In this document: positions 1-64,000 of the stretch, piece by piece | Position numbering within the stretch: position 1 is the stretch's first letter | How the letters are laid out: each line of letters begins with the position of its first letter | Assembly: GCF_013407765.1 (NCBI RefSeq) | Contig: NZ_JACBZD010000002.1 | Location: 196,001-260,000, forward strand | Reading direction: 5' to 3' | DNA from: Allostreptomyces psammosilenae | Lineage (GTDB): Bacteria; Actinomycetota; Actinomycetes; Streptomycetales; Streptomycetaceae | DNA length: 64,000 bases | Position numbers and translations under genes: made by a program | Notes under the pieces: generated by a model | Told to the model about the DNA's origin: nothing | Seen by the model: the letters and a program-made list of their open reading frames with translations, nothing else | The model's database searches: none

Positions 1-2
1 TC

Positions 3-197
3 GCGGCGCTGCCCGACCTCGACGTGGCCGTCCCGCTGCCGGACTTCCCGTGGGCCCCCAGCGACGAGCCGGTGTACTGGTCGGCGCGCCGGGTGCTGCT
101 GCACCTGCTGCGGGAGACCGCGCACCACTGCGGCCACGCCGACATCATCCGGGAGTCGCTGGACGGCGCCAACACCACCATGCAGATGGCCGGCTGA
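3..197 (+). CDS. DinB/DUF664-type protein, C-terminal fragment
   Basis: This is the last 64 residues of a gene that begins before the window. The frame reads RVLLHLLRETAHHCGHADII followed by RESLDGA, which is typical of the C-terminal helices of the DinB-like four-helix bundle (DUF664, mycothiol-dependent maleylpyruvate isomerase/DinB group). The histidines in ETAHHCGHAD are in the place of the metal-binding histidine of that fold. These proteins are cytoplasmic and are thought to act as thiol-dependent metalloenzymes; the substrate cannot be told from this fragment. It is convergent with the response regulator that follows, with about 50 bp between them. Stop TGA at 195-197. Confidence 0.72.
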   Translation, partial: AALPDLDVAVPLPDFPWAPSDEPVYWSARRVLLHLLRETAHHCGHADIIRESLDGANTTMQMAG

Positions 198-247
198 GCA
201 CACGGCCGGCTGATCCGTGCGGCGCCCGCCCGGCCTCGGCCCCGGCC

Positions 248-943
248 TCAGCCGAGGATGCCGCGCTGGTAGGCGGCGGCGACGGCCGCGGCCCGGTCGT
301 TCACGCCCAGCTTGGCGTACAGGTGGGTGAGGTGGGTCTTCACGGTGGCCTCGCTGACGAACAGGGCCGCGGCGATCTCCCGGTTGGTGGTGCCCCTGGC
401 CACCAGGGCGAGGACCTCGAACTCGCGCGAGCTGAGCGGCCGGCCCTCCGCCGGGCCGGCCGCGCCGGGCGCGCGGACCCGGGAGACCAGCCGGGAGGCC
501 ACGGCCGGGGAGAGCACGGTGCGGCCGGCCGCGGTGGCCCGGACCGCCGTGAACAGCTCGTCGCGCGGGGCGTCCTTGAGGAGGTAGCCGGTGGCGCCGG
601 CCTCGATCGCCGGGAGGGTGTCGGAGTCGGTGTCGTAGGTGGTCAGCACCAGCACCCGGCAGCGCAGGCCGCGCCGGACCAGTTCGGTGATGGCGGCCAC
701 CCCGCCGCCGCCGGGCATGCGCAGGTCCATCAGCACCACGTCCGGGTCGAGGCGTTCGGCGAGCGCCACCGCCTCGGGGCCGCTGGACGCCTCGCCGAGC
801 ACCGAGAACCCCGGGGAGGCCGCGAACATGCCGCGCAGCCCGTCGCGCACCACCGGATGGTCGTCGACGAGGAGCAGCGTGATCGGGGTGGCGTCCCGCG
901 CGGGAGCGGCGTCGGGAGCGGCGGCGTCGGCGTCATGCGTCAT
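248..943 (-). CDS. NarL/LuxR-family two-component response regulator
   Basis: This 231-residue DNA-binding response regulator is the output half of a two-component pair. The receiver domain covers roughly residues 20-140, with the acidic pair at DD27-28, the phosphoacceptor Asp73 in VVLMDLRMPG, Thr in LVLTTYDT and the Lys in YLLKDAP. A LuxR-type HTH follows at about 165-228 (LSSREFEVLALVARGTTNREIA, then VSEATVKTHLTHLYAKLGV). The ATG lies inside the end of the kinase gene, with an 11-bp overlap, so the two are almost certainly translated in a coupled way. It is the last gene of an operon with an ABC exporter (4014 down to 248), so the exporter genes or the operon itself are likely targets. Confidence 0.93.
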   Translation of the reverse strand: MTHDADAAAPDAAPARDATPITLLLVDDHPVVRDGLRGMFAASPGFSVLGEASSGPEAVALAERLDPDVVLMDLRMPGGGGVAAITELVRRGLRCRVLVLTTYDTDSDTLPAIEAGATGYLLKDAPRDELFTAVRATAAGRTVLSPAVASRLVSRVRAPGAAGPAEGRPLSSREFEVLALVARGTTNREIAAALFVSEATVKTHLTHLYAKLGVNDRAAAVAAAYQRGILG

Positions 944-2189
944 GGCGCACCAACGGTACGTGGGCGGAGACGGCCGTGCCGGCCCCGGGTTCCGACTCGA
1001 TCAGCAGGCGGCCGGCCACCCGCTCGGCGCGGGCCCGCATGCCGCCCAGTCCGAAGCCGCCCGCGGTGGAGCGCGGCGGCCGGCCGTCCGGGTCGAAGCC
1101 GCGGCCGTCGTCGCGGACGTCCAGGGTCACCTGGTCGTCCAGGTAGCTCAGGGTCACGCCGACCCGTGCGGCGTCCGCGTGCTTGGCCACGTTGGTCAGC
1201 GCCTCCTCGGCGATGCGCAGCAGCGCCGCCTCGATCTCCTCGTGGAGCGGCTCCGCGGTGCCGGTGACGGTGAGCTCCGGGCGCGCCGCGGAGGTCGTCG
1301 ACCACCGCGCCACCGCCCTGCGCAGCGCCTCCGGCAGCGTGTGGTGCTCCAGCGGCCCCGGCGCGAGGTTGTGCACCGAGCGGCGGGCCTCGCCCAGGCT
1401 GTGCCGGGCCAGCGCGGCGGCCCGCTCCACGTGGGCGCGCGCGGTGGACGGGTCACCGCTGTCGGCGGCGGCCTGCAACTGGGCGATGATGCCGGTCAGG
1501 CCCTGGGCCAGGGTGTCGTGGATCTCCGCGGCGAGACGGCGGCGCTCGTCGGCGATCCCGGCCTCCCGGGCCTGCACCAGCAACTGGGCCTGGAGCGCCT
1601 CGTTCTCCGCCAGCGCCTGCTCCAGGCGGGCGTTGGCGAGCTCCAGCGCCTCGATGGTGACCCGCTGCTCCCGTGCCTTCTCGGCCTCCTGGTCGCCGAA
1701 CCGGTCGAGGACGATCGCCAGGCAGGACTGCAGGGCGAAGAGCGCCCCGAACAGCGCCCACTGAAGGAAGGCGCCCGTGGGCGGGCCCAGCACCCCGGAC
1801 TGGGCGCCGGACATGGTGACGGCGACCGACAGCAGCCCGTACCGGCGCAGCGGGGCCGGGAGCTGGCGGCCGGCATCGAAGTAGCCCATCAGCGCGTAGA
1901 CGCAGAAGAACGGGTTCGCCCAGCTCAGCGCCAGGGCGAGCACCGCGCGCCCGACGAAGTAGCAGGTGCGGGGGCGGGACGCCTGCGGGAGCGTGCGCAG
2001 CGGCCGGTCCCACGCCACCTGCCAGCCCAGGGCCACCACGGCGAGCACGGCCGCCGCGTACGCCTCCTCCCGGTTCATCAGGGTTCCCACCGCGGCGGTC
2101 GAGATCACGGCGCCGACCCCCAGCAGCGCGTAGGGGCCCCACCGGTAGAACCGTGCCCAGCCCGGGGCAACTGGTGATGCGTCGGTCAT
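933..2189 (-). CDS. DesK-like sensor histidine kinase
   Basis: A 418-residue membrane histidine kinase. The first ~165 residues hold about six hydrophobic segments with no large extracellular loop, so it probably senses something in or at the membrane. A coiled coil (about 165-212) leads into the HisKA_3 dimerisation helix with His224 in AAEIHDTLAQGLTG, then a HATPase_c domain (N-box EEALTNVAKHAD, G-box DVRDDGRGFDP, GFGLGGMRARAE). The start at 2189 is chosen because GGAGGGACGA lies directly upstream; an upstream extension to 2321 would overlap the permease gene and has arginine-rich non-protein-like sequence. Partner of the regulator at 248-943. Its position behind an ABC exporter resembles antibiotic- or envelope-stress sensing operons; the signal is not known. 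Confidence 0.92.
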   Translation of the reverse strand: MTDASPVAPGWARFYRWGPYALLGVGAVISTAAVGTLMNREEAYAAAVLAVVALGWQVAWDRPLRTLPQASRPRTCYFVGRAVLALALSWANPFFCVYALMGYFDAGRQLPAPLRRYGLLSVAVTMSGAQSGVLGPPTGAFLQWALFGALFALQSCLAIVLDRFGDQEAEKAREQRVTIEALELANARLEQALAENEALQAQLLVQAREAGIADERRRLAAEIHDTLAQGLTGIIAQLQAAADSGDPSTARAHVERAAALARHSLGEARRSVHNLAPGPLEHHTLPEALRRAVARWSTTSAARPELTVTGTAEPLHEEIEAALLRIAEEALTNVAKHADAARVGVTLSYLDDQVTLDVRDDGRGFDPDGRPPRSTAGGFGLGGMRARAERVAGRLLIESEPGAGTAVSAHVPLVRHDA

Positions 2190-2242
2190 TCGTCCCTCCC
2201 CGCGTCGTACGCCGCCCCGCCCAACCCGCGCGCGACGCCTGG

Positions 2243-2995
2243 CTACTCCCAGCGGAACCAGCGCGCCGCCACCGCGGTCAGCCCCGCGGCCCACACGGCG
2301 AGCACGGCCAGCAGCGACCACGCCGGCCAGCCGCCGGTGGCGGCCTGGTCCAGGGCCTGGGTGGCCGCGCCGAACGGGGTGAGTTCCAGCACCCGGAGCA
2401 GGGGGTCGGGCAGCACCTGGATCGGCACGTACACCCCGGCCGCGAACATCGCCGGGAAGAAGACCATCATGCCGACCGCCGAGGCGACCCGCACCGTCCG
2501 GGAGAACGCCGTGATCACCGCGCCCATGGCCAGCACCGCCAGCACGGCGAGCGCCAGCGCCACGGCGTAGCCGAGCGGCTGCTCGGGCAGCGCGATCCCG
2601 AAGGCCAGCCGACCCACGGCCAGGACCAGCAGCGTGGAGAGCACGACGGCGACGGCGTGCAGGGCGATCTGGGCGGCCAGCAGGTCGGCGGGGCGCGCCG
2701 GCGTGGTGCGCATCCGGCGCAGGATGCCCTTCTCCCGGTAACCGGTCAGCACGGTGGGCTGGGTCTGCAGGCCGGCCGAGATCAGCCCGATCAGCACGGC
2801 GGTGGGGGCGTACAGGTCGATGACCCGGCGGCCGCCGATGTTCTCGTCGGCCTCCCGGAAGCCGGGCACCAGGCCGAGGGCGACGAGCAGCAGGGTGGGG
2901 AACGCCAGCACCCAGAAGAGGGTGGACGGTTCCCGGAGGAACAGCCGGGCCTCCGTCCGCAGGACGGCCACGGAGGTGGGGGTGAGCACGGGCAT
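2243..2995 (-). CDS. ABC-2 type exporter permease
   Basis: A 250-residue integral membrane subunit of an ABC exporter. Six hydrophobic segments are visible, for example STLFWVLAFPTLLLVALGLV near residue 25 and LLAVLAVWAAGLTAVAA near the end. The motif GYREKGILRRMRTTPARP between the second and third segments is the coupling-helix region typical of ABC-2/DrrB-like permeases. The start at 2995 has CCCAGGAGA about 9 bases upstream; the reading frame is open further upstream but runs into low-complexity Pro/Gly sequence. It lies 68 bp after the ATPase gene (3064-4014) and 53 bp before the kinase gene in one operon. Substrate unknown; drugs, lipids or peptides are usual for this family. Confidence 0.9.
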   Translation of the reverse strand: MPVLTPTSVAVLRTEARLFLREPSTLFWVLAFPTLLLVALGLVPGFREADENIGGRRVIDLYAPTAVLIGLISAGLQTQPTVLTGYREKGILRRMRTTPARPADLLAAQIALHAVAVVLSTLLVLAVGRLAFGIALPEQPLGYAVALALAVLAVLAMGAVITAFSRTVRVASAVGMMVFFPAMFAAGVYVPIQVLPDPLLRVLELTPFGAATQALDQAATGGWPAWSLLAVLAVWAAGLTAVAARWFRWE

Positions 2996-3063
2996 TGCGG
3001 ATGTCTCCTGGGGTGGATGGACCGGGTGGGGCGGGTGGGCCGGGCCGGGTGGGCCCGGCGGCG

Positions 3064-4014
3064 TCACGGGGCCGGCACCTCGGGCTGCTCGGCGGGGTCG
3101 GACTGCTCGGTGAGGCCGGACTGCTCGGTGAGGCCGAGGAAGGCGTCGTCCAGGGTGGTGTCCACCACCCGCAGCTCCCTCGCGGTGATCCGGCTGCGGG
3201 CGAGCAGGGTGATCACGGCGTTCACCGTCTCGTCGGTGCCGTGGATGGTCAGGCGCCCGTCGCGCTCGGCCACGGACGTCGCACCGGGCAGCGCGGCCAG
3301 CTCCGCGTCGGGCAGGGGTTCGGAGGGCCGCAACGAGATCACCGTCGGGCTCGCCGAGCGGCTGATCAGGCCGTCCGGGGTGTCCAGCGCCACCACGCGG
3401 CCCCGGTCGATGACGGCGACCCGGTCGCACAGCCGCTGGGCCTCCGCCATGAAGTGGGTGACCAGGAGGATCGTCACCCCGGACGCCCGGATGTCCTCGA
3501 CCATCTCCCAGGTGTCGCGGCGTGCCCGCGGGTCGAGCGCGGTGGTCAGCTCGTCGAACACCACGATCCGCGGGTTCCCGATCAGCGCCAGGGCGATGAA
3601 CAGGCGCTGCTTCTGCCCACCGGACAGCTTGCCGAAGGGCTTCCCCAACAGCTCGCCGAGGCCGAGCCGGTCGGCGAGGGGCCGCCAGGCGGCCGGCTTC
3701 GGGTACAGGGCGGCGTACAGCTCCAGCGCCTCGCGGACGGTGAGCCTCGCCTGCAGCTCGCTCTCCTGCAACTGCACCCCGAGCAGCCGGGTCAGCTCGC
3801 GCCGGTCGCGTGCCGGGTCAAGCCCGGCCACCCGCACGGTTCCGGCGTCCGCTGTCCGCAGGCCCTCGACGCACTCGACGGTGGTGGTCTTCCCGGCGCC
3901 GTTGGGGCCGAGGATCCCGAAGATCTCCCCCTCCTCGACGGCGAAGGTCACGCCGTCGACGACGGCCTTCCCGCCGTAGGACTTCCGGAGCTCGTTGACT
4001 TCGACGATCGACAT
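3064..4014 (-). CDS. ABC exporter ATP-binding protein (DrrA-like)
   Basis: A 316-residue cytoplasmic ATPase of a DrrA/CcmA-type exporter. Walker A is GPNGAGKTT at residues 36-44, the signature is LSGGQKQRLF, Walker B is RIVVFDE and the switch His is in ILLVTHFMAEAQ. A C-terminal extension of about 90 residues, usual for drug-exporter ATPases, ends with a short imperfect repeat (GLTEQSGLTEQSDPAEQ). In Walker B the usual P of the D-loop is replaced (FDELTTALDPRARR), but the catalytic Glu is kept. First gene of the operon with the permease and the two-component pair; start at 4014 with a GAAGG ribosome site. Confidence 0.92.
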   Translation of the reverse strand: MSIVEVNELRKSYGGKAVVDGVTFAVEEGEIFGILGPNGAGKTTTVECVEGLRTADAGTVRVAGLDPARDRRELTRLLGVQLQESELQARLTVREALELYAALYPKPAAWRPLADRLGLGELLGKPFGKLSGGQKQRLFIALALIGNPRIVVFDELTTALDPRARRDTWEMVEDIRASGVTILLVTHFMAEAQRLCDRVAVIDRGRVVALDTPDGLISRSASPTVISLRPSEPLPDAELAALPGATSVAERDGRLTIHGTDETVNAVITLLARSRITARELRVVDTTLDDAFLGLTEQSGLTEQSDPAEQPEVPAP

Positions 4015-4192
4015 GCCTTCAGCCTGGCCGCGCAGCCCTCGGCCCGGTATCGGCCATCACGCTCGGACGGGCATCAGCCGATCGGCTGATGCCCGTCCAC
4101 CACCCGTCCATCGCCCGGCCCGCTCCGGCGGCTGGTCCGGCCGGGCCGGGGCCCCGTGGCCGCTCGCGCCGGTGCGGTGGCCGGCCGTGCCG

Positions 4193-4621
4193 TCACCGGA
4201 AGCGGGCGACGTAGCGGCGCTGCCACGGGGTCTCGACGGCGCGCCGGGCGTAGTTCCGCCGGACGTACTCCACCGCCTGGTCGTTCGGTACCCCGTCCAG
4301 CACGGCGAGGCAGGCCAGGGCCGTGCCGGTCCGGCCGAAGCCGCCGCCGCAGGCCACCTCGACGCGCTCGCCGCCGGCGCGCGTCCACGCCTCGCGCAGG
4401 GTCTCGGCGGCTGCCGCGCGGTCGCTGGGCAGCCAGAAGTCCGGCCAGCGCAGCCAGCGGCTCTCCCAGCCGACGGCGGGCGGTTCCTGGCCCAGCAGGT
4501 ACACGGCGAAGGTCGGCTCCGGCCCGTCCGGGAGCGGGTGGCGCAGCCCCCGCCCACGCACCAGCCGGCCCGATGGCAGTCGCAGCACGCCCCGCGCCGA
4601 GGGCTCCCAAATGGCGGTCAT
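4193..4621 (-). CDS. Protein-tyrosine-phosphatase-like protein
   Basis: A 142-residue small cytoplasmic protein. The segment EVACGGGFGRTGTALACLAV (Cys91 to Arg97) has the C-x5-R-T/S-G loop of the cysteine-dependent dual-specificity/tyrosine phosphatase fold, so it probably hydrolyses a phosphoester through a phospho-cysteine. The His that normally precedes the Cys (HC-x5-R) is Ala here, which may lower the activity. The N-terminus (WEPSARGVLRLPSGRLVRGR) is common to this actinobacterial group. I chose Met at 4621; the upstream extension to 4693 is Pro/Arg rich. The gene stands alone between two same-strand genes. Confidence 0.75.
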   Translation of the reverse strand: MTAIWEPSARGVLRLPSGRLVRGRGLRHPLPDGPEPTFAVYLLGQEPPAVGWESRWLRWPDFWLPSDRAAAAETLREAWTRAGGERVEVACGGGFGRTGTALACLAVLDGVPNDQAVEYVRRNYARRAVETPWQRRYVARFR

Positions 4622-4792
4622 GGGCGCGAGCCTAGCCACCGGGCGCGGCCCCGCCCATGGGCCGGAGCGCTCCGGGCGGGGCCGTTCGCCCACGGCTGAC
4701 CGGACCCCTGCGGGCGGTGGGTGGGCCGGCCGGCCGCGCGGTTCGGTCGCCGTCCCGCCGCGCGGTGGGTGGGCCTCCCGCGCGTGGTTCGG

Positions 4793-7783
4793 TCAGCCGT
4801 CGACCTCCGCGTCGGCCACGCCGGTGATCCGGTGCAGGGCGAAGGTGCGCACCGTGTCGCCCTGGTGGTCGTAGGCGGTGACGAAGCCGCCGGCGACCCG
4901 CAGCGGGGCGATCAGCCGGCGCCCCCCGCCGCCCTCGGTGTCCAGGTAGCCGATCCACACCTGCTCGCCGCCGAGCGCGGCCGCCTGGAGGGCCGCCAGC
5001 GTCTCGGCGGGCGTGCCGCGCGGCAGCTCCCCGGGCCGCAGCCGCGCCGCGCCGTTCCGGCTCCCGGCTCCGGCGCCGGAGCCCGCCCCGGAGCCGCCCA
5101 GGGCGGGGGCGGCGGCGCCGCGCTGCTGCGCCGACCCGCCCTCGCCGGCCCGGACGGCCCGCACCACGGCCCGCAGCAGCACCTCGTCCGGCGGCGCCGG
5201 GCTGTCCGGCACCGGCGCGGGCGGGGTGCGGGGCGGGGTGCGCCGGCGGTCCGGGCGGTTGATCACGACGTCCCCGGCGTCCGACTCGGCCGCCGGGGCG
5301 TAGCCCATCTCCCGCAACCGCTCCAGCACGACGTCCGGCGCGGCCGCCGCCGCCAGCACGGTCGGGGCCAGGCGGCGCAGGCCCAGGTGGAGGGCGCGGC
5401 GGTCCGTGACGATCTCGGCCAGCAGCGCCTCGTCGTCGCAGCGCAGGTAGGCCGAGGCGGCGCCGACGCGCAGCCGCCCGTGCCGGCGCGCCACGTCGTC
5501 GATCAGGTAGGCGAGCGGCTGCGGCAGCGGCGTGCGGGAGTGCTCGGCCAGGAAGTCGCGCAGCTCCGCCGCGGTGCGCCCGGCGTCCAGCGCGCGGCGC
5601 ACCGACTCGGGGGTGAAGCGGTAGACGGTGGCGCCGCCCTTGGACTCGATGTCCGCGGCCAGCGCCATCGCCGCCGCCAGGTCGCCGCGCAGCGGGCCGG
5701 GGGCGATGGCCGTCAGGTCCGCCTGGAGCAGCACGTGATCGAGCGGTTCGGGGAGCAGCGGGGCCAGCAGGCGGGCCGCGGTGGCCGCCCGCCGGACGGT
5801 GTCGGCCCGCTCGTGGGCGCCGGCCAGGTCGGCGATCCGGGCGACGGCCGCGTTCTCGGCCCCTTCGCCGCCCTCGGCCGCGTCCCCGGCCGCCGCCTCC
5901 GCCACCAGCCGGGACAGCTCGGCCAGCACAGTCGACTCGCCGGCGCCCTCGGCCTGCGGGCCTTCCGCCTGCGGGGCTTCCGCCTGCGGGGCTTCCGCCC
6001 GCGGGCTCCCCGGCCCGGGGCCGTCCGGCAGCAGCGCGCGGGCGAACGAGGAGAGGGCGCCGCGGCCGGTGACGCCCAGCCAGGCCGCCTCCCGCACCGT
6101 CCAGCGCACCAGGTCGTCGCGGAGGGTGCCGCGTCCCGCGCCGGTGGTGGCGGGGACGGCGCTGCCGTCGCGCTCGGTGGGCACCCCGGCGGGCGTCACG
6201 GTGCGGGCCCGGCTGGCCCGGAGCGGGCGGTACCAGCCGACCACCTCGACCAACTGCTCGGCGGTCAGTGCCGCACCGGGGCCGGCCTGGGCCAGCAGGC
6301 CGAGGGTGAGCGCCCGGATCTCCGGGGCGGGCCCCCGGTCCAGGCCGGGGCCGAGCACGCCGAGCACCCGCCCGCGCCCGTCCCGGCCGCCCACCGGCCC
6401 GCTGCTGCGGGTCGCGGACAGCCAGGGCGTCACCAGCGCCGTCCACCGCCGCTCGGCGGGCAGCGCCAGCCAGGCGTCGTAGGCGGGGGTGGGCGCGTAG
6501 CTCTCGTCGTCCTCGCCGTCCGAGGCCACCAGCCCGGCGGCGTAGGCGACCTCCAGCCAGAACGCCGCCTCCGCCTCGGTGAGGTCCAGCGCGGCGGCGG
6601 TGCGCCGCAGGTCGCGGACGCCGAGTCCGCCGGCGCGCAGCACGGGCGGGCCGGCCGACGTCCAGTCCTCCAGCAGTTCCTCCACCACGCGCAGGGCGGC
6701 GAACGCCTGCCCGGCCGCGGCGGCGTCCACCGTCGCCGGATCGTGCCGGGTGGGCGGTGGCGTGGGCGGGGCCGGGTGCAGCTCCCGGTGGGCCCGGCCG
6801 CCGCGCAGGTGCAGGCCGACCTCCCGGGGCAGCACCACGGAGCGGCGGCCGAACGGGATCAGCAGGGCGTGGGCCAGCAGCCACTCCACCGGCGTGCCGG
6901 CCTGCTCCGCCGAGACCGGGCGGGTGGCGTCCTGGACGCTGCCCAGCGGCGGACCCCACACCAGGCGGGCCAGCACCCGCATGGCGCCCTCCGGAGCCTG
7001 CGCGATCAGCGCGCCGAGCCGGTCGCGGTCCCGGAACAGGTCGGTGATGGCGGCCACGGCGCTGACCGGGTCCGGGGTGGGCGGCAGGCCCAGGTCCGCC
7101 AGCATCTGCTGGAGCCGCGCCGGCGACATCCCGGCGGTGCACTCGGCCAGCGTGGGGCCGAGACCGGTCGGCGAGGCGGCCAGGGCGGGCGCCGCCGCGG
7201 GCTGCCCGGAGGCCGTCGGGGTGCCGGGGGAGGAGGGCAGCGGCGGCGGGGCGAGCATGTCCCGGACGGTCCGGATCAGGTGCAGCGCGTCCGGCGGCCC
7301 CCACAGCAGGGCCTGCGCGCGCAGCCGGCCCAGGGCGTCGGCCAGCGGGGCGTCCAGCTCGGCGGCGGTGGGGGCGGGCACGGCGGCGGGGCCGGTCGGG
7401 GCGCCGCCGGTCGTGGTGCCGCCGGCCGTGCCGGTTGCGCCGCCGGGCGTGCCGCCGGCCCCCTCGGGTGGGACGGCGGGGCGGGAGCCGTCGCCCACCA
7501 GCAGGTGCAGCAGCGTCTCGTGCGAGGTGCCGTCCGGGGCGACGGCCAGCGCCTCGGCGACCTCCAGGGTGAAGCGGTCCAGGCGCTCCAGGGCGCGGAT
7601 CACGGAGGTGCGGGTGCTGGCGCGGGTGGCGAGCTGGGTGAGATCGGCGGGGATCGGCGAGAGCAGGTCCGGGCGCGCGCGGAGCACGGCGGCCAGGGCG
7701 TCGTCACCACGGGCGCGTAGGTCCTCGGCGAGGGTGCGCGGCGCCGGTCGCCGCAGGGGCTGCTCGGTTGGCCGGGTGGTCAT
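4793..7783 (-). CDS. XPB/Ssl2-like helicase C-terminal domain protein with WYL-like tail
   Basis: A 996-residue cytoplasmic protein of the actinobacterial 'helicase-associated / Helicase_C_3' group. The middle part (about 590-760) has the recognised block YRFTPESVRRALDAGRTAAE, then DFLAEHSRTPLPQPLAYLID and RVGAASAYLRCDDE, as in the domain related to the damage-recognition part of XPB/Ssl2. I see no Walker A or DEAD/DEAH motif, so it is probably not a helicase by itself. The last ~70 residues (EQVWIGYLDTEGGGGRRLIA, then FALHRITGV) look like a WYL ligand-binding domain, so it may be a nucleic-acid- or nucleotide-sensing protein. Low-complexity Ala/Gly/Pro linkers include a repeat around 5940-6000 (AEAPQAEAPQAEGPQAEG). 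The start MTTRPTEQ at 7783 is preferred; a longer frame exists to 8038 but crosses the promoter region. Confidence 0.8.
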   Translation of the reverse strand: MTTRPTEQPLRRPAPRTLAEDLRARGDDALAAVLRARPDLLSPIPADLTQLATRASTRTSVIRALERLDRFTLEVAEALAVAPDGTSHETLLHLLVGDGSRPAVPPEGAGGTPGGATGTAGGTTTGGAPTGPAAVPAPTAAELDAPLADALGRLRAQALLWGPPDALHLIRTVRDMLAPPPLPSSPGTPTASGQPAAAPALAASPTGLGPTLAECTAGMSPARLQQMLADLGLPPTPDPVSAVAAITDLFRDRDRLGALIAQAPEGAMRVLARLVWGPPLGSVQDATRPVSAEQAGTPVEWLLAHALLIPFGRRSVVLPREVGLHLRGGRAHRELHPAPPTPPPTRHDPATVDAAAAGQAFAALRVVEELLEDWTSAGPPVLRAGGLGVRDLRRTAAALDLTEAEAAFWLEVAYAAGLVASDGEDDESYAPTPAYDAWLALPAERRWTALVTPWLSATRSSGPVGGRDGRGRVLGVLGPGLDRGPAPEIRALTLGLLAQAGPGAALTAEQLVEVVGWYRPLRASRARTVTPAGVPTERDGSAVPATTGAGRGTLRDDLVRWTVREAAWLGVTGRGALSSFARALLPDGPGPGSPRAEAPQAEAPQAEGPQAEGAGESTVLAELSRLVAEAAAGDAAEGGEGAENAAVARIADLAGAHERADTVRRAATAARLLAPLLPEPLDHVLLQADLTAIAPGPLRGDLAAAMALAADIESKGGATVYRFTPESVRRALDAGRTAAELRDFLAEHSRTPLPQPLAYLIDDVARRHGRLRVGAASAYLRCDDEALLAEIVTDRRALHLGLRRLAPTVLAAAAAPDVVLERLREMGYAPAAESDAGDVVINRPDRRRTPPRTPPAPVPDSPAPPDEVLLRAVVRAVRAGEGGSAQQRGAAAPALGGSGAGSGAGAGSRNGAARLRPGELPRGTPAETLAALQAAALGGEQVWIGYLDTEGGGGRRLIAPLRVAGGFVTAYDHQGDTVRTFALHRITGVADAEVDG

Positions 7784-8018
7784 TCCGTCCAGCCTAGAGC
7801 CTGTGGTGGGGTGCGCGGGATGGCGAGCGGAATCGACGCCCGTGCGTGCCCCGCGGGGCGGCGTTCCGGGCCGGGGCGGGGTGGGCGGGAGCGGCCCGTG
7901 CCGGTGGCCGTGCGGGTGCGGCGAATACCGGCGGATGGCCGGACGGTGCGGGAGCATGATGGTCTGTCGGCGCGGTGCCGGGCCTTGCTGGGGCGTGAGA
8001 GGAGCGGTGGAGATCGCG

Positions 8019-9227
8019 ATGAGCGTCGAGGGCGACAAGCTGGTCTACGACTACCTCAGCCGGGTCGCCGACCTGGCCCGTGGCGAGCTGCCGCCCGACC
8101 GCCGCATCCGGCTGGTGGCGCGGCTGCGCGAGGAGATCGACGGCGCCCTCGGGCCGACCCCCAGCACCGGCGCGGTCCGGCGGGTGCTCGGCCGCCTCGG
8201 CGAACCGGAGGCGGTGGTGCGCCGGGAGGCGACCGGGGGCGGGGGAGCGGGAGCGGCCGAGGGGTTCGACCCGGCGCCGCTTCGTCCACAGCCTGTGGAC
8301 AACGGTGGCGGTGGCGGAGGCGGCGAGCAGCCGTCGCCCCGCCGTAGGCCGGGCGGGCTCGGCGGGGCGCTGCGGCTGCCGCGCCAGTCGTCCGGGCCAC
8401 GCGAGCGCGGCGCGGACGACGCCGGGGCCGCTCCGGCGGAGCCCGCCGACGCCCCCCGGCTACCGGCCCAGGCCGGCGAGCCGTCCGCCGGACCGTCGCC
8501 GTCGTTGCCCTTCGGGGAGGCCGGGCCTGAACCGGGCGGTGGCGCGCGCTGGGACTCGGTCACCTGGGCGGAGGCGCTCAAGGCCGGCAAACTGGGCCCG
8601 ATCGTCCCGCAGACCGAACTCGACCCGACCCAGCCGGGCGAAGCGCGGCTGCTCCCCACCAGCATGCCGGGGGTCGTCGGCGGCCTGATCGTGCCCGCGG
8701 CGAACCCGGTGAAGGACGACGTTCCGGAGAAGCCCGGCGACCAGGGCACGCCGGCCGGCAAGGACGCGGCCGACCAGGCCAAGGACGGCGCCCCCGCCGG
8801 ACGCCGGCCCGGACCCGGCCGCCGACTCGCCCGCGCCGTCTTCGGCGCGGGCCGCCGAGGGGGCGGGGCCTCCGGCGAAGCGGCCGGGCCGCGCCGGCTG
8901 TTCCTCACCGAGTGGCTCGCGGTCGGCCTGCTGGTCGCCGGTGCCGTCTGGCCGGCCGTCGTGCTGAGCTTCGGCGGCTGGGTGCTGGCGTACCTGTCCA
9001 CGTCGCTGCGCGTCTGGGAGGCGCGGGCGGCGTCGATCGGCGTCCCACTGCTCACGGTGGGCGGAGCGGCGGCCCTGTACTGGGCCCGCACCACGGGCCG
9101 CCTGGGCGAGGTCTACACCGAAGCCCAGGCCGACGCCTACGTGCAGGCGGCCATGAGCACAGTGCCGCGCGTAGCCGCCGTCCTCTCGGCGATCTTCCTC
9201 CTCTGGCGGATCACCCGCGGCCGTTGA
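8019..9227 (+). CDS. Conserved streptomycete membrane protein with long disordered linker
   Basis: 402 residues. The N-terminal ~75 residues (DYLSRVADLARGELPPDRRI, then GRLGEPEAVV) form a helical domain like the ones at the start of many actinobacterial DUF1700/HAAS-type proteins. A disordered Gly/Pro-rich region of ~220 residues follows, and three hydrophobic segments close the protein (WLAVGLLVAGAVWPAVVL, IGVPLLTVGGAAALY, VPRVAAVLSAIFLLWRI). The role is not known; an HAAS-like domain suggests contact with a cytoplasmic partner. ATG 8019 is preferred (GGAG 6 bases upstream); GTG 8007 is also possible. The 3' end overlaps the convergent radical-SAM-like gene by 17 bp. Confidence 0.78.
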   Translation: MSVEGDKLVYDYLSRVADLARGELPPDRRIRLVARLREEIDGALGPTPSTGAVRRVLGRLGEPEAVVRREATGGGGAGAAEGFDPAPLRPQPVDNGGGGGGGEQPSPRRRPGGLGGALRLPRQSSGPRERGADDAGAAPAEPADAPRLPAQAGEPSAGPSPSLPFGEAGPEPGGGARWDSVTWAEALKAGKLGPIVPQTELDPTQPGEARLLPTSMPGVVGGLIVPAANPVKDDVPEKPGDQGTPAGKDAADQAKDGAPAGRRPGPGRRLARAVFGAGRRGGGASGEAAGPRRLFLTEWLAVGLLVAGAVWPAVVLSFGGWVLAYLSTSLRVWEARAASIGVPLLTVGGAAALYWARTTGRLGEVYTEAQADAYVQAAMSTVPRVAAVLSAIFLLWRITRGR

Positions 9228-10068
9228 GAGTGGGGGAGCAACGTTGTTCCCTTGGTGCGCAGGTGCCGGGATCGGTCGGCGGGCAGTCGTGGGTGGCGGC
9301 TGCTGGGCAGTGGCGGCCTGGTAGGAAGTGCGGGACGTCGGCGCGCAGTTTCTCCCACCGCGGGCCGCCGATGATGTGCCCCAGGGGTTCCTGGAGGATG
9401 TTGCCGAGCGGTGTCGTTCGTGTGCTGGGGCAGCCGACCACGCTGCCGTCGGACAGCACGAGGGCTCGGCGGTCGGCGCACCGTCCGCACGGGTCCGCTG
9501 GCGGTGAGGTGTGGTGGGGCATTCGGATCGTGGTGATCTCCCGGACTCCGAGAGAGCGTAGTTCTGCCGCCGCGTTGTCCACACGCTGTGCTGAGTGGCA
9601 CTGGAGGACGCGAACGCGGATCCGTACGCCTTTCAGGAAAGCGGCGGCCACGTTCAGGCGTACACGGGCGTATGCGCCGGTGTCGCCCACGATGGCGTCG
9701 TGCTCCTCGGGAAGATCGCTGTAGTAGGGGGCTACGAGCGTCACGCCCGGGTGGCGGAAGAGGTCCCACAGCTCGCTGCGGATCGGCATGGCCAGTCCGG
9801 TTTCGACGATGGTCCTGCGGCGTGTGTGGATCGCGTGTCGTAGCAGGGACTGGAATGCGGGGTGTGCCATGGGTTCACCGCCGACGAACCGTAGTCGGGG
9901 GATGCCGATCACGGCGGCCTGTTCGATGACGGTCTTCCAGGAGCTGGGGGTCATGCCCGAGATGGTTCTCGGCGGAACTCGGGCGCAGCGCTGACGCTGG
10001 AGCGGGCAGTGTCCGGCGATCTCCAGGTCGAGTAGATCGAGAGGGGGTGCCGTGGTGCTGTGGGGCAC
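9211..10068 (-). CDS. Radical-SAM/SPASM-like protein, cluster motif damaged
   Basis: 285 residues, GTG start. The frame has the layout of small actinobacterial radical-SAM/SPASM proteins: a cluster-binding loop near residue 20, the GGEP motif (RFVGGEPMAHPAF) at about 60, and a Cys-rich C-terminus (CGRCADRRALVLSDGSVVGC, then further Cys to the end) that would hold auxiliary clusters. The loop should read C-x3-C-x2-C but reads C21-PLQ-R25-QR-C28. The middle Cys is Arg (CGT, plus strand 9994-9996), one transition from TGT, and the usual aromatic after the third Cys is Ala. Without that Cys the SAM cluster cannot form in the known way, so this is either a recent pseudo-enzyme or has a new role. 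It is the last gene of a three-gene minus-strand group with 10151-10630 and 10627-10836. Confidence 0.75.
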   Translation of the reverse strand: MPHSTTAPPLDLLDLEIAGHCPLQRQRCARVPPRTISGMTPSSWKTVIEQAAVIGIPRLRFVGGEPMAHPAFQSLLRHAIHTRRRTIVETGLAMPIRSELWDLFRHPGVTLVAPYYSDLPEEHDAIVGDTGAYARVRLNVAAAFLKGVRIRVRVLQCHSAQRVDNAAAELRSLGVREITTIRMPHHTSPPADPCGRCADRRALVLSDGSVVGCPSTRTTPLGNILQEPLGHIIGGPRWEKLRADVPHFLPGRHCPAAATHDCPPTDPGTCAPREQRCSPTLNGRG

Positions 10069-10150
10069 GCTCTTCCAATCGAGTCGGGGACGGTGGGACG
10101 GCTGCGGAAGGCCCGTCTCGGCCGTGGTCGGGCGGGGCCGGGACCGGTGG

Positions 10151-10630
10151 TCAGGGGGCGGCGGACTGGGCCGCGTCCACCATGGGGCAGTGGCCTGCCA
10201 GCAGCAGGCGGTGCCGCGCGGCGTCCGCGAGCAGCCGTTCGACGTCGTCTCGGTCTCGCAGCGTGCCGGTCACGGGGGCGGTGACGATGGCGAGGGTGGC
10301 GCCGCCGCGGTTCCGTGCTGCCCGGGTCCAACCGCGCGGGACTTCGGGGGTCATGGCGCGTTCCTCCGGGCCCGGTCCGTGGTCGAGGGCGAGAGTGCCG
10401 TTGGGGGTCAACCAGCAGCGCGGCCACGTGCTCAGCAGCACGCTCCGGGCTGGGTGGAGGCCGAGGACGACGGCGAGCGTCTCCATGCGGCCGTGGACCC
10501 GCCCAGCCGGGGTGAGGGTGTCCCTGCTGATCAGGGTGAGCATGGGGATGCGGGGGTCCCTGGGGCCGCGTAGGTAGGGGAGGGCCTGGACCTGCCACCA
10601 CAGGTGCGGTGGGGCCAGCGTGGCGGTCAT
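10151..10630 (-). CDS. Hypothetical protein of regulator-linked cluster
   Basis: 159 residues, not recognised. No membrane segment, signal peptide or known motif is visible; it starts MTATLAPPHLWWQVQALPYL and has a Pro/Arg-rich middle. Its ATG overlaps the stop of the zinc-ribbon gene upstream (ATGA at 10627-10630), so the two are translationally coupled, and the radical-SAM-like gene follows after 82 bp. Coupling to a zinc-ribbon protein divergent from an XRE regulator suggests that it is part of the same accessory module. A longer start at 10669 is possible but would overlap the upstream gene further. Confidence 0.65.
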   Translation of the reverse strand: MTATLAPPHLWWQVQALPYLRGPRDPRIPMLTLISRDTLTPAGRVHGRMETLAVVLGLHPARSVLLSTWPRCWLTPNGTLALDHGPGPEERAMTPEVPRGWTRAARNRGGATLAIVTAPVTGTLRDRDDVERLLADAARHRLLLAGHCPMVDAAQSAAP

Positions 10631-10836
10631 GAGGGATCTCCGCAGCCCGAGCAGAACCGCACCTTCCACCGGTTACCGAACATGTCGTGGACGGCGGTCG
10701 GGCGAGTCCGAACGTCTACCTGCCCGCAGCAGTTCACGCATACCGCCCCGGTCCTCTCCGGGACGGTCAGTGCCCGGGCAATGGTGGGCGGTAAAGGGGG
10801 CACGCGGCCCGATTCCTGCTCGGGCGTGAGGGTCAT
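10627..10836 (-). CDS. Small zinc-ribbon protein with FGNxWKVRxC motif
   Basis: 69 residues. Two Cys pairs, C-x2-C in AVCVNCCGQVD and C-x2-C in VRFCSGCGD, flank the conserved segment MFGNRWKVRF, so it very probably binds one zinc as a ribbon. No DNA- or RNA-binding activity can be shown from sequence. The start at 10836 is set by a perfect AAGGAGG about 6 bases upstream; the frame is open to 10923 but lacks a ribosome site there. It is divergent from the XRE regulator at 10996, with a shared 159-bp promoter region, and coupled by ATGA to 10151-10630. A related protein with FGNSWKVRACLDC stands at 41325-41573, again divergent from an XRE regulator. Confidence 0.8.
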   Translation of the reverse strand: MTLTPEQESGRVPPLPPTIARALTVPERTGAVCVNCCGQVDVRTRPTAVHDMFGNRWKVRFCSGCGDPS

Positions 10837-10995
10837 GAAGCCTCCTTGGCTGTGAGTGACCACCACATTGCCCAGAGAGAGAGGCGTCGCACGATGACAA
10901 TCCGTGTGCCACTTGCCCGTCACACCCTGACATTCCGGTCCACTGACGGCATCTCAGCTATACGCTGTGCATGCTTGATGCGACAGGGGGTGAAA

Positions 10996-12306
10996 GTGAA
11001 CGCCTCGCGCAACATCGTCTTGGCCGGGCTGATGGCTCAGCACGGCCTGAGTGCCGCCCAACTCGCGCAGGAGGTCAACCAGAAGGCTTTTGAGCTGTAC
11101 CAGGGCCATGTTGGTACCACGGAGCGACACGTGCGCCGCTGGTTGTCCGGCCAGGTGCGCTGGCCTCAACGGCGCTACCGGGAAGCTCTGACGGTCCTGT
11201 TCGAACGCCCAGCGAGCGAACTCGGCTTCACTGCTCCCGCGACGAGGAGATCTTCCAGCGCGGCGGACTCCGGGGTTACCGTGCCGGTACTCCCAGTTGC
11301 CCCTGCCCAGAGAGAGCAGCCCGTGCTCCGCCGAGAGTTCCTGGTCACGTCCAGTGCCGCCCTCGCCATCCCCCCGCTCCCGACCACAGGGCGCCTCGGC
11401 ATGCCCGACATCGAGCGCATCCGCAGCACCGCCGCACAACTGCATGCCCTTGATGACCAACTCGGGGGCGCCGTCGTCGTTGAAGCCGGACGCGATCTCT
11501 TCGAGCACGTCGAGGGTGCGATGCGCCGATGCGTTTACGGTTCCACGGTGCAACCGCATCTCCACCGCGTCCTCGGGGAGATCGCCGCCAGCGTGGGCTG
11601 GTTCGCCTACGACGCCGGCCACCACGCCACCGCACGACGCTGGTGGGACACCGGACTCCGCCACGCGCTCCTTGCGCGCCATCCCCTTCTCCAGGCACGC
11701 ATCTGGGCCTACATGTCGCGCCAAGCCTGCGACCTCGGGCACGGCGCGGAGGCCGCTGCCATCGCACGAGTAGCGATCGACGTAACCCGCCGCCATCGAG
11801 ATGGCAAGTTGTCCGCGCTTCTGCACACCCGGATCGCTCTGGCCAATGCCGTCCAAGGCCACAGCGGGTGGAGCAACCGCGCGCTTCACCACGCCGAGCA
11901 GGCATTCGATCGAGCTGCCGATACCCCGCCGCCGTGGCTCGCCTTCTGCACCCCGGCGGAACTACTGGCACAGGCCGCCCTGTGCAGCTCCACACTCGGT
12001 GACTACGCCCGCGCGGCTCAACTCCGACAACACGAGGATGCCCAGCCGCGCCAGAGGTTCCGTCGGAACGCCTTCGGGCACACGACCCATCTCGCGCAGT
12101 GCCTCCTGCACTCGGGACAAGCCGAGCAGGCCTTCGCCACTGCCGACCAGGCACGCGAGATGCTGCCTCACGTCCACTCCCCGCGATGGGCCAACCGGCT
12201 TGCCGCGTTCCGGGACGAAGCAGTCGAGCGGCGCTTGCCAGGCGCCGACGACTTCGCCGAGCAGTACGACCTCACAGTGGCCGCGATCGAAAGGGCACGG
12301 ACATGA
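10996..12306 (+). CDS. XRE-family regulator with TPR-like domain
   Basis: 436 residues. The N-terminal ~75 residues hold an HTH of XRE type (IVLAGLMAQHGLSAAQLAQE, then TTERHVRRWLSGQVRWPQRR), followed by a linker and a helical TPR-like region (about 150-430) as in many streptomycete signalling regulators. An internal segment RREFLVTSSAALAIPPL looks like a Tat signal but stands mid-protein, a known oddity of this family. I chose GTG 10996 because AGGGGG lies 5 bases upstream; ATG 10978 and GTG 10990 are in frame. A TATACG box at 10959-10964 may be its -10. It is coupled to the GNAT gene by ATGA and divergent from the zinc-ribbon gene, which is the likely target. Confidence 0.87.
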   Translation: MNASRNIVLAGLMAQHGLSAAQLAQEVNQKAFELYQGHVGTTERHVRRWLSGQVRWPQRRYREALTVLFERPASELGFTAPATRRSSSAADSGVTVPVLPVAPAQREQPVLRREFLVTSSAALAIPPLPTTGRLGMPDIERIRSTAAQLHALDDQLGGAVVVEAGRDLFEHVEGAMRRCVYGSTVQPHLHRVLGEIAASVGWFAYDAGHHATARRWWDTGLRHALLARHPLLQARIWAYMSRQACDLGHGAEAAAIARVAIDVTRRHRDGKLSALLHTRIALANAVQGHSGWSNRALHHAEQAFDRAADTPPPWLAFCTPAELLAQAALCSSTLGDYARAAQLRQHEDAQPRQRFRRNAFGHTTHLAQCLLHSGQAEQAFATADQAREMLPHVHSPRWANRLAAFRDEAVERRLPGADDFAEQYDLTVAAIERART

Positions 12307-12866
12307 GCCGAACCTTGGCCGTCAGTCTGTACACCAAGGGGCAGTTCGAGAGCATACGAGTCACGCTCGTGGATACCTATGCCGAGGTTTACGCCCGCGA
12401 AGCCGCCTCGGACCTGTTCTTCTCACTGGAGCGCTTCGAGGAGCGGCTCATCAGCCACGCATCGGCGCCCGGGTGGCGCTGCGCCATCGGTGAGGTCGAT
12501 GGCGAAACCGTCGGCTACGCCTACGGTGCGCCGCTCGCGGCGAGTACCCGGTGGTGGCGAGGTCTCACCACCCCTGTCGACGACGAACTGATCCGCGAAG
12601 ACGGCCGCCGGACACTAGGCCTGTTCGAGATCATGCTGCGCACGCCATGGCGAGGCCAGGGAATAGCCCACACCATCCACAACGAACTCGTGGAGAGCGG
12701 CCCTGAGGAACGGGTCTCCCTCTGCGTCGAACGCGCTCACCCCCGCGTGCGCGTCCTGTACGAAAGCTGGGGGTACCGGCAGATCGGGGAACTGCTCCCG
12801 TTTCCTGACGCACCACTGTACGACGCCATGATCCTTGATCGCCGCCCGCTCCCTTTCCGCCAGTAA
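12303..12866 (+). CDS. GNAT-family N-acetyltransferase
   Basis: 187 residues with the GNAT fold: substrate-side strands near WRCAIGEVDGETVGYAYGAP, the acetyl-CoA loop LRTPWRGQGIAHTIHNELV (R-x-x-G-x-G/A type), and a C-terminal LYESWGYRQIGE that is the usual last strand-turn. It would transfer an acetyl group from acetyl-CoA to an amine; the acceptor is not known. The ATG overlaps the stop of the XRE gene (ATGA at 12303-12306), so both are made from one transcript. This could be the effector of the regulator, or a self-protection or tailoring enzyme of the island. Confidence 0.87.
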   Translation: MSRTLAVSLYTKGQFESIRVTLVDTYAEVYAREAASDLFFSLERFEERLISHASAPGWRCAIGEVDGETVGYAYGAPLAASTRWWRGLTTPVDDELIREDGRRTLGLFEIMLRTPWRGQGIAHTIHNELVESGPEERVSLCVERAHPRVRVLYESWGYRQIGELLPFPDAPLYDAMILDRRPLPFRQ

Positions 12867-12933
12867 CGCACCGGGAACCGTCGGCGGAACTCGGCGTTAC
12901 GGTCGCATCCCCGCGACCGGCTAGGAGGCAGCC

Positions 12934-14148
12934 ATGGCCGACACGGACCGAGAGAGCACCCTGTGGACGCTACGCAAAGCCCGCGGCTGGACCCAGCAGG
13001 ATCTGGTCGACCAGTTCCAAGAGACCGCGGCCCGGCTCGGTCGCCCCATTGGCATCAGCCTCCGAACGGTCTCCCGCTGGGAGTCGGGCAATCCTCCGTG
13101 GCCCAACGTGGAGGCACAGCGGGTGCTGGAGAAGTTGTTCTGCCTCCCCATCAGCCAGTTGGGATTCGTCGCGACTGGGGACACTGTCTCCCCGTCCGTC
13201 CCGGCCAAAGCGGAGCAGTCCGATGTCGGCCCCGCCACCATGGACTCGCTGCACCAAGCGGTTGATCAGCTATGCCGCGAATACCCATCCGCCGCCTCAG
13301 ACACTCTGCACCAGCAGGCCCGTGGCTGGTTGAACTACACCACCCGGCTGCTCCATGGGCGCACAACTCTCGCCGAGCACCGCGAACTCCTCGTCATCGT
13401 CGGGTGGTTGTTCTTGCTGTGCGGGTGCCTGGAGCACGACATGGGACAGCGCCGCACGGCCGAGTTGTCCCGTGCCGCGGCAGCACGGATCGGCGCCGAG
13501 ACCGGGCATGGGGAGATCACCGCCTGGTCCTGGGAGATGGCGGCCTGGTTCGCACTGACCCAGGAGCGGTACGGCGACGCGCTTGCGGCGGCCCAGGCGG
13601 GGCGGCGCCCTGCGAGCGGCCATTCGGTCGCCGTCCAACTCCTGGCCCAGGAGGCGAAAGCCCACGCACGGATGGGCTCGCCCATCGACGTGCGGAAAGC
13701 ACTGGACCACGGTCGCGGCCTGCTGGACCGCCTGCCACGGCCAGCACACCCGGAGCACCATTTCGTGATTGACCCGGACAAGTGGGATTTCTACGAGATG
13801 GACGCCTACCGCCTTCTGGGAGACGACGCCCGCGCCGGCGCGCACGCGGCCGAGGTGATCCGGCTCGGTACCCGCGCGGATGGCACCACCCGATCCCCGA
13901 TGCGGGTAGCCGAGGCGCGTCTCACGCTCGGCGTCGGGTCAGCACGCTCTGGAGAACTGGAGGAGGCCGTCGACAACGGGATGGCGGCCTTCGAACCCGC
14001 GCGGAAGTCACTGCCGTCGCTGCTGCTGGTCGGCAGCGAGTTGGATGCGGAGCTGCAAGCGCGGTATCCGCGCGAGGTGGCCACTCGGGATTATCGGGAG
14101 CACCTGCGGGCCCTCGCCACTGTCGCGCGCCGCGCACTGGAGGCGTGA
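12934..14148 (+). CDS. XRE-family regulator with TPR-like domain
   Basis: 404 residues. The HTH is at the very N-terminus (LWTLRKARGWTQQDLVDQFQ, ISLRTVSRWESGNPPWPN), followed by a linker from residue 85 and a long helical TPR-like region. The start ATG has CTAGGAGGCAGCC upstream. It is the second such regulator in 3 kb and lies 67 bp after the GNAT gene, probably in the same transcript. It stands directly upstream of the small peptide/methyltransferase pair (146 bp gap), so it is the best candidate for its control. Confidence 0.88.
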   Translation: MADTDRESTLWTLRKARGWTQQDLVDQFQETAARLGRPIGISLRTVSRWESGNPPWPNVEAQRVLEKLFCLPISQLGFVATGDTVSPSVPAKAEQSDVGPATMDSLHQAVDQLCREYPSAASDTLHQQARGWLNYTTRLLHGRTTLAEHRELLVIVGWLFLLCGCLEHDMGQRRTAELSRAAAARIGAETGHGEITAWSWEMAAWFALTQERYGDALAAAQAGRRPASGHSVAVQLLAQEAKAHARMGSPIDVRKALDHGRGLLDRLPRPAHPEHHFVIDPDKWDFYEMDAYRLLGDDARAGAHAAEVIRLGTRADGTTRSPMRVAEARLTLGVGSARSGELEEAVDNGMAAFEPARKSLPSLLLVGSELDAELQARYPREVATRDYREHLRALATVARRALEA

Positions 14149-14294
14149 GGCGCGGCTGATCGCCCCGCAGCCGGCCACCGCCGAACGGGTGACACCGCGC
14201 CCGGCGTGCGCCGGGGGCGCGCCACCGTGCCCGCTCCCCGCCCCACCCCGGGCCCAGCCAGGATGATCGCCACCCACCCGACAAGGAGGCCATC

Positions 14295-14459
14295 ATGGGC
14301 AAGCACGGCGACGGCAAGGGCGGCTCGGCCGGCGACGGCAAGCAGGGCCCTCAGGAATCCGACGGCCAGTGGCCGCCCGCCCACCCCCCGCACGGCGGTG
14401 GCGGCGGCAGCGGCGGCAACTCCGGGCAGGGCTCCGGCAGCGGAAGCGGCGGCCAGTGA
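14295..14459 (+). CDS. Candidate RiPP precursor peptide, Gly-rich with three Asp-Gly sites
   Basis: 54 residues, with a strong AAGGAGG ribosome site 6 bases upstream. The peptide starts MGKHGDGKGGSAGDGKQG, then a short SDGQWPPAHPPHG part and a Gly/Ser tail to Q54. Asp-Gly occurs three times (D6-G7, D14-G15, D23-G24); there is no Cys and no Thr. The stop overlaps the GTG start of the methyltransferase (GTGA at 14456-14459), so the two genes are translationally coupled. Asp-Gly is the classic site for aspartimide formation by methylation of Asp. In the known imiditide RiPPs a PIMT homologue acts on Asp of a small precursor with no other enzyme. That this peptide is the substrate is inference; it might instead be a non-modified partner. 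Confidence 0.72.
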   Translation: MGKHGDGKGGSAGDGKQGPQESDGQWPPAHPPHGGGGGSGGNSGQGSGSGSGGQ

Positions 14460-15574
14460 CGCCCGACGACCTGGCGCCCGATTGGCGCAAGGCGTGGTCG
14501 GCGGTGGATCGGGCCCAGTTCATCCCGCCGGTCATCTGGGCGACCACCCCCGACGGCTACCGGCGGATCGACCGGGCCGACGAGCCCGACGTCTGGGAAG
14601 CCGCCGTCGACCAGGACCAGCCGCTCGTCACCCAGCTCGATGACGGCGCCGAGGACGGACCCGGCACGCCGACCAGTTCGGCCAGCATGCCGTCGCTGGT
14701 GGCGCGGATGCTCGATGTTCTGTCCGTGCGGGACGGTCACCGGGTGCTGGAGATCGGCACGGCGACCGGCTACAGCGCCGCGTTGCTGTCCGAGCGGCTC
14801 GGCGACGACCACGTCACCACCATCGAGGTGGACCCCGTCCTGGCCGAGGCCGGGCGCCTCGCGCTGCACGCCGCGGGTTACCACCCCACGGTCGTCACCG
14901 GTGACGGAACGGCCGGCCACCCGCCGTCCGCGCCGTTCGACCGGATCATCAGCACCGCCGCCGTTCGCCGTGTGCCCCCGGCCTGGCTGGAACAGTGCCG
15001 CCCGAACGGAGTCATCGTCACCCCGTGGGGCACCGCCTACAACAACAGCGGCCTGCTCCGTCTGGAGACGGACTGGGCCGGCGGTGCGAGCGGTTGGTTC
15101 GTAGACAACGTGGCGTTCATGTGGGTTCGCGGCCAGCGCCGCGCCACCCACGGCCGGCGCCTGTTCGGCGACCTGGTCCGCGACGAACACGAGCAGCAGG
15201 CCGAGCACTCCACCACCGGGGTGCACCCCGGCGAGGTCGGCGCCGAGCACCCGGACTTCGCCATCGGCCTCCAGCTTCCCGACGTCGACCGGCGAGTGTA
15301 CTGGGGCAGTGGGGACGCGGCCGACGAGTACACCGTGTGGTACCTCGCCGAGGACGGCGAGTCCTGGGCGAGTGTGGACTACGCCCCCGGCATGACGGAG
15401 TTCCCGGTGGCGCAGTGGGGCCGGCGCCGCCTGTACGACGAGGTGACGGCGGCCTACCGGGTCTGGATCGACTGGGGGCGCCCGTGGCGCGAGCAGTTCG
15501 GCCTGGCGGTCACGCCCACTGGGCGGCAGCGGGTGTGGCTGTCAGACCCCGACAATCTGGTCGCCGAGGTCTGA
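14456..15574 (+). CDS. PIMT-like O-methyltransferase with C-terminal extension (aspartyl methyltransferase)
   Basis: 372 residues. The N-terminal ~220 residues match protein-L-isoaspartate O-methyltransferase: SAM motif I VLEIGTATGYSAALLSERL at 98-116, and DRIISTAAVRRVPPAWLEQC, then VIVTPWG. A C-terminal part of ~150 residues (GAEHPDFAIGLQLPDVDRRV, then DYAPGMTEF and WRRRLYDEV-like sequence) is absent from house-keeping PIMT (about 210 residues) and is known from the RiPP-associated homologues that methylate unmodified Asp and give aspartimide. The GTG start overlaps the stop of the peptide gene. No ATP-grasp or lanthipeptide synthetase gene is nearby, so it would be a stand-alone modifying enzyme. 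Confidence 0.88.
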   Translation: MTPDDLAPDWRKAWSAVDRAQFIPPVIWATTPDGYRRIDRADEPDVWEAAVDQDQPLVTQLDDGAEDGPGTPTSSASMPSLVARMLDVLSVRDGHRVLEIGTATGYSAALLSERLGDDHVTTIEVDPVLAEAGRLALHAAGYHPTVVTGDGTAGHPPSAPFDRIISTAAVRRVPPAWLEQCRPNGVIVTPWGTAYNNSGLLRLETDWAGGASGWFVDNVAFMWVRGQRRATHGRRLFGDLVRDEHEQQAEHSTTGVHPGEVGAEHPDFAIGLQLPDVDRRVYWGSGDAADEYTVWYLAEDGESWASVDYAPGMTEFPVAQWGRRRLYDEVTAAYRVWIDWGRPWREQFGLAVTPTGRQRVWLSDPDNLVAEV

Positions 15575-15600
15575 CACCAGGGAGAGACAGCGGCCAAGCC

Positions 15601-16548
15601 TCACCCTTCCACGCCCGCCCCACTCCCCACCCTGAGTGCGTCGACGGCCAGGCGGGCGGTCTGGCCGATGGCGGCGTCGGCTGCTGGGAGGTTGACGGCG
15701 GTGGAGGCGGAGCGGGTGAAGACGGCGACGGCGTAGCGGCCGCCGTCCGGGTACTCCACCACGCCCACCTCGTGGCGGAGGGTGGGCAGGCTGCCGGTCT
15801 TGCCGGAGACGCGTACGTCGTCGAAGGGGAAGCCGGAGGCGAGGCGGTGCGGCCACACCTGGAGGGCCAGCAGGCGGCGGACCTGGTCGCCGTAGGGGGG
15901 CGGGCAGGCCTCGTCGCGCCACACGGCGGCGAGCAGGCGGGTCATGTCGCGGGCGGTGGCGCGGTTGGTGTGGTGCGGGTCGAGGGCGCGCAGCCGGGCG
16001 ACGACGGCCGGGTCGGCGAGCGCGGCCGGCCCTGCGCCGCCGGTGTCCTCGGCGATGGTGGCGAAGAGCTCGCCGACCCGGTGCACGGCGACGGTGTGGG
16101 TCAGGCCCAGGTCGGCCATGGCCTGGTTGATGGCGGGCGTGCCGACGCGGGCCCACAGGGCGTCGGCGGCGGCGTTGTCGCTGACGGTGATGGCGAGCAG
16201 GGCGAGGTCGCGCAGCGAGATGGTGACCGGGTCGGCCATGGCGCTCAGCCCGGTGGGGCCCGAGGTGCGGTCGTGCGGGTTGACCTCGATCCGCTCGGCG
16301 AGGTCGATCCGGCCCTCGGCGGCCAGCCGGTGCAGGGTCACCACCAGGCAGAGCTTGTGGACGCTGGAGGTGCTCACCGGCGTGTCCGCGTCGACCGCCA
16401 GCTCCGCCCCGGTGTCGACGTCCCTGGCGTGCAGCCAGCCGGTCACCCCGGCCGCGGCGAAGGCGGCCCGGATGCGCGCGCGGGCGCGGGTGGGCGCCCC
16501 CGGTGGTGGGGTGGGCGTGCCCGACGGTGGGGTGGGCCGGCTGCTCAC
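15601..16548 (-). CDS. Class A beta-lactamase-like serine hydrolase
   Basis: 315 residues. All motifs of the penicillin-recognising fold are present: S-x-x-K in STSSVHKLCLV, SDN in TVSDNAAAD, and KTG in VSGKTGSLPT. An Omega-loop Glu-x-x-x-Asn of true class A enzymes is not evident (the region reads VGELFATIAED), so hydrolysis of beta-lactams is not certain; it may be a DD-peptidase-like or esterase enzyme. The N-terminal ~30 residues are Pro/Ser/Thr rich without a clear signal peptide, so export is not shown. GTG 16548 overlaps the stop of the LysR gene (GTGA) with GGAG upstream; a longer frame to 16623 lies within the LysR gene. Confidence 0.8.
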   Translation of the reverse strand: MSSRPTPPSGTPTPPPGAPTRARARIRAAFAAAGVTGWLHARDVDTGAELAVDADTPVSTSSVHKLCLVVTLHRLAAEGRIDLAERIEVNPHDRTSGPTGLSAMADPVTISLRDLALLAITVSDNAAADALWARVGTPAINQAMADLGLTHTVAVHRVGELFATIAEDTGGAGPAALADPAVVARLRALDPHHTNRATARDMTRLLAAVWRDEACPPPYGDQVRRLLALQVWPHRLASGFPFDDVRVSGKTGSLPTLRHEVGVVEYPDGGRYAVAVFTRSASTAVNLPAADAAIGQTARLAVDALRVGSGAGVEG

Positions 16549-17552
16549 GTGAGGAACTCCGAGGTGGGCCGCGGGTGGACGGGGCGGTCGGGAATGTCCG
16601 CGGTCGTCCCGGCATGTTCGCACAGCGCGCGTAGCACCACCGCGGCGAAGGCCCGCACGGCGGGGGAGCCGCCGCCGGAGGGCCAGGCGGTGGACAGCCG
16701 CCAGGCGAGCGGCGCGCCGGCCAGGGGGCGCCAGACCGTGCCCGGCCCGGCGCCCGGCGTGTGCGGTGCGAACGCCACCGCCTCGCCGGAGGCCACCAGG
16801 CCGTGCACGAACTGCGGGTTCTCCGCCTCCCGCACCTCGGCCGGGGTGTAGCCGTGGCGGGCGCAGGTGGTGAGGATCTCGTCGTGCAGGCCGGGGGCCT
16901 TGGCGCGCGGGAAGAGGACGAGCGCGGAGCCGGCGAGGTCGGCCAGGCGCACCGGGCCGGACGGCGGCCCGAGGGCGGAGGCGCCAGGCGTGGAGGAGGC
17001 GCCAGGCGCGGACGCGGAGGCGCCCGGCGTGGCCGTCGCGGCGGTCAGCACGCCCAGCGGCCGGCGCAGCAGCGGCCCGAGCTCCAGCCCGGTCAGGTCG
17101 CAGGGGTGCTGCACCAGCCCGACGTCCAGCGAGCGGTCGGCGAGCCGGGCCAGCTGGTCGGTGGTGCCGAGTTCGTGGAGGTCGAGCTGGACACCGGGCG
17201 AGGTCGTCCGGAAACCGGTGAGGACGGCGGTGACGGCGGCGGCCCCGGTGTCCGGCAGGACGGCGGCGCGCAGCGTGCCGACCTCGCCGCGCCGGGCCCG
17301 GTCAGCCGTGGCGAACAGGGCGTCGGCGCTCTCCAGCAGCCGGGTGGCGTCGGCGAGCAGCAGCCGGCCGGCGGGGGTGACGCTGACTCCGCGGCTGCCG
17401 CGGTCGAACAGCCGCACGCCCAGCTCGCGCTCCAGGCGCTGGATACGCTGTGACAGCGGCGGCTGTGCCATGCCCAGCCGCGCCGCGGCGTGGCCGAAGT
17501 GGCCTTCCTCCGCCACGGCGAGGAAGCAGCGCAGATGCCGGATCAGGTCCAT
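16545..17552 (-). CDS. LysR-family transcriptional regulator
   Basis: 335 residues. The N-terminal winged HTH is clear (LRCFLAVAEEGHFGHAAARL, QPPLSQRIQRLERELGVRLF), followed by a periplasmic-binding-protein-like effector domain. A Pro/Gly/Ala/Ser repeat insertion (copies of PGAS, DNA 16977-17035) sits between the two lobes and is not usual for the family. The stop overlaps the GTG of the serine hydrolase, so the two are one operon, unlike the divergent AmpR-ampC type arrangement; the autogenous operon and the divergent PBP gene (start 17690) are plausible targets. Confidence 0.88.
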   Translation of the reverse strand: MDLIRHLRCFLAVAEEGHFGHAAARLGMAQPPLSQRIQRLERELGVRLFDRGSRGVSVTPAGRLLLADATRLLESADALFATADRARRGEVGTLRAAVLPDTGAAAVTAVLTGFRTTSPGVQLDLHELGTTDQLARLADRSLDVGLVQHPCDLTGLELGPLLRRPLGVLTAATATPGASASAPGASSTPGASALGPPSGPVRLADLAGSALVLFPRAKAPGLHDEILTTCARHGYTPAEVREAENPQFVHGLVASGEAVAFAPHTPGAGPGTVWRPLAGAPLAWRLSTAWPSGGGSPAVRAFAAVVLRALCEHAGTTADIPDRPVHPRPTSEFLT

Positions 17553-17689
17553 GACCAGGAACGATATCCGAAGCGTTATCGCCTGACGGCTGATATCCGT
17601 ATTGGACAGGGAACGGCTCGGTCTGGTCAGCTCCTCATACTGGCGTCGGGGTGCGCACCGGCGCGCGCCGGGGGAAGGGAGAAGAGACC

Positions 17690-19432
17690 TTGAGCGAATC
17701 GCGACGTGTCAGGCGTCGGGCCAGGACCCGCACGCTGGCGGTGGCCGTGCTGATCGCGGCGAGTCCGCAGCTCGCCGGGTGTGGGCTGTTCGGTGACGGT
17801 GAGGATCCGGCGGACCAGGCCCGGGGGGTGGCGGACGAGTTCCTGCGCACCTGGTCGGCCGGGGTGCCGGCGTCCGCGGCGGCCGTCACCGACAACCCGA
17901 CGGCGGCCGAGCAGGCGCTGACCACCACCATGGAGAACCTGGGCCTGCCGGCCTCCTCGATGGAGTCGGGCGAGCCGGTGGAGAACGAGGACGGCTCCTT
18001 CACGGTGCCGTTCACCGTCCGGATGTCCTTCCCGACCGGCCCCGACGCCGGCGCCGAAGCGGAGGCCGACGCCTCCGCATCCCCCTCGGACGGTGCGGCG
18101 GACGCCTCCACCGACGCCGCCGCCTCGCCCTCCGCGGACGCCTCCGGGGCGGCGGACGCGGGCGAGGTGGTCACCTGGGAGTACACCAGCGAGCTGACCG
18201 TGGTGGAGACCGACGGCGGCGAGGGCGAGCGCCAGATCGTCTGGGACCCCACGGTGATCCACCCCGAGCTCACCGACAGCACGGTGCTGCGGCTGAGCGA
18301 GGAGGAGGCCGAGCCGGCGGACGTGCTCGACCGGGACGGCCAGACGTTCGACGGCGCCGCGCCCGCGCTGGTCGGCTACGACGGCAGCGGCGGGCTCACG
18401 GCCCGCTACGCCGACCAGCTCGCCGGCCGGTCGGCGACCGCCGTGGAGCTGGCGGACCGGGCCAGCGAGGAGACCCAGGAGACGCTGTTCGAGATCTCCG
18501 AGGCCACCCCGGGCACGCCCGTGCAGACCACCATCGACGCGGAGGTGCAGGGCGCCGCCGAGGCGGCGCTGGAGGACGTGGAGGTCAACGCGGCGCTGGT
18601 CGCCCTGGACGCCACCAACGGCGAGGTGCTGGCCGTGGCGAACAACCCGGCCAGCGGGTTCAACCGCGCCCTGGAGGGCCGCTACCCGCCCGGCTCCGAC
18701 TTCAAGGTGATCACCGCCGCGGCGCTGCTCCAGGCCGGTGTGACCCCCTCCACCCCGGTGGAGTGCCCGCGCACCGTCACGGTGAACGGGCAGTCGTTCG
18801 AGAACCAGGACGAGTTCGTGCTGGAGGACGGCTCCACCTTCCGCGACAACTTCGCCAACTCCTGCAACACGGGCATCATCTCGCTGCGTGACCGGCTCAG
18901 CGAGGACGCGCTGACCAACACCGCCGCCCAGTTCGGCATCGGCGCGGTCTGGGAGGTGGGCGCGGCGACCTTCGACGGCAGCGTCCCGGTGCCCGGGAGC
19001 CCGAACGAGCTGGCCGCCAACATGATCGGCCAGGGCACGGTCGAGGCCAGCCCGCTGGTGATGGCGTCCGTCGCGGCCACCGTGCGGTCCGGTGCCTTCC
19101 ACCAGCCGGTGGTGGTCCCGGACGCCGTGGAGAACCCGCACGAGGTCGAACCCCTCGACCCCACGTTGGCCGGGCAGCTGCGCGAGCTGATGGGCGCGGT
19201 CGTCACCGAGGGTTCCGGCGAGGCGCTGCGCGGCCTGCCGGGCGAGGTCGGCGCCAAGACCGGCACCGCCGAGTTCGGCACCGAGAACCCGCCGCGCACC
19301 CACGCCTGGATGATCGGCTACCAGGACGACGTGGCGTTCGCGGTGCTGCTGGAGGACGGCGGCTCCGGTGGCCGGGACGCCGGCCCGGTGGCGCGCGCGT
19401 TCCTCGACGAGCTGGCCACGGCCCGGAACTAG
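17690..19432 (+). CDS. Class B penicillin-binding protein, MecA/PBP2a-like lipoprotein
   Basis: 580 residues. A signal peptide ends in a lipobox (SPQLAGC), so it should be lipid-anchored outside the membrane. An NTF2-like MecA_N-type domain (about 40-130) precedes a linker with a Ser/Ala/Asp-rich stretch (18050-18160), then the transpeptidase domain: SDFK with Ser336, SCN at 391-393, and KTG at 523-525. It would cross-link peptidoglycan and is the type of PBP often with low beta-lactam affinity. TTG 17690 is chosen because GAAGGGAG lies about 8 bases upstream; GTG 17651 is in frame but has no ribosome site. It is divergent from the LysR/hydrolase operon, consistent with a beta-lactam-response locus. 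Confidence 0.87.
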   Translation: MSESRRVRRRARTRTLAVAVLIAASPQLAGCGLFGDGEDPADQARGVADEFLRTWSAGVPASAAAVTDNPTAAEQALTTTMENLGLPASSMESGEPVENEDGSFTVPFTVRMSFPTGPDAGAEAEADASASPSDGAADASTDAAASPSADASGAADAGEVVTWEYTSELTVVETDGGEGERQIVWDPTVIHPELTDSTVLRLSEEEAEPADVLDRDGQTFDGAAPALVGYDGSGGLTARYADQLAGRSATAVELADRASEETQETLFEISEATPGTPVQTTIDAEVQGAAEAALEDVEVNAALVALDATNGEVLAVANNPASGFNRALEGRYPPGSDFKVITAAALLQAGVTPSTPVECPRTVTVNGQSFENQDEFVLEDGSTFRDNFANSCNTGIISLRDRLSEDALTNTAAQFGIGAVWEVGAATFDGSVPVPGSPNELAANMIGQGTVEASPLVMASVAATVRSGAFHQPVVVPDAVENPHEVEPLDPTLAGQLRELMGAVVTEGSGEALRGLPGEVGAKTGTAEFGTENPPRTHAWMIGYQDDVAFAVLLEDGGSGGRDAGPVARAFLDELATARN

Positions 19433-19460
19433 CGCGACGACACGCGGTGACGGCCGGTTC

Positions 19461-19497
19461 GCGCCCCGCCCCCTCCCCGGTGGAGGGGGCGGGGCGC
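19461..19497 (+). terminator. 16-bp perfect hairpin after the PBP gene
   Basis: Arms 19461-19476 and 19482-19497 are fully complementary and almost all G+C, with a 5-base loop. No T-tract follows, as is usual in this GC range. It lies 29 bp after the PBP stop and separates it from the HAD gene. Confidence 0.75.
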
Positions 19498-19579
19498 GCC
19501 GGCCGTTGGTGGGGCCACGGCGACGGTCTTGCGGGGGCGTGCCGCAAGGAGGTTGAGGACGGGCGTCTAGCCTGGGGCC

Positions 19580-20251
19580 ATGGCTTCCCCCCACGCCTCC
19601 GTACCCGCCGCCCCCGAACCCACGGCGGGTTCCCCGGTCGCGCCCACCGTGGGCTTCGACCTCGACATGACCCTGATCGACTCGCGCCCCGGCGTGAAGG
19701 CGGTCTACGACCGGCTCGCCGAGGAGTCCGGCCGCTTCATCGACAGCGCCCTGGCCGTCACCCGGCTCGGCCCGCCGCTGGAGGTGGAGCTCGCCCACTG
19801 GTTCCCCCAGGACGAGATCCAGCAGGCCGGTGACCGGTTCCGCGCCCTCTACCCGGACTACGCGATCGAGCCCTCGCCGGCGATGCCGGGCGCGCTGGAG
19901 GCCGTCGAGGCGGTGCGGGCGGCCGGCGGGCGTCCGATCGTGGTGACCGGCAAGTTCCAGCCCAACGCGGTGCTGCACCTGAAGCACCTCGGCATCGAGG
20001 TGGACGAGGTCTACGGCTGGCTGTGGGCCGACGCCAAGGGAGAGGCGCTGCGCGAGCAGAACGCCACCGTCTACGTCGGCGACCACATCGGCGACATCAG
20101 GGGCGCCCAGGCGGCCGGCGCGGTGAGCGTCGCGGTGCCCAGCGGCCCCATCTCCGCGGACGAACTGGCGGCGGCCGGCGCCGACGTGGTGCTGCCGGAC
20201 CTCACCGCCTTCGGCGACTGGTTCGCCGACTACGCCGCCCGCGCGCGCTGA
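19580..20251 (+). CDS. HAD-family hydrolase (phosphatase)
   Basis: 223 residues, cytoplasmic. HAD motif I is GFDLDMTLIDS (nucleophile DxD, as D-L-D), motif II is the Thr in IVVTGKFQ, the Lys is supplied near DAKGEALRE and motif IV is YVGDHIGDIRGA. The layout with a helical cap after motif I fits the phosphoglycolate-phosphatase/beta-phosphoglucomutase subgroup (C1 cap). The substrate is not told by sequence. It follows the PBP gene on the same strand but with a strong terminator between them. Confidence 0.85.
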   Translation: MASPHASVPAAPEPTAGSPVAPTVGFDLDMTLIDSRPGVKAVYDRLAEESGRFIDSALAVTRLGPPLEVELAHWFPQDEIQQAGDRFRALYPDYAIEPSPAMPGALEAVEAVRAAGGRPIVVTGKFQPNAVLHLKHLGIEVDEVYGWLWADAKGEALREQNATVYVGDHIGDIRGAQAAGAVSVAVPSGPISADELAAAGADVVLPDLTAFGDWFADYAARAR

Positions 20252-20380
20252 TCCCCCCGCGCGCTGATCTCCTTCCCTCCACCTTCCCCCACCCCCCGGC
20301 GGCGACCGGTCAGCGTGGCGCCCTCGCGCCGCCCGCGCTGGCCGGTCGTCGTGTGTCATGGGCATGCGCGTGGACGGACG

Positions 20381-20416
20381 GTCAAGGATCCGGCCACTCC
20401 TCGCCAACGACTTCCC
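20381..20416 (+). promoter_or_regulatory. Shared 36-bp element upstream of I36-like gene, copy 1
   Basis: The segment begins GGTCAA, contains CACTCCTCGC and ends GACTTCC. It is 29/36 identical without gaps to 22607-22642 on the other strand, which stands upstream of the second I36-like gene. It lies about 134 bp before the ATG at 20551. It may be a promoter or regulator site; I do not recognise a known sigma-factor consensus. Confidence 0.55.
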
Positions 20417-20550
20417 AGCGCAGCCCGGCCATTCTGACGGTGGGACGGCGAGACGATCCGCGTCGCCGTCCGACGGGGGATCTCGTCCGGATCCCTTCGG
20501 AACACGTCCGCGCGCGCCGTCGGGGGACGGCACGCAGGGGAGGTCTCAAG

Positions 20551-20949
20551 ATGAAGCGCACTTTCCGCAGGACCGCGCTGGTCGCCGTGATGGCGCTCGC
20601 CGTCCTTCCGGCCGCCACCGGGGTGGCGTCCGCCGCCAACGGCACGTGCGGGACGGGGGAGTTCTGTCTCTGGGAGAACCAGGACTTCAACGGCAGCAAC
20701 GACGGTGGCATCTACGAGTGGACGGGGGACGACTCCGACTACAACAACGACGAGTGGTACAACACGGACGACGGGCTGGACAACGAGGCCAGCTCCGTCC
20801 GGAACCTGGAGTCGTGCGCGGTGCGGTTGTACCAGCACGTCAGCCACGAGGGCGCCTACACCACCTTCCAGTCCGGCGACGATGACGGCTACCTCAACAA
20901 CAACAACATCGGCGACAACCGCGCCAGTTCGCACCGGTCGGTCTGCTGA
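20551..20949 (+). CDS. Secreted peptidase-inhibitor I36-like protein
   Basis: 132 residues. A Sec signal peptide (RRTALVAVMALAVLPAATGV, cleavage after VASA) is followed by a small beta-gamma-crystallin-like domain with C-x4-FC-x-W (CGTGEFCLWENQDFNG) and two more Cys (ESCAVRLYQ and the C-terminal SVC). The I36 family, which includes the Streptomyces metalloproteinase inhibitor SMPI, has this fold and these Cys; inhibitory function is not shown. A GGGGAGG ribosome site precedes the ATG. A paralogue stands at 22038-22514 in the opposite direction. Acidic Asp/Asn-rich loops (DDSDYNNDEWYNTDD) may bind calcium. Confidence 0.82.
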   Translation: MKRTFRRTALVAVMALAVLPAATGVASAANGTCGTGEFCLWENQDFNGSNDGGIYEWTGDDSDYNNDEWYNTDDGLDNEASSVRNLESCAVRLYQHVSHEGAYTTFQSGDDDGYLNNNNIGDNRASSHRSVC

Positions 20950-21028
20950 GGGTGACCCGGCGGGCACGGGGCGGCACCGCCCCGTGCCCGGCCGCACACT
21001 CCCCGCACCGTGACCGCCGGGAGGTGGG

Positions 21029-21916
21029 ATGAGGCATCGAACGAGGAACGCCGCCCTGGCCGCCGTCGCGCTGATCGCCCTCGGCGGCGGGTACTACGGG
21101 CTGTCGGCTGGCGGGGGTGAGGGCGATGCCGCCGGTGGCGGGCCGTCCCCGGCCGAACGGGCCGCCGCGCTCGACCTGACCCTTCCGCTGGACGCCTACC
21201 GGCTCGACCACGCCGCCGAGTCCGAGGTCCGGCGGGCCCGGGACCTGCTGATCCGGGACTGCATGGAGCAGGCGGGCTTCGAGTGGTACGTCTCCACCGA
21301 GGCGTCCGCGGACATCGATCCGGCCCGCCGCCGGTACGGGGTGATCGACCCGGGTGTCGCCGAGCGGTACGGGTACCACCTGCCGCCCGATCCGCGCTCG
21401 GCGGAGGTCGAGCGGGTGCGCTCGGAGACGCTCGCCGAGCCGGGGGCCGAGGCGGCCTACTTCGGGCCGGCCGAGTCCGAGGAGGGCTGCGTCACGAGCG
21501 CCGACGAGCGGATCGCCCGGGGCGCGGGCGAGGCCGACCACGCCCTCTTCACCGACCTCGACTTCGGCTCCCTGGACCGCTCCGACCTCCACCCGGACGT
21601 CGTGGCCGCCAAGGAGGACTGGCGGGAGTGCATGAGCGCCCGCGGCCACTCCTACGACACCCCGCGCGACGCCGCGGGCGACGAGGCGTGGGACCTGGAC
21701 GCCCCGGAGGCGACCGAGGCGGAACGGGCGGTGGCCGCCGCCGACGTGGCGTGCAAGCACGAGGTCGGCCTGGTGGAGACCTGGGTGCGGGCCGAGACGG
21801 ACATCCAGCGCGACATGGTCGCCGAGCACGCGGCCGAGCTGGAGCGGGTCGGGGCGGCCAACGCGACGTACCTGGAGAACGCCCGGGCCGTCCTGGCCGA
21901 ACTCGGCGGCGGCTGA
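21029..21916 (+). CDS. Secreted protein of unknown function
   Basis: 295 residues. An N-terminal hydrophobic segment (AALAAVALIALGGGYYGLSA) acts as a signal or anchor. Five regularly spaced Cys occur outside (RDCMEQAGFEW, EEGCVTS, ECMSARGHSY, ADVACKHEVG), pairs that could form disulfides; C-M-x(5)-G appears twice. This looks like a family of extracytoplasmic actinobacterial proteins of unknown role. It lies 79 bp after the I36-like gene on the same strand and may be co-transcribed with it. A GGGAGGTGGG ribosome site precedes ATG 21029. Confidence 0.75.
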   Translation: MRHRTRNAALAAVALIALGGGYYGLSAGGGEGDAAGGGPSPAERAAALDLTLPLDAYRLDHAAESEVRRARDLLIRDCMEQAGFEWYVSTEASADIDPARRRYGVIDPGVAERYGYHLPPDPRSAEVERVRSETLAEPGAEAAYFGPAESEEGCVTSADERIARGAGEADHALFTDLDFGSLDRSDLHPDVVAAKEDWRECMSARGHSYDTPRDAAGDEAWDLDAPEATEAERAVAAADVACKHEVGLVETWVRAETDIQRDMVAEHAAELERVGAANATYLENARAVLAELGGG

Positions 21917-21935
21917 CCGGCCGCTCCGTCGAGCC

Positions 21936-21970
21936 GATCCGCGATCCGCGATCCGCGATTCGCGACCCGT
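21936..21970. repeat. Five tandem 7-bp repeats, consensus GATCCGC
   Basis: GATCCGC occurs three times, then GATTCGC and GACCCGT. The 35-bp run is just after the stop of the upstream gene and before the terminator hairpin; it may be slippage-prone. Confidence 0.8.
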
Positions 21971-21988
21971 ACCGGAAGCCGAACCACC

Positions 21989-22028
21989 GGCCCGCCGGCC
22001 CCGACAGCGTCGTCGGGGCCGGCGGGCC
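21989..22028. terminator. 16-bp hairpin between convergent genes
   Basis: Arms 21989-22004 and 22013-22028 are fully complementary with an 8-base loop. The hairpin can serve both the plus-strand gene ending at 21916 and the minus-strand gene ending at 22038. Confidence 0.8.
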
Positions 22029-22037
22029 GATGGCGGT

Positions 22038-22514
22038 TCAGCAGGCGATCCGGTGCGCGTTCGCGCCCGCGACCCCGATCGGGTCGTTGCTCAGGTCGAC
22101 GTCCCGCGCCCCCGGCTGGAAGGACTGCCAGGCCCCGGAGTAGCCGGCGTACTGGTAGACCTGCACGGTGCAGGCGTTCCGGTTCCACAGCGAGCCGATC
22201 CGGCCGCCGACGCTGTCGCCGCCGCCCGGCCAGGTGTCGTCGCGCCAGTCGTCGTCCGAGCGGGTCCACTGGTAGGCGCGGCCCTGCTGGCCGGGCTGTT
22301 CCCAGACGCAGAACTCGCCGGCCGCGCACGTCTCGTCGGCGGCGGCCACGGCCACGCCGGTGGCCGCCGGCAGCGCCGCGGCCGCGACGGCGGCGACCAG
22401 CGCCGCCCGGAGGCGCCACGCGGGCCGGGCCGGCGCCGGCCCGACGGGCGCGGGCCCGTGGGACGCAGTCTGCTGTGCTGTCAGGTGTGCTGTCGGGCGT
22501 GGGGTACGGCTCAT
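22038..22514 (-). CDS. Secreted peptidase-inhibitor I36-like protein, paralogue
   Basis: 158 residues with a longer N-terminal region before the hydrophobic core of the signal peptide (LRAALVAAVAAAALPAATGV, cleavage after VAAA). The mature part has C-x4-FC-x-W (CAAGEFCVWEQPGQQGRAYQ), an inner Cys (RNACTVQVYQYAGYSGAW) and a final IAC, exactly as in the paralogue at 20551-20949, but the N-terminus is not conserved. The start ATG 22514 has GGGAGGT upstream. It is transcribed toward the other gene. The element 93 bp upstream is shared with the paralogue, so both should respond to the same signal. Confidence 0.83.
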   Translation of the reverse strand: MSRTPRPTAHLTAQQTASHGPAPVGPAPARPAWRLRAALVAAVAAAALPAATGVAVAAADETCAAGEFCVWEQPGQQGRAYQWTRSDDDWRDDTWPGGGDSVGGRIGSLWNRNACTVQVYQYAGYSGAWQSFQPGARDVDLSNDPIGVAGANAHRIAC

Positions 22515-22606
22515 CGAGGACCTCCCAACGCGCGCCCCTCCAGGGACGCGCCCAGACGCGGGATCAGGTGGGATCGCTTGCCTCCCACCCTGCCGCGACC
22601 TCCTCC

Positions 22607-22642
22607 GGAAGTCCTTCGCGAGGAGTGCACGAACCGTTGACC
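22607..22642 (-). promoter_or_regulatory. Shared 36-bp element upstream of I36-like gene, copy 2
   Basis: Read on the minus strand it begins GGTCAACGG, has CACTCCTCGC and ends GACTTCC, and is 29/36 identical to 20381-20416. It is about 93 bp before the ATG at 22514. Confidence 0.55.
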
Positions 22643-22702
22643 CGGCGTCCACACCCCTCAGCGTCCACACCCCTCAGTGCGCAGCCCGGACGGCCACCGC
22701 GG

Positions 22703-24637
22703 TCACCGGGTCAGCACCGGGTCGCCCCACACCGGCATGCTGTCGCCGTCCTCGCACTCCACCGCCAGGCGCAGCCGCAGCACGTTCCGCACCGGGACGC
22801 TGATCCGCACGGCCTCCCCGATCGCGGCGTGCTCCTGGGCGATCTCCTGGCCGTCGGCGATCACGCTGAAGGTGCCCTCCGAGCCCGAGGGGGAGTAGTC
22901 GGACATCCCGACCGTCACCGAGAAGGTGTCCCACTCCCGGCGCAGGTAGTACTCCACCCAGGTGCGGTCGTAGCAGGCGTTGGCGACCACCGAGCGCTCG
23001 TACTCGGTCGCGTCGATGGTGCCGCGTCCGGCCTCATGGTCTCGCCCGGAGTCCACCGGATCCTGGATGGACAGGTACATCTGGTCGGAGCCGAGGGAGG
23101 GCGCCGCGCCGCCGTCGGCCGACGTCGAAGGCGAAGGCGACGGCGCTCCCGGATCCGTCCCCGCCGAGGGCGTGCCGCTCTCCGCGGGCGCGTCCGTCTC
23201 CGGTTCCGTTTCCGTCCCCGTCCCGGCGCCCGTCTCCGAGGCGCTCGGCGAGGGCTGCGCCGCGGGCGCGGAGGCGGACGGGCCGGCCGCGTCGTCGGCC
23301 GGCGGATCGAGGGGCTGGACGGTCTCGCCGTCGGCGCCCCGCGCCCCGGTTCCGTCGTCGCCGCCCCCTCCGAGCAGTGCGCCCACCGCCGCCGAGCCGG
23401 CTGCGACGACCACGCAGGCCACGGCGATCGCCGTCACCGTCAGCGCCCGCCGGCCGCGCCGCGGCGCCGGTGCGGGCGGTGCCGCCGCCCCCGCCATCCC
23501 GGCCGTGCCGACGACGGCGCCCGGCGTCGGATGCCCCGGAGCCGTCGGCGGGTGCGGCGGCGCGGTGGGTGGCGTGGGCGGCACAGGCGGCACGTTCGCC
23601 GCCCCGGCCGTCCGTGCGGAGGCCGCCCCGACCCCGGCCGCCCCTGCGGCTCCGACCCCTGCCGCCCCGGCCGCCCCGGCCGTCCCGGCCGCCGCGCTCC
23701 ACGGCCCCGAGGTGGCGGCGGCCCGGATGGTGCGCAGCCAGTCCACGGCGGACGGCCGCTCGGACGGGTCGGTGGAGAACATCGCCAGCGCGCGCTCCCG
23801 CTGCCGCCCGTCGGCCCGTTCCAGCTCCGGCAGCGTGGCGAAGGCGTCGCGCAACTGCTCCGGGGACTGCGGCGGCTCCTCGCCGGAGAGCAGGAAGTAC
23901 GCCACGGCGCCGAAGGCGTACCGGTCGGTCGCCGGGGTGTACTCGCCGGAGAGCACCTCCGGCGCGGCGTAGCCGGGGGTGAACCACGGGCGGCTGGTCA
24001 GGTGCCGGGCGCTGATCTTGCTCAGGCCGAAGTCGACCAGCGTGGCCTGGCCGTTGACGTCGATCATCACGTTGCCGGGGGAGAGGTCGCCGTGCACCAC
24101 CGTGCGGCCCGACGGGGTGGCCCGCCCGGAGTGCAGCCAGTCCAGCACCTCGGCCACCTGCTCCAGGTGGGCCAGCGCCTGCCGACGGCCGCGCGGTCCC
24201 TCGGAGAGCCGTTCGGCCCGCCAGTCGCGCAGGTCCAGGCCGTCCACGTGGTTCATCACCAGGTACAGCGCCCGCTCGGGCGGCGGCGCGGTGGCGTCGC
24301 CGTCGGCCGTCGCCGCCGCTTCCCCCTCCGGAGGCGACAGGGGCGCGGCCCGGTGCGGGACGGCGCCCTCGAAGTGCTCGCGCACGCCGACCACGCCCAT
24401 CCGGCCGATGAAGCGGAGCAGTTCGGCCTGCTCGGCCCACCGGGAGCCCAGCTCCCGGAAGGCCTCGGGGCCGCCCGCCGACGTGGCGTCGAGCACCTTG
24501 ACCACCACCGGCTCCACCGCGCCGGCGAGGGTCACCTCGGCGAGGTACAGCACGGCCTCGCCGCCGTGGCCGATGGACCGGATCAGCCGGTACTTCTCCG
24601 GCTGCGCGTCCGGGCCGACGTACATCGCGGTATCCAC
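22703..24637 (-). CDS. Membrane Ser/Thr protein kinase with extracytoplasmic domain
   Basis: 644 residues, GTG start with AGGGGG upstream. Kinase domain ~15-300: glycine loop SIGHGGEAVLYLAEV, Lys47, catalytic loop VHGDLSPGN (His182-Gly183-Asp184, so a non-RD HGD variant), and DFG at 202-204. An Ala/Gly/Pro-rich linker, a membrane helix at about 399-421 and a Ser/Pro/Asp-rich stalk follow. The last ~130 residues (from QMYLSIQDPVDSG) look like a beta-sandwich of the NPCBM/carbohydrate-module type with two Cys; it may sense cell-wall material outside. An intrinsic phosphatase partner is not seen nearby. Confidence 0.88.
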   Translation of the reverse strand: MDTAMYVGPDAQPEKYRLIRSIGHGGEAVLYLAEVTLAGAVEPVVVKVLDATSAGGPEAFRELGSRWAEQAELLRFIGRMGVVGVREHFEGAVPHRAAPLSPPEGEAAATADGDATAPPPERALYLVMNHVDGLDLRDWRAERLSEGPRGRRQALAHLEQVAEVLDWLHSGRATPSGRTVVHGDLSPGNVMIDVNGQATLVDFGLSKISARHLTSRPWFTPGYAAPEVLSGEYTPATDRYAFGAVAYFLLSGEEPPQSPEQLRDAFATLPELERADGRQRERALAMFSTDPSERPSAVDWLRTIRAAATSGPWSAAAGTAGAAGAAGVGAAGAAGVGAASARTAGAANVPPVPPTPPTAPPHPPTAPGHPTPGAVVGTAGMAGAAAPPAPAPRRGRRALTVTAIAVACVVVAAGSAAVGALLGGGGDDGTGARGADGETVQPLDPPADDAAGPSASAPAAQPSPSASETGAGTGTETEPETDAPAESGTPSAGTDPGAPSPSPSTSADGGAAPSLGSDQMYLSIQDPVDSGRDHEAGRGTIDATEYERSVVANACYDRTWVEYYLRREWDTFSVTVGMSDYSPSGSEGTFSVIADGQEIAQEHAAIGEAVRISVPVRNVLRLRLAVECEDGDSMPVWGDPVLTR

Positions 24638-24813
24638 TCGTCCCCCTGGTCGTCCTGGTGTCGCGCGGGGGCGCCGCCTCCCGCCGCACTGCCCGGCCCA
24701 TTACCGTACCGGCCGCTCCGCGCAGCGACCATGACGGAGAGTCATCCGTGCTGAAGCGTTACGCACCCCTGCGCCCCACCCCGCGACCCCTTCGCATCGT
24801 CACGCTGGGCATC

Positions 24814-24827
24814 TATATAGCTACATA
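24814..24827 (+). promoter_or_regulatory. AT-rich imperfect palindrome upstream of propeller gene
   Basis: TATATAGCTACATA is a 14-bp imperfect palindrome centred at 24820/24821 in an otherwise GC-rich context. It lies 64 bp before the TTG start at 24891 and may be an operator or contain the -10 of that gene. Confidence 0.4.
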
Positions 24828-24890
24828 TCGACATCTCCTCTCGGGCTGCCCGCGCCTGACCGCGCGCCCGTCACGAAGGGACAGCATGCG

Positions 24891-25985
24891 TTGATACCGG
24901 GGCCGACCCTCCGCCGACCCGTCGCCACCCACCCGCCCCTCGCCCGCCCATCCCTCAGCCGCCGACGCCTCCTCGGCTTCGCCGCCGCCACCGCCGTCTC
25001 CGCCGCCGTCTCCGTCTCCGGCGGTGTCGGCGGCCTGCTCGCGGGCCCGCGCCGAGCGTTCGCGGACACCACGACGCTCCCCGGCGTGCTCAACGTCTCC
25101 GCCCCCGGGCTGTACCCGGAGGGCGTCGCCTGGGATCCCAGCCGGGAGACCTTCCTGGTGGGATCCGGTGCCCAGGGCAGCGTCTCGGTCGTGGACCTGG
25201 AACGGCTCACCGTCACCACCCTCGTCCCGCCGATCGGCCGGGTCGCCACCCAGGGCCTGGCGGTCGACGGCACGCGCGGCCGCGTGCTGGCCGCCTACAA
25301 CAACTGGGGGCCACGGCTCGGCGATCCCAGCCGGGCCGCCATGTCCGGGCTCGGCGTCTTCGACCTCGCCAGCGGGGAGACGTTGCACCTGGTGGACATC
25401 TCCGCCGGCGGCCGGGGGGAGACCTGCGCCAACGACGTCACCGTGGACGAGGCCGGCTACGCCTACGTCACCGACTCCGCCGCCGACCGGCTGATCCGCG
25501 TCGACCCGGACGGCCGCGTCACCCACACCATCACCGCCCCCGGCTTCGAGACCGAGGAGATGGGCCTCAACGGCGTCGTCGTCCACCCCGAGGGGTTCCT
25601 GCTGGTCGGACGCTACGAGGGCGCCCGGCTGTTCCGCGTCGCCGACCCGGCGGCCTCCGACACCCCCGCCGTCACCGAGGTGCCCGTCGACCCCCCGCTG
25701 ACCACCATCGACGGCATGGCGCTGCGGGCCGACGGCTCGCTGATCGTCGTCTCCAACGACATGGCCACCGACGGCGAACCCGGCCACCGCGACGCCGTCA
25801 CCATCCTGCGCTCCGACGACTCCTGGGCGTCGGCCCACGTCGCCGAGCAGCGCGACTGGCCCGAGCAGGACCCCTCCACCGTCGCCGTCACCCCCTACGG
25901 CGAGTACGTCCTCAGCGGCCGGATACGCGAGATCTTCGAACCCAGCGACCAACCCCCCACCGACTTCGTCCTCCGCGCCTGGTGA
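24891..25985 (+). CDS. Tat-exported SMP-30/NHL-like beta-propeller protein
   Basis: 364 residues, TTG start with GAAGGGA upstream; an ATG at 24886 runs directly into a stop. The N-terminus has a Tat signal (SRRRLLGFAAATAVSAAVS, with a FADT-like cleavage). The rest has repeated blades such as GVAWDPSRETFLVG, LAVDGTRGRVLAAYNN, DVTVDEAGYAYVTD and GVVVHPEGFLLVG, typical of SMP-30/gluconolaconase-like six-bladed propellers. It could be an extracellular lactonase or a plain binding protein; the acidic metal ligands of gluconolactonase are not certain. It is divergent from the kinase. Confidence 0.78.
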   Translation: MIPGPTLRRPVATHPPLARPSLSRRRLLGFAAATAVSAAVSVSGGVGGLLAGPRRAFADTTTLPGVLNVSAPGLYPEGVAWDPSRETFLVGSGAQGSVSVVDLERLTVTTLVPPIGRVATQGLAVDGTRGRVLAAYNNWGPRLGDPSRAAMSGLGVFDLASGETLHLVDISAGGRGETCANDVTVDEAGYAYVTDSAADRLIRVDPDGRVTHTITAPGFETEEMGLNGVVVHPEGFLLVGRYEGARLFRVADPAASDTPAVTEVPVDPPLTTIDGMALRADGSLIVVSNDMATDGEPGHRDAVTILRSDDSWASAHVAEQRDWPEQDPSTVAVTPYGEYVLSGRIREIFEPSDQPPTDFVLRAW

Positions 25986-26052
25986 GGCCGGGCTGCCCCC
26001 TCAATGCCGCTCGGGCAGTTGGAGACTCCCCCGCGGAGCGGCTCAGGGCTGC

Positions 26053-26748
26053 TCAGCGGTTGCGGCGGTAGGAGGCCAGCCAGACCAGGAGGAAGACGGC
26101 CAGCGGCACTGCGAGGACGAGGACGGCCAGCAGCCAATCGGGCACCTCACCGGCCGGCATGAACATGGACAGGGTGCCCGTGCCGATCAGGGCAGCCGTC
26201 CCCCAGAACATCCCCGCCAGCAGTCCCGTCCGGGCCGCATCGCGGCGGGCGATCCGGAGTGAGACCTCGGCGGACGGGCGCCAGTCCGGGCCGCGCAACG
26301 CGGCCCACGCCGCGCGCATCAGCTCCACCTCGTCCCGGACGGAGGACACGTGGACGTCGTCCACGTAGCGCAGCGGCACGCGGCGGCCGTCCGACCGGTA
26401 CGCGTTCGCGATCACGCGCGGCCCATAGCGCCGCACGACGGCGGTGAGCTCCTCCTCGGCGTGCAGGGCCTGGATCTCCGCCCACCTCAGCCGCGTGCTG
26501 CGGAAGACGCCGCGTACCCGGATGCCGTCGAGGTCCACGACGGTGCCGCACCGGGAGGCGGCGAAGGCCAGTGACCCGATGAGGCCGGCGACGAGCACCA
26601 CGCCGACGACCCCCACCCAGCCGGGAACCCCCTCCACGAGCAGGAGCGGCAGGAGCGGGGGAACCGTCCCGAGCCCGGCCGCGACACAGAGGCTCGCGGT
26701 CCGCCCCGCCCTCGCCCGGTACTCCCGAGGCAGCGCCTCGACAGCCAT
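26053..26748 (-). CDS. PH-domain-like membrane protein
   Basis: 231 residues. Two hydrophobic segments (GLGTVPPLLPLLLVEGVPGW, then VVGVVLVAGLIGSLAFAAS) are followed by a soluble part with CGTVVDLDGIRVRGVFRSTR and LRWAEIQALHAEE, which fits bacterial PH domains (PH6-type), and two more hydrophobic segments before the C-terminal RRNR. Function unknown; such proteins are thought to organise at the membrane. ATG 26748 is preferred; ATG 26760 is also in frame. Confidence 0.7.
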   Translation of the reverse strand: MAVEALPREYRARAGRTASLCVAAGLGTVPPLLPLLLVEGVPGWVGVVGVVLVAGLIGSLAFAASRCGTVVDLDGIRVRGVFRSTRLRWAEIQALHAEEELTAVVRRYGPRVIANAYRSDGRRVPLRYVDDVHVSSVRDEVELMRAAWAALRGPDWRPSAEVSLRIARRDAARTGLLAGMFWGTAALIGTGTLSMFMPAGEVPDWLLAVLVLAVPLAVFLLVWLASYRRNR

Positions 26749-26842
26749 GCCCGTCCGCATCCTCATCCCCATCCCCGTCCCCGTGGCCCCGACGCGGCTC
26801 CAGCCTACGAACACCCGCCCTCCACGGACCCCTCCCGTCGGC

Positions 26843-27748
26843 TCACACCATCCCGTGCGCCCGCAGGATGGTGAGGGCGCGGACGGTGGACCAGCCGCGC
26901 CATTCGAGGGCGGCGGCCTCGGAGTGGGAGTGCCAGTCGACGATCCAGCCGCCGTCGGCCTGGCGCTCGGCGGCCAGGCGGGTGAGGTCGGCCTCGACGG
27001 CGTCGGGGGCGAGGAGGGCGCGGAGCGGCCGGTGCGGCTGCGGGGAGAAGTCGAGGGGGCGCATGGCCTCGCCGTCGGCGCCGCCCTCCACGGGCAGGAC
27101 GGCATCGGCGGGGAGCCACGCGGCGAGGCGGGCGAGCTCGGCCGGTGCGCCCGGCAGGACGTCGTGCGCGGCGTCGAGGAACCACAGGGCGTAGCGGTAC
27201 TCCAGGGCGTGGCGCGGGGCCTCCAACTCCGCGATCCGGCTCCGGCAGTACTCCGTGGCACGGGCGAGCCAGGGGTGTTCGCGGACGCCCGGGTCGTGGC
27301 GGGCGACGCGGTGGGCGAGGGCGGCCACCACGGCGGTCAGGTGGAGCGACGAGACGCGCGGGTCCTCCTTCAGCCACAGCGGGGCGCAGCCGGCGGTGTC
27401 GGCGTCCGGGACGGGCAGGGCGAAGGGCAGGCCTCCGTCGGGCAGGGTGACGGAGGCCAGCCAGTCGCACAGCCCGGCCGCGAGGCGCCGGGCGGCCGGG
27501 GGCAGGTCGGGGCCGATGTCCTCCAGGGCCTCGAAGGCGTGCAGGGCGTGGCCGGGCTGGCTGACCGGCGCGCGCAGGTCGGGCTCCAGGCTCCAGCCGA
27601 AACCGCCGTCGGGGTTGCGGTAGGCGGCCAGGGCGGAGACGACGTCGTCCGGGTGCGCGCGGCCGGTGAGCAGGTCGAAGCGGCGGCGGTCGAGGAGGCG
27701 GGCGTGGGTGGCCATGAAGGCCGCGGTGGCGGAGAGGTCGGTCGTCAT
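26843..27748 (-). CDS. Alpha/alpha-toroid (prenyltransferase/cyclase-like) protein
   Basis: 301 residues. Three copies of a D-G-G-F/W turn are visible: YRNPDGGFGWSLEPDL, LPDGGLPFAL and RQADGGWIVDW. This is the QW-like signature of the alpha-toroid fold shared by squalene cyclases, prenyltransferase beta-subunits and related enzymes. The DXDD acid motif of class II cyclases is not present, so a cyclase role is doubtful; it may be a binding protein of that fold. Start ATG 27748 (MTTDLSAT); the reading frame upstream crosses the 8-bp repeat and is not a gene. Confidence 0.68.
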   Translation of the reverse strand: MTTDLSATAAFMATHARLLDRRRFDLLTGRAHPDDVVSALAAYRNPDGGFGWSLEPDLRAPVSQPGHALHAFEALEDIGPDLPPAARRLAAGLCDWLASVTLPDGGLPFALPVPDADTAGCAPLWLKEDPRVSSLHLTAVVAALAHRVARHDPGVREHPWLARATEYCRSRIAELEAPRHALEYRYALWFLDAAHDVLPGAPAELARLAAWLPADAVLPVEGGADGEAMRPLDFSPQPHRPLRALLAPDAVEADLTRLAAERQADGGWIVDWHSHSEAAALEWRGWSTVRALTILRAHGMV

Positions 27749-27802
27749 GGGCACCAGGCTGGTCGATCCGGCCCTGAGCTGGCTTGGACGAATGGGACTT
27801 CC

Positions 27803-27866
27803 GCGCACCCGCGCACCCGCGCACCCGCGCACCCGCGCACCCGCGCACCCGCGCACCCGCGCACCC
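27803..27866. repeat. Eight perfect copies of GCGCACCC
   Basis: A microsatellite of 8-bp units between the toroid-protein gene and ogt, 55 bp upstream of the former. Copy number is likely to change by slippage, and the unit is in the promoter region of the toroid-protein gene. Confidence 0.92.
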
Positions 27867-27882
27867 GCAGTCCCCCGGGCCG

Positions 27883-28404
27883 TCAGAACAGCGCGGCGGC
27901 CTCGCCCGTGGACGTCCGGGGCCCGCGCACGCCGCGCTCGAAGTCGAGCAGGTGGCGCTTGCGGTCCAGGCCGCCGCCGTAGCCGGTCAGGCTGCCGTTG
28001 GATCCGATGACGCGGTGGCACGGCACGATGATGCCGACCGGGTTCTTGCCGTTCGCCAGCCCGACGGCGCGGGAGGCTCCGGGGCGGCCGATGCGGTCGG
28101 CGAGCTCGCCGTAGGAGATGGTCTCGCCGTAGGGGATCTCCTGGAGCCCGGCCCACACCCGGCGCTGGAACTCGGTGCCGTGCAGGGCGAGCGGGAGGTC
28201 GAAGGTGGTGCGCTCGCCGGCGAAGTACTCCCCGAGCTGACGGATCACCTCGCCGAACGCCTCGTCGTCCGGCGTGCCGAAGGTCTCCTGCTCGGGGCGG
28301 TGGCGCTGGTCGGTCATGTAGAGGGCGGACAGCACGCCGTCGGTGGCCACCAGGGTGAGGGGGCCGACGGGGCTGTCGATCACGGTGTGGGTGCGGGTGC
28401 TCAT
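27883..28404 (-). CDS. ogt: Methylated-DNA--protein-cysteine methyltransferase
   Basis: 173 residues. It removes O6-methylguanine by irreversible transfer to Cys129 in the motif IIVPCHRVIGSNGSLTGYGG. The arginine finger and helix-turn-helix are in GETISYGELADRIG and SRAVGLANGKNP. Cytoplasmic. The ATG overlaps the stop of the Ada-AlkA gene (ATGA at 28401-28404), so both are made from one mRNA, a direct alkylation-repair operon. Confidence 0.95.
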   Translation of the reverse strand: MSTRTHTVIDSPVGPLTLVATDGVLSALYMTDQRHRPEQETFGTPDDEAFGEVIRQLGEYFAGERTTFDLPLALHGTEFQRRVWAGLQEIPYGETISYGELADRIGRPGASRAVGLANGKNPVGIIVPCHRVIGSNGSLTGYGGGLDRKRHLLDFERGVRGPRTSTGEAAALF

Positions 28405-29909
28405 GGGGTCCTCGTCGAAGACGTGTCGGAGCGGTTCTCGTCGCCGGGCAGGAAGTTGATCGGGTGGGTCCCGGTGGCCCACAGGTACTGGGTGGCGTAG
28501 GCGCGCCAGGGGCGCCAGGCCGCCGCGTGGCGGGTGAGGGCGGCCGGGGTGGTGGGCAGGCCGAGGTCCCGGGCGGCGGTCTTGACGCCCAGGTCGGTGG
28601 CCAGGAAGGCGTCCGGATCACCGAGGGCGCGCATGGCGATGGATTCGACGCTCCATGGTCCCAGGCCGGGCAGGGCCAGCAGCCGCGCCCGGGTGGCCGC
28701 CCAGTCGCTGCCCACGCCGAGGTCGATGTCGCCGGCGGCGAGGGCGCAGACCAGGCCGGTCAGCGCGTCGCGGCGGGCGCGCGGGAAGGCCAGGGCGGCC
28801 GGGTCCAGGGCGGCGAGCGCGGCCGGGGTGGGGAAGAGGTGGGTCAGTCCGCCGGCCGGGTCGACGATCTCCTCGCCGTGGGCGAGCACCAGCCGGGCCG
28901 CGTGGGTGCGCGCCGCCGCCGTGGAGACCTGCTGGCCCAGCACGGTGCGCACCGCGAACTCCGCCGGGTCGACGGTGCGCGGCACCCGCCGCCCCGGCGC
29001 CCTGGCGACCAGCGGCGCCAGCAGCGGGTCCGCGCCGAGCAGTTCGCCGACGGCCTGCGGGTCGGCGTCCAGGTCCAGCAGGCGGCGGCAGCGGCTGATC
29101 GCGATCGGCAGGTCCCGCAGGTCGGTCAGCGCCAGCTGGCAGCCGATGTGGTCGGGCAGCGGGCGCAGGGTGGCGGTGCCGTGTCCGTGCGGCAGGCGCA
29201 GGGTGCGCCGATAGGCGCCGTCCCGCCACTCCTCCACCCCGGGCACGGCCGTCGCCGCCAGGTGCCCGAACAGGTTGTCCGGGTTGAGCGGGGCGCGGAA
29301 CGGCAGCCGCAGCGCGATGACGCCCGGCGCGGCCGGCGCGTGGCGTCCGACGGCGCGCCGGCGCAGGTCCGTCGGCGTCAGGTCGAACACCGCCCGCACC
29401 GTCTCGTTGAAGGCGCGGATGCTGGCGAAGCCGGCGGCGAAGGCGACGTCGGCCATCGGCAGCCGGCTGGTCTCGATCAGCAGCCGGGCGGTCTGCGCCC
29501 GCTGCGCCCGGGCCAGGGCCAGCGGGCCGGCGCCGAGTTCCGCCAGCAGTTGGCGCTCCACCTGGCGGGCGCTGTAGCCGAGCCGCGCCGCCAGCCCGGG
29601 CACGCCCTCCCGGTCGACGACCCCGTCGGCGATCAGCCGCATCGCCCGGGCCACCAGGTCGGCGCGCTCGTTCCAGCTCGGCGAGCCGGGGCTGGCGTCC
29701 GGGCGGCAGCGCTTGCAGGCCCGGAATCCGGCCTGCTGCGCGGCGGCGGCGCTGGGGTAGAAGCGCATGTTGCGGACCTTGGGCGGCACGACCGGGCAGC
29801 TCGGCCGGCAGTAGACGCGGGTGGTCACCACGGCGGTGAAGAACCAGCCGTCGAACCTCGCGTCCTTGGACTGCACGGCGCGCACGCAGCGGTCCACGTC
29901 GGTGTACAT
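28401..29909 (-). CDS. Ada-AlkA fusion: alkylation-response regulator and DNA-3-methyladenine glycosylase
   Basis: 502 residues. The N-terminal Ada zinc domain has Cys34, Cys38, Cys65 and Cys68 (RVYCRPSCPVVPPK and ACKRCRPD), which would accept methyl groups from phosphotriesters. An AraC-type HTH follows (about 80-180; ARLGYSARQVERQL, FAAGFASIRAFNETVR), then AlkA_N and HhH-GPD glycosylase domains (LPGLGPWSVESIAMRALGDP, with the catalytic Asp in FLATDLGVK). Thus one protein senses damage, activates transcription and excises bases. ATG 29909 (MYTDVDRC) is the likely start. Divergent from lacI. Confidence 0.93.
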   Translation of the reverse strand: MYTDVDRCVRAVQSKDARFDGWFFTAVVTTRVYCRPSCPVVPPKVRNMRFYPSAAAAQQAGFRACKRCRPDASPGSPSWNERADLVARAMRLIADGVVDREGVPGLAARLGYSARQVERQLLAELGAGPLALARAQRAQTARLLIETSRLPMADVAFAAGFASIRAFNETVRAVFDLTPTDLRRRAVGRHAPAAPGVIALRLPFRAPLNPDNLFGHLAATAVPGVEEWRDGAYRRTLRLPHGHGTATLRPLPDHIGCQLALTDLRDLPIAISRCRRLLDLDADPQAVGELLGADPLLAPLVARAPGRRVPRTVDPAEFAVRTVLGQQVSTAAARTHAARLVLAHGEEIVDPAGGLTHLFPTPAALAALDPAALAFPRARRDALTGLVCALAAGDIDLGVGSDWAATRARLLALPGLGPWSVESIAMRALGDPDAFLATDLGVKTAARDLGLPTTPAALTRHAAAWRPWRAYATQYLWATGTHPINFLPGDENRSDTSSTRTP

Positions 29910-30047
29910 GCGTCCCAGCATCGTCGCTGGCCACACCCGGGGTCTAGCGGAAATCCGACGCCATCCTCGACGGCCGGGCGGCGTCCGGGAACGGCCCCGC
30001 GACGGATCGGCTGGAGCGCGCGGCCGGCATCGGCCCGTCGAATATCG

Positions 30048-30061
30048 TCGAATCGCTTCGA
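30048..30061. promoter_or_regulatory. Distal LacI operator, one mismatch
   Basis: TCGAATCGCTTCGA differs by one base from the perfect 14-bp palindrome at 30167-30180 and stands 99 bp upstream between centres. A DNA loop between them is possible. Confidence 0.6.
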
Positions 30062-30147
30062 GGGTATGGACAGGCCCATATGGCCGTGTTTACCTCGTCC
30101 AAGTCCGCCGCCGGACGGATCGCGGATCGAACCCGCGGGCATCCGAT

Positions 30148-30159
30148 CGAAGCGCTTCG
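30148..30159. promoter_or_regulatory. LacI operator, CGAAGCGCTTCG
   Basis: A perfect 12-bp palindrome, 20 bp (two helical turns) centre to centre from the next operator. It lies upstream of lacI at 30255. Confidence 0.72.
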
Positions 30160-30166
30160 CTGTGTG

Positions 30167-30180
30167 TCGAAGCGCTTCGA
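30167..30180. promoter_or_regulatory. LacI operator, TCGAAGCGCTTCGA
   Basis: A perfect 14-bp palindrome with the central CG and the flanks typical of LacI-family sites. It is 74 bp before the lacI ATG, so lacI is probably self-regulated. Confidence 0.77.
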
Positions 30181-30254
30181 CGACCTGCTCGCTCGCCCGC
30201 CTCGACCCGCCCGTCCCGCTCGACCGCCGTCACCGACCCGTGTGAGGAGCGTCC

Positions 30255-31370
30255 ATGGCCACCACCATCATGGAAGTGGCGCGCCATGCCGGCGTGTCGG
30301 CCAGCACCGTCTCCTACGTGCTCAGCGGCAAGCGCCCCATCTCGCAGCCCACCCGGGAGCGCGTGCTGGCGAGCATCGCCGAACTCGACTACCACCCGCA
30401 CGCCGGGGCGCGCGCCCTGGCCGGCAACCGCACGCAGGTCATCGGCCTGGTGATGCCGGTGGGATCGAGCGGCCTGCACCGGCCGCTGCTCGCCGAGTTC
30501 ATGATGGCGATCAGCGTCACCGCCCGCGGCTACGGCCACAACGTGCTGCTGCTCACCGACCAGGAGGGCCAGCGCTCCGTGGTGGACGCCACCCGCGGCG
30601 GGCAGGTCGACGGCCTGGTGATGATGGACGTCACCCTGCACGACCCGCGGGTGGAGACGGTGCGCCGCCTGGGCATCCCGACCGTGCTGATCGGCCTGCC
30701 GGCCGAACCGGGCGGCCTGGAGTGCGTGGACCTGGACTTCGCGGCGGCCGGCCGGCTCTGCGTGGACCACCTCGCCGACCTCGGCCACCGCGAGGTGGTC
30801 TTCGTCGGCCAGCCCGAGGAGGTCTACCGGCGCCAGACCGGGTTCGCCGAACGCACCCTCACAGGCGTCCTCGACCAGGCCCGGGAGCGCGGGGTGCGGG
30901 TCACCCACCGTCCCTGCGAGGGCGGCTGGTCGGCCACCGCCGGGCTGCTGGCGCGGGTCCTGGCGGAACGTCCGTCGGTGACCGCCCTGGTGGTCCACAA
31001 CGAGTCGGCCGCCAGCCACCTCGCCGGCGTGCTGCGCAACTGCGGGCGGGCCGTGCCGGAGGACGTCTCCGTGGTGGCGATCGGCGCCGACGCCGCCGCG
31101 GAGAGCGGCGAGCCGCCGCTGACCTCGATCGCCGTGCCCGCGCAGCGGCTGGGCACCCACGCGGTGCAGGCGCTGATGGCCCACCTGGAGGGCCCGCGGC
31201 GGCCGGCCGCGCCGCCGGGCGCCCGCCCCGCGCCGGGGCCGTCCCCGGGCGCGGGCGCCGGGCCGGACGGGCCGGGCGGGCCGCTGCTGCTCCGGCCGGA
31301 GCTGACCGTCCGGGCCAGCACCGGCCCGGCCAGGTCCGCCCCACCGCCCCGGGCGCCGCGGCACGGCTGA
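30255..31370 (+). CDS. LacI-family transcriptional regulator
   Basis: 371 residues. The N-terminal HTH is typical (TIMEVARHAGVSASTVSYVL, then KRPISQPTRERVLASIAELD, hinge YHPHAGARALAG). The effector domain is a periplasmic-binding-protein type with VIGLVMPVGSS and, at the end, GEPPLTSIAVPAQRLGTHAV. An unusual Pro/Gly/Ala-rich insertion occurs near the C-terminus (DNA 31200-31290). It heads a sugar-uptake operon whose enzyme is a GH31 glycosidase, so the inducer is probably an alpha-linked xyloside or glucoside. Confidence 0.92.
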   Translation: MATTIMEVARHAGVSASTVSYVLSGKRPISQPTRERVLASIAELDYHPHAGARALAGNRTQVIGLVMPVGSSGLHRPLLAEFMMAISVTARGYGHNVLLLTDQEGQRSVVDATRGGQVDGLVMMDVTLHDPRVETVRRLGIPTVLIGLPAEPGGLECVDLDFAAAGRLCVDHLADLGHREVVFVGQPEEVYRRQTGFAERTLTGVLDQARERGVRVTHRPCEGGWSATAGLLARVLAERPSVTALVVHNESAASHLAGVLRNCGRAVPEDVSVVAIGADAAAESGEPPLTSIAVPAQRLGTHAVQALMAHLEGPRRPAAPPGARPAPGPSPGAGAGPDGPGGPLLLRPELTVRASTGPARSAPPPRAPRHG

Positions 31371-31706
31371 CGGCCGGACGCCACCGGGTCCGGCCACGCG
31401 AGCGGGAGGCCGCTCGCCCGGCGGGAGGCCGCTCCTCCGGCGGGAGGCCCGCCCTGGTCGCCGCCCGGTCCCGGTCGCCGCCCGGTCCCGGTCGCCGACT
31501 CGCCCCGGTCGGCGGCCCGACGGCCGGCCCGCCGCCCCGCCAGCTCGCCGCCCCGCCCTCCACCAGCCCGGACCGAGGCCGGGCGCGCGGCGCGCTCCAC
31601 CGCCGTCGACGCCCCCGCTCCCGTCCCGAACACGTCCGCTTCGCGCATCCGTCCAGTGGCGAAACGTCACCCCCGTCCCGCAGCCCGCACGCGCGATAGG
31701 AAGCCC
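31371..31706. other. Intergenic region between lacI and binding-protein gene with short repeats
   Basis: This 336-bp stretch has a hairpin (arms 31398-31404 and 31411-31417) and repeated units GCGGGAGGCC (three times, about 31403-31450) and GGTCGCCGCCCGGTCCC (twice). I see no gene. It may end lacI transcription and hold the promoter of the transport genes, but no second copy of the lacI operator is visible. Confidence 0.6.
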
Positions 31707-32960
31707 ATGCGTCCATCCCTTCCCCCGCCCCGCCGGGCCCGGCCGCTGCGCGCCGTCGGCTCCTGCGCCGCCGCCCTGATGCTCACCACCGTCGGCGGCT
31801 GCGGCTTCATCACCGCCGAGACCGGTCCGAACACCCTCACCGTCGCCGACTACTACGTCGACGAGCCCGGCAACACCGCGCTGAACTCCCTGCTGGACAC
31901 CTGCGGGGCGCGGGCCGGCGTCGAGATCCAGCGGGAGACCATGCCCCGCGCCCAGATCGTCCCCAAGCTGCTGCGGGACGCCGCCGCCCGCTCCCTCCCC
32001 GACCTCGTGGTCACCGACAACCCCGACCTGGCCTCGCTCGCCTCCACCGGCGCCCTGCTGCCGCTGGACGACCGGATCGACACCAGCGCCTTCTACGAGA
32101 GCGTGCTGGCCGCCGGCTCCTACCAGGACACCCTCTACGGCATCGCCCCCGGCATCAACGGCCTCGCCCTCTTCTACGACCGGGAGCTGTTCGCCGAGGC
32201 CGGCCTGGAACCCCCCACCACCTGGGACGAGCTGCGCGAGACCGCCCGCCGGCTCACCGACGGCACCCGCTACGGCCTCGCCCTGTCCGCCGTCTCCACC
32301 GAGGAGGGGACCTGGCAGTTCGAGCCCTTCCTGTGGGGCAACGGCGGCGAACTCACCGACCTGGACGCCCCCGAGTCCGTCGAGGCGCTCACCTACTGGA
32401 ACTCGCTCTTCCAGGACGGCTCGGTCTCCACCTCCGCCCTGAACTGGTCGCAGTCCGACGTCACCGAGCAGTTCATCGGCGGCCACGCCGCGATGATGGT
32501 CAACGGCTCCTGGAACCTCTCCCACCTCGCCACCGTGGACGGCCCCGACTACGGCATCGTGCCGCTGCCCGTGCCGGAGGCCGGCGGCCGGCCCGCCAGC
32601 CCGATGGGCGGCGAGGTCTGGGCGGTGCCGGACCACGGCGGCGGCCCCAAGCAGGAGGCCGCGCTGGCGGTCCTGGAGTGCGTCCTCGACGACGACAACA
32701 TGTACGAGTGGGCGGCGCAGCGCACCGACGTCGCCACCAAGCCCGCGGTCGCCGAGCGGCTGGTGCGGCAGATCCCGGAGCTGGCGCCGTTCGTGGCCAG
32801 CGCGCCGAGCGCCCGGGCCCGCACCGACGTGCTGGGCACCCGCTACCCCGCCGTCTCGGCGGCGCTCAACGCCGCCATGCAGCACGTGGTGACCGGCGGA
32901 CGCACCCCCGAGGAGGCGCTGGCCGCCGCCCAGCGCGAAGCCGAAACGGCGGACGAATGA
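31707..32960 (+). CDS. ABC sugar transporter substrate-binding lipoprotein
   Basis: 417 residues. A signal with lipobox (TTVGGC, lipidated Cys) is followed by an extracytoplasmic solute-binding domain of family 1 type (MalE/UgpB-like): the segments PDLVVTDNPDLASLASTGAL, GLALFYDRELFAEAGLEPPT and GGHAAMMVNGSWNL are usual. It would catch the sugar for the permeases that follow. ATG 31707 has GATAGGAAG upstream; a longer frame to 31656 reads into the intergenic region. Confidence 0.92.
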   Translation: MRPSLPPPRRARPLRAVGSCAAALMLTTVGGCGFITAETGPNTLTVADYYVDEPGNTALNSLLDTCGARAGVEIQRETMPRAQIVPKLLRDAAARSLPDLVVTDNPDLASLASTGALLPLDDRIDTSAFYESVLAAGSYQDTLYGIAPGINGLALFYDRELFAEAGLEPPTTWDELRETARRLTDGTRYGLALSAVSTEEGTWQFEPFLWGNGGELTDLDAPESVEALTYWNSLFQDGSVSTSALNWSQSDVTEQFIGGHAAMMVNGSWNLSHLATVDGPDYGIVPLPVPEAGGRPASPMGGEVWAVPDHGGGPKQEAALAVLECVLDDDNMYEWAAQRTDVATKPAVAERLVRQIPELAPFVASAPSARARTDVLGTRYPAVSAALNAAMQHVVTGGRTPEEALAAAQREAETADE

Positions 32961-33066
32961 CGGCCCCGCACGCCCCGCGCGCCGCCGGCCCCGCCCCCCG
33001 GGCCGGCGGCGCCCCGCGCCCCGGCGACGCCCCGCGAGCGACCAGGATCAGGCAGGTGCACACCCC

Positions 33067-34029
33067 ATGAGTACCGCGCTCACCCCCGCGCCGGCCCCCG
33101 CCCCGGCGGCCGGCCCACCCGCCGCCGGCCGGGCCGGCCGCCGCGCCGACCTGGCGCGGCTGGGCTTCTACCTGCCGGCCACGCTCTACCTGCTGGTGTT
33201 CTTCGGCTACCCCATCGTCACCAGCGTGGTGATGTCCTTCCAGGACTACACCGTGAACTCCTTCTACACCGGTGACGCCCCCTGGAACGGGCTGGCCAAC
33301 TACGCCGAGGTGTTCCGGGACGAGCTCTTCGGCGCCACCCTGTGGCACACCGCCGTCTTCACCGCCGCCTCCCTCGCCTTCCAGTTCGCCATCGGCCTCG
33401 CCCTCGCCGTGTTCTTCCGCCGCCACTTCCCGCTCGGCGGCGTGCTCCGCGCGCTGCTCCTGCTGCCCTGGCTGCTGCCGCTGATCGTCTCCGGCACGGT
33501 CTTCCGCTGGCTGCTGGACCAGGACTACGGCGTGGTCAACAACGTCCTCACCGGGCTGAACCTGATCAGCGAACCGGTGCCGTGGCTGGTCAGCACCGAC
33601 ACCGCGCTGATCGCCGTGATCATCACCAACATCTGGATCGGCATCCCGTTCAACATGGTGATCCTCTACGGCGGGCTGCAGTCCATCCCCGACACCCTCT
33701 ACGAGGCCGCCGCACTGGACGGCGCCGGCCCCTGGCAGCGCTTCCGCCACATCACCTGGCCGCTGCTGCGCCCGGTCACCGCCGTGGTGCTGATGCTCGG
33801 CCTGATCTACACGGTCAAGGCCTTCGACGTCGTCATCGTGCTCACCCAGGGCGGACCGGCGGACTCCACCCAACTGCTGTCCACCTGGTCCTACGAGCTC
33901 TCCTTCACCGACCTCCACTTCGGCCAGGGCGCCGCCGTCGGCAACGTGCTCATCGCCATCGCGATGCTCTTCGCCGTCGTCTACCTGCGGTCCACCCGGC
34001 GCGCCGAGGCCGAGCAGGACGCGAGGTAA
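33067..34029 (+). CDS. ABC sugar transporter permease (MalF-like)
   Basis: 320 residues with six hydrophobic segments and the EAA coupling loop YEAAALDGAGPWQRFRHITW. It forms the membrane channel together with the next gene; both lie in the operon after the binding protein (gap 106 bp, no terminator seen). The N-terminal ~30 residues are Ala/Pro-rich, as often in actinobacteria. Confidence 0.92.
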   Translation: MSTALTPAPAPAPAAGPPAAGRAGRRADLARLGFYLPATLYLLVFFGYPIVTSVVMSFQDYTVNSFYTGDAPWNGLANYAEVFRDELFGATLWHTAVFTAASLAFQFAIGLALAVFFRRHFPLGGVLRALLLLPWLLPLIVSGTVFRWLLDQDYGVVNNVLTGLNLISEPVPWLVSTDTALIAVIITNIWIGIPFNMVILYGGLQSIPDTLYEAAALDGAGPWQRFRHITWPLLRPVTAVVLMLGLIYTVKAFDVVIVLTQGGPADSTQLLSTWSYELSFTDLHFGQGAAVGNVLIAIAMLFAVVYLRSTRRAEAEQDAR

Positions 34030-34034
34030 CGACC

Positions 34035-34940
34035 ATGGCCACCACCACCCCCACCACCACCGGCGGCGCCGACCGCGCCCGCCCCGCCACCGCCGGACGC
34101 CCCCGCGGCGCCCGGCCCCGCGCCCGCTCCCGCCGCCGCTGGGGCACCACCGCGCTGGCCGTCGCCATCGTCGCCGTCCTGCTCTTCCCGCTGTACTGGA
34201 TGGTCAACGCCTCCCTCCAGCCCAGCGCCGCCCTGCTGTCCATACCCCCGCGCTGGTTCCCCGAGGACCCGACGCTCGACGGCTACCGCGCGGCCGTCGA
34301 CACCCAGGGCCGCCACCTGCTGATCAGCCTCTTCGTGGCCTGCGGCAACGTGGTCCTCACGCTCGCCGTGGCCGCCCCGCTCGCCTGGGCGCTGGCCCGG
34401 TTCCGGCTGCGCGTCGGCCCGGTGCTGCTCTTCGCCCTGCTGATCGTGCAGATGGTGCCCGGCATCGTGATGGCCAACTCGCTGTTCGCCCTGTTCAACA
34501 CGGTCGGACTGCTCAACAACACCATCGGCCTGATGCTGGCCCACTCCACCCTGTCGGTGCCGTTCGCCGCCATCCTGCTGCGCGCCTTCATGCAGGACCT
34601 GCCCCGGGAGATCACCGAGGCCGCCGCCATCGACGGCGCCGGGCAGTGGCGCACCTTCCGCTCCGTGGTGCTGCCGATGAGCCGCAACGCGGTCATCACC
34701 GCCGGACTGTTCGCCTTCCTCTTCTCCTGGGCGGACTTCCTCTTCGCCATCACCATGACCACCCGCGACGCCATCACCCCGGTGACCGTCGGGATCTACC
34801 GCTTCATCGGGGCCAACACCACGGACTGGAACGCCGTCATGGCCTCCGCCGTGCTGGCCTCGATCCCCGCCGCGGTGCTGCTCGTCCTCGCCCAGCGCTA
34901 CATCGCCGCCGGCATCACCGGCGGCGCGGTCAAGGACTGA
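34035..34940 (+). CDS. ABC sugar transporter permease (MalG-like)
   Basis: 301 residues, six hydrophobic segments, EAA loop TEAAAIDGAGQWRTFRSVVL. It starts 5 bp after the first permease. No ATPase gene is present in the operon; in Streptomyces such importers share the general ATPase MsiK, which would be encoded elsewhere. Confidence 0.92.
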   Translation: MATTTPTTTGGADRARPATAGRPRGARPRARSRRRWGTTALAVAIVAVLLFPLYWMVNASLQPSAALLSIPPRWFPEDPTLDGYRAAVDTQGRHLLISLFVACGNVVLTLAVAAPLAWALARFRLRVGPVLLFALLIVQMVPGIVMANSLFALFNTVGLLNNTIGLMLAHSTLSVPFAAILLRAFMQDLPREITEAAAIDGAGQWRTFRSVVLPMSRNAVITAGLFAFLFSWADFLFAITMTTRDAITPVTVGIYRFIGANTTDWNAVMASAVLASIPAAVLLVLAQRYIAAGITGGAVKD

Positions 34941-35033
34941 CCAGCCCCCACACCACCCCACGTCCCACCAATCGCCCACGTCCCACCGACCCGCCCCAGC
35001 CCCCCCGCACGAAGAGACGGAGAGACGAGCAGC

Positions 35034-37070
35034 GTGAACACCTTCCGGGAATCCGACGGCGGCCTCGAATGGAGCGCCCACCACGAGACGCTGCGCATCG
35101 AGCCGTGGGGCCCCGACGCCGTCCGGGTCCGCGCCGCCATGGGCCCGCTGCGCGACGACATCCCCGGCGCCCTGCTGGACCGCCCCGCGGACAAGGCCGT
35201 CATCGAGATCCCCGACGGCTCCGAGAGCCCCACCGCCGCCGCCGGCCTCGGCGCGCCCGACGCCGTGGCCGGCGCCCCCGCCCGGCTGGTCAACGGCGCC
35301 CTCACCGTCGAGGTCAGCCCCAACGGCCTGCTGCGGTTCCTGCGCACCGCCGACGGCGGCGAACTGCTCGCCGAACGCCCCGCGCACTTCTGGTGGCCCG
35401 GCCCGCGCGTGCACACCGCCACCGGCAACGGCTACCACCGCCTCGAACAGCACTTCGCCGCCTACGACGACGAACGCCTCTACGGCCTCGGCCAGCACCA
35501 GCACGGCCTGCTCGACCAGAAGGGCACCGTCACCGACCTGGTGCAGCGCAACAGCGAGGTCTCCATCCCCTTCACGCTCTCCAGCCGCGGCTACGGACTG
35601 CTGTGGAACAGCCCCGCCGTCGGCCGCGTCGAACTCGCCGTCACCGGCACCCGCTGGGTCGCCGACAGCGCCCGCCAGATCGACTACTGGATCACCGCCG
35701 GCGACACCCCCGCCGACATCCTGCGCCGCTACGCCGACGCCACCGGCCACGCCCCCGCCTTCCCCGACTGGGCCACCGGCTACTGGCAGTGCAAGCTGCG
35801 CTACCGCACCCAGGAGGAACTCCTCGAGGTCGCCCGCGAGCACAAGCGGCGCGGGCTGCCGATGTCCGTCATCGTCACCGACTTCTTCCACTGGACCCAC
35901 CTCGGCGACTGGAAGTTCGACCTCACCGAGTGGCCCGACCCGGCCGCCATGGTCCGCGAACTCGACGAACTCGGCATCAAGCTGATGGTCTCGGTCTGGC
36001 CGTCCGTCAACCCGCTCAGCGAGAACTACGACACGATGCTGCGCGAGGGCATGTTCATCGGCAACGAGGCCGGCGGCCCCGCGCACGCCCCGTGGATGGA
36101 CAAGGGCTCCCGGGTGCAGGCCCTGGTCTCCTTCTACGACCCCACCAACCCCGCCACCCGCGACTTCGTCTGGGAGAAGGTCCGGGAGAACTACCAGAGC
36201 ATCGGCATCAACCTGTGGTGGCTCGACGCCTGCGAGCCCGAACTGCGCCCCAACCACCCCGCCAACCTGCGCTACCACGCCGGCCCCGGCCAGGAGGTCA
36301 CCAACCTCTACCCCCGGGAGAACGCCCGGATCTTCCACGAGGGCATGGCCGCCTCCGGCAACACCGACGGCCTGTCGTTCTCCCGCTCCGCCTGGGCCGG
36401 CAGCCAGCGCTACGGCACCGCCGTGTGGTCCGGCGACATCGGCACGGACTTCCCCACCCTGCGCTCGCAGATCGCCGCCGGCCTCAACATGGGCCTCAGC
36501 GGCATCCCCTGGTGGACCACCGACATCGGCGGCTTCCACGGCGGCGACCCGGACGACCCCGCCTACCGCGAGGTGCTGGTGCGCTGGTTCCAGTTCGGCG
36601 CGTTCTGCCCGATCTTCCGGCTGCACGGCTTCCGCATCCCGTGGATGCCGCTCGGCGGCGAGATGACCGGCGGCCCCAACGAGGTGTGGTCGTTCGGCGA
36701 GGAGGCCTACCAGATCCTCGAACGCTACCTCCACCTGCGCGAACGCATCCGGCCCTACGTGGCGGAGCAGATGCGGATCGCCTCCGAGGAGGGCCTGCCG
36801 GCGATGCGCCCGCTCTTCCTGGAGTTCCCGGACGACGAGCGCAGCTGGACCGTCGCCGACGCCTTCCTGCTCGGCCCCGACCTGCTGGTCGCCCCGGTCA
36901 CCGAGGCCGGCGCCACCTCCCGCGAGGTCTACCTGCCGGCCGGCGCCCGCTGGCGGTGCGCCTGGACCGGCCAGGAGTACGCCGGCGGCGCCACCCACAC
37001 CCTGGACGCCCCCCTGGACCGCATCCCGCTGCTGCTCCGCGACGACGCCGAACTGCCCATCGCCGACTGA
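35034..37070 (+). CDS. GH31 alpha-xylosidase/alpha-glucosidase
   Basis: 678 residues, GTG start. A GH31 enzyme: N-terminal beta-sandwich, then a TIM barrel with the catalytic nucleophile Asp398 in NLWWLDACEPE (the W-x-D-x-x-E signature) and the acid/base region WSGDIGTDF. The sequence VIVTDFFHWTHLGDWKFD is characteristic of the YicI alpha-xylosidase type rather than maltase-like GH31. It has no signal peptide, so it acts in the cytoplasm on the sugar imported by the upstream transporter (Asp/Glu retaining mechanism). Final gene of the operon, followed by a strong terminator. Confidence 0.93.
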   Translation: MNTFRESDGGLEWSAHHETLRIEPWGPDAVRVRAAMGPLRDDIPGALLDRPADKAVIEIPDGSESPTAAAGLGAPDAVAGAPARLVNGALTVEVSPNGLLRFLRTADGGELLAERPAHFWWPGPRVHTATGNGYHRLEQHFAAYDDERLYGLGQHQHGLLDQKGTVTDLVQRNSEVSIPFTLSSRGYGLLWNSPAVGRVELAVTGTRWVADSARQIDYWITAGDTPADILRRYADATGHAPAFPDWATGYWQCKLRYRTQEELLEVAREHKRRGLPMSVIVTDFFHWTHLGDWKFDLTEWPDPAAMVRELDELGIKLMVSVWPSVNPLSENYDTMLREGMFIGNEAGGPAHAPWMDKGSRVQALVSFYDPTNPATRDFVWEKVRENYQSIGINLWWLDACEPELRPNHPANLRYHAGPGQEVTNLYPRENARIFHEGMAASGNTDGLSFSRSAWAGSQRYGTAVWSGDIGTDFPTLRSQIAAGLNMGLSGIPWWTTDIGGFHGGDPDDPAYREVLVRWFQFGAFCPIFRLHGFRIPWMPLGGEMTGGPNEVWSFGEEAYQILERYLHLRERIRPYVAEQMRIASEEGLPAMRPLFLEFPDDERSWTVADAFLLGPDLLVAPVTEAGATSREVYLPAGARWRCAWTGQEYAGGATHTLDAPLDRIPLLLRDDAELPIAD

Positions 37071-37143
37071 CCCGCCCGGCCCACCTCGGCCCGGCGGCCC
37101 CGCCCCGCCCGCGCCCCGCAGCCGGCCGTCCCGCCGGCCTCCC

Positions 37144-37189
37144 CGCCGGTCGTTCCCGCCCTCCACCCGGAGAGCGGGAACGACCGGCG
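37144..37189 (+). terminator. 16-bp hairpin after the GH31 gene
   Basis: Arms 37144-37159 and 37174-37189 are fully complementary, 14-base loop; it ends the sugar operon. Confidence 0.85.
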
Positions 37190-37211
37190 CAGACCGCGGC
37201 ATGATGCTCGC

Positions 37212-37454
37212 ATGTCCGCGCAGACCCACCTCACGGCCGCCCTCGCCACCCAGACGGCGGCCGAGCTGAACGAGCTCACCGACAACTCCTCCGGTGATGT
37301 CACCGCGGCCGTAGCCGCCCGGCGGATCCGTCACCAGCTCCTCGCCGACGACCTGCGGCGTCACGAGGAGGAGCACGGAGCCTTCACCGAGGAGGAACTG
37401 GCGCAGGCCCATGCCAGGATCTTCGGGCCGAGGCCGCCAGGGACGCACGCGTGA
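37212..37454 (+). CDS. Small antitoxin-like protein without toxin
   Basis: 80 residues, ATG at 37212. Charged helices end in LRRHEEEHGAFTEEELAQAH, a motif known at the C-terminus of many actinobacterial type II antitoxins that precede PIN-domain toxin genes, and an N-terminal part of mixed helices (AVAARRIRHQLLAD). No toxin gene follows: 57 bp after the stop is the convergent response regulator. It is therefore an orphan, or the remnant of a toxin-antitoxin locus. Confidence 0.62.
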   Translation: MSAQTHLTAALATQTAAELNELTDNSSGDVTAAVAARRIRHQLLADDLRRHEEEHGAFTEEELAQAHARIFGPRPPGTHA

Positions 37455-37510
37455 GCCTCAGCCCATTGGTGAGCCCTCGGCCGAGTGCCCGGCCCTCGGT
37501 GGCTCAGCGC

Positions 37511-38161
37511 TCAGCGCTCGGCGTTGAGGTAGGCCAGTACCGCCAGGACGCGGCGGTTGTCGTCGTCCGAGGCGCGGATGCCCAGCTTGGCGAAGATGTT
37601 CGAGGTGTGCTTGGAGACGGCGCCCTCGGAGAAGAACAGCCGCTGCGCGATCGCCGCGTTGGACCGCCCCTCCGCCATCAGCGCCAGCACCTCCCGCTCC
37701 CGCGGCGTCAGCGCCGCCAGCGGCTCGTCCCGGGCGTTGGCCGCCAGCAACCGGGAGATCACCTCCGGATCCATCACCGTCCCCCCGGACGCCACCCGGC
37801 GCACCCCGTCCACGAACTGGTCGGTGTTGAACACCCGGTCCTTGAGCAGGTAGCCGATCCCGCCGGTGCCGTCCGCCAGGAGCTCACGGGCGTACAGCTG
37901 CTCCACGTACTGCGACAGCACCAGCACCGGCAGCCCCGGCACCTGCTCGCGCGCCTTCAGCGCCGCCTGCAGGCCCTCGTCGGTGAACGACGGCGGCAGC
38001 CGCACGTCCACCACCGCCACGTCCGGACGGTGCTCCAGCAGCGCCTTCAGCAGCTCCGGCCCGTTGTCCACGGCCGCCTCGATGGTGAAGCCGTGCGCCT
38101 CCAGCAGGCGGGCCAGTCCCTCCCTCAGGAGGAAGAGGTCTTCGGCGAGGACAACACGCAC
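37511..38161 (-). CDS. NarL/LuxR-family two-component response regulator
   Basis: 216 residues, GTG start. Receiver with Asp52 (AVVDVRLPP) and Lys in YLLKDRV; LuxR HTH at about 150-212 (LTPREREVLALMAEGRSNAA, SEGAVSKHTSNIFAKLGI). It is overlapped by 37 bp with the kinase gene upstream, so both are coupled. The DNA target is not known. Confidence 0.93.
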   Translation of the reverse strand: MRVVLAEDLFLLREGLARLLEAHGFTIEAAVDNGPELLKALLEHRPDVAVVDVRLPPSFTDEGLQAALKAREQVPGLPVLVLSQYVEQLYARELLADGTGGIGYLLKDRVFNTDQFVDGVRRVASGGTVMDPEVISRLLAANARDEPLAALTPREREVLALMAEGRSNAAIAQRLFFSEGAVSKHTSNIFAKLGIRASDDDNRRVLAVLAYLNAER

Positions 38162-39501
38162 GGCAGCTCCATCGTCACCAGGGTCGGCCCGCCCTGGGGA
38201 CTGTTCAGGGCGAGGACGCCGTCGAATGTACCGAGGCGGCGCTCGATCCCGCGCAGCCCGGTGCCCCGCGAGGGATCCGCCCCGCCGCAGCCGTCGTCGG
38301 TGACGTCCACCCGCAGCCGCCCCGGCCCGGTGCGCGCCCCGGCCCGCTCCGACTCCCAGCGCAGGTCGATCCACACCCGGGAGGCACCGGAGTGCTTGGC
38401 CGCGTTCGTCAGGATCTCCGAGACGGCGAAGTACGCGGCCGACTCCACCGGCGGATCCAGCCGCCCGGACAGCTCCGCGACCACCTCCACCCGCAGCGGC
38501 GACTCCAGGCCCAGCGCCCGCACGGCGTCCGCCAGGCCACGGTCCGCCAGCACCGGCGGGTGGATGCCGCGCACCAGGTCGCGCAGCTCCTGCAGGGCCT
38601 TCGAGGACGCCTCGCGGGCCTCGTTCAGCAGCGCCCGCGCCGCCTGCGGATTGGACTCCAGCAGGTGCTCGGCCGCCCCCAGGGTCATCCCCATGGCGAC
38701 CAGCCGGGCCTGGGCGCCGTCGTGCAGGTCCCGCTCGATCCGCCGCAGCTCGGCCGCGCGGGTGTCCACCGCGTCGTGCCGGGTCTGCGTCAGGTGCGCC
38801 ACCCGGGTGGTCAGCTCCGCCTCGCGGGTCGGCGCCAGCAGCCAGCGGCTCGCCCGGGCGTACCCGCGCAGCAGCGCGCCGCCGACCGTGGGCGCCGCCA
38901 GCAGGAGCAGCAGACCGATCCCCAGGGCGATGTAGGCCCGGGTGTCCGTGGTCACCGGCACGAACAGGTACCAGTAGGCGGCCGAACCGCCCGGGCCGTC
39001 GTCCACCAGCCGCCACAGCAGCGGCATCAGCATCCCCTCGACGCCCGAGGCGACCGGGACGGCCGCGGCGAGGCCCAGCACGCCGCCCACCGGCACGTTG
39101 TAGAACAGCCACAGGACGTCCCGCCAGGACGCCGGGTCACGCAGCAGACGCGCCGTCCGCCGGAACGACCCGCCGACCCAACCGCCGGAGACCGGCTCCA
39201 CCGGCCGGTACGGGGCGTCGATCGACACCCCGAACCACCGGCCGCACAGCCAGCGCAGCAGGTTCGCGTGCGCCCGCACCAGCGCGTGGGCGTAGGGCAG
39301 CAGGAGCGCGCCCACACCGATGGCCACCAGCGCGGTGGAGACCAGGGCCAGCACCAGCGGCACGATGCCCGCCAGCGCCAGGCCGAAGACGGACACGCCG
39401 CGCACGACCGGATCGACCAGGGAGCGCCACCACACCCGGCGGGAGGGTTCGGGGCCGGCGTCGGGCGTCCGACGCGTGGGTGCTGTGCCGTTCGTGGTCA
39501 T
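38125..39501 (-). CDS. DesK-like sensor histidine kinase
   Basis: 458 residues. About four to six hydrophobic segments in the first ~235 residues, then HisKA_3 (RRIERDLHDGAQARLVAMGM) and HATPase_c (SEILTNAAKHSGASRVWIDL, DVTDDGCGGADPSRGTGLRG). It phosphorylates the regulator at 37511-38161. The start is ATG 39501; ATG 39513 is also in frame. The N-terminal half has a PspC/DUF-like layout with several Trp-rich loops (SGGWVGGSFRRTARLLRDPA), common in this actinobacterial subfamily. Confidence 0.92.
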   Translation of the reverse strand: MTTNGTAPTRRTPDAGPEPSRRVWWRSLVDPVVRGVSVFGLALAGIVPLVLALVSTALVAIGVGALLLPYAHALVRAHANLLRWLCGRWFGVSIDAPYRPVEPVSGGWVGGSFRRTARLLRDPASWRDVLWLFYNVPVGGVLGLAAAVPVASGVEGMLMPLLWRLVDDGPGGSAAYWYLFVPVTTDTRAYIALGIGLLLLLAAPTVGGALLRGYARASRWLLAPTREAELTTRVAHLTQTRHDAVDTRAAELRRIERDLHDGAQARLVAMGMTLGAAEHLLESNPQAARALLNEAREASSKALQELRDLVRGIHPPVLADRGLADAVRALGLESPLRVEVVAELSGRLDPPVESAAYFAVSEILTNAAKHSGASRVWIDLRWESERAGARTGPGRLRVDVTDDGCGGADPSRGTGLRGIERRLGTFDGVLALNSPQGGPTLVTMELPCVLSSPKTSSS

Positions 39502-39607
39502 CGGTGCCGCCATCCGTTCCGGCCGTGAGCTCCCCCCGGCCGCGGGTCCGTCGTGGTATGGCCCCAGTCTGACCGCCACCCGCGGCCGGACGCACTCCGG
39601 CTCCGCA

Positions 39608-39643
39608 CCCGCCGGGGGTGGGGCCAGCCCCACCCCCGGCGGG
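39608..39643 (-). terminator. 16-bp perfect hairpin after XRE gene
   Basis: Arms 39608-39623 and 39628-39643 are fully complementary with a CCAG loop. It ends transcription from the regulator at 39769-41238 and separates it from the histidine kinase. A GCGGCGGTCAGTCGT-type repeat lies between the stop and the hairpin. Confidence 0.8.
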
Positions 39644-39768
39644 CGCGGGCGCGGTCAGCGGTTCCGTCGTGGCGGCGGTCGGTCGTTCCGCTGCGGCGGC
39701 TGGGGTCGGTGGTGGTCGGTGACGGCGGTCGATGGCGGTCGGTCGTGCGGCGGTCAGTCGTGCGGCGG

Positions 39769-41238
39769 TCAGTCGTGGGCGCGCAGGGCCTCCACCAGCT
39801 CCCGCCCGTGCCGGGAACGCCGCCGCACCAGCAGCGCCGCCGTGGCGTGCAGCTCGTGCCACGAGTGCGGCCGCCCCACCTCGGCGGCGTCCTTCACCGT
39901 CGCCAGCGCCACCGACGCCGCCTGCTCCGGGTCCCCGGCCCCGACCAGCGCGTGCGCCAGACACGCCCGGTACCAGGCGCGGTCCCGCCGGTAGGTCTCC
40001 GGCAGCTGGGCCAGCCCCGAGGAGATCAGCTCCACCGCCGTCCGCCACGCCCGCAGGTGCATCTCCGCCATGCCGCGCTGCAGGCGGAACCACGTCTCGT
40101 CGTAGAAGTACATCCACGCCGGATTGTCCTGGCGCTCCGCCGCGCCCCGCACCAGCGCCTCCGCCTCCCGCAGCAGCCGCCGCGCCGGCTCCGCCTCACC
40201 GGCCAGCGCGTGCCCCCGGGCCGCCATCTGCGCCGCCATGCCCCGCACGCCCAGCGAGGCGTCCGGGCAGGACCACCGGGCCGCCTCGGCCAGCGTCACA
40301 CAGCGCCGGCTGTTCCCCGTCGACCAGGCCAGGTGCGACTTCATGGAGAGCGTGGTGGCGGCCATGTCGTGGTCGCCGGCCTCCAACCCCCAGTCGTGCG
40401 CCCGGTCGTACCAGGCCAGCGCCGCCCCGTGCTCGCCCTGGTCCTGGCACAGCCAGGCCATGAACTGGGCGTGCTCGGCCGCCAACCGCACCACCCGGTT
40501 CACCACGGACCCCCGGGCCCGGTGGTGCAGGTCCACGACCGTGCGCAGTTGCTGCGCCATGATGCCGCGCAGCGGCCGCGACCCCAGGGTGTCCTCCGCC
40601 CGCCGGTGCTCGGCCAGCAACCGCTCCAGCCAGTCCAGGCAGGTGGCGTCCGGGCGGACGGCGCCGGTGGTGGTGGCGGTGAGGCGGTCCAGCATGTCGG
40701 GGTCGGGCGCGATCGACGGCAGGGCCAGCGACGGCAGCCCGGGAACGACGGCGGCTCCGGTGTAGTCGACGCCGTCGCCCTGCCCGTGCGGGGGGCCGCC
40801 GCCGCTTCGCCCGCCGGCGCTGCTCCGGCCGGTGTTGCTCCGGCCGGCGCCGAGGTGGTCGCCGTGTCCCTGCCCGCCGTGTCCCTGCCCGCCATGGCCC
40901 GGGATCCCCCGGGTGGTCGGCGCGGTGTGGGCGTCGTCGGGGCGTCGCGGCCGTGGCACGGAACCGCTCGGGCCGGTCAGCAGCTCGGCCGGAACACCCA
41001 GCCCCTCCACGACGCGCTGCCGCACCTCCGTGGAGGTCACCCGCCGATGACCCCGTTCGATGGCCGAGACGTCCGACTGCGCCAGGCCGGTACGGCTGCC
41101 CAGGACGGTCTGGCTGACGCCGACCAGCCTGCGCCAGACCCGGAACACCACGCCCCAGTCCTCGGCGGCCACCGCGGCCCGCAGCTCCGGATGGAGCCAC
41201 ACGTCCGGTGCCTGATGAGCTGCCACATGATCGATCAT
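39769..41238 (-). CDS. XRE-family regulator with TPR-like domain, probably leaderless
   Basis: 489 residues. An XRE HTH at about residues 33-75 (WRRLVGVSQTVLGSRTGLAQ, then SDVSAIERGHRR), a long Gly/His-rich linker (GIPGHGGQGHGGQGHGDHLG and beyond) and a C-terminal TPR-like helical region. The -10-like TATAGG (plus strand 41248-41253) is only 8 bases before the ATG, so the mRNA would start at or next to the ATG. The 15-bp palindrome 41237-41251 overlaps the ATG, suggesting self-repression. It is divergent from the zinc-ribbon gene at 41325-41573. Confidence 0.88.
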   Translation of the reverse strand: MIDHVAAHQAPDVWLHPELRAAVAAEDWGVVFRVWRRLVGVSQTVLGSRTGLAQSDVSAIERGHRRVTSTEVRQRVVEGLGVPAELLTGPSGSVPRPRRPDDAHTAPTTRGIPGHGGQGHGGQGHGDHLGAGRSNTGRSSAGGRSGGGPPHGQGDGVDYTGAAVVPGLPSLALPSIAPDPDMLDRLTATTTGAVRPDATCLDWLERLLAEHRRAEDTLGSRPLRGIMAQQLRTVVDLHHRARGSVVNRVVRLAAEHAQFMAWLCQDQGEHGAALAWYDRAHDWGLEAGDHDMAATTLSMKSHLAWSTGNSRRCVTLAEAARWSCPDASLGVRGMAAQMAARGHALAGEAEPARRLLREAEALVRGAAERQDNPAWMYFYDETWFRLQRGMAEMHLRAWRTAVELISSGLAQLPETYRRDRAWYRACLAHALVGAGDPEQAASVALATVKDAAEVGRPHSWHELHATAALLVRRRSRHGRELVEALRAHD

Positions 41239-41251
41239 AGGGCGGCCCTAT
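41237..41251. promoter_or_regulatory. Operator-like palindrome over the regulator's start codon
   Basis: ATAGGGC-G-GCCCTAT is a perfect inverted repeat with 7-bp arms and a 1-bp centre. It covers the start codon and the promoter -10 of the XRE gene and lies 74 bp before the divergent zinc-ribbon gene. Confidence 0.62.
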
Positions 41252-41324
41252 AGACCGGCCGGGTGGTTGACGGGGCCCGTTCACCCGATGGTGGATCATG
41301 CGACCTTCGGAAGGGAGCGGACGG

Positions 41325-41573
41325 GTGCACGGCGTTACCGGAGAGGCCGGGGGGAGCGGGGGAAAGGGGAGCGGGGAGAGCCGAACGGACTTCCCGCCAC
41401 CGGAGTTGCTGTTCACCCACGCCCAACGGGCGCGGGTCGCCTGCATCTACTGCCGTAGACAGGGGGCCCCGATGGGCGAGCCGTTCTGGAAGCTCGACGG
41501 CTTCGGCAACTCGTGGAAGGTGCGCGCCTGCCTCGACTGCGACCACCGCAGGGAAGCCGAGCCACGCCGCTGA
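41325..41573 (+). CDS. Small zinc-ribbon protein with FGNxWKVRxC motif
   Basis: 82 residues from GTG 41325 (GAAGGGAG upstream); ATG 41298 is in frame but without ribosome site. Cys pairs C-x2-C (VACIYCRRQG) and C-x2-C (VRACLDCDH) flank LDGFGNSWKVRA, the same layout as 10627-10836. The N-terminus is Gly/Ser/Glu-rich and differs. It is divergent from the XRE gene and separated by 86 bp, as at the first locus. Function unknown; a zinc-binding partner of the regulator or an RNA-binding ribbon is possible. Confidence 0.78.
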   Translation: MHGVTGEAGGSGGKGSGESRTDFPPPELLFTHAQRARVACIYCRRQGAPMGEPFWKLDGFGNSWKVRACLDCDHRREAEPRR

Positions 41574-41640
41574 GGCGGGCGGCGGCCGGGGGGCCGTCAC
41601 CTGCGCTCCGGGCCGCCCGTGCCGCCCGTGCCGGCCCGCC

Positions 41641-42132
41641 TCAGGTGCGGCCCTCGTCCTCCTGGGCGCGGGTGAGCACCGGCTGCTGCTCCATCCAGCG
41701 GGCGCGCAGCACCTGGAAGCCGGCGCGCTCGTAGGCGTCGCAGACCAGCTCGTCGTCGTCCACCACGACGGCGACGGTCCGGCGCCGGGCGAGCCGCAGC
41801 AGCAGCTCAGGCTTGGTGACCCGGGCCGGCCGGCGGTCGCCGCCGCGCCGCATCACCAGCTGCCCGACCGGCAGGCCGTGCCGGGTCAGCCAGTCCAGGG
41901 TGTCCGTACGGCACCGCTCCGGACGCCCAGTGACGTACACCACCTCGCACTCGGCCGCGCTGGCCAGGGCCAGCTCCACCCCGTGCGCCAGCGGCGGATC
42001 GTCCACGGCCGCGGCGAAGAAGCCGTCCCAGTCCTTGGGCCGCTGCTCCAGGAAGTGCAGCCGGTGCCGGACGTCGGCCAGCGTGCCGTCCAGGTCGAAC
42101 ACGGCCAGGGGAGTGGTCGCGGGCCGCGTCAT
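41641..42132 (-). CDS. HAD-family phosphatase, polynucleotide-kinase-3'-phosphatase-like
   Basis: 163 residues. HAD motif I AVFDLDGTLADVRHRLHFL, motif II Thr in VVYVTGRPERCR, and motif IV VVVDDDE. No cap domain. The sequence DLDGTLADVRHRLHFL is usual in the phosphatase domain of phage T4-type polynucleotide kinases and of related bacterial proteins, which act on nucleic-acid or nucleotide 3'-phosphates. The CGCCAGGAGG ribosome site fixes ATG 42132. It lies next to a nuclease gene, which fits a nucleic-acid role, but this is only context. Confidence 0.8.
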   Translation of the reverse strand: MTRPATTPLAVFDLDGTLADVRHRLHFLEQRPKDWDGFFAAAVDDPPLAHGVELALASAAECEVVYVTGRPERCRTDTLDWLTRHGLPVGQLVMRRGGDRRPARVTKPELLLRLARRRTVAVVVDDDELVCDAYERAGFQVLRARWMEQQPVLTRAQEDEGRT

Positions 42133-42245
42133 CGGTGACCTCCTGGCGTGGTGCCGGCATCGTCGTCTGCTCCGCCCCGCCAGGCCGCCACCCGGCGCGG
42201 GTGCTGCCAGCCTACGACCTGCGCCGCTGGAAGAAGTTCAACGCC

Positions 42246-43184
42246 TTACAGCACGAGCTCCGATTCGGAGCAGGCGTACCCCTTGCGTCGTGGCCAGATG
42301 ACCGCACACTGTTGGGTTTGGGCGAGGGCCAGGAGGTCCTTGCGGGGTTCGCTCGGCAGCAGGATGGCCAGGCGCTCAGCTGCCACGAAGCGGTTGTAGT
42401 CCGCGAGCTGTCCGATCGCCATGCGCATGTTCTCCCGCGTAACGCTCCCCTTTGCTTCGACGAGCAGGTGCAGGTCGGCCACGTAGAGGTCGGTCAGTAG
42501 GGGGCGGGTCTCGCCGGGAGGAAGGATCTGGTGGCGGGTGACCTCGTGGCCCTTGGAGCGCAGGTAGTCACTGAACTGGCGCAGGAGCTTCGCCTCGCGC
42601 CGCTCCGCTTCATACGGCTCGCGGTTCGGCTCGACGAACGACTTCTCGGTCTCCTGGCGCTCGATGTCGATCTGCGTGACCGTCTCGCGTTGGCCGCGCA
42701 GTAGCCGGCCCAGCTTCGTGCGCGGCTCCTGGACGGGTGCGTCCAGGGGCCTCAGGCGGAAGACGATGACCTTGCGTAGCGGCCCGTCGCCGGTTTCCGG
42801 GGCGTCCGCTTCGTACCAGCCCTCGGCAGTGAATTCGCCGAGGTAGGTGACGGTGCCGCGGGCTCCCTGAAAGAGACGCAGGGCGCGTCCCTCCGCCTTG
42901 TGGTTGAGGATGCTGGCGTTGCCGGACAGCATCCTCTGGTCGCCGTACTGACCCTCTCCGCTGTAGTGGAAGAAGCCGTCCGGCATCCACCCGTCGTAGT
43001 AGCCGTGCTTCTCGCCCGCGATCGGGTCGGTGAAGATCATGACGTTCGGTGTCTTGGCCGATGGGCCGATACCGCCCTGCGTCCTTCCGCCGTACATGGC
43101 ATGCAGCTGCTTGCGCTCGATCTCGTCGCCCGGCTTGAGAGACCACTCGACAACCGAGGGTGCAGCGACGTCCACCTCCGCCAT
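42246..43184 (-). CDS. SRA-like domain fused to a PD-(D/E)XK nuclease (type IV restriction-like)
   Basis: 312 residues. The N-terminal half (about 10-145) has the pattern of the ScoMcrA-type SRA domain (YGGRTQGGIG, then DGWMPDGFFHYSGEGQYGDQ and VTYLGEF), which reads modified or phosphorothioated DNA in the Streptomyces ScoMcrA. Charged linker 150-200. The C-terminal domain has the PD-(D/E)XK layout: Asp232, Glu243-x-Lys245 (LVEAKGS), Gln259. ScoMcrA itself carries an HNH nuclease, so this is a different effector on a similar reader. Predicted to cut incoming modified DNA. No partner subunit is seen. Confidence 0.85.
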   Translation of the reverse strand: MAEVDVAAPSVVEWSLKPGDEIERKQLHAMYGGRTQGGIGPSAKTPNVMIFTDPIAGEKHGYYDGWMPDGFFHYSGEGQYGDQRMLSGNASILNHKAEGRALRLFQGARGTVTYLGEFTAEGWYEADAPETGDGPLRKVIVFRLRPLDAPVQEPRTKLGRLLRGQRETVTQIDIERQETEKSFVEPNREPYEAERREAKLLRQFSDYLRSKGHEVTRHQILPPGETRPLLTDLYVADLHLLVEAKGSVTRENMRMAIGQLADYNRFVAAERLAILLPSEPRKDLLALAQTQQCAVIWPRRKGYACSESELVL

Positions 43185-43493
43185 GCCCGTCTCCTTGCTC
43201 GCTCGCTAGCCGTGGCTACTACCGCTCATCGTAGTGTACGCTTCCGATCCTGCGTCGCCAGCGCATATGCGAATCGGATGCCGAAATCAGCCGTCCAAAT
43301 CGGACATGAGAAGGCGTGGGTGGTGGAGGCCGCGCCGCTGTACCCGTGTAGGAAACCCGCCCGTCCGGGGGCGGGGCTGGCTGGTGCGCAGATCGGTCGA
43401 GTACGTGCGGTCATGGCCCCTGCATGAAGCAGGCGGCCACCCGTTGCCGCGGGGGCCGCCCACAACACCTCGGAATTCCACCAGGAGGCGTCG
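43185..43493. other. Intergenic region, promoter of nuclease gene and of a small membrane gene
   Basis: This 309-bp stretch has lower GC than its surroundings and contains no convincing gene. The AT-richer part at about 43240-43310 may hold the promoter of the nuclease gene. Confidence 0.55.
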
Positions 43494-43691
43494 ATGACGA
43501 ACCTACGGCCCAACCGGTCGGGTGACCAACCGCCCCGTCCGAGCAACAAGACCCTGATGCTGCTCACTGCTGGCGTCATCACCCTCGGGGTGGCCTTGGC
43601 GGTCCCGGCAGTCGGCCCGGCCCTGACGGCGGCAACCTCAGTGGTCACCGCCGTGGCCATGCAGCAGAAGGGCAATGACAAGGAACGGTAG
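43494..43691 (+). CDS. Small single-pass membrane protein
   Basis: 65 residues with a central hydrophobic segment (LMLLTAGVITLGVALAVPAV, continuing) and a Lys/Glu-rich C-terminus. CAGGAGGCGTCG precedes ATG 43494. Not recognised. It stands alone upstream of a double hairpin. Confidence 0.62.
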   Translation: MTNLRPNRSGDQPPRPSNKTLMLLTAGVITLGVALAVPAVGPALTAATSVVTAVAMQQKGNDKER

Positions 43692-43761
43692 GCAGCAGGG
43701 AGTGCGCTGGACCGTCGGCGCAGTCGCCCGCATCGGTGCCGGTCCACCTCCGCCGCAGGGA

Positions 43762-43791
43762 GTGGCCCCTTCCCCGTTGGGCAGGGGCCAC
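43762..43791 (+). terminator. Hairpin after the small membrane gene
   Basis: Arms GTGGCCCCT (43762-43770) and AGGGGCCAC (43783-43791) with a 12-base loop; a second C-rich/G-rich hairpin follows directly. Confidence 0.7.
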
Positions 43792-43874
43792 CCCGCCCCC
43801 GGGGGGAGGGGCGGGTGGTGCCAGGGCGTGAAATGGGGCGGCGTGGACCGGGTGTGTCTCGTTAGCGTGCGCCC

Positions 43875-44387
43875 ATGACGATGCCGATGCCGCCTCCCGC
43901 GATCCGTGCGGCGATCCCTGAGGACCTGCTGCTCCTGCCGGCGGTGGAGGAGGCCGCCGACGCGCCGTTCGCCGCGCTCGGCATCGGGCCGCTGCCGCCT
44001 CCGGGGGGCGTCGACGAGCTGCGCGCGGCCCGGCACGTGCTGGTGGCGGGCCGGCCGCCGATCGGGTTCGCCCGCCTGGAGGAGGTGGACGGGGTGGCCC
44101 ACCTGGAGCAGCTCTCCGTCCACGCGGACCATCACCGGCGTGGGGTGGGGAGTGCTCTGCTGCGCGCGGCCTGTGCCACGGCGGCGGGCGAGGGGCACCG
44201 GGCGATCACGCTGATCACCTACCGGGACGTCCCCTGGAACGCGCCCTTCTACGCCCGGCACGGCTTCGAGCCGGTGCCGGAGGAGGAGCTGACCCCCGGG
44301 CTTCGGGAGCTCCGCCGCCATGAGGGGGAACTGGGGCTCGACCGCTTCGGCGCCCGGGTGGTGATGCGCGCCGTTCTGCCGGGGTGA
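43875..44387 (+). CDS. GNAT-family N-acetyltransferase
   Basis: 170 residues. Acetyl-CoA site HRRGVGSALLRAACA (R-x-x-G-x-G/A), the strand HLEQLSVHADHH before it, and a C-terminal WNAPFYARHGFEPV that is typical. Cytoplasmic, amine-acetylating; target not known. ATG 43875 chosen (ATG 43881 is also in frame). Confidence 0.88.
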   Translation: MTMPMPPPAIRAAIPEDLLLLPAVEEAADAPFAALGIGPLPPPGGVDELRAARHVLVAGRPPIGFARLEEVDGVAHLEQLSVHADHHRRGVGSALLRAACATAAGEGHRAITLITYRDVPWNAPFYARHGFEPVPEEELTPGLRELRRHEGELGLDRFGARVVMRAVLPG

Positions 44388-44430
44388 GGGTGGGGGGTTG
44401 ATGCCCGCCGAAACCTTCCTCCTCCTCATC

Positions 44431-44540
44431 CCCCATTGGGGGATCGAGGGCCCCTTCTTCAGGATCCCATGTGGGAATGGGCTGGGTGCAGTCCCCAAAG
44501 GTGGCTTGTGGATAACTCAGAGCGGGTGCATGACACTCTG
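44431..44540 (+). repeat. TTATCCACA-containing element, copy 1
   Basis: 110 bp starting CCCCATTGGGGG (self-complementary) and GGGCCCC, then TTCAGGATCCCA, and TGTGGATAA at 44507-44515 followed by CATGACA. Copy 2 is 290 bp downstream in direct orientation. No coding capacity is convincing. Confidence 0.88.
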
Positions 44541-44580
44541 TGGCGGCTCGCCCCTTGGTGAGGGCTTCCTCCTGCCAGGG

Positions 44581-44643
44581 CTTGCCTGGTGAGGGGTTCT
44601 TCTCGCCCGGGGCTTGCCTGGTGAGGGGTTCTTCCCGTCTGGG
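44581..44643 (+). repeat. About 31-bp tandem repeats between the two elements
   Basis: Units 44581-44612 and 44613-44643 share CTTGCCTGGTGAGGGGTTCT; a degenerate unit precedes (about 44554-44580) and a truncated one follows from 44644. Confidence 0.85.
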
Positions 44644-44720
44644 CTTGCTTGCCTGGCAGCGGAAGGCTCTTTCTGTCCCGCCTTGCCCGGCTGCGGGTGC
44701 TGGAACCTTTCTCCCCTTCC

Positions 44721-44830
44721 CCCCATTGGGGGATCGAGGGCCCCTTCTTCAGGATCCCATGTGGGAATGGGCTGGGTGCAGCCCCCATGGACCGCCTGTG
44801 GATAACTCGGAGTGGGTGCATGACACTCTG
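44721..44830 (+). repeat. TTATCCACA-containing element, copy 2
   Basis: Nearly identical to copy 1 over its first 60 bp and in the TGTGGATAACTC part (TGTGGATAA at 44797-44805). The remaining sequence to the next gene at 45120 is C-rich (CCCCCAC runs, 44955-44990) and holds no gene. Confidence 0.88.
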
Positions 44831-45119
44831 TTGCTGCTCCCCCCGGGTGGCCGGCGGAGCGGGCCGGCGCCCGCCCTTGCCCCTCAGCCCTTGCCCTCAG
44901 CCCCCCTCGGCCCCGGCTCCCCGCCCGCAGCGCGGCCGGCCCCCCAAACCAGCACACCCCCCCACCCCCCACCCCCACCCCCACCACACCGCCAAGTGGC
45001 CTAGGTGAGGCGGCGGCATGGCGGGCGCGGCCTAGCCTGAGGAAAGGGAGCGGGCCGGCGAGGCGGTCGCCTCCGTGCGGCGCCGTCCCCGCGCCGCGCG
45101 AGGTCAGGAGGTGGTCGGC

Positions 45120-48100
45120 GTGCGACGGTGGTGGCACCGTCTCCTGCGGCGTGTGCGGGCCCGTCACTTGGTGGAGTCCGGGAGCGACCACGCCCGCGTG
45201 TGGCGGGTCCGCCGCACGGGGCTGGACGTTCCCGCGTCGCTGCTCACCGCCCTCGGCGCGCTGTTCCTCCTCGCGCTGGCGGTGCTGGCCGCGGTCACGG
45301 TGCTGGGCGGGCCGCCGCGGACGGGGGTCGGGCGGCTGTTTGTCGAGGCGGAGGACCGCTGCGAGGCGCACGGGCTGTCCTGCGCGCTGCTGTCCTCGAT
45401 CGTGATGCCGTCGCTCACCCTCGCCCTGGCCACCGTCGCCTACCTGCTGTTCCGCTTCACCCGGGTGCGCGGCGCCTACCGGCGGAAGGCGTACCGGCAG
45501 CCGCGGGAGCTGGTGGAGACCGCCGGTGGCATCTTCGGGGACGTGGTCGGCCGCGACCAGCTGTGCTCGGTGCTCATGGAGGACCTGCGGGTCCGCCGCT
45601 TCCGCCGCGCGCACGTGGTGGTGGGCGGGGTCGGGGCGGGCAAGACCGCCCTGATGGTGTTGCTGACGGAACGGCTCGCCCGGCGGCACGCCATCCCGGT
45701 GCCGCTCCGGCTGCGGGACGCCGACCGCCGCCTCGACTTCGGCCAGCTCGCGTTCGAACGCTTCTGCCGCGAGGTGCAGGGCGAGCTGCGTTCCAGCGCC
45801 GAGGGAGAGAAGGTGTGGCGGCGGCTGCGCCAGCAGGACCGGATCGTCGTCCTGGCGGACGGCCTGGAGGAGGCGCTGCTCGGCGAGGACCTCGCGGAGG
45901 AGCGGGACACCGTCATCCGGCTGGCCATCCGCCGGGCGAACGAGGAGCGGCTGCCGCTGATCATCGCGTCCCGGCCGCACGAGCCGCTGCGGGCCATGGA
46001 GGCGTCCCTCACCGTGCTGGAGCCGCTGAGCGAGGAGGCCGCGCTCAGCTACATCGGGCGCACCGGCCGCCGGTCGGACCGGCAGCGGCTGGACTGGATC
46101 GTGGAGACGGCCAGCATCGCCGAGGCGCCCACGTATCTGCAGATCGCCCGCGAACTCCATCAGGAAGGGCTGCTGGAGCACGCCGTGACCGGCTCCGAGG
46201 GGGAGGCGGTGGAGACCCGCGGCGGGGACCGGGCGGCGCTGCGGTTCCACCTCCTGGACAGCTGGATCAGCGCGTTGATCAGCGGACGCTTCCATCCGGA
46301 GCTGTCGCTGAGCCAGCGGGAGCGCCAGGTGGCGGTCGACTACCTGTCCGCGCTGGCCTGCGTCGGGTTGGGCGCGGACTCCTCGGAGGTGCGGTTCGCG
46401 GACGTCGTGGGCGAGCAGCGGGCGCCCGAGCCGCCGTTCCCGGAGGTCTGCCGGGAGCTGGCGCGCAGGATCCGGGGCAGCCGGATGGACATCCGGTTGG
46501 CAGCGACGTGGGGCATGCGGGTCGGGCTGGTCGAGGTGCACGGGGACCGCGTGCGCTTCCAGCACAGCGTCATGCAGGCGCATCTGGGCGCCCGGTTCAT
46601 GAACGCCGTCATCCGGCCGGGCGTCGGGGCGGCCGAGGGCGTGGGCGGGCAGGGGTGGGCCGCGGTGGAGCGGACGTTCTTCCCGGGGGCGCTGGAGGAG
46701 CCGGGGCGGGAGCTGCTCATCGCCATGGTCCTGCACTCCCGCACCCCCGAGGGGGCCTGCACCCACGGGGAGGCGGGGGGCGTTCCGGGCGCGGGCGCGG
46801 AGGAGGTGTGGTGTCCGGTGGCGGCCTCCCGTGACCTGCTGCTGGAGGCCGCCCGCCAGACCCGGGAGCCCCCTGCGGACTCCGCGGGGCGGCGGACGCC
46901 GGGGCCCGCCGCCTGCGCGGCCGAGGCGGACGCGCTGCCGCTCGGCCGCGGCTCGCCCACCAAGGTCCTGGAGCTGTACACGGCCGCGCTGGAGATCGAC
47001 AGCGTGGACGCCCATCCCCGGCAGCACGCGATCGCCATGGAGCTGTGCGCGTACTGGCCGGACCTGCGGGCCGGGGACCCGCACACCCTGTACGCCGGCA
47101 AGGCGCGGCTGGTGGCGCGGTTCGGCGAGGCGATGCGCGTGGTCGACCGTGCGGGCAGCGTTAAGCCGGCCTACCTGGCGCTGTTCGAGATCGGCTGCCT
47201 GGAGCCCTCCTACGCCATCCGGACGGCGATCGCGCAGGAGATCGGTGCCGGCGGTGACGCCGCCTTCGCGGCGCTGCGCCCGCGGCTGCGCGGGCCGGCG
47301 CTGGTGCACGACCGGCCGATGGAGCGGGAGCCGGACTGGCGGGAGAAGGTCTGGGAGGGCCAGCAGCCGGACGGCGCCGAGGCCACCGGGGAAGGCGCCG
47401 AGGCCGCCGAGGCCGCCGGGGACGCCGGGGATGGCGGCGAGGCGACGGAGGAGGGCGGTGAGGCCCGGAGGAGCGGAGCGGCGGAGGAGATCGGCGGGAC
47501 GGGCGGGGCCGCGGGGACGGCCGGGGCCGCGGGGCGGGCCGTGGGGGCCGGCGGCGGTGCGCGGCCCGGGGCGGTCGCCCCGGTGGCGCGGCTCCGCGAC
47601 GATCGGGCGCGGCGGGCCGACCGGGCGTGGCGGGAGACGCTGCGCGACCGGGCGGAGCGGGAGGCGGAGGAGCGGATGCTGCGCGACAACACGATGTGCG
47701 CGTGGCTGGTCCCCCTGCTCGTGGGCTCGGTCAGCACCACCCGCCACCAGGACACCCCGTACGAGTACCTGGAGAGCTGGGTGCGGCGGGTGGGCGAGCA
47801 GGAGACGGACCCGGACGCCCGGCTCGACCTGTCCCTGGAGGCCGCCCTTGCGCAGGGGTTCAAGTACGCCGCCAACCGCCGGCACCGGCATCCGCACGCC
47901 CGTCCGCAGGCGCGCGAGTACCTGGCCGAGCGGGCGTGGGACATGATGCGGCGCACCACCTTCTGGTTCTCCCGGCTCACCCTGCTGCACGCGCTGACGC
48001 TGTGGGCGCTGCCGGACGAGGTGCAGGAGGAGCCGCCGGAGCGCGGGCACGGCTCGGACCCGGCGGAGCAGGTGCGACAGTGGCTGGCGCGGCCGGAGGG

Positions 48101-48719
48101 AGTGCCGGAGCACCCGTTCGTGGAGGCGGCGGCCGAGCTCGCGGTGTGGGCGCTGCGGACCCGGCGGCCGGAGCGGTTCCTGTGGATCGACGAGAGCGGC
48201 GTCGCGGCGCAGGTCGGCTCGCAGACCGCGCCGCGCGGGGAGGCGCGCAAGCACAACCTGTGGATCCCGCCGTCCTGCGGGTGGAGCGCGCTCCACCCGC
48301 AGGCGCAGCAGCTGCTGGCGGACGTGCTGCTGCTGCTCAACCTCGCGGAGCGCGGGGACCGGCCGAAGGAGCGGCTGCGGTGCTTGAAGCACACCGACCG
48401 GCCGGACCTGCCGCCGTGCCTGACCCGGGACCGCGACACCCTGGATCCCGGCCGGACGGTGGTGCGCACGGCGGTCTCGCACGCGGGGTCGAACTGCCGG
48501 GACGACTGCGCCTTCGAGCTGTGCCCGTATCCGCCCCGGGGGACGGAGGGGCTGCGCGCGGAACTCAGCGGGGTGTTCTGCCGGTCGCAGTCCGCGCTGC
48601 TGTCCCGGTCGCCGTTCCGCCGTCGGGGGAGGTGGCTGGCCCGGGCGGACACGGCGGACCTGCGCGCGTTCTGGGAGCGGATGGCGCAGCGGGCGCAGGA
48701 CGGGCCGCGCCCCCGTTAG
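45120..48719 (+). CDS. Large membrane-anchored NACHT-like P-loop ATPase
   Basis: 1199 residues, GTG start (AGGAGG upstream). Two membrane helices at the N-terminus (LTALGALFLLALAVLAAVTV, then MPSLTLALATVAYLLF). A P-loop domain follows: Walker A GGVGAGKTALMVLL (about 170-180), a Walker B-like IVVLADGLEEAL and a sensor/winged region (VLEPLSEEAALSYIGR), the order of NACHT/STAND ATPases. Long helical C-terminal part with an acidic low-complexity stretch (DNA 47370-47540), and a Cys-rich end (SNCRDDCAFELCPYP) with conserved Trp/Pro motifs. STAND proteins often act as signal-induced switches, including in phage defence and development; no effector domain was recognised, so the role is open. Confidence 0.75.
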   Translation: MRRWWHRLLRRVRARHLVESGSDHARVWRVRRTGLDVPASLLTALGALFLLALAVLAAVTVLGGPPRTGVGRLFVEAEDRCEAHGLSCALLSSIVMPSLTLALATVAYLLFRFTRVRGAYRRKAYRQPRELVETAGGIFGDVVGRDQLCSVLMEDLRVRRFRRAHVVVGGVGAGKTALMVLLTERLARRHAIPVPLRLRDADRRLDFGQLAFERFCREVQGELRSSAEGEKVWRRLRQQDRIVVLADGLEEALLGEDLAEERDTVIRLAIRRANEERLPLIIASRPHEPLRAMEASLTVLEPLSEEAALSYIGRTGRRSDRQRLDWIVETASIAEAPTYLQIARELHQEGLLEHAVTGSEGEAVETRGGDRAALRFHLLDSWISALISGRFHPELSLSQRERQVAVDYLSALACVGLGADSSEVRFADVVGEQRAPEPPFPEVCRELARRIRGSRMDIRLAATWGMRVGLVEVHGDRVRFQHSVMQAHLGARFMNAVIRPGVGAAEGVGGQGWAAVERTFFPGALEEPGRELLIAMVLHSRTPEGACTHGEAGGVPGAGAEEVWCPVAASRDLLLEAARQTREPPADSAGRRTPGPAACAAEADALPLGRGSPTKVLELYTAALEIDSVDAHPRQHAIAMELCAYWPDLRAGDPHTLYAGKARLVARFGEAMRVVDRAGSVKPAYLALFEIGCLEPSYAIRTAIAQEIGAGGDAAFAALRPRLRGPALVHDRPMEREPDWREKVWEGQQPDGAEATGEGAEAAEAAGDAGDGGEATEEGGEARRSGAAEEIGGTGGAAGTAGAAGRAVGAGGGARPGAVAPVARLRDDRARRADRAWRETLRDRAEREAEERMLRDNTMCAWLVPLLVGSVSTTRHQDTPYEYLESWVRRVGEQETDPDARLDLSLEAALAQGFKYAANRRHRHPHARPQAREYLAERAWDMMRRTTFWFSRLTLLHALTLWALPDEVQEEPPERGHGSDPAEQVRQWLARPEGVPEHPFVEAAAELAVWALRTRRPERFLWIDESGVAAQVGSQTAPRGEARKHNLWIPPSCGWSALHPQAQQLLADVLLLLNLAERGDRPKERLRCLKHTDRPDLPPCLTRDRDTLDPGRTVVRTAVSHAGSNCRDDCAFELCPYPPRGTEGLRAELSGVFCRSQSALLSRSPFRRRGRWLARADTADLRAFWERMAQRAQDGPRPR

Positions 48720-48733
48720 GGGGGCGGGGAGGC

Positions 48734-48772
48734 GGCCGTCCCCGCCGGGTGGCGGCCCTCGTGGGGACGGCC
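48734..48772 (+). terminator. Hairpin after the NACHT-like gene
   Basis: Arms GGCCGTCCCC (48734-48743) and GGGGACGGCC (48763-48772), 19-base loop, 15 bp after the stop. Confidence 0.7.
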
Positions 48773-48845
48773 GTCCCCCGCCGCGCCCGGTGACCGGCGG
48801 TGCCGGCGCCCTACTCCCGGCCCCACGCCCGGAGCGGCCGGCGCC

Positions 48846-49070
48846 TCACTCCTGGAGCGGACGGTAGGTGCGCTCGGGTTCGACGGCCTGCACGCCGTCG
48901 ACGGCGCGGAGCGCGGCCAGCCGGTCCTGCGCGACCGTCCCGGTGACCGAGCCGATGGTGGGGAACTCGGCCTCGACGGCCAGGCCGGCCCCCCGCAGGG
49001 CGGCCACCACCTCGGCGAACCGCGCCGGGTCCACCGAGAGGACGACCCGTGTGCTGGGTGTGGTGTTCAT
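48846..49070 (-). CDS. Separate subtilisin propeptide-like (I9-like) protein
   Basis: 74 residues with the beta-alpha-beta pattern of subtilisin propeptides/I9 inhibitors: TRVVLSVDPARFAEVVAALR, FPTIGSVTGTVAQDRLAALR and a closing VDGVQAVEPERTYRPL, which resembles the propeptide C-terminus that enters the active site. No signal peptide. It stands 68 bp downstream of the subtilisin gene on the same strand, so it may fold or inhibit it in trans. The gap contains GTCCGTCGCCGT repeats. Confidence 0.7.
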   Translation of the reverse strand: MNTTPSTRVVLSVDPARFAEVVAALRGAGLAVEAEFPTIGSVTGTVAQDRLAALRAVDGVQAVEPERTYRPLQE

Positions 49071-49138
49071 GCCGTGTCCGTCGCCGTATCCCGAGTCCGT
49101 CGCCGTGTCCGTCGCCGTGTCCGTCCGCGGATCCGCGC

Positions 49139-50494
49139 TCACGGGGCCTGGGTGAGGCCGACGCCGACGTCCACGGAGGCCAGCGGCAGCCGCCGGGCCT
49201 TGGTGAGCAGCAGCGTCTTCAGCTCGGCGGCGGAGGTGGCCTGCGGGTGCGCCTCGGCGATCAGGGCGAGGATGCCGGCGACGTGGGGCGTGGCCATGCT
49301 GGTGCCGGACATCCGCTGGTGCATGAGCGGCTGGGGCGCCGCGGAGAGCACGTCGACGCCGGGGGCGGCGATGTCGACCTGGCCGCCGTCGGGGTTCAGC
49401 CCGGCGTCGGAGAAGAACGCCACGGCCTGGTTCTGGTCGAGCGCCCCGACGGCGAGGATCGACGGGCAGTTGGCGGGGTGGGCCACCGGCTGGATCGAGT
49501 CGGGCCGCTCGCTCTCGTTGCCCGCCGCGGCGACGATCACCGTGCCGGCCTCGAGGGCCCGCAGCGCGACGTTCTCGAACACCTGGGAGAACCGCTGCCC
49601 GACGAAGGTCGGGGCGCCGAGCGACATGGAGATCACCCGGCAGTCGTGCCCGATCGCGGCCTCGATGCCGCCGAGGATCTGCGAGTCGGTGCCGCTGCCG
49701 CTGTCGTCCAGCACCTTGTAGGCGCAGATCTCCGCCTCGTGGGCGACGCCGTAGCGCGGCAGCGTGTGCGGCTCCCTGGGGCCGCAGGCGGTGCCGATGC
49801 AGTGCGTGCCGTGTCCCTGGACGTCCTTGACGCTCTCCCCGGGAACGAAGGAGATCGCCTTGCCGATGTGGTCGGCCAGGTCGGGGTGGGTGACGTCGAC
49901 GCCGGTGTCCAGCACGGCGACCTTCACGCCCTTGCCGGAGAACGCCGATTCGGTCACCCGGGTGGCCTGCAGCCCCCAGGTCGCCTGCGCCTCCTCCACG
50001 GCCGCCGCGCGGGCGGCCCCCACCGTGCTCTCCTCGAAGCGCCGCAGCGCGTGGTTGACGAGTTCCTCGACGCCCTCCTGGTAGCCCTTCAGGTAGTCGA
50101 CCGTCGCGCCCGCCGGCAGGGTGGTGACCTGCGAGGCGTACACGACGCGTTCCCGCTCCGCGGCGAGGATGGCCGGCTCGTCCCGGGCGGTCGTCCGCAG
50201 CGCCTGGCGCTGGTCCGGGGCCGCCGTCACGACACCGACGCCGAGCTTGTCGAACACCACGGCGTCGCCCCGCTGGAGGGCCTCGGGGGCCTCCTTCGCC
50301 TCGGCGCCGCCCACCCGCTGCGCGCGGGCGATGCCGGCCCGGGAGCGCAGGGCGGCCATGCCCTCGTCGGTGGCCTGCGGATCCAGGAGCACCAGGAAGC
50401 GGTCGGTGTACTCCTCGGCGCGCTTGCGGACCCCCGCGTCGGCCATCGACAGCCGCTCGCGGCGCGCGGAGCCGCCTGCTGAATGCTGGTTCAT
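49139..50494 (-). CDS. Cytoplasmic-type S8 subtilisin protease
   Basis: 451 residues, no signal peptide. Catalytic Asp196 (VAVLDTGVDVTHPD), His228 (GHGTHCIG), oxyanion Asn326 (AAAGNE) and Ser399 (SGTSMATPH). An N-terminal domain of ~110 residues (DRFLVLLDPQATDEGMAALR, VVFDKLGVGVVTA) looks like a propeptide. An inserted region between this and the catalytic domain (130-175) is helical. GGAG lies upstream of ATG 50494. Because the extra propeptide-like gene follows, control may be in two steps. Substrate unknown. Confidence 0.88.
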   Translation of the reverse strand: MNQHSAGGSARRERLSMADAGVRKRAEEYTDRFLVLLDPQATDEGMAALRSRAGIARAQRVGGAEAKEAPEALQRGDAVVFDKLGVGVVTAAPDQRQALRTTARDEPAILAAERERVVYASQVTTLPAGATVDYLKGYQEGVEELVNHALRRFEESTVGAARAAAVEEAQATWGLQATRVTESAFSGKGVKVAVLDTGVDVTHPDLADHIGKAISFVPGESVKDVQGHGTHCIGTACGPREPHTLPRYGVAHEAEICAYKVLDDSGSGTDSQILGGIEAAIGHDCRVISMSLGAPTFVGQRFSQVFENVALRALEAGTVIVAAAGNESERPDSIQPVAHPANCPSILAVGALDQNQAVAFFSDAGLNPDGGQVDIAAPGVDVLSAAPQPLMHQRMSGTSMATPHVAGILALIAEAHPQATSAAELKTLLLTKARRLPLASVDVGVGLTQAP

Positions 50495-50931
50495 GGTTTC
50501 TCCGGTTCACGTGCCCCCGTTGCGTGTGCGGACACGCGCTGGCCGGCGGACGTCCTCCGGGCAGGCCGGTACCGCACCCTTCCGGGCACGCGGTACCGCG
50601 CCCTTCCGGGCATACGGGTACGGCGCCCTCCGGGGTGGCGGGGACCGCCCCACGGGTGCGGCGTCCCGGCGTCGCCGGTCTCCACCGGGACCAGCGCCTC
50701 TCCACCGTCACGCCGGCCGTGAGGTGTCGCAACTGGAGGAGCGGGCGTCACACCGGCGGACGGCCCGGCCGCCACCCCGGTTACGCCATTCGGGTGAATC
50801 GGGTGAAACCGGGTGACCTGGGTGAACGCGGTGAGGCGGGGGAGCCGTGCGAAGCGGGCGAACCGCGCGGACCAGCCGGACGCGGCCGGCGCCCCCACAC
50901 CCGGGACGCCCCGGACGGCCGTGGGGTGTGG
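50495..50931. other. Intergenic region with short repeats upstream of the protease
   Basis: About 437 bp without a convincing gene. Three imperfect repeats of about 27 bp (GGTACCGCRCCCTTCCGGGC type) cover 50566-50640, and GGGTGAA-type repeats occur at 50790-50830. The promoter of the protease gene should be here. Confidence 0.6.
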
Positions 50932-51204
50932 CTAGCCCCGCGGCGGCCGGCGGCGTGCGGAGCGCACCAGGCCGGCCAGGCCGAGGGCGAAACCGACCGG
51001 CATCAGCATGCTGGTCAGGTAGGCGGCCGTGGGCAGCGGGTCGGCCCCGAGGAAGAGCGGGGTGACGGTGGCGAGCGTCGCCACGGCTCCGACCAGGAAG
51101 CAGACGGCGCCGGCGCGCACCAGCCAGTCACCCGGTCGGCGGTCCTCCCGCGCCCGCGCCGGGGCGGGGGCGGCGGGGGCGGAACTCATGGGGCCTGTGC
51201 TCAT
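50932..51204 (-). CDS. Small two-helix membrane protein
   Basis: 90 residues with hydrophobic segments LVRAGAVCFLVGAVATLATV and YLTSMLMPVGFALGLAGLV, and Arg-rich ends. ATG 51204 has TTGGGAAC upstream. Unknown role; divergent from the cold-shock gene. Confidence 0.66.
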   Translation of the reverse strand: MSTGPMSSAPAAPAPARAREDRRPGDWLVRAGAVCFLVGAVATLATVTPLFLGADPLPTAAYLTSMLMPVGFALGLAGLVRSARRRPPRG

Positions 51205-51469
51205 GTTCCCAATGTAGAGGGCCCTGGGCGGGGCCCACTCGGCCCCTCCCCGGGGCGGCACCGAGAAGGTGAAGCCATCCGGATGCTTTCCGTGACGATC
51301 CTGGGGGAAAGAACTCCGAGTCCGCTCAGCCCGCGCGGGCTAGTCTGGCCGCGGGGCCCGATCACCGTATCCCGCGGCGGCGGGCCTTCGCGGTCCCGGC
51401 GGCGGCAGTGACAGCAGTGCCAGCACCACCCAGACGTTCCCACCCCAACGAACAAGGACGAGGTCTACC

Positions 51470-51853
51470 GTGCCCACCGGCAAGGTCAAGTGGTTCAGCA
51501 GCGAGAAGGGTTTCGGCTTCCTCTCCCGCGACGACGGCGGCGACGTCTTCGTGCACTCCTCCGTCCTCCCCGAGGGCGTCCAGACGCTCAAGCCGGGGCA
51601 GCGGGTGGAGTTCGGCGTCGTGGCCGGGCAGCGCGGGGAGCAGGCGCTGTCGTTGGTGCTGCTGGAGGCGCCGCCCTCGGTCGCGGCCGCGCAGCGCCGC
51701 AGCCCGGACGAGCTGCTGCCGATAGTCCAGGACCTGACCACGCTCCTGGAGAACGTGGCGCGCTCGCTGCAGCGCGGCCGCTACCCGGACCGGCAGGCCG
51801 GCGCCAAGATCGCCGGCGTGCTGCGCGCCGTGGCCGACCAGCTCGACGTCTGA
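51470..51853 (+). CDS. Cold-shock domain protein with C-terminal extension
   Basis: 127 residues, GTG start. The first ~67 residues are a CSD with the RNP motifs [15 protein letters not shown] and DVFVHSSVL; the Asp-Gly-Gly loop is conserved. A helical extension of ~55 residues ([20 protein letters not shown], then [13 protein letters not shown]) is typical of the longer actinobacterial CSPs. It would bind single-stranded RNA/DNA in the cytoplasm as an RNA chaperone. Part of a conserved block with the DUF2771-like and DUF3027 genes. Confidence 0.93.
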
Positions 51854-51934
51854 CCGCGTCCGGCGCCACGGGCCGGCCCGCGCCGCGACGGGCGGCGGCG
51901 CGCGCTGGGTGAGGGCGAGGGCGCGCCGAACACG

Positions 51935-51998
51935 GCGGGTGGCGGGAGGAGCGGGCGGCGGACCTCGGTCCGCTCCGTCCGCTCCGCCCGCCACCCGC
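51935..51998. terminator. Bidirectional hairpin between convergent genes
   Basis: Arms 51935-51946 (GCGGGTGGCGGG) and 51987-51998 are fully complementary, with further pairing in the loop (GGAGCGG...CCGCTCC). It ends the cold-shock gene and the lipoprotein gene at 52030. Confidence 0.72.
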
Positions 51999-52029
51999 CC
52001 TCGCTTCTCGGGTCGGCGCTCGGCCGGCG

Positions 52030-52488
52030 TCAGCCCTGCGCCAGCCTCAGCTTGAACGTCCAGACGCCGATCACCTCAGAGCTGGTGCCCTGGACGATCT
52101 GCAGCTTGACCTCTTCCGGGTTGTTGGCGAACAGCTGCTGGTTCATCTGGCCCACCGTGACGAAGGTCTTCTCCGTCGGGTCGGTCAGCTGCTGGCCGTC
52201 GAGGGCGAGGAACCATCCGTCCTCGGCGATCTCCGGCTCCACGCCCACGCGCAGCCGGTCACCCACCTCCACGTCCATCACGGCGGAGGTCTCCGGGTCC
52301 TCCGTGAAGCAGGCCTGGATCTGCTCCTCGGGCAGCGCCTCGCCGCCGGCGTAGCAGCCGGCCTCCGTGTGCACGGAGGTGCTGCCGTTGACGGCGGTGG
52401 CGAGGGGGGTCGGCTGCTCGCACGCGGACAGCGCGGCGAGTCCGACGATGGTGGCGCCGATCGCGGCGACCCGACGGCGAATGCTCAT
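52030..52488 (-). CDS. DUF2771-like lipoprotein
   Basis: 152 residues. Signal peptide with lipobox LSAC, then a small beta-rich domain (DVEVGDRLRVGVEPEIAEDG, FVTVGQMNQQLFANNPEEVK, GVWTFKLRLAQG). The size and the position between the cold-shock gene and DUF3027 fit the streptomycete DUF2771 lipoprotein, but I identify it by context more than by motif. Function unknown, at the outer face of the membrane. Confidence 0.72.
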   Translation of the reverse strand: MSIRRRVAAIGATIVGLAALSACEQPTPLATAVNGSTSVHTEAGCYAGGEALPEEQIQACFTEDPETSAVMDVEVGDRLRVGVEPEIAEDGWFLALDGQQLTDPTEKTFVTVGQMNQQLFANNPEEVKLQIVQGTSSEVIGVWTFKLRLAQG

Positions 52489-53084
52489 GCGCCGCAGGCT
52501 ACCCTCCCGGCTCTCCGGCTATCCCGCGAGGGTGCGGCGCACGGCGTGGCAGATCCTGGCCAGACCCCCGACCGGCCGTCCGCGAACGACCGGCGACGCC
52601 TTCCCGGCCGCGCGCCGCCGTCGCCTGCCTCCGCCGTCGCCTACCTCTGCGGACGTCGCCCACGCCCCGCCGACGACGACCCCTGCCCCGTGCGACGGCA
52701 CCGGGGCATCACCGGAACGTCATCGGGCGGTCCCGGACGGCGATCTCGGGGCGATCGCGACGCGTTCCCTCGGACCGGTCGGCGGGGCACGGGCACACGG
52801 CGGCCCGCGATTGAGAGAGAATCGATTCGGGAAGTGGCTTCCGAGTGGCCGCGCGGCCCCGCCGCCCCCTCTTCCGACCCTAGGGGAGGAGGGCGGGAGC
52901 GGACCGCCGATCTCGGGCCCCCCGGTGCGCCTGCGCGCGAGAACTCGCGACCACGCAGCCGCGCCCGGGTGCCGGGCCCGACGTCCGGAAGCCGCTCGAA
53001 GGAGCATTGAAGGGGAGCTGCGCACCGCCGCAGCCCCTCGTCCGGGCTGATGTGTACGCCGCGCGGCGGCGGACCGAAGGAGCG
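52489..53084. other. 596-bp gap before DUF3027 gene
   Basis: No gene is convincing here. In other streptomycetes I recall an MFS transporter gene at this point of the block; it is not present, and I see no remnant. The stretch likely holds the divergent promoters of the lipoprotein gene and of DUF3027. Confidence 0.5.
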
Positions 53085-54188
53085 ATGGTTGCAGTGAGCG
53101 CTGCGATGCGAAGCCGTATGCCTGACCGCCTCTGTTCCGAGGCGGTCGACCTGGCGCGTAGCGCAGCCGTGGAACTCGCCGGCGAGGACGCCGTCGGCGA
53201 GCACCTGGGCGCCGAGGCCGACGGGGACCGCGTCGTCACCCACTCCTTCGGCTGCCTGATGCCCGCCTACCGGGGCTGGCGCTGGGCCGTGACGGTGGCC
53301 CGGGCCTCCCGCAGCCGCCGGGTGACCGTCGACGAGTCCGTGCTGCTGCCGGACAGCGACGCCGTTCTGGCGCCCGAGTGGCTGCCCTGGAGCGACCGGC
53401 TGCGCCCCGGCGACCTCGGCCCCGGCGACCTGCTGCCCACCGGCGAGGACGACCCGCGCCTGGAGCCCGGATGGGCCGGGACGGACTTCGCCGGCGACGA
53501 GGCGCTGGTGGACGAGCCCGAGGTGGCGGCGCTGGACGAGTCCCCGTCGGCCGAGGCCGTCGAGGAGGTCACCGAGGCGATCCACGAGGCGCGGGCGGCG
53601 CGGGAGCGTGCCGAGTCGGCGGACGGTGAGGCCGCCCGGGCGGCCACCGACCGTGGCGCGATCGCCTCCGTGGCGCGCGAGTTGGGGCTCACCCGGGCCC
53701 GGGTGCTCTCCCGGCACGGCCTGCTGGAGGCGGCGGACCGCTGGGGCGAGGAGTTCGGCCCGGACACCCCGATGGCGCAGGCCGCCCCGGACCAGTGCGC
53801 CACCTGCGGCTTCCTGATGCCGCTGAGCGGGCCGCTGCGGCAGGCGTTCGGCGTGTGCGCGAACGCCTACTCGCCGGCGGACGGCCGGGTGGTGGCCCTG
53901 ACCTACGGCTGCGGCGCGCACTCCGAGGCGGCCGTGATGCCGGCGCCGCCGCACCCGGCGACGCCGGTCCTGGACGAGACCCGCACCGACCCGTTCGACC
54001 TGCGTCCGGAGCGGCCGGCGGAGGAGCCGGCCGGGGCCGGGGCCGCGCAGCCGGAGGGCGCGGAGCCGGAAGGTGCGCAGGCGGAGGCCGGGGAGCACGA
54101 GGCGGTGCGGGAGGGCGGCGCCGCGGCCGAGCGCGCCGGAGCCGCCCCGGAGGACGACATGGCCGCGGCGGCCCTCGGCCACGCCTGA
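53085..54188 (+). CDS. DUF3027 family protein
   Basis: 367 residues. The conserved core (about 25-215) has GWRWAVTVARASRSRRVTVD, LLPDSDAVLAPEWLPWSDRL and PGDLGPGDLLPT, the DUF3027 pattern; a C-x2-C...C pattern follows (QCATCGFLMPLSG, FGVCANAYSP, YGCGAHSE), probably zinc-binding. The C-terminal ~70 residues are Glu/Ala/Pro-rich and look disordered. The role is unknown; it is a core gene of the conserved actinobacterial block. AAGGAG lies 5 bases before ATG 53085. Confidence 0.88.
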   Translation: MVAVSAAMRSRMPDRLCSEAVDLARSAAVELAGEDAVGEHLGAEADGDRVVTHSFGCLMPAYRGWRWAVTVARASRSRRVTVDESVLLPDSDAVLAPEWLPWSDRLRPGDLGPGDLLPTGEDDPRLEPGWAGTDFAGDEALVDEPEVAALDESPSAEAVEEVTEAIHEARAARERAESADGEAARAATDRGAIASVARELGLTRARVLSRHGLLEAADRWGEEFGPDTPMAQAAPDQCATCGFLMPLSGPLRQAFGVCANAYSPADGRVVALTYGCGAHSEAAVMPAPPHPATPVLDETRTDPFDLRPERPAEEPAGAGAAQPEGAEPEGAQAEAGEHEAVREGGAAAERAGAAPEDDMAAAALGHA

Positions 54189-54607
54189 CCCGCCCCAGGC
54201 CCGGCGCGTCCACGTTGACTCACCCGTTAGCCCGCTCGCCCGTGTGGCGCCGTCGCCCGCGCGATGGCGCCACACGGTGTTCGATGGCGCGGCGCGATCA
54301 CGTGGGGCGCGACCATGTGGGGCGCTGCCGCTGACCGCCGGAGCGCGGCAGGTGGTCGCCGAGGGGCCGGAGGAATCGAGCCGCCGCGTCCCCGGCGGCC
54401 ACATCCGCTTCCGGTTCGCCGCTGCCGACCGGCCCGAATCGGCCACCGCCCGGTTCCCGGCCCCGCGCCCCCCAGGGGGCGGCACGAACCCCTCGACGAT
54501 CTGCCGCGGCCCGCCGCGCCTCCCCCCAGGGGCGGCAGGTTCCGCGGGCCCTGTCACGGGCAGGGCGACCATGCGTGTTGCGGGCCTCGGGCGGCTCGGT
54601 TTTCGCC

Positions 54608-54698
54608 ATGCACGCACTTGCACCCCCGGTGTCTGCGATGCACGCACTTGCACCCCCCGTGTCTGCGGTGCACGCACTTGCACCCCCCCGTGTCTGCG
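54608..54698 (+). repeat. Three about 30-bp tandem repeats next to element copy 3
   Basis: Units 54608-54637, 54638-54667 and 54668-54698 share GCACGCACTTGCACCCCC and GTGTCTGCG; a partial unit follows. They lie in the 869-bp gap between DUF3027 and the sacsin-like gene. Confidence 0.88.
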
Positions 54699-54716
54699 GT
54701 GCAAGCGCCCGATCTC

Positions 54717-54822
54717 TGTCATGGGCACGCCTGAAGTTATCCACAGATCGTTCGAGGGGGCTGCGCTGTGTGTCCGCCCCCTGGGATCCTGAACCCGGGG
54801 GCCCGCTTTCCCCCATGGGGGC
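54717..54822 (-). repeat. TTATCCACA-containing element, copy 3 (reverse)
   Basis: Read on the minus strand it starts CCCATGGGGG and GGGCCCCC, has TTCAGGATCCCA, and TGTGGATAACT (plus-strand TTATCCACA at 54737-54745), and ends CATGACA, as copies 1 and 2 at 44431 and 44721. Read in its own direction, it is followed by the tandem repeats, as in the first locus. The rest of the gap (54189-54607, 54823-55057) holds no gene that I can support. Confidence 0.82.
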
Positions 54823-55057
54823 GGTGTGGGCAAGCGATAGTCATGTACACACCATGAGGCGCGCGAGGGAGCCACCCGCCCCACCCTCCCCGCCCTGTTC
54901 GCGCCCCTCGCCCCGCTCCTCCACGGATGGCCCACGGCCTGGTGGGAAGGCGCCCGGCAAGGTCGTCGGACGGCGTTCGCCCGCATCGGACACAATGCCT
55001 TCCGCCGGCACCACACCGGCCCGGCACAGCACCCGGCAGACGCCAAGAGGAGCCAGG

Positions 55058-58000
55058 ATGGGCAAGGAACTCAACGTCGGCGCGCCCGGCCCGGTCGGTG
55101 CCACCGACCCGCTCGGCACCGGCGAGCTGCGCCGCCGGGTCCTGGACGCCTGGACCGCCTCCGCCGCCCGCTTCCGCGAGGACGCCAACGCCGAGGAGGA
55201 CCTCGTCCTCGGCGGCTACCGGGACCGGGTCGTGGTCGAACTGGCGCAGAACGCCGCCGACGCCGCCGCCCGGCGCCACCCCGGCGCGATGGACGGACGG
55301 CTCCGGCTCACCCTCCGGGACGGCTGCCTCGCCGCCGCCAACACCGGCAGCGCCCTGGACGCCGCGGGCGTCGAATCGCTCTCCACCCTGCGTGCCTCCG
55401 CCAAGCGCCCCGGATCCGCGCCCGCCCCCGCCGGCCCCGGCCCGTTCGACGACCAGCAGCCCGCGGGGCGCTTCGGCGTCGGCTTCGCCGCCGTCCTCGC
55501 GGTGAGCGACGAGCCGGCCGTGCTCAGCCGCACCGGCGGCGTGCGCTGGTCGCGGGCCGAGGCCACCGGACTCGCCGAGGCCGCCGCCGAGGCCAACCCC
55601 GACCTCGCCGACGAGATCCGGCGCCGCGACGGCGCCGTGCCCGTGCTGCGGCTGCCGCTGCCCGCCGAGGGCATGCCCCCGTCCGGCTACGACACCGTCG
55701 TCGTGCTGCCGCTGCGGGACGGCGCCGCCGAGGACCTGGTCCGCCGGCTGCTCGCCGAGATCGACGACGCGCTGCTGCTCGCGCTGCCGCAGCTCGCCGA
55801 GATCGTCGTGGAGGTCGACGGGGACAGCCGCGTGCTGCGCCGCACCGGCTGGACCACCGGGCGGCCCGCCGTCCTCGGCGCGGACGGCGAGGCGGAGGCG
55901 CCCGCCCTGCACACCGTCACCATCGAGGACACCGCCCGGGAACCCGCTCCCGGACGGGACGCCGGCGCCACCACGACGGCCGGCGGCGGCGTGGAGCAGC
56001 GCTGGCAGATCCTGCGCGCCTCCGGCGACATCCCCGCCGAGCTGGCCGCCCACCTGCCCGTGGAGGACCGGCTGCGCCGCCGCTGGTCCCTGACCTGGGC
56101 GGTCCCGGTGGACGCCGACGGGGCGCCGCTCCCTCCGCGCACCGCCCGCGTGGTGCACGCCCCCACCCCCAGCGACGAGCCGCTGGACGTCCCCGCCCTG
56201 CTGGTGGCCGACTTCCCGCTCGACCCCACCCGCCGGCACATCGCCCCCGGGCCGCTCACCGACCTGATGGTCGAACGGGCCGCGGCGGCCTACGCCGACC
56301 TGATCCGGGCCCGCGGCCCGCGCGCCGACTCCCTCGCCCTGGTGCCGACGCCGTTCGGCCGCGGCGAGCTGGAGATGCGGCTGCGCGGCGCGGTGCTGCG
56401 GCTGCTGCCCGCCGTTCCCTTCCTGCCTCCGGCCCGGCCCACCGAACACCCGGAGCCGGTCGACCACCCGGAGCGGGCCCGGTACGACGCCGGTGGCGAC
56501 GGCGCCACGGCCACCGACGCGGCCGACCCGGTGGAGGGCTTCGACCGGCCGGCCGGCGGCGCGGACGTCCCCGACGCGCTGCGCCCGGCGGAGGCCGTGG
56601 TGCTGGAGGGCGCCGACGCCCGACTGGTGGGCGTGCTGGCCGGCGTGCTGCCCGGGTTGCTGCCGGCCGGCCTGACGCACGCCGAGGCGCTGCGCACGCT
56701 GGGCGTGCGGCGCACCGGCCCCGCCGAGGTGGTGGACGGGCTGGCCGGACTGCGCCGCCCCCCGGCCTGGTGGCACCGGCTGTACTCGGCGCTCACCGGC
56801 GTCGACCCGGAGGCGCTCGGCGCCCTGCCGGTGCCGCTGGCCGACGGCCGCACCGCCTTCGGCCCGCGCCGGGTGCTGCTGCCGGTCGGCCCCGCCGACC
56901 CCTTCGCCACCGGCGGCGACGCCGCGGACGCGGCCGCCGAGGCCGCCGCCCTGGCCCGGCTCGGGCTGCGGGTCGCGCACCCGGCCGCGGCGCACCCGCT
57001 GCTGGAGAAGCTCGGTGCCGTGCCGGCCACGCCGCGCGCGGTGCTCCAGGGGCCGGAGCTGCGCGCGGCCGTGGCCCGCTCGGTGGACGACTACGACGAC
57101 CAGTGGGACTACCCGGACGCCGACGGCGAAGGGGGCGAAGCGGGGGCCGCCCCGGCCGCCGTCTCCCTGGCCGACCTGGTGCTCCGCCTGGTCCGCGACG
57201 CCGACCTGCAGCCCGGTGACCTCCCGCACCTGGCCGCGCTGGCGCTGCCCGACGAGGAGGGCGAGCCGACGCCGGCCGGGGAACTGCTGCTGCCCGGCAG
57301 CGAACTGGCCGATCTGGTGCGCCCGGGCTCGATCGGGCTGCTCGACGAGGAGTACGCGCGGCGCTGGCCCGCCGAGGTGCTGGCCGCCACCGGCGTCGTC
57401 GACCGGTTCCGGCTGCTGCGCGCCTCGGAGGTGCTGCTCGACCCGGACGACCCGGACGCCTTCTCGCCGGCCGTGCTCGACCCCGCCGCCCCGGACATCG
57501 ACGGCGTCGTGCCCGACGGCATCGAGGAGTGGAGCGAGGACGTGCTGCGGCTGCTCCCGGACGGCGACGGGATACCGCCGGTCGCCGCCGAACTGACCGC
57601 CGTCCGCGACCTCGACCTGATCGACGACGACGCCTGGCCGCGGGCGCTGCGCCTGCTCTCCCGGCCGCCGCTGCGCGCCGCCGTGGTGGACCCGGTGCGG
57701 GTGCGGCTGCCCGACGGCGGCAGCGCCACCGTCCCGTCGTACACGGCGTGGTGGCTGCGCGAGCACCCGGTGCTGGACGGCCGGCGGCCGGGCCGGGTGC
57801 GGTCCGCCGACGGCGACCCGCTGCTGCGCGGGCTGTACCCGGAGGTGCGCACCGACCTCGACGACGCGTTCCTGCGCGCGCTGGGGGTGCGCACCACCGT
57901 GGCCGCCCTGCTGGCGGAGCCGGACGGGGTCGCCGAGCTGCTCGACCGGATGGGCGACCCGGCGCTGCGGCTGACCCGCGACCAGCTCCGCGACCTGTAC

Positions 58001-58615
58001 ACCGCGCTGGGTCGGCACGCGGCGACGGCCGACCCGGAGGACCTGCCGGCCGACCCGCCGGAGCGGCTGTGGGCGGTGGTCGGGGACCGGCTGGAGCTGG
58101 TGGATCCGCTGGACGCCGTGGTGGTGGACGCCCCGGACCTGCTGCCGTTCTTCCCGGGCGTGCCGCTGCTGCCGGTGCGGCCGGCGCAGGCGGAGCCGTT
58201 CGCCCACCGCCTGCTGGAGGTGGACCTGGCGAGCGAGATCGTGCCGGGCCGGGTGGTCAGCGAGGGCGTCCCGCACGAGGTGCCCGAGGCGGTGCGCCGG
58301 CTGCTGCCGGGCGCCCCGGACAGCTACGAGGAGCACGACGAGCTGTGGGTGGTGGGCCCCGCCGAGGGCGCGACCTCCGGGCGGCCGGGCGGCACGGGTT
58401 CCGACGCGGCCTCCGGCGCGGGTGACGCCGAGGAGCGCGAGGTGGAGGTGGACTGGCGCTGGGACGGCGAGCGGCTGCACGCCGCGACGCTGGACGGGGT
58501 GGCGGCCGGCCTCGCCTGGGCGGCGGGGGAGTGGCCGCGGCGTTTCGAGGTGGCCATTCTGCTGGCCGAGCCAGACCGCGCCGAGCAGCTCGCCGGCGAC
58601 CGCGACTTCGACTGA
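55058..58615 (+). CDS. Sacsin N-terminal-like GHKL ATPase
   Basis: 1185 residues. The N-terminal GHKL fold is clear: N-box VVVELAQNAADAAARRH (about residues 60-75) with Asn and Asp, G1-type ANTGSALDAAGVESLSTLRA, and GRFGVGFAAVLAVSDEPAVL. This matches the 'sacsin N-terminal ATP-binding-like' actinobacterial family, earlier named Hsp90-like. The long C-terminal part has no recognised enzyme motif and is rich in Asp/Pro/Leu. It is probably an ATP-dependent chaperone or scaffold; substrate unknown. ATG 55058 (MGKELNV) has AAGAGGAG upstream. Last gene of the conserved block. Confidence 0.85.
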   Translation: MGKELNVGAPGPVGATDPLGTGELRRRVLDAWTASAARFREDANAEEDLVLGGYRDRVVVELAQNAADAAARRHPGAMDGRLRLTLRDGCLAAANTGSALDAAGVESLSTLRASAKRPGSAPAPAGPGPFDDQQPAGRFGVGFAAVLAVSDEPAVLSRTGGVRWSRAEATGLAEAAAEANPDLADEIRRRDGAVPVLRLPLPAEGMPPSGYDTVVVLPLRDGAAEDLVRRLLAEIDDALLLALPQLAEIVVEVDGDSRVLRRTGWTTGRPAVLGADGEAEAPALHTVTIEDTAREPAPGRDAGATTTAGGGVEQRWQILRASGDIPAELAAHLPVEDRLRRRWSLTWAVPVDADGAPLPPRTARVVHAPTPSDEPLDVPALLVADFPLDPTRRHIAPGPLTDLMVERAAAAYADLIRARGPRADSLALVPTPFGRGELEMRLRGAVLRLLPAVPFLPPARPTEHPEPVDHPERARYDAGGDGATATDAADPVEGFDRPAGGADVPDALRPAEAVVLEGADARLVGVLAGVLPGLLPAGLTHAEALRTLGVRRTGPAEVVDGLAGLRRPPAWWHRLYSALTGVDPEALGALPVPLADGRTAFGPRRVLLPVGPADPFATGGDAADAAAEAAALARLGLRVAHPAAAHPLLEKLGAVPATPRAVLQGPELRAAVARSVDDYDDQWDYPDADGEGGEAGAAPAAVSLADLVLRLVRDADLQPGDLPHLAALALPDEEGEPTPAGELLLPGSELADLVRPGSIGLLDEEYARRWPAEVLAATGVVDRFRLLRASEVLLDPDDPDAFSPAVLDPAAPDIDGVVPDGIEEWSEDVLRLLPDGDGIPPVAAELTAVRDLDLIDDDAWPRALRLLSRPPLRAAVVDPVRVRLPDGGSATVPSYTAWWLREHPVLDGRRPGRVRSADGDPLLRGLYPEVRTDLDDAFLRALGVRTTVAALLAEPDGVAELLDRMGDPALRLTRDQLRDLYTALGRHAATADPEDLPADPPERLWAVVGDRLELVDPLDAVVVDAPDLLPFFPGVPLLPVRPAQAEPFAHRLLEVDLASEIVPGRVVSEGVPHEVPEAVRRLLPGAPDSYEEHDELWVVGPAEGATSGRPGGTGSDAASGAGDAEEREVEVDWRWDGERLHAATLDGVAAGLAWAAGEWPRRFEVAILLAEPDRAEQLAGDRDFD

Positions 58616-58935
58616 GGGCGGCGGTGGCCGGTCGGCGGAGGGCTGACCGGCCGTCCGGGACCGCTTGACGACGCGTGGGACGCCGGGGACGGGTGTGTCG
58701 TCCCCGGTTCCCGCAGGAACGTTACGTTTTGGAGTCGCAACCGCCCATCCCGGGGCGGAGCGGCCAAACAAGCCTGTCGTTTCCGGTCACCTTCGGTCAG
58801 GCACCGTTCCGCCCGCGCACTTCCCCTGCTACAAAGTTGAACACGGCTCGGGTCGCGTCCGGGTCGGTCAGCACGCGCACGGCGGCGTCGGCCACCCGGC
58901 CGGCACCCGTACGCCTCTACCGCAGGGGGGAACGA

Positions 58936-59010
58936 ATGCGCAACGGTGATCTACGCGCGGAGAACCCGTCCGTCGTACCCGAGGTCGCGGCACCCCGCGC
59001 CCCCCGCTGA
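58936..59010 (+). CDS. Possible 24-residue small protein or leader peptide
   Basis: ATG with a very strong purine-rich site GCAGGGGGGAACGA upstream; the peptide reads MRNGDLRAENPSVV then PEVAAPRAPR and a TGA stop. The operator-like 14-mer TCTACGCGCGGAGA is inside its coding region. It may be a leader or a chance reading frame. Confidence 0.3.
   Translation: MRNGDLRAENPSVVPEVAAPRAPR
58950..58963. promoter_or_regulatory. Operator-like 14-mer TCTACGCGCGGAGA, site 1
   Basis: One base from the perfect palindrome TCTACGCGCGTAGA. The same 14-mer is at 60697-60710 upstream of the NCS2 permease. Confidence 0.5.
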
Positions 59011-59997
<987 letters not shown>

Positions 59998-60078
59998 CCC
60001 GTCGGGCGTCGCCCGGCGGTGGAACAACACCCGGGGGAGCGGAGCGGTGCCCGGCCGCTCCCCGGGGACGGCGTGACA

Positions 60079-60109
60079 GGGGCCCGGCCGGCTTGCCCGG
60101 CCGGGCCCC
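60079..60109 (+). terminator. 13-bp hairpin after the trypsin gene
   Basis: Arms 60079-60091 and 60097-60109 are fully complementary, 5-base loop; it also serves the convergent DUF2530 gene ending at 60160. Confidence 0.8.
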
Positions 60110-60159
60110 GGCGCGTTCGAGTGGCGCCCGGCGCCCGGCCCGCGGCGGCGTCCGGTTGG

Positions 60160-60621
60160 TCAGGCGCCCTGGTCGCCGCTGGACTCGGTGCCGGCGGTGC
60201 CGGTACCGCTGCCCGGCTGCCGGCCGGTGCCGGGGGTGCGCTCCGTGGCGGCGCGGCGCTGGTCGTCCCGGCGCTGGTCGTCCCGGCGCTGGGCGTCCCG
60301 GCGGATGGCCTGATCCCGGCGCACGCAGTACCAGGTGCCGAGCAGTCCCAGACCGGCGGCGGCGAGGCAGACCCACACCCAGTCCCCGTTGCCGGCCTCG
60401 GCCATCCGCTCCCGGAAGGGCAGCAGGACGAGGAAGGCGACGAACCACAGCACGGTGGTGGTGGCGACGACCGGCACGGTGTTGATCTCCAGCGGCGGGG
60501 GCACCGGCCTGGGCGGGCCACCCGTCCACCACCGCACGATCGGGTCGGAGTAGCCCGGGTACTCGTGGTGGTCCGGCCCCTCGTCGGGGGCTTCCTCGGC
60601 TCCGCGCCCGTTGCTGGTCAC
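60160..60621 (-). CDS. DUF2530 membrane protein
   Basis: 153 residues with two hydrophobic segments (VVATTTVLWFVAFLVLLPFR, WVWVCLAAAGLGLLGTWYCV) and the family motif PPPLEINTVPVVA before the first. The C-terminal part has three copies of RRDDQ-type repeats (DNA 60252-60302). Role unknown; next to an NCS2 purine permease, as in other streptomycetes. Confidence 0.85.
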   Translation of the reverse strand: MTSNGRGAEEAPDEGPDHHEYPGYSDPIVRWWTGGPPRPVPPPLEINTVPVVATTTVLWFVAFLVLLPFRERMAEAGNGDWVWVCLAAAGLGLLGTWYCVRRDQAIRRDAQRRDDQRRDDQRRAATERTPGTGRQPGSGTGTAGTESSGDQGA

Positions 60622-60696
60622 CAGCCCAGGTTACCCGGGCCGGCGGCGCGGGCGGGGGTGAGACAAACGGTTGGCGGAAGTCGTCGAGATCACACA

Positions 60697-60710
60697 TCTA
60701 CGCGCGGAGA
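60697..60710. promoter_or_regulatory. Operator-like 14-mer TCTACGCGCGGAGA, site 2
   Basis: Same 14-mer as at 58950; it lies 156 bp before the permease ATG and 76 bp before the divergent DUF2530 gene, in a larger inverted repeat CATCT...AGATG. It may bind a regulator of both. Confidence 0.55.
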
Positions 60711-60865
60711 TGGATCTGCGTCCGGCCATCTGCTCATACTGGCTGAGCCGCGCGCGTGCGTCGGCCCTGTGAACAGCCGGCGTGTCGCCTTGACGGGGGT
60801 GGCGTCGACAGCCCGGCCGCACCGCCTCCCGGGGGCCTGGCTCCCGGCCGACCAGGAATCCGTGA

Positions 60866-62338
60866 ATGCCCTCGCCAACCACCACCGTGCCCGGCGCCGC
60901 CGCCGCCACCGCGCCCGCCCCGGCCAGCCCTCCGCGCAACGCGGTTGATCGTTTCTTCAAGATCACCGAGCGGGGCTCCACGGTGTCCCGGGAACTCCGC
61001 GGCGGACTCGCCACCTTCTTCACGATGGCCTACATCATCGTGCTGAACCCGATCATCCTGTCCAGCGGCGTCGACAAGTACGGCAACCAGCTCGACAACG
61101 CCCAACTGGTCACCGCCACCGCGCTGACCGGCGGCCTCACCACCCTGCTGATGGGGCTGATCGGCAACGTCCCGGTCGCCCTGGCCACCGGCCTGGGCGT
61201 GAACACCGTGGTGGCGCTCCAGCTCGCCCCCCAGATGACCTGGCCGGACGCCATGGGCATGGTCGTGCTGGCCGGCCTGCTGATCATCCTGCTGGTCGCC
61301 ACCGGCCTGCGCGAGCGGGTGATGAACGCCATCCCGGCCGGCCTGCGCAAGGCGATCAGCATCGGCATCGGCCTGTTCATCGCCTTCATCGGCCTGGTGG
61401 ACTCCGGCTTCCTCTCCCGCAACCCGGACGCCGCGGGCACCACCGTGCCGGTGGGCCTGGGGCAGGGCGGTCACCTGACCGGCTGGCCGGTGCTGATCTT
61501 CGCCCTGGGCGCGCTGATCACCCTGGTGCTGCTCACCCGGAAGGCCAAGGGCGCCATCCTGATCAGCATCCTGTCGATGACGGTGCTGGCCATCGTGGTG
61601 AACGCGGTCGCCGACATCGACCCGGCCGAGTGGGGCCTGACCGTGCCCAGCGTGCCCACCCAGGTGGTCGGCGCCCCGGACTTCGGCCTGATCGGCGAGG
61701 TCAGCCTGTTCGGCGGCTTCGAGGAGGTCGGGCTGCTCACCGGCTGCCTGTTCGTCTTCACCCTGGTGCTGTCCTGCTTCTTCGACGCCATGGGCTCGAT
61801 CCTGGCCGTCGGCGAGGAGGCGAAGCTGATGGACGACAAGGGCCGGATGCCCCGGATGGGCCGGATCCTGATGGTGGACGGCCTCGGCGTGGTGTTCGGC
61901 GGCGGGGCCTCCTGCTCGGCCAACGGCGCCTTCGTGGAGTCCACCGCGGGTGTCGGGGAGGGCGCCCGCACCGGCCTGGCCAACATGGTCACCGGTGGCG
62001 CGTTCCTGCTGGCGCTGGTCTTCACCCCGCTGGCCCTGGTGGTGCCCTCGCAGGCGGCCACCCCGGCCCTGGTGGCGGTGGGCTTCCTGCTGATGACCCA
62101 GGTGCGCGGCATCGAGTGGGACGACTTCACCATCGCCATCCCGGCCTTCCTGACCATCGCGATGATGCCGTTCACCTACTCCATCACCAACGGCATCGGG
62201 CTGGGCTTCCTGGTCTACGTGATCCTCAAGGCCGCCACCGGCCAGGCCCGCCGCGTGCCGCCGCTGATGTGGGTGGTCAGCGCCTTCTTCCTGGTCTACT
62301 TCCTGCTCGACCCGATCCAGCAGGCGCTCGGCGTCTGA
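60866..62338 (+). CDS. NCS2-family guanine/hypoxanthine permease (AzgA-like)
   Basis: 490 residues, about 12-14 hydrophobic segments. Signature features: RGGLATFFTMAYIIVLNPII, NVPVALATGLGVNTVVAL, ILAVGEEAKLMDDKGRMPRM and FGGGASCSANGAFVESTAGV, as in the AzgA branch that takes up adenine, guanine and hypoxanthine with protons. In the inner membrane. Divergent from DUF2530. AGGAATC upstream of ATG 60866 is a modest ribosome site. Confidence 0.9.
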   Translation: MPSPTTTVPGAAAATAPAPASPPRNAVDRFFKITERGSTVSRELRGGLATFFTMAYIIVLNPIILSSGVDKYGNQLDNAQLVTATALTGGLTTLLMGLIGNVPVALATGLGVNTVVALQLAPQMTWPDAMGMVVLAGLLIILLVATGLRERVMNAIPAGLRKAISIGIGLFIAFIGLVDSGFLSRNPDAAGTTVPVGLGQGGHLTGWPVLIFALGALITLVLLTRKAKGAILISILSMTVLAIVVNAVADIDPAEWGLTVPSVPTQVVGAPDFGLIGEVSLFGGFEEVGLLTGCLFVFTLVLSCFFDAMGSILAVGEEAKLMDDKGRMPRMGRILMVDGLGVVFGGGASCSANGAFVESTAGVGEGARTGLANMVTGGAFLLALVFTPLALVVPSQAATPALVAVGFLLMTQVRGIEWDDFTIAIPAFLTIAMMPFTYSITNGIGLGFLVYVILKAATGQARRVPPLMWVVSAFFLVYFLLDPIQQALGV

Positions 62339-62368
62339 TCCACCCCCCGGCCCGGTCGGGCCGCGACG

Positions 62369-62407
62369 CCGGTGCCCCGGCTCCCAGTGCGGGAGCCGGG
62401 GCACCGG
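62369..62407. terminator. 17-bp hairpin between permease and chaplin genes
   Basis: Arms 62369-62385 and 62391-62407 are fully complementary with an AGTGC loop; it serves both convergent genes. Confidence 0.88.
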
Positions 62408-62428
62408 TGCGTGGGGCCGCGTGCGGGC

Positions 62429-62704
62429 TCAGTGGCCGCGCGGGCCGCCCTTGTCGACCTCGGTCTCCGAGTTCACGCAGGTGTTGCCGGAGGTCGGGTT
62501 CAGCAGGCCGATGAGGTTGAGGGAGTTGCCGCAGGCGTTCACCGGGATGTGGATCGGCACGGAGATGGCGTTCCCGGAGAGCACACCCGGGGAGCCGATC
62601 GCCGTGGCCTCACCGTCCGATTCGGCGACGGCGGTCCCACCGCCCAGGGCGAGGGCGCTGGCGGTGAGCACGGCGACGACGGCGGCCTTGGTGGTGCGAA
62701 GCAT
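62429..62704 (-). CDS. Short chaplin
   Basis: 91 residues: signal peptide (AAVVAVLTASALALGGGTAV, cleavage near VAES) and one chaplin domain GSPGVLSGNAISVPIHIPVN with Cys58 and Cys76, which form the disulfide. No LPXTG sorting signal, so it is a short, freely diffusing chaplin. It would assemble as an amyloid-like surface film on aerial hyphae and is a developmental protein. GAGGAG is upstream of ATG 62704. The C-terminal extension SETEVDKGGPRGH is an oddity. Confidence 0.93.
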   Translation of the reverse strand: MLRTTKAAVVAVLTASALALGGGTAVAESDGEATAIGSPGVLSGNAISVPIHIPVNACGNSLNLIGLLNPTSGNTCVNSETEVDKGGPRGH

Positions 62705-62757
62705 GGGACTTCACTCCTCGTCAGTGACAACGGACGTGTCGTCACCATGAATGCCCA

Positions 62758-62799
62758 CATCGCCCGCCCAGGTGCGTGGATGCACCCGAACGGGCGATG
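62758..62799 (-). terminator. Nested hairpin after sugar ABC permease
   Basis: Outer arms CATCGCCCG (62758-62766) and CGGGCGATG (62791-62799) surround an inner GGTGC/GCACC hairpin. It lies between the permease stop and the chaplin start on the minus strand. Confidence 0.65.
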
Positions 62800-62847
62800 C
62801 GCGTGCGCGCGGGGCGCGAGCGTGAAACGCGGGGTGGACGCGTGCGG

Positions 62848-64000
62848 TCAGTTGCCTCCGCGCCGCTTGTTGTAGACGTCGAAGCCGACCGCCGCGATCA
62901 GCACCAGACCCTTGATGACCTGCTGGTAGTCGGTGCCGATGCCGACCAGCGACATGCCGTTGTTGAGCACGCCGAGGACCAGGCCGCCGATGATCGCGCC
63001 GAGCACGGTGCCGACGCCGCCGGTGGCCGAGGCGCCGCCGATGAAGGCCGCGGAGATGGCCTCCAGCTCGAAGTTGATGCCGGCGTTCGGCGTTCCGGCG
63101 TTGAGCCGGGCCGCGTAGACCAGGCCGGCCAGCGCCGCCAGCACGCCCATGTTCACGAACACCAGGAAGATGACGCGCTTGTCCTTGACGCCGGACAGCT
63201 TGGCCGCGGCCTGGTTGCCGCCGATGGCGTAGGTGTGGCGGCCGAGCACCGAGTTGCGCATCACGTAGCCGAAGCCGACCAGCAGCACCGACAGGATGAT
63301 CAGCACGATCGGGAAGCCCTGGTAGCTGGCGAGCAGCAGGGTGAACACGGTGATGGCGGCGGTGATCAGCACGCAGCGGATGACGAACAGGTTGGTCGGC
63401 ATCACGTCGAGGCCGTGCTCGATCTGCTGGCGGCGGCCGCGCATCTCCTGGATCAGGGTGAGGGCGATCACGCCCAGGCCCAGCAGGACGGTCAGGTCGT
63501 GGTAGTTGGAGAGCGGTCCGCCCTCGGGCAGGAAGCCGTTGCTGATCGCCTGGAACCCGTCCGGGAACGGGGCGACGGACTGGCCCTGGAGCAGGATCTG
63601 GGTGCCGCCGCGGAAGACCAGCATGCCGGCCAGGGTCACGATGAACGACGGGATGCCGACGTAGGCGATCCAGAAGCCCTGCCAGGCGCCGGCCGCCGCG
63701 CCGATCAGCAGCGAGATGACGACGGCGAGCACCCACGGCACGTCGTTGCGGGCCATCATCACGGCGGACGCGGCGCCGACGAAGGCGGCGAGGGAGCCGA
63801 CCGAGAGGTCGATGTGGCCGGCGATGATGACGATCATCATGCCGATGGCCAGGATCAGGATGTAGCTGTTCTGCTGGATCAGGTTGGTGACGTTGAGGGG
63901 CTCCAGCAGGATGCCCCCGGTCCAGATCTGGAACAGCAGGATGATCAGCGCCAGGGCGATGAGCATGCCGTACTGCCGCATGTTGCCGCGCAGGCTGTTC
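62848..64000 (-). CDS. Sugar ABC transporter permease (XylH/MmsB-like), partial at window end
   Basis: At least 384 residues; the frame stays open to the edge (NSLRGNMRQYGMLIALALII), so the start is outside the window. About nine to ten hydrophobic segments. The segment GHIDLSVGSLAAFVGA and, near the end, ISAAFIGGASATGGVGTVLG are typical of the ribose/xylose (RbsC/XylH) permease family. It probably works with a solute-binding protein and a two-domain ATPase (XylG/MmsA type) encoded beyond the window; the hairpin 62758-62799 ends this operon. Confidence 0.92.
   Translation of the reverse strand, partial: NSLRGNMRQYGMLIALALIILLFQIWTGGILLEPLNVTNLIQQNSYILILAIGMMIVIIAGHIDLSVGSLAAFVGAASAVMMARNDVPWVLAVVISLLIGAAAGAWQGFWIAYVGIPSFIVTLAGMLVFRGGTQILLQGQSVAPFPDGFQAISNGFLPEGGPLSNYHDLTVLLGLGVIALTLIQEMRGRRQQIEHGLDVMPTNLFVIRCVLITAAITVFTLLLASYQGFPIVLIILSVLLVGFGYVMRNSVLGRHTYAIGGNQAAAKLSGVKDKRVIFLVFVNMGVLAALAGLVYAARLNAGTPNAGINFELEAISAAFIGGASATGGVGTVLGAIIGGLVLGVLNNGMSLVGIGTDYQQVIKGLVLIAAVGFDVYNKRRGGN

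Follow-up and report, generated by a model that had tools for sequence, protein, structure and literature searches.

A precursor-methyltransferase gene pair of Allostreptomyces psammosilenae, very probably of the imiditide/type I pamtide class, and its relatives in chromosomes and phages

The imiditides, or type I pamtides, were described as a class in 2023, and approximately 1,400 of their loci have been published; the biological function is known for no member (PMC13001092). Type I pamtides have a two-gene organization, and their precursors are ca. 45 aa long, rich in Gly, Pro, and Asp, and contain a conserved Asp near Pro or Gly (PMC10787088). They are modified as linear peptides (PMC13001092). 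In SpaA and NmaA, basic C-terminal residues of the precursor and an acidic loop of the enzyme mediate recognition (PMC10787088, PMC13001092); such basic residues are reported for most precursors, not all (PMC10787088).

The gene pair analyzed here lies in a 64-kb stretch of the A. psammosilenae genome (contig NZ_JACBZD010000002.1, positions 196,001 to 260,000; hereafter “the window”). Judged from its sequence, it is very probably a member of this known class. Its features, numbered from the first nucleotide of the window, are as follows.

14295–14459, + strand: precursor peptide gene of the imiditide/type I pamtide type, 54 aa, MGKHGDGKGGSAGDGKQGPQESDGQWPPAHPPHGGGGGSGGNSGQGSGSGSGGQ
14283–14289, + strand: Shine-Dalgarno sequence AAGGAGG of the precursor gene, read directly, five bases 5' of the ATG
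14304–14372, + strand: conserved core H4–W26 of the precursor, compared across 26 homologues, HGDGKGGSAGDGKQGPQESDGQW
14361–14363, + strand: codon of Asp23, the predicted modified residue, in an invariant Asp-Gly pair (alignment A1, 16 precursors)
14373–14456, + strand: atypical 28-aa precursor tail without Lys or Arg, compared with 25 relatives, PPAHPPHGGGGGSGGNSGQGSGSGSGGQ
14456–15574, + strand: PIMT-like methyltransferase (PAMT), 372 aa (PF01135, TIGR04188, AlphaFold2 model, tree)
14750–14770, + strand: SAM motif I, EIGTATG, with Ala103 where the relatives have Gly; the sole variant among 61 homologues
15128–15571, + strand: methyltransferase segment (structure model matched to 1DL5 over 368 columns)
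15464–15484, + strand: WXXXGXP motif in the form WIDWGRP (motif described in PMC13001092)

The locus shares with NmaA-NmaM (Nonomuraea maritima) and SpaA-SpaM (Streptomyces sparsogenes) the same two-gene unit, with a short Gly/Pro/Asp-rich precursor directly beside a PIMT homologue and a highly conserved Asp near Gly/Pro. As in NmaM/SpaM-type enzymes, the PIMT homologue (372 aa; the class feature is more than 300) carries the RiPP C-terminal domain and WXXXGXP, and no other maturase is present; the neighbor search found, in the window unit, none of the maturases that define other RiPP classes. A linear substrate would be expected, as in the NmaA and SpaA systems. Three differences are noted: the tail is neutral (Gly/Ser/Pro/His) instead of bearing basic C-terminal residues, the residue after Asp is Gly where NmaA has His, and the SAM motif, unlike that of NmaM/SpaM, reads GTATG. 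A literature search with the precursor core gave only an unrelated string match; the supplementary list of 1,183 precursors (PMC10787088) lay outside that search.

More distant systems were also compared. Cysimiditides, or type II pamtides (FcaA, TceA, NalA), likewise consist of a stand-alone precursor and PAMT, but carry two CXXCXGXG zinc motifs; the window peptide has no such motif and no Cys. The group 13 graspetides with a PIMT (fuscimiditide, amycolimiditide, SsfA) have a methyltransferase homologous to the window enzyme, but are marked by an ATP-grasp ligase gene and a Thr/Ser-acid core, whereas the window pair has no ATP-grasp gene nearby and no Thr in the precursor. A role as the auxiliary enzyme of a graspetide, lanthipeptide, or lasso peptide was thus ruled out (a partner maturase is missing, as are Thr and Cys). 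The PIMT of Thermotoga maritima (1DL5) has the C-terminal extension in common with the window enzyme at about 19% identity; it is a repair enzyme and is not known to adjoin a precursor gene.

The first-pass annotation had described a 54-codon gene with a perfect AAGGAGG site, three Asp-Gly pairs (Asp6, Asp14, and Asp23), and neither Cys nor Thr, and direct reading of the sequence bears this out. The peptide contains 22 Gly, 5 Pro, and 3 Asp among its 54 residues. Just one other instance of the AAGGAGG-plus-ATG arrangement was found in the window. The GTGA overlap noted in that annotation was located at 14456–14459, where the TGA stop of the precursor gene overlaps the GTG start of the methyltransferase gene. 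No match to a structured RNA in Rfam was obtained at the locus, and no sigma-70-type promoter or terminator was found around the pair.

The methyltransferase is a PIMT homologue (PF01135, E 1.1e-25); against TIGR04188 it scored 319.9 bits, under the cut-off of 380 for that family. The C-terminal extension of RiPP-type homologues that the annotation had recognized is present as a domain of ca. 150 residues, modeled confidently by AlphaFold2 (mean pLDDT 94.2), and the best solved structural match of the predicted model over the whole chain was 1DL5. In the tree, the branch length of the window copy was 0.43–0.48, which is not unusually long.

Conservation of the pair was examined in a family sample of 395 genomes, and PAMT was detected at E ≤ 1e-60 in 162 of them. 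The window genome is the only one of its genus. A profile of 16 precursors located the precursor family in 39/395 genomes, of which the weakest matches may be chance. In all 30 precursor loci retrieved from the 395 family genomes, the methyltransferase lies immediately downstream. A leave-one-out profile (17 relatives, window peptide excluded) retrieved the window peptide at E 2.6e-11, as the sole good match in the 6.6-Mb genome. Relatives of the window enzyme have recognizable precursors just upstream, e.g. MGKHGDGKGGSSGDKGQSPKESDGQWSKPIPPAPSK, and in a sister clade (loci L010–L014) the two genes abut or overlap, approaching the overlap architecture of the window. Among 395 genomes sampled across the class, the precursor type was confined to the same family. 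From these sequence comparisons, the pair is real and conserved. In one of the sampled cases (L079/L108), a frameshifted PAMT gene, probably a pseudogene, adjoins an intact-looking precursor.

The core consensus of the precursor family is HGDGKGGxxGDKKQSPKESDGQW. Over these 23 residues, the mean pN was 0.135 and the mean pS 0.458 (pN/pS 0.30, 26 homologues), and pN was below pS in 323 of 325 precursor pairs; on these substitution counts, the core is under purifying selection. The precursor as a chance ORF was ruled out by this ratio and by the leave-one-out E value. Mean identity was 0.81 for the core versus 0.49 for the enzyme, and 0.80 for the core where enzyme identity was under 50%, figures that are inflated for the core by the partial use of the core profile in picking core-type precursors. 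That a peptide 80% identical is kept beside enzymes at 40% identity suggests a conserved target of the core.

The earlier annotation had proposed all three Asp residues as candidate sites. Asp6, Asp14, and Asp23 are each invariant among 26 close relatives. Asp14, however, precedes Lys, Gln, or Arg in almost every one of these, and Asp6 is absent in distant relatives; Asp23-Gly24 is the only Asp-Gly pair that is invariant among the 16 aligned precursors, including the distant ones without Asp6. Asp23 is therefore the best-supported site and the likely target, ahead of the less supported Asp6 and Asp14. The pair is thus conserved with Asp-Gly kept at this position, which the annotation had named as the check on its reading.

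By analogy with the published class, the following course of events is proposed. Translation of the two genes would be coupled. With the linear precursor held by the C-terminal domain of the enzyme, its catalytic domain would methylate Asp23 of the ESDGQW motif at the side chain. The amide of Gly24 would then attack the methyl ester spontaneously, giving an aspartimide that would hydrolyze mainly to isoaspartate. That Asp (and not only isoAsp) would serve as substrate, that aspartimide would form, and that a product would exist are points that we infer from the published class. A conserved intracellular or regulatory target is favored over a fast-evolving secreted antibiotic, because the core is more conserved than the enzyme, HTH regulators are frequent near such pairs, and the genes seen beside the window pair include no dedicated transporter or protease.

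Three further precursor-PAMT pairs, with three other precursor types, are present in the window genome (L002/L089, C1:4597774; L003/L090, C2:422203; L004/L091, C2:530908). A fifth PAMT-like gene (L090:8322–9494) is found 1.2 kb 3' of one of them, beside a DUF5753 regulator gene and with no obvious precursor. Separately, the same genome has an FxLD lanthipeptide-type locus (L092:5969–8047, C1 near 2225007), whose 693-aa product joins an FxLD-system methyltransferase to a thiopeptide-type bacteriocin domain.

PAMT is also encoded by five isolated Streptomyces phages of Austintatiousvirus. In the four phages read in detail, i.e. PapayaSalad (L109:4780–6119), Alderaan (L110), Ididsumtinwong (L111), and Austintatious (L112), a precursor of 47–48 aa adjoins it in every case (PapayaSalad: MSGKHGGGSGSGSGGSQQDDSSSGRQHGGGGSETSGGNSSDGSGPSKK). 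The phage annotations list only a hypothetical protein (with a longer frame in 2/4 phages) and a methyltransferase. The pair is situated between a repressor, integrase, or tRNA gene and the holin/endolysin genes, i.e. between lysogeny and lysis genes; Alderaan is predicted to be temperate, with an integrase seemingly lost (PMC7650747). For the phage precursors, pN was 0–0.037 versus a pS of 0.03–0.15, with few changes, and pN was below pS in both phage genes. Two viral contigs have comparable pairs.

L114, 5932–7107: KHGGGG-type precursor and PAMT, flanked by serine integrase and endolysin genes
L115 (IMG/VR 3300043764_000039), 3452–4852: window-type core GKHGDGKGGSSGDKNGSPKTNDGQW and PAMT, with an NsdA-family regulator beside it, as in the window

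Some IMG/VR contigs may carry host flanks, a doubt that does not apply to the Austintatiousvirus isolates. On two further viral contigs (L125 and L153), type II pamtide-like precursors with the Cys motif adjoin PAMT. Viral enzymes occur in several bacterial clades of the tree; the precursor type tracks the enzyme clade, and the two genes thus appear to move together. NsdA-family regulators, present beside the window pair, also occur in phages. The literature search found no mention of phage-borne RiPP PIMTs or of phage pairs. These observations raise the speculative and rather doubtful possibility that a mobile two-gene imiditide module is common to Streptomycetaceae chromosomes and temperate actinophages, kept beside the lysogeny-lysis switch of the phage for an intracellular role of the modified peptide in phage-host interaction or lysogeny, with the window pair as a chromosomal member. 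Residence of the window pair in an intact prophage was rejected, as no structural phage genes were apparent among the ORFs called in window 0–30 kb, which were judged by eye and of which some were searched.

The window copy itself has two peculiarities. Its tail after Trp26 is the only one among 26 core-type precursors without Lys or Arg (the tails of the 25 relatives are 4–17 aa long and have 2–5 Lys/Arg each), and its GTATG, in place of GTGTG, is unique among 61 enzymes. Basic C-terminal residues, which the window precursor lacks, are common in the class, not class-defining. The first-pass annotation had suggested that the peptide might represent a new subfamily; its first 26 residues fall within a known and fairly large precursor family, and the Gly/Ser/Pro/His tail alone is peculiar to this copy. 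The copy has either another recognition mode or reduced activity, and the Ala103 substitution means that it may be weak or decaying. The strongest form of the latter idea is a once-active imiditide unit rendered inactive, or nearly so, by neutral expansion of the Gly/Ser tail and by G103A. Both peculiarities would fit it, as does the need for basic C-terminal residues in SpaA and NmaA (PMC10787088, PMC13001092). Simple decay is argued against by the intact reading frames and GTGA coupling and by the ordinary branch length; in addition, the Shine-Dalgarno sequence is perfect, conservation of the core is complete, the structure model is confident, and type B precursors are likewise nearly devoid of a basic tail. 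Moreover, catechol O-methyltransferases lack the Gly in question and are active. Decay is accordingly considered improbable, and the class assignment above is retained.

The neighboring genes bear on whether the pair is part of something larger.

12934–14148, + strand: NsdA-family HTH/TPR regulator, directly upstream (NF053720, 125.9 bits, cut-off 75; phrog_10886)
12303–12866, + strand: GNAT acetyltransferase (PF00583, 25.7 bits)
10846–12306, + strand: second NsdA-family regulator (NF053720, 274.1 bits)
9211–10068, - strand: degenerate radical-SAM-like gene ca. 4 kb away, with a partial CX3CX2C motif (second Cys replaced by Arg)

Of the two XRE regulators and the GNAT that the annotation had placed upstream, the GNAT stands, and the regulators are instead of the NsdA-family TPR type. 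Its statement that no ATP-grasp, LanB/LanM, or radical-SAM gene is in the same transcript agrees with the neighbor search. That the pair is part of a larger RiPP cluster in which the primary modification is a different one, e.g. by the radical-SAM-like gene, is very unlikely. In favor are the proximity of this gene, with its partial motif, and the presence of a radical-SAM gene in 249 published PAMT clusters (PMC10787088). Against it, the gene belongs to another operon on the other strand and lacks the second Cys of its motif; Radical_SAM is not a recurrent neighbor (1/47 upstream genes of 17 loci and 0/37 of 15 more); and Trp26 is the only aromatic target in a core that is devoid of Cys and Thr. 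Two small genes on the minus strand (10151–10669 and 10627–10923) accompany the radical-SAM-like gene, divergent from the NsdA-family regulator. The GC content from 9.5 to 13.8 kb is ca. 66–74%, mostly below 70%, versus a window mean of 74.6%, which suggests from composition that this region is an acquired island.

Regulators of the XRE-DUF5753 type (SCO1979 family), in many cases together with DUF6879, are found upstream in about one third of 32 related loci. Because the window genome has ca. 17 DUF5753 genes per 6.6 Mb, this enrichment near the pairs is large, part of it reflecting shared descent. The arrangement with XRE-DUF5753, mostly accompanied by DUF6879, 5' of the precursor was observed at L040–L042, L051–L053, L055, L097, L100, L102, and L103. 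In one closely related clade (L095, L096, L098, L099, and L106), an AcrB/MMPL-type RND transporter gene is directly 5' of the pair.

Least probable of all, and strongly disfavored, is that a repair-type PIMT follows a low-complexity ORF by chance and does not use the peptide as substrate: the catalytic domain is that of a PIMT (PF01135) and GC-rich DNA commonly holds Gly/Ser-rich ORFs, but the pair is conserved under the selection and profile score given above, Asp-Gly is invariant, precursor type and enzyme clade appear to be transferred jointly, and the C-terminal domain is of the RiPP type.

The locus is placed in a well-defined precursor subfamily, whose strictly conserved 23-residue core implies a conserved target, and the window copy, with its uncharged tail, offers a test case from nature for the charge-recognition model. 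The new element is the link of the imiditide class to temperate phages. If the mobile-module reading is true, possible roles would include superinfection exclusion, lysogen fitness, and host signaling, and the presence of such pairs on isolated Streptomyces venezuelae phages makes the question of function directly testable.
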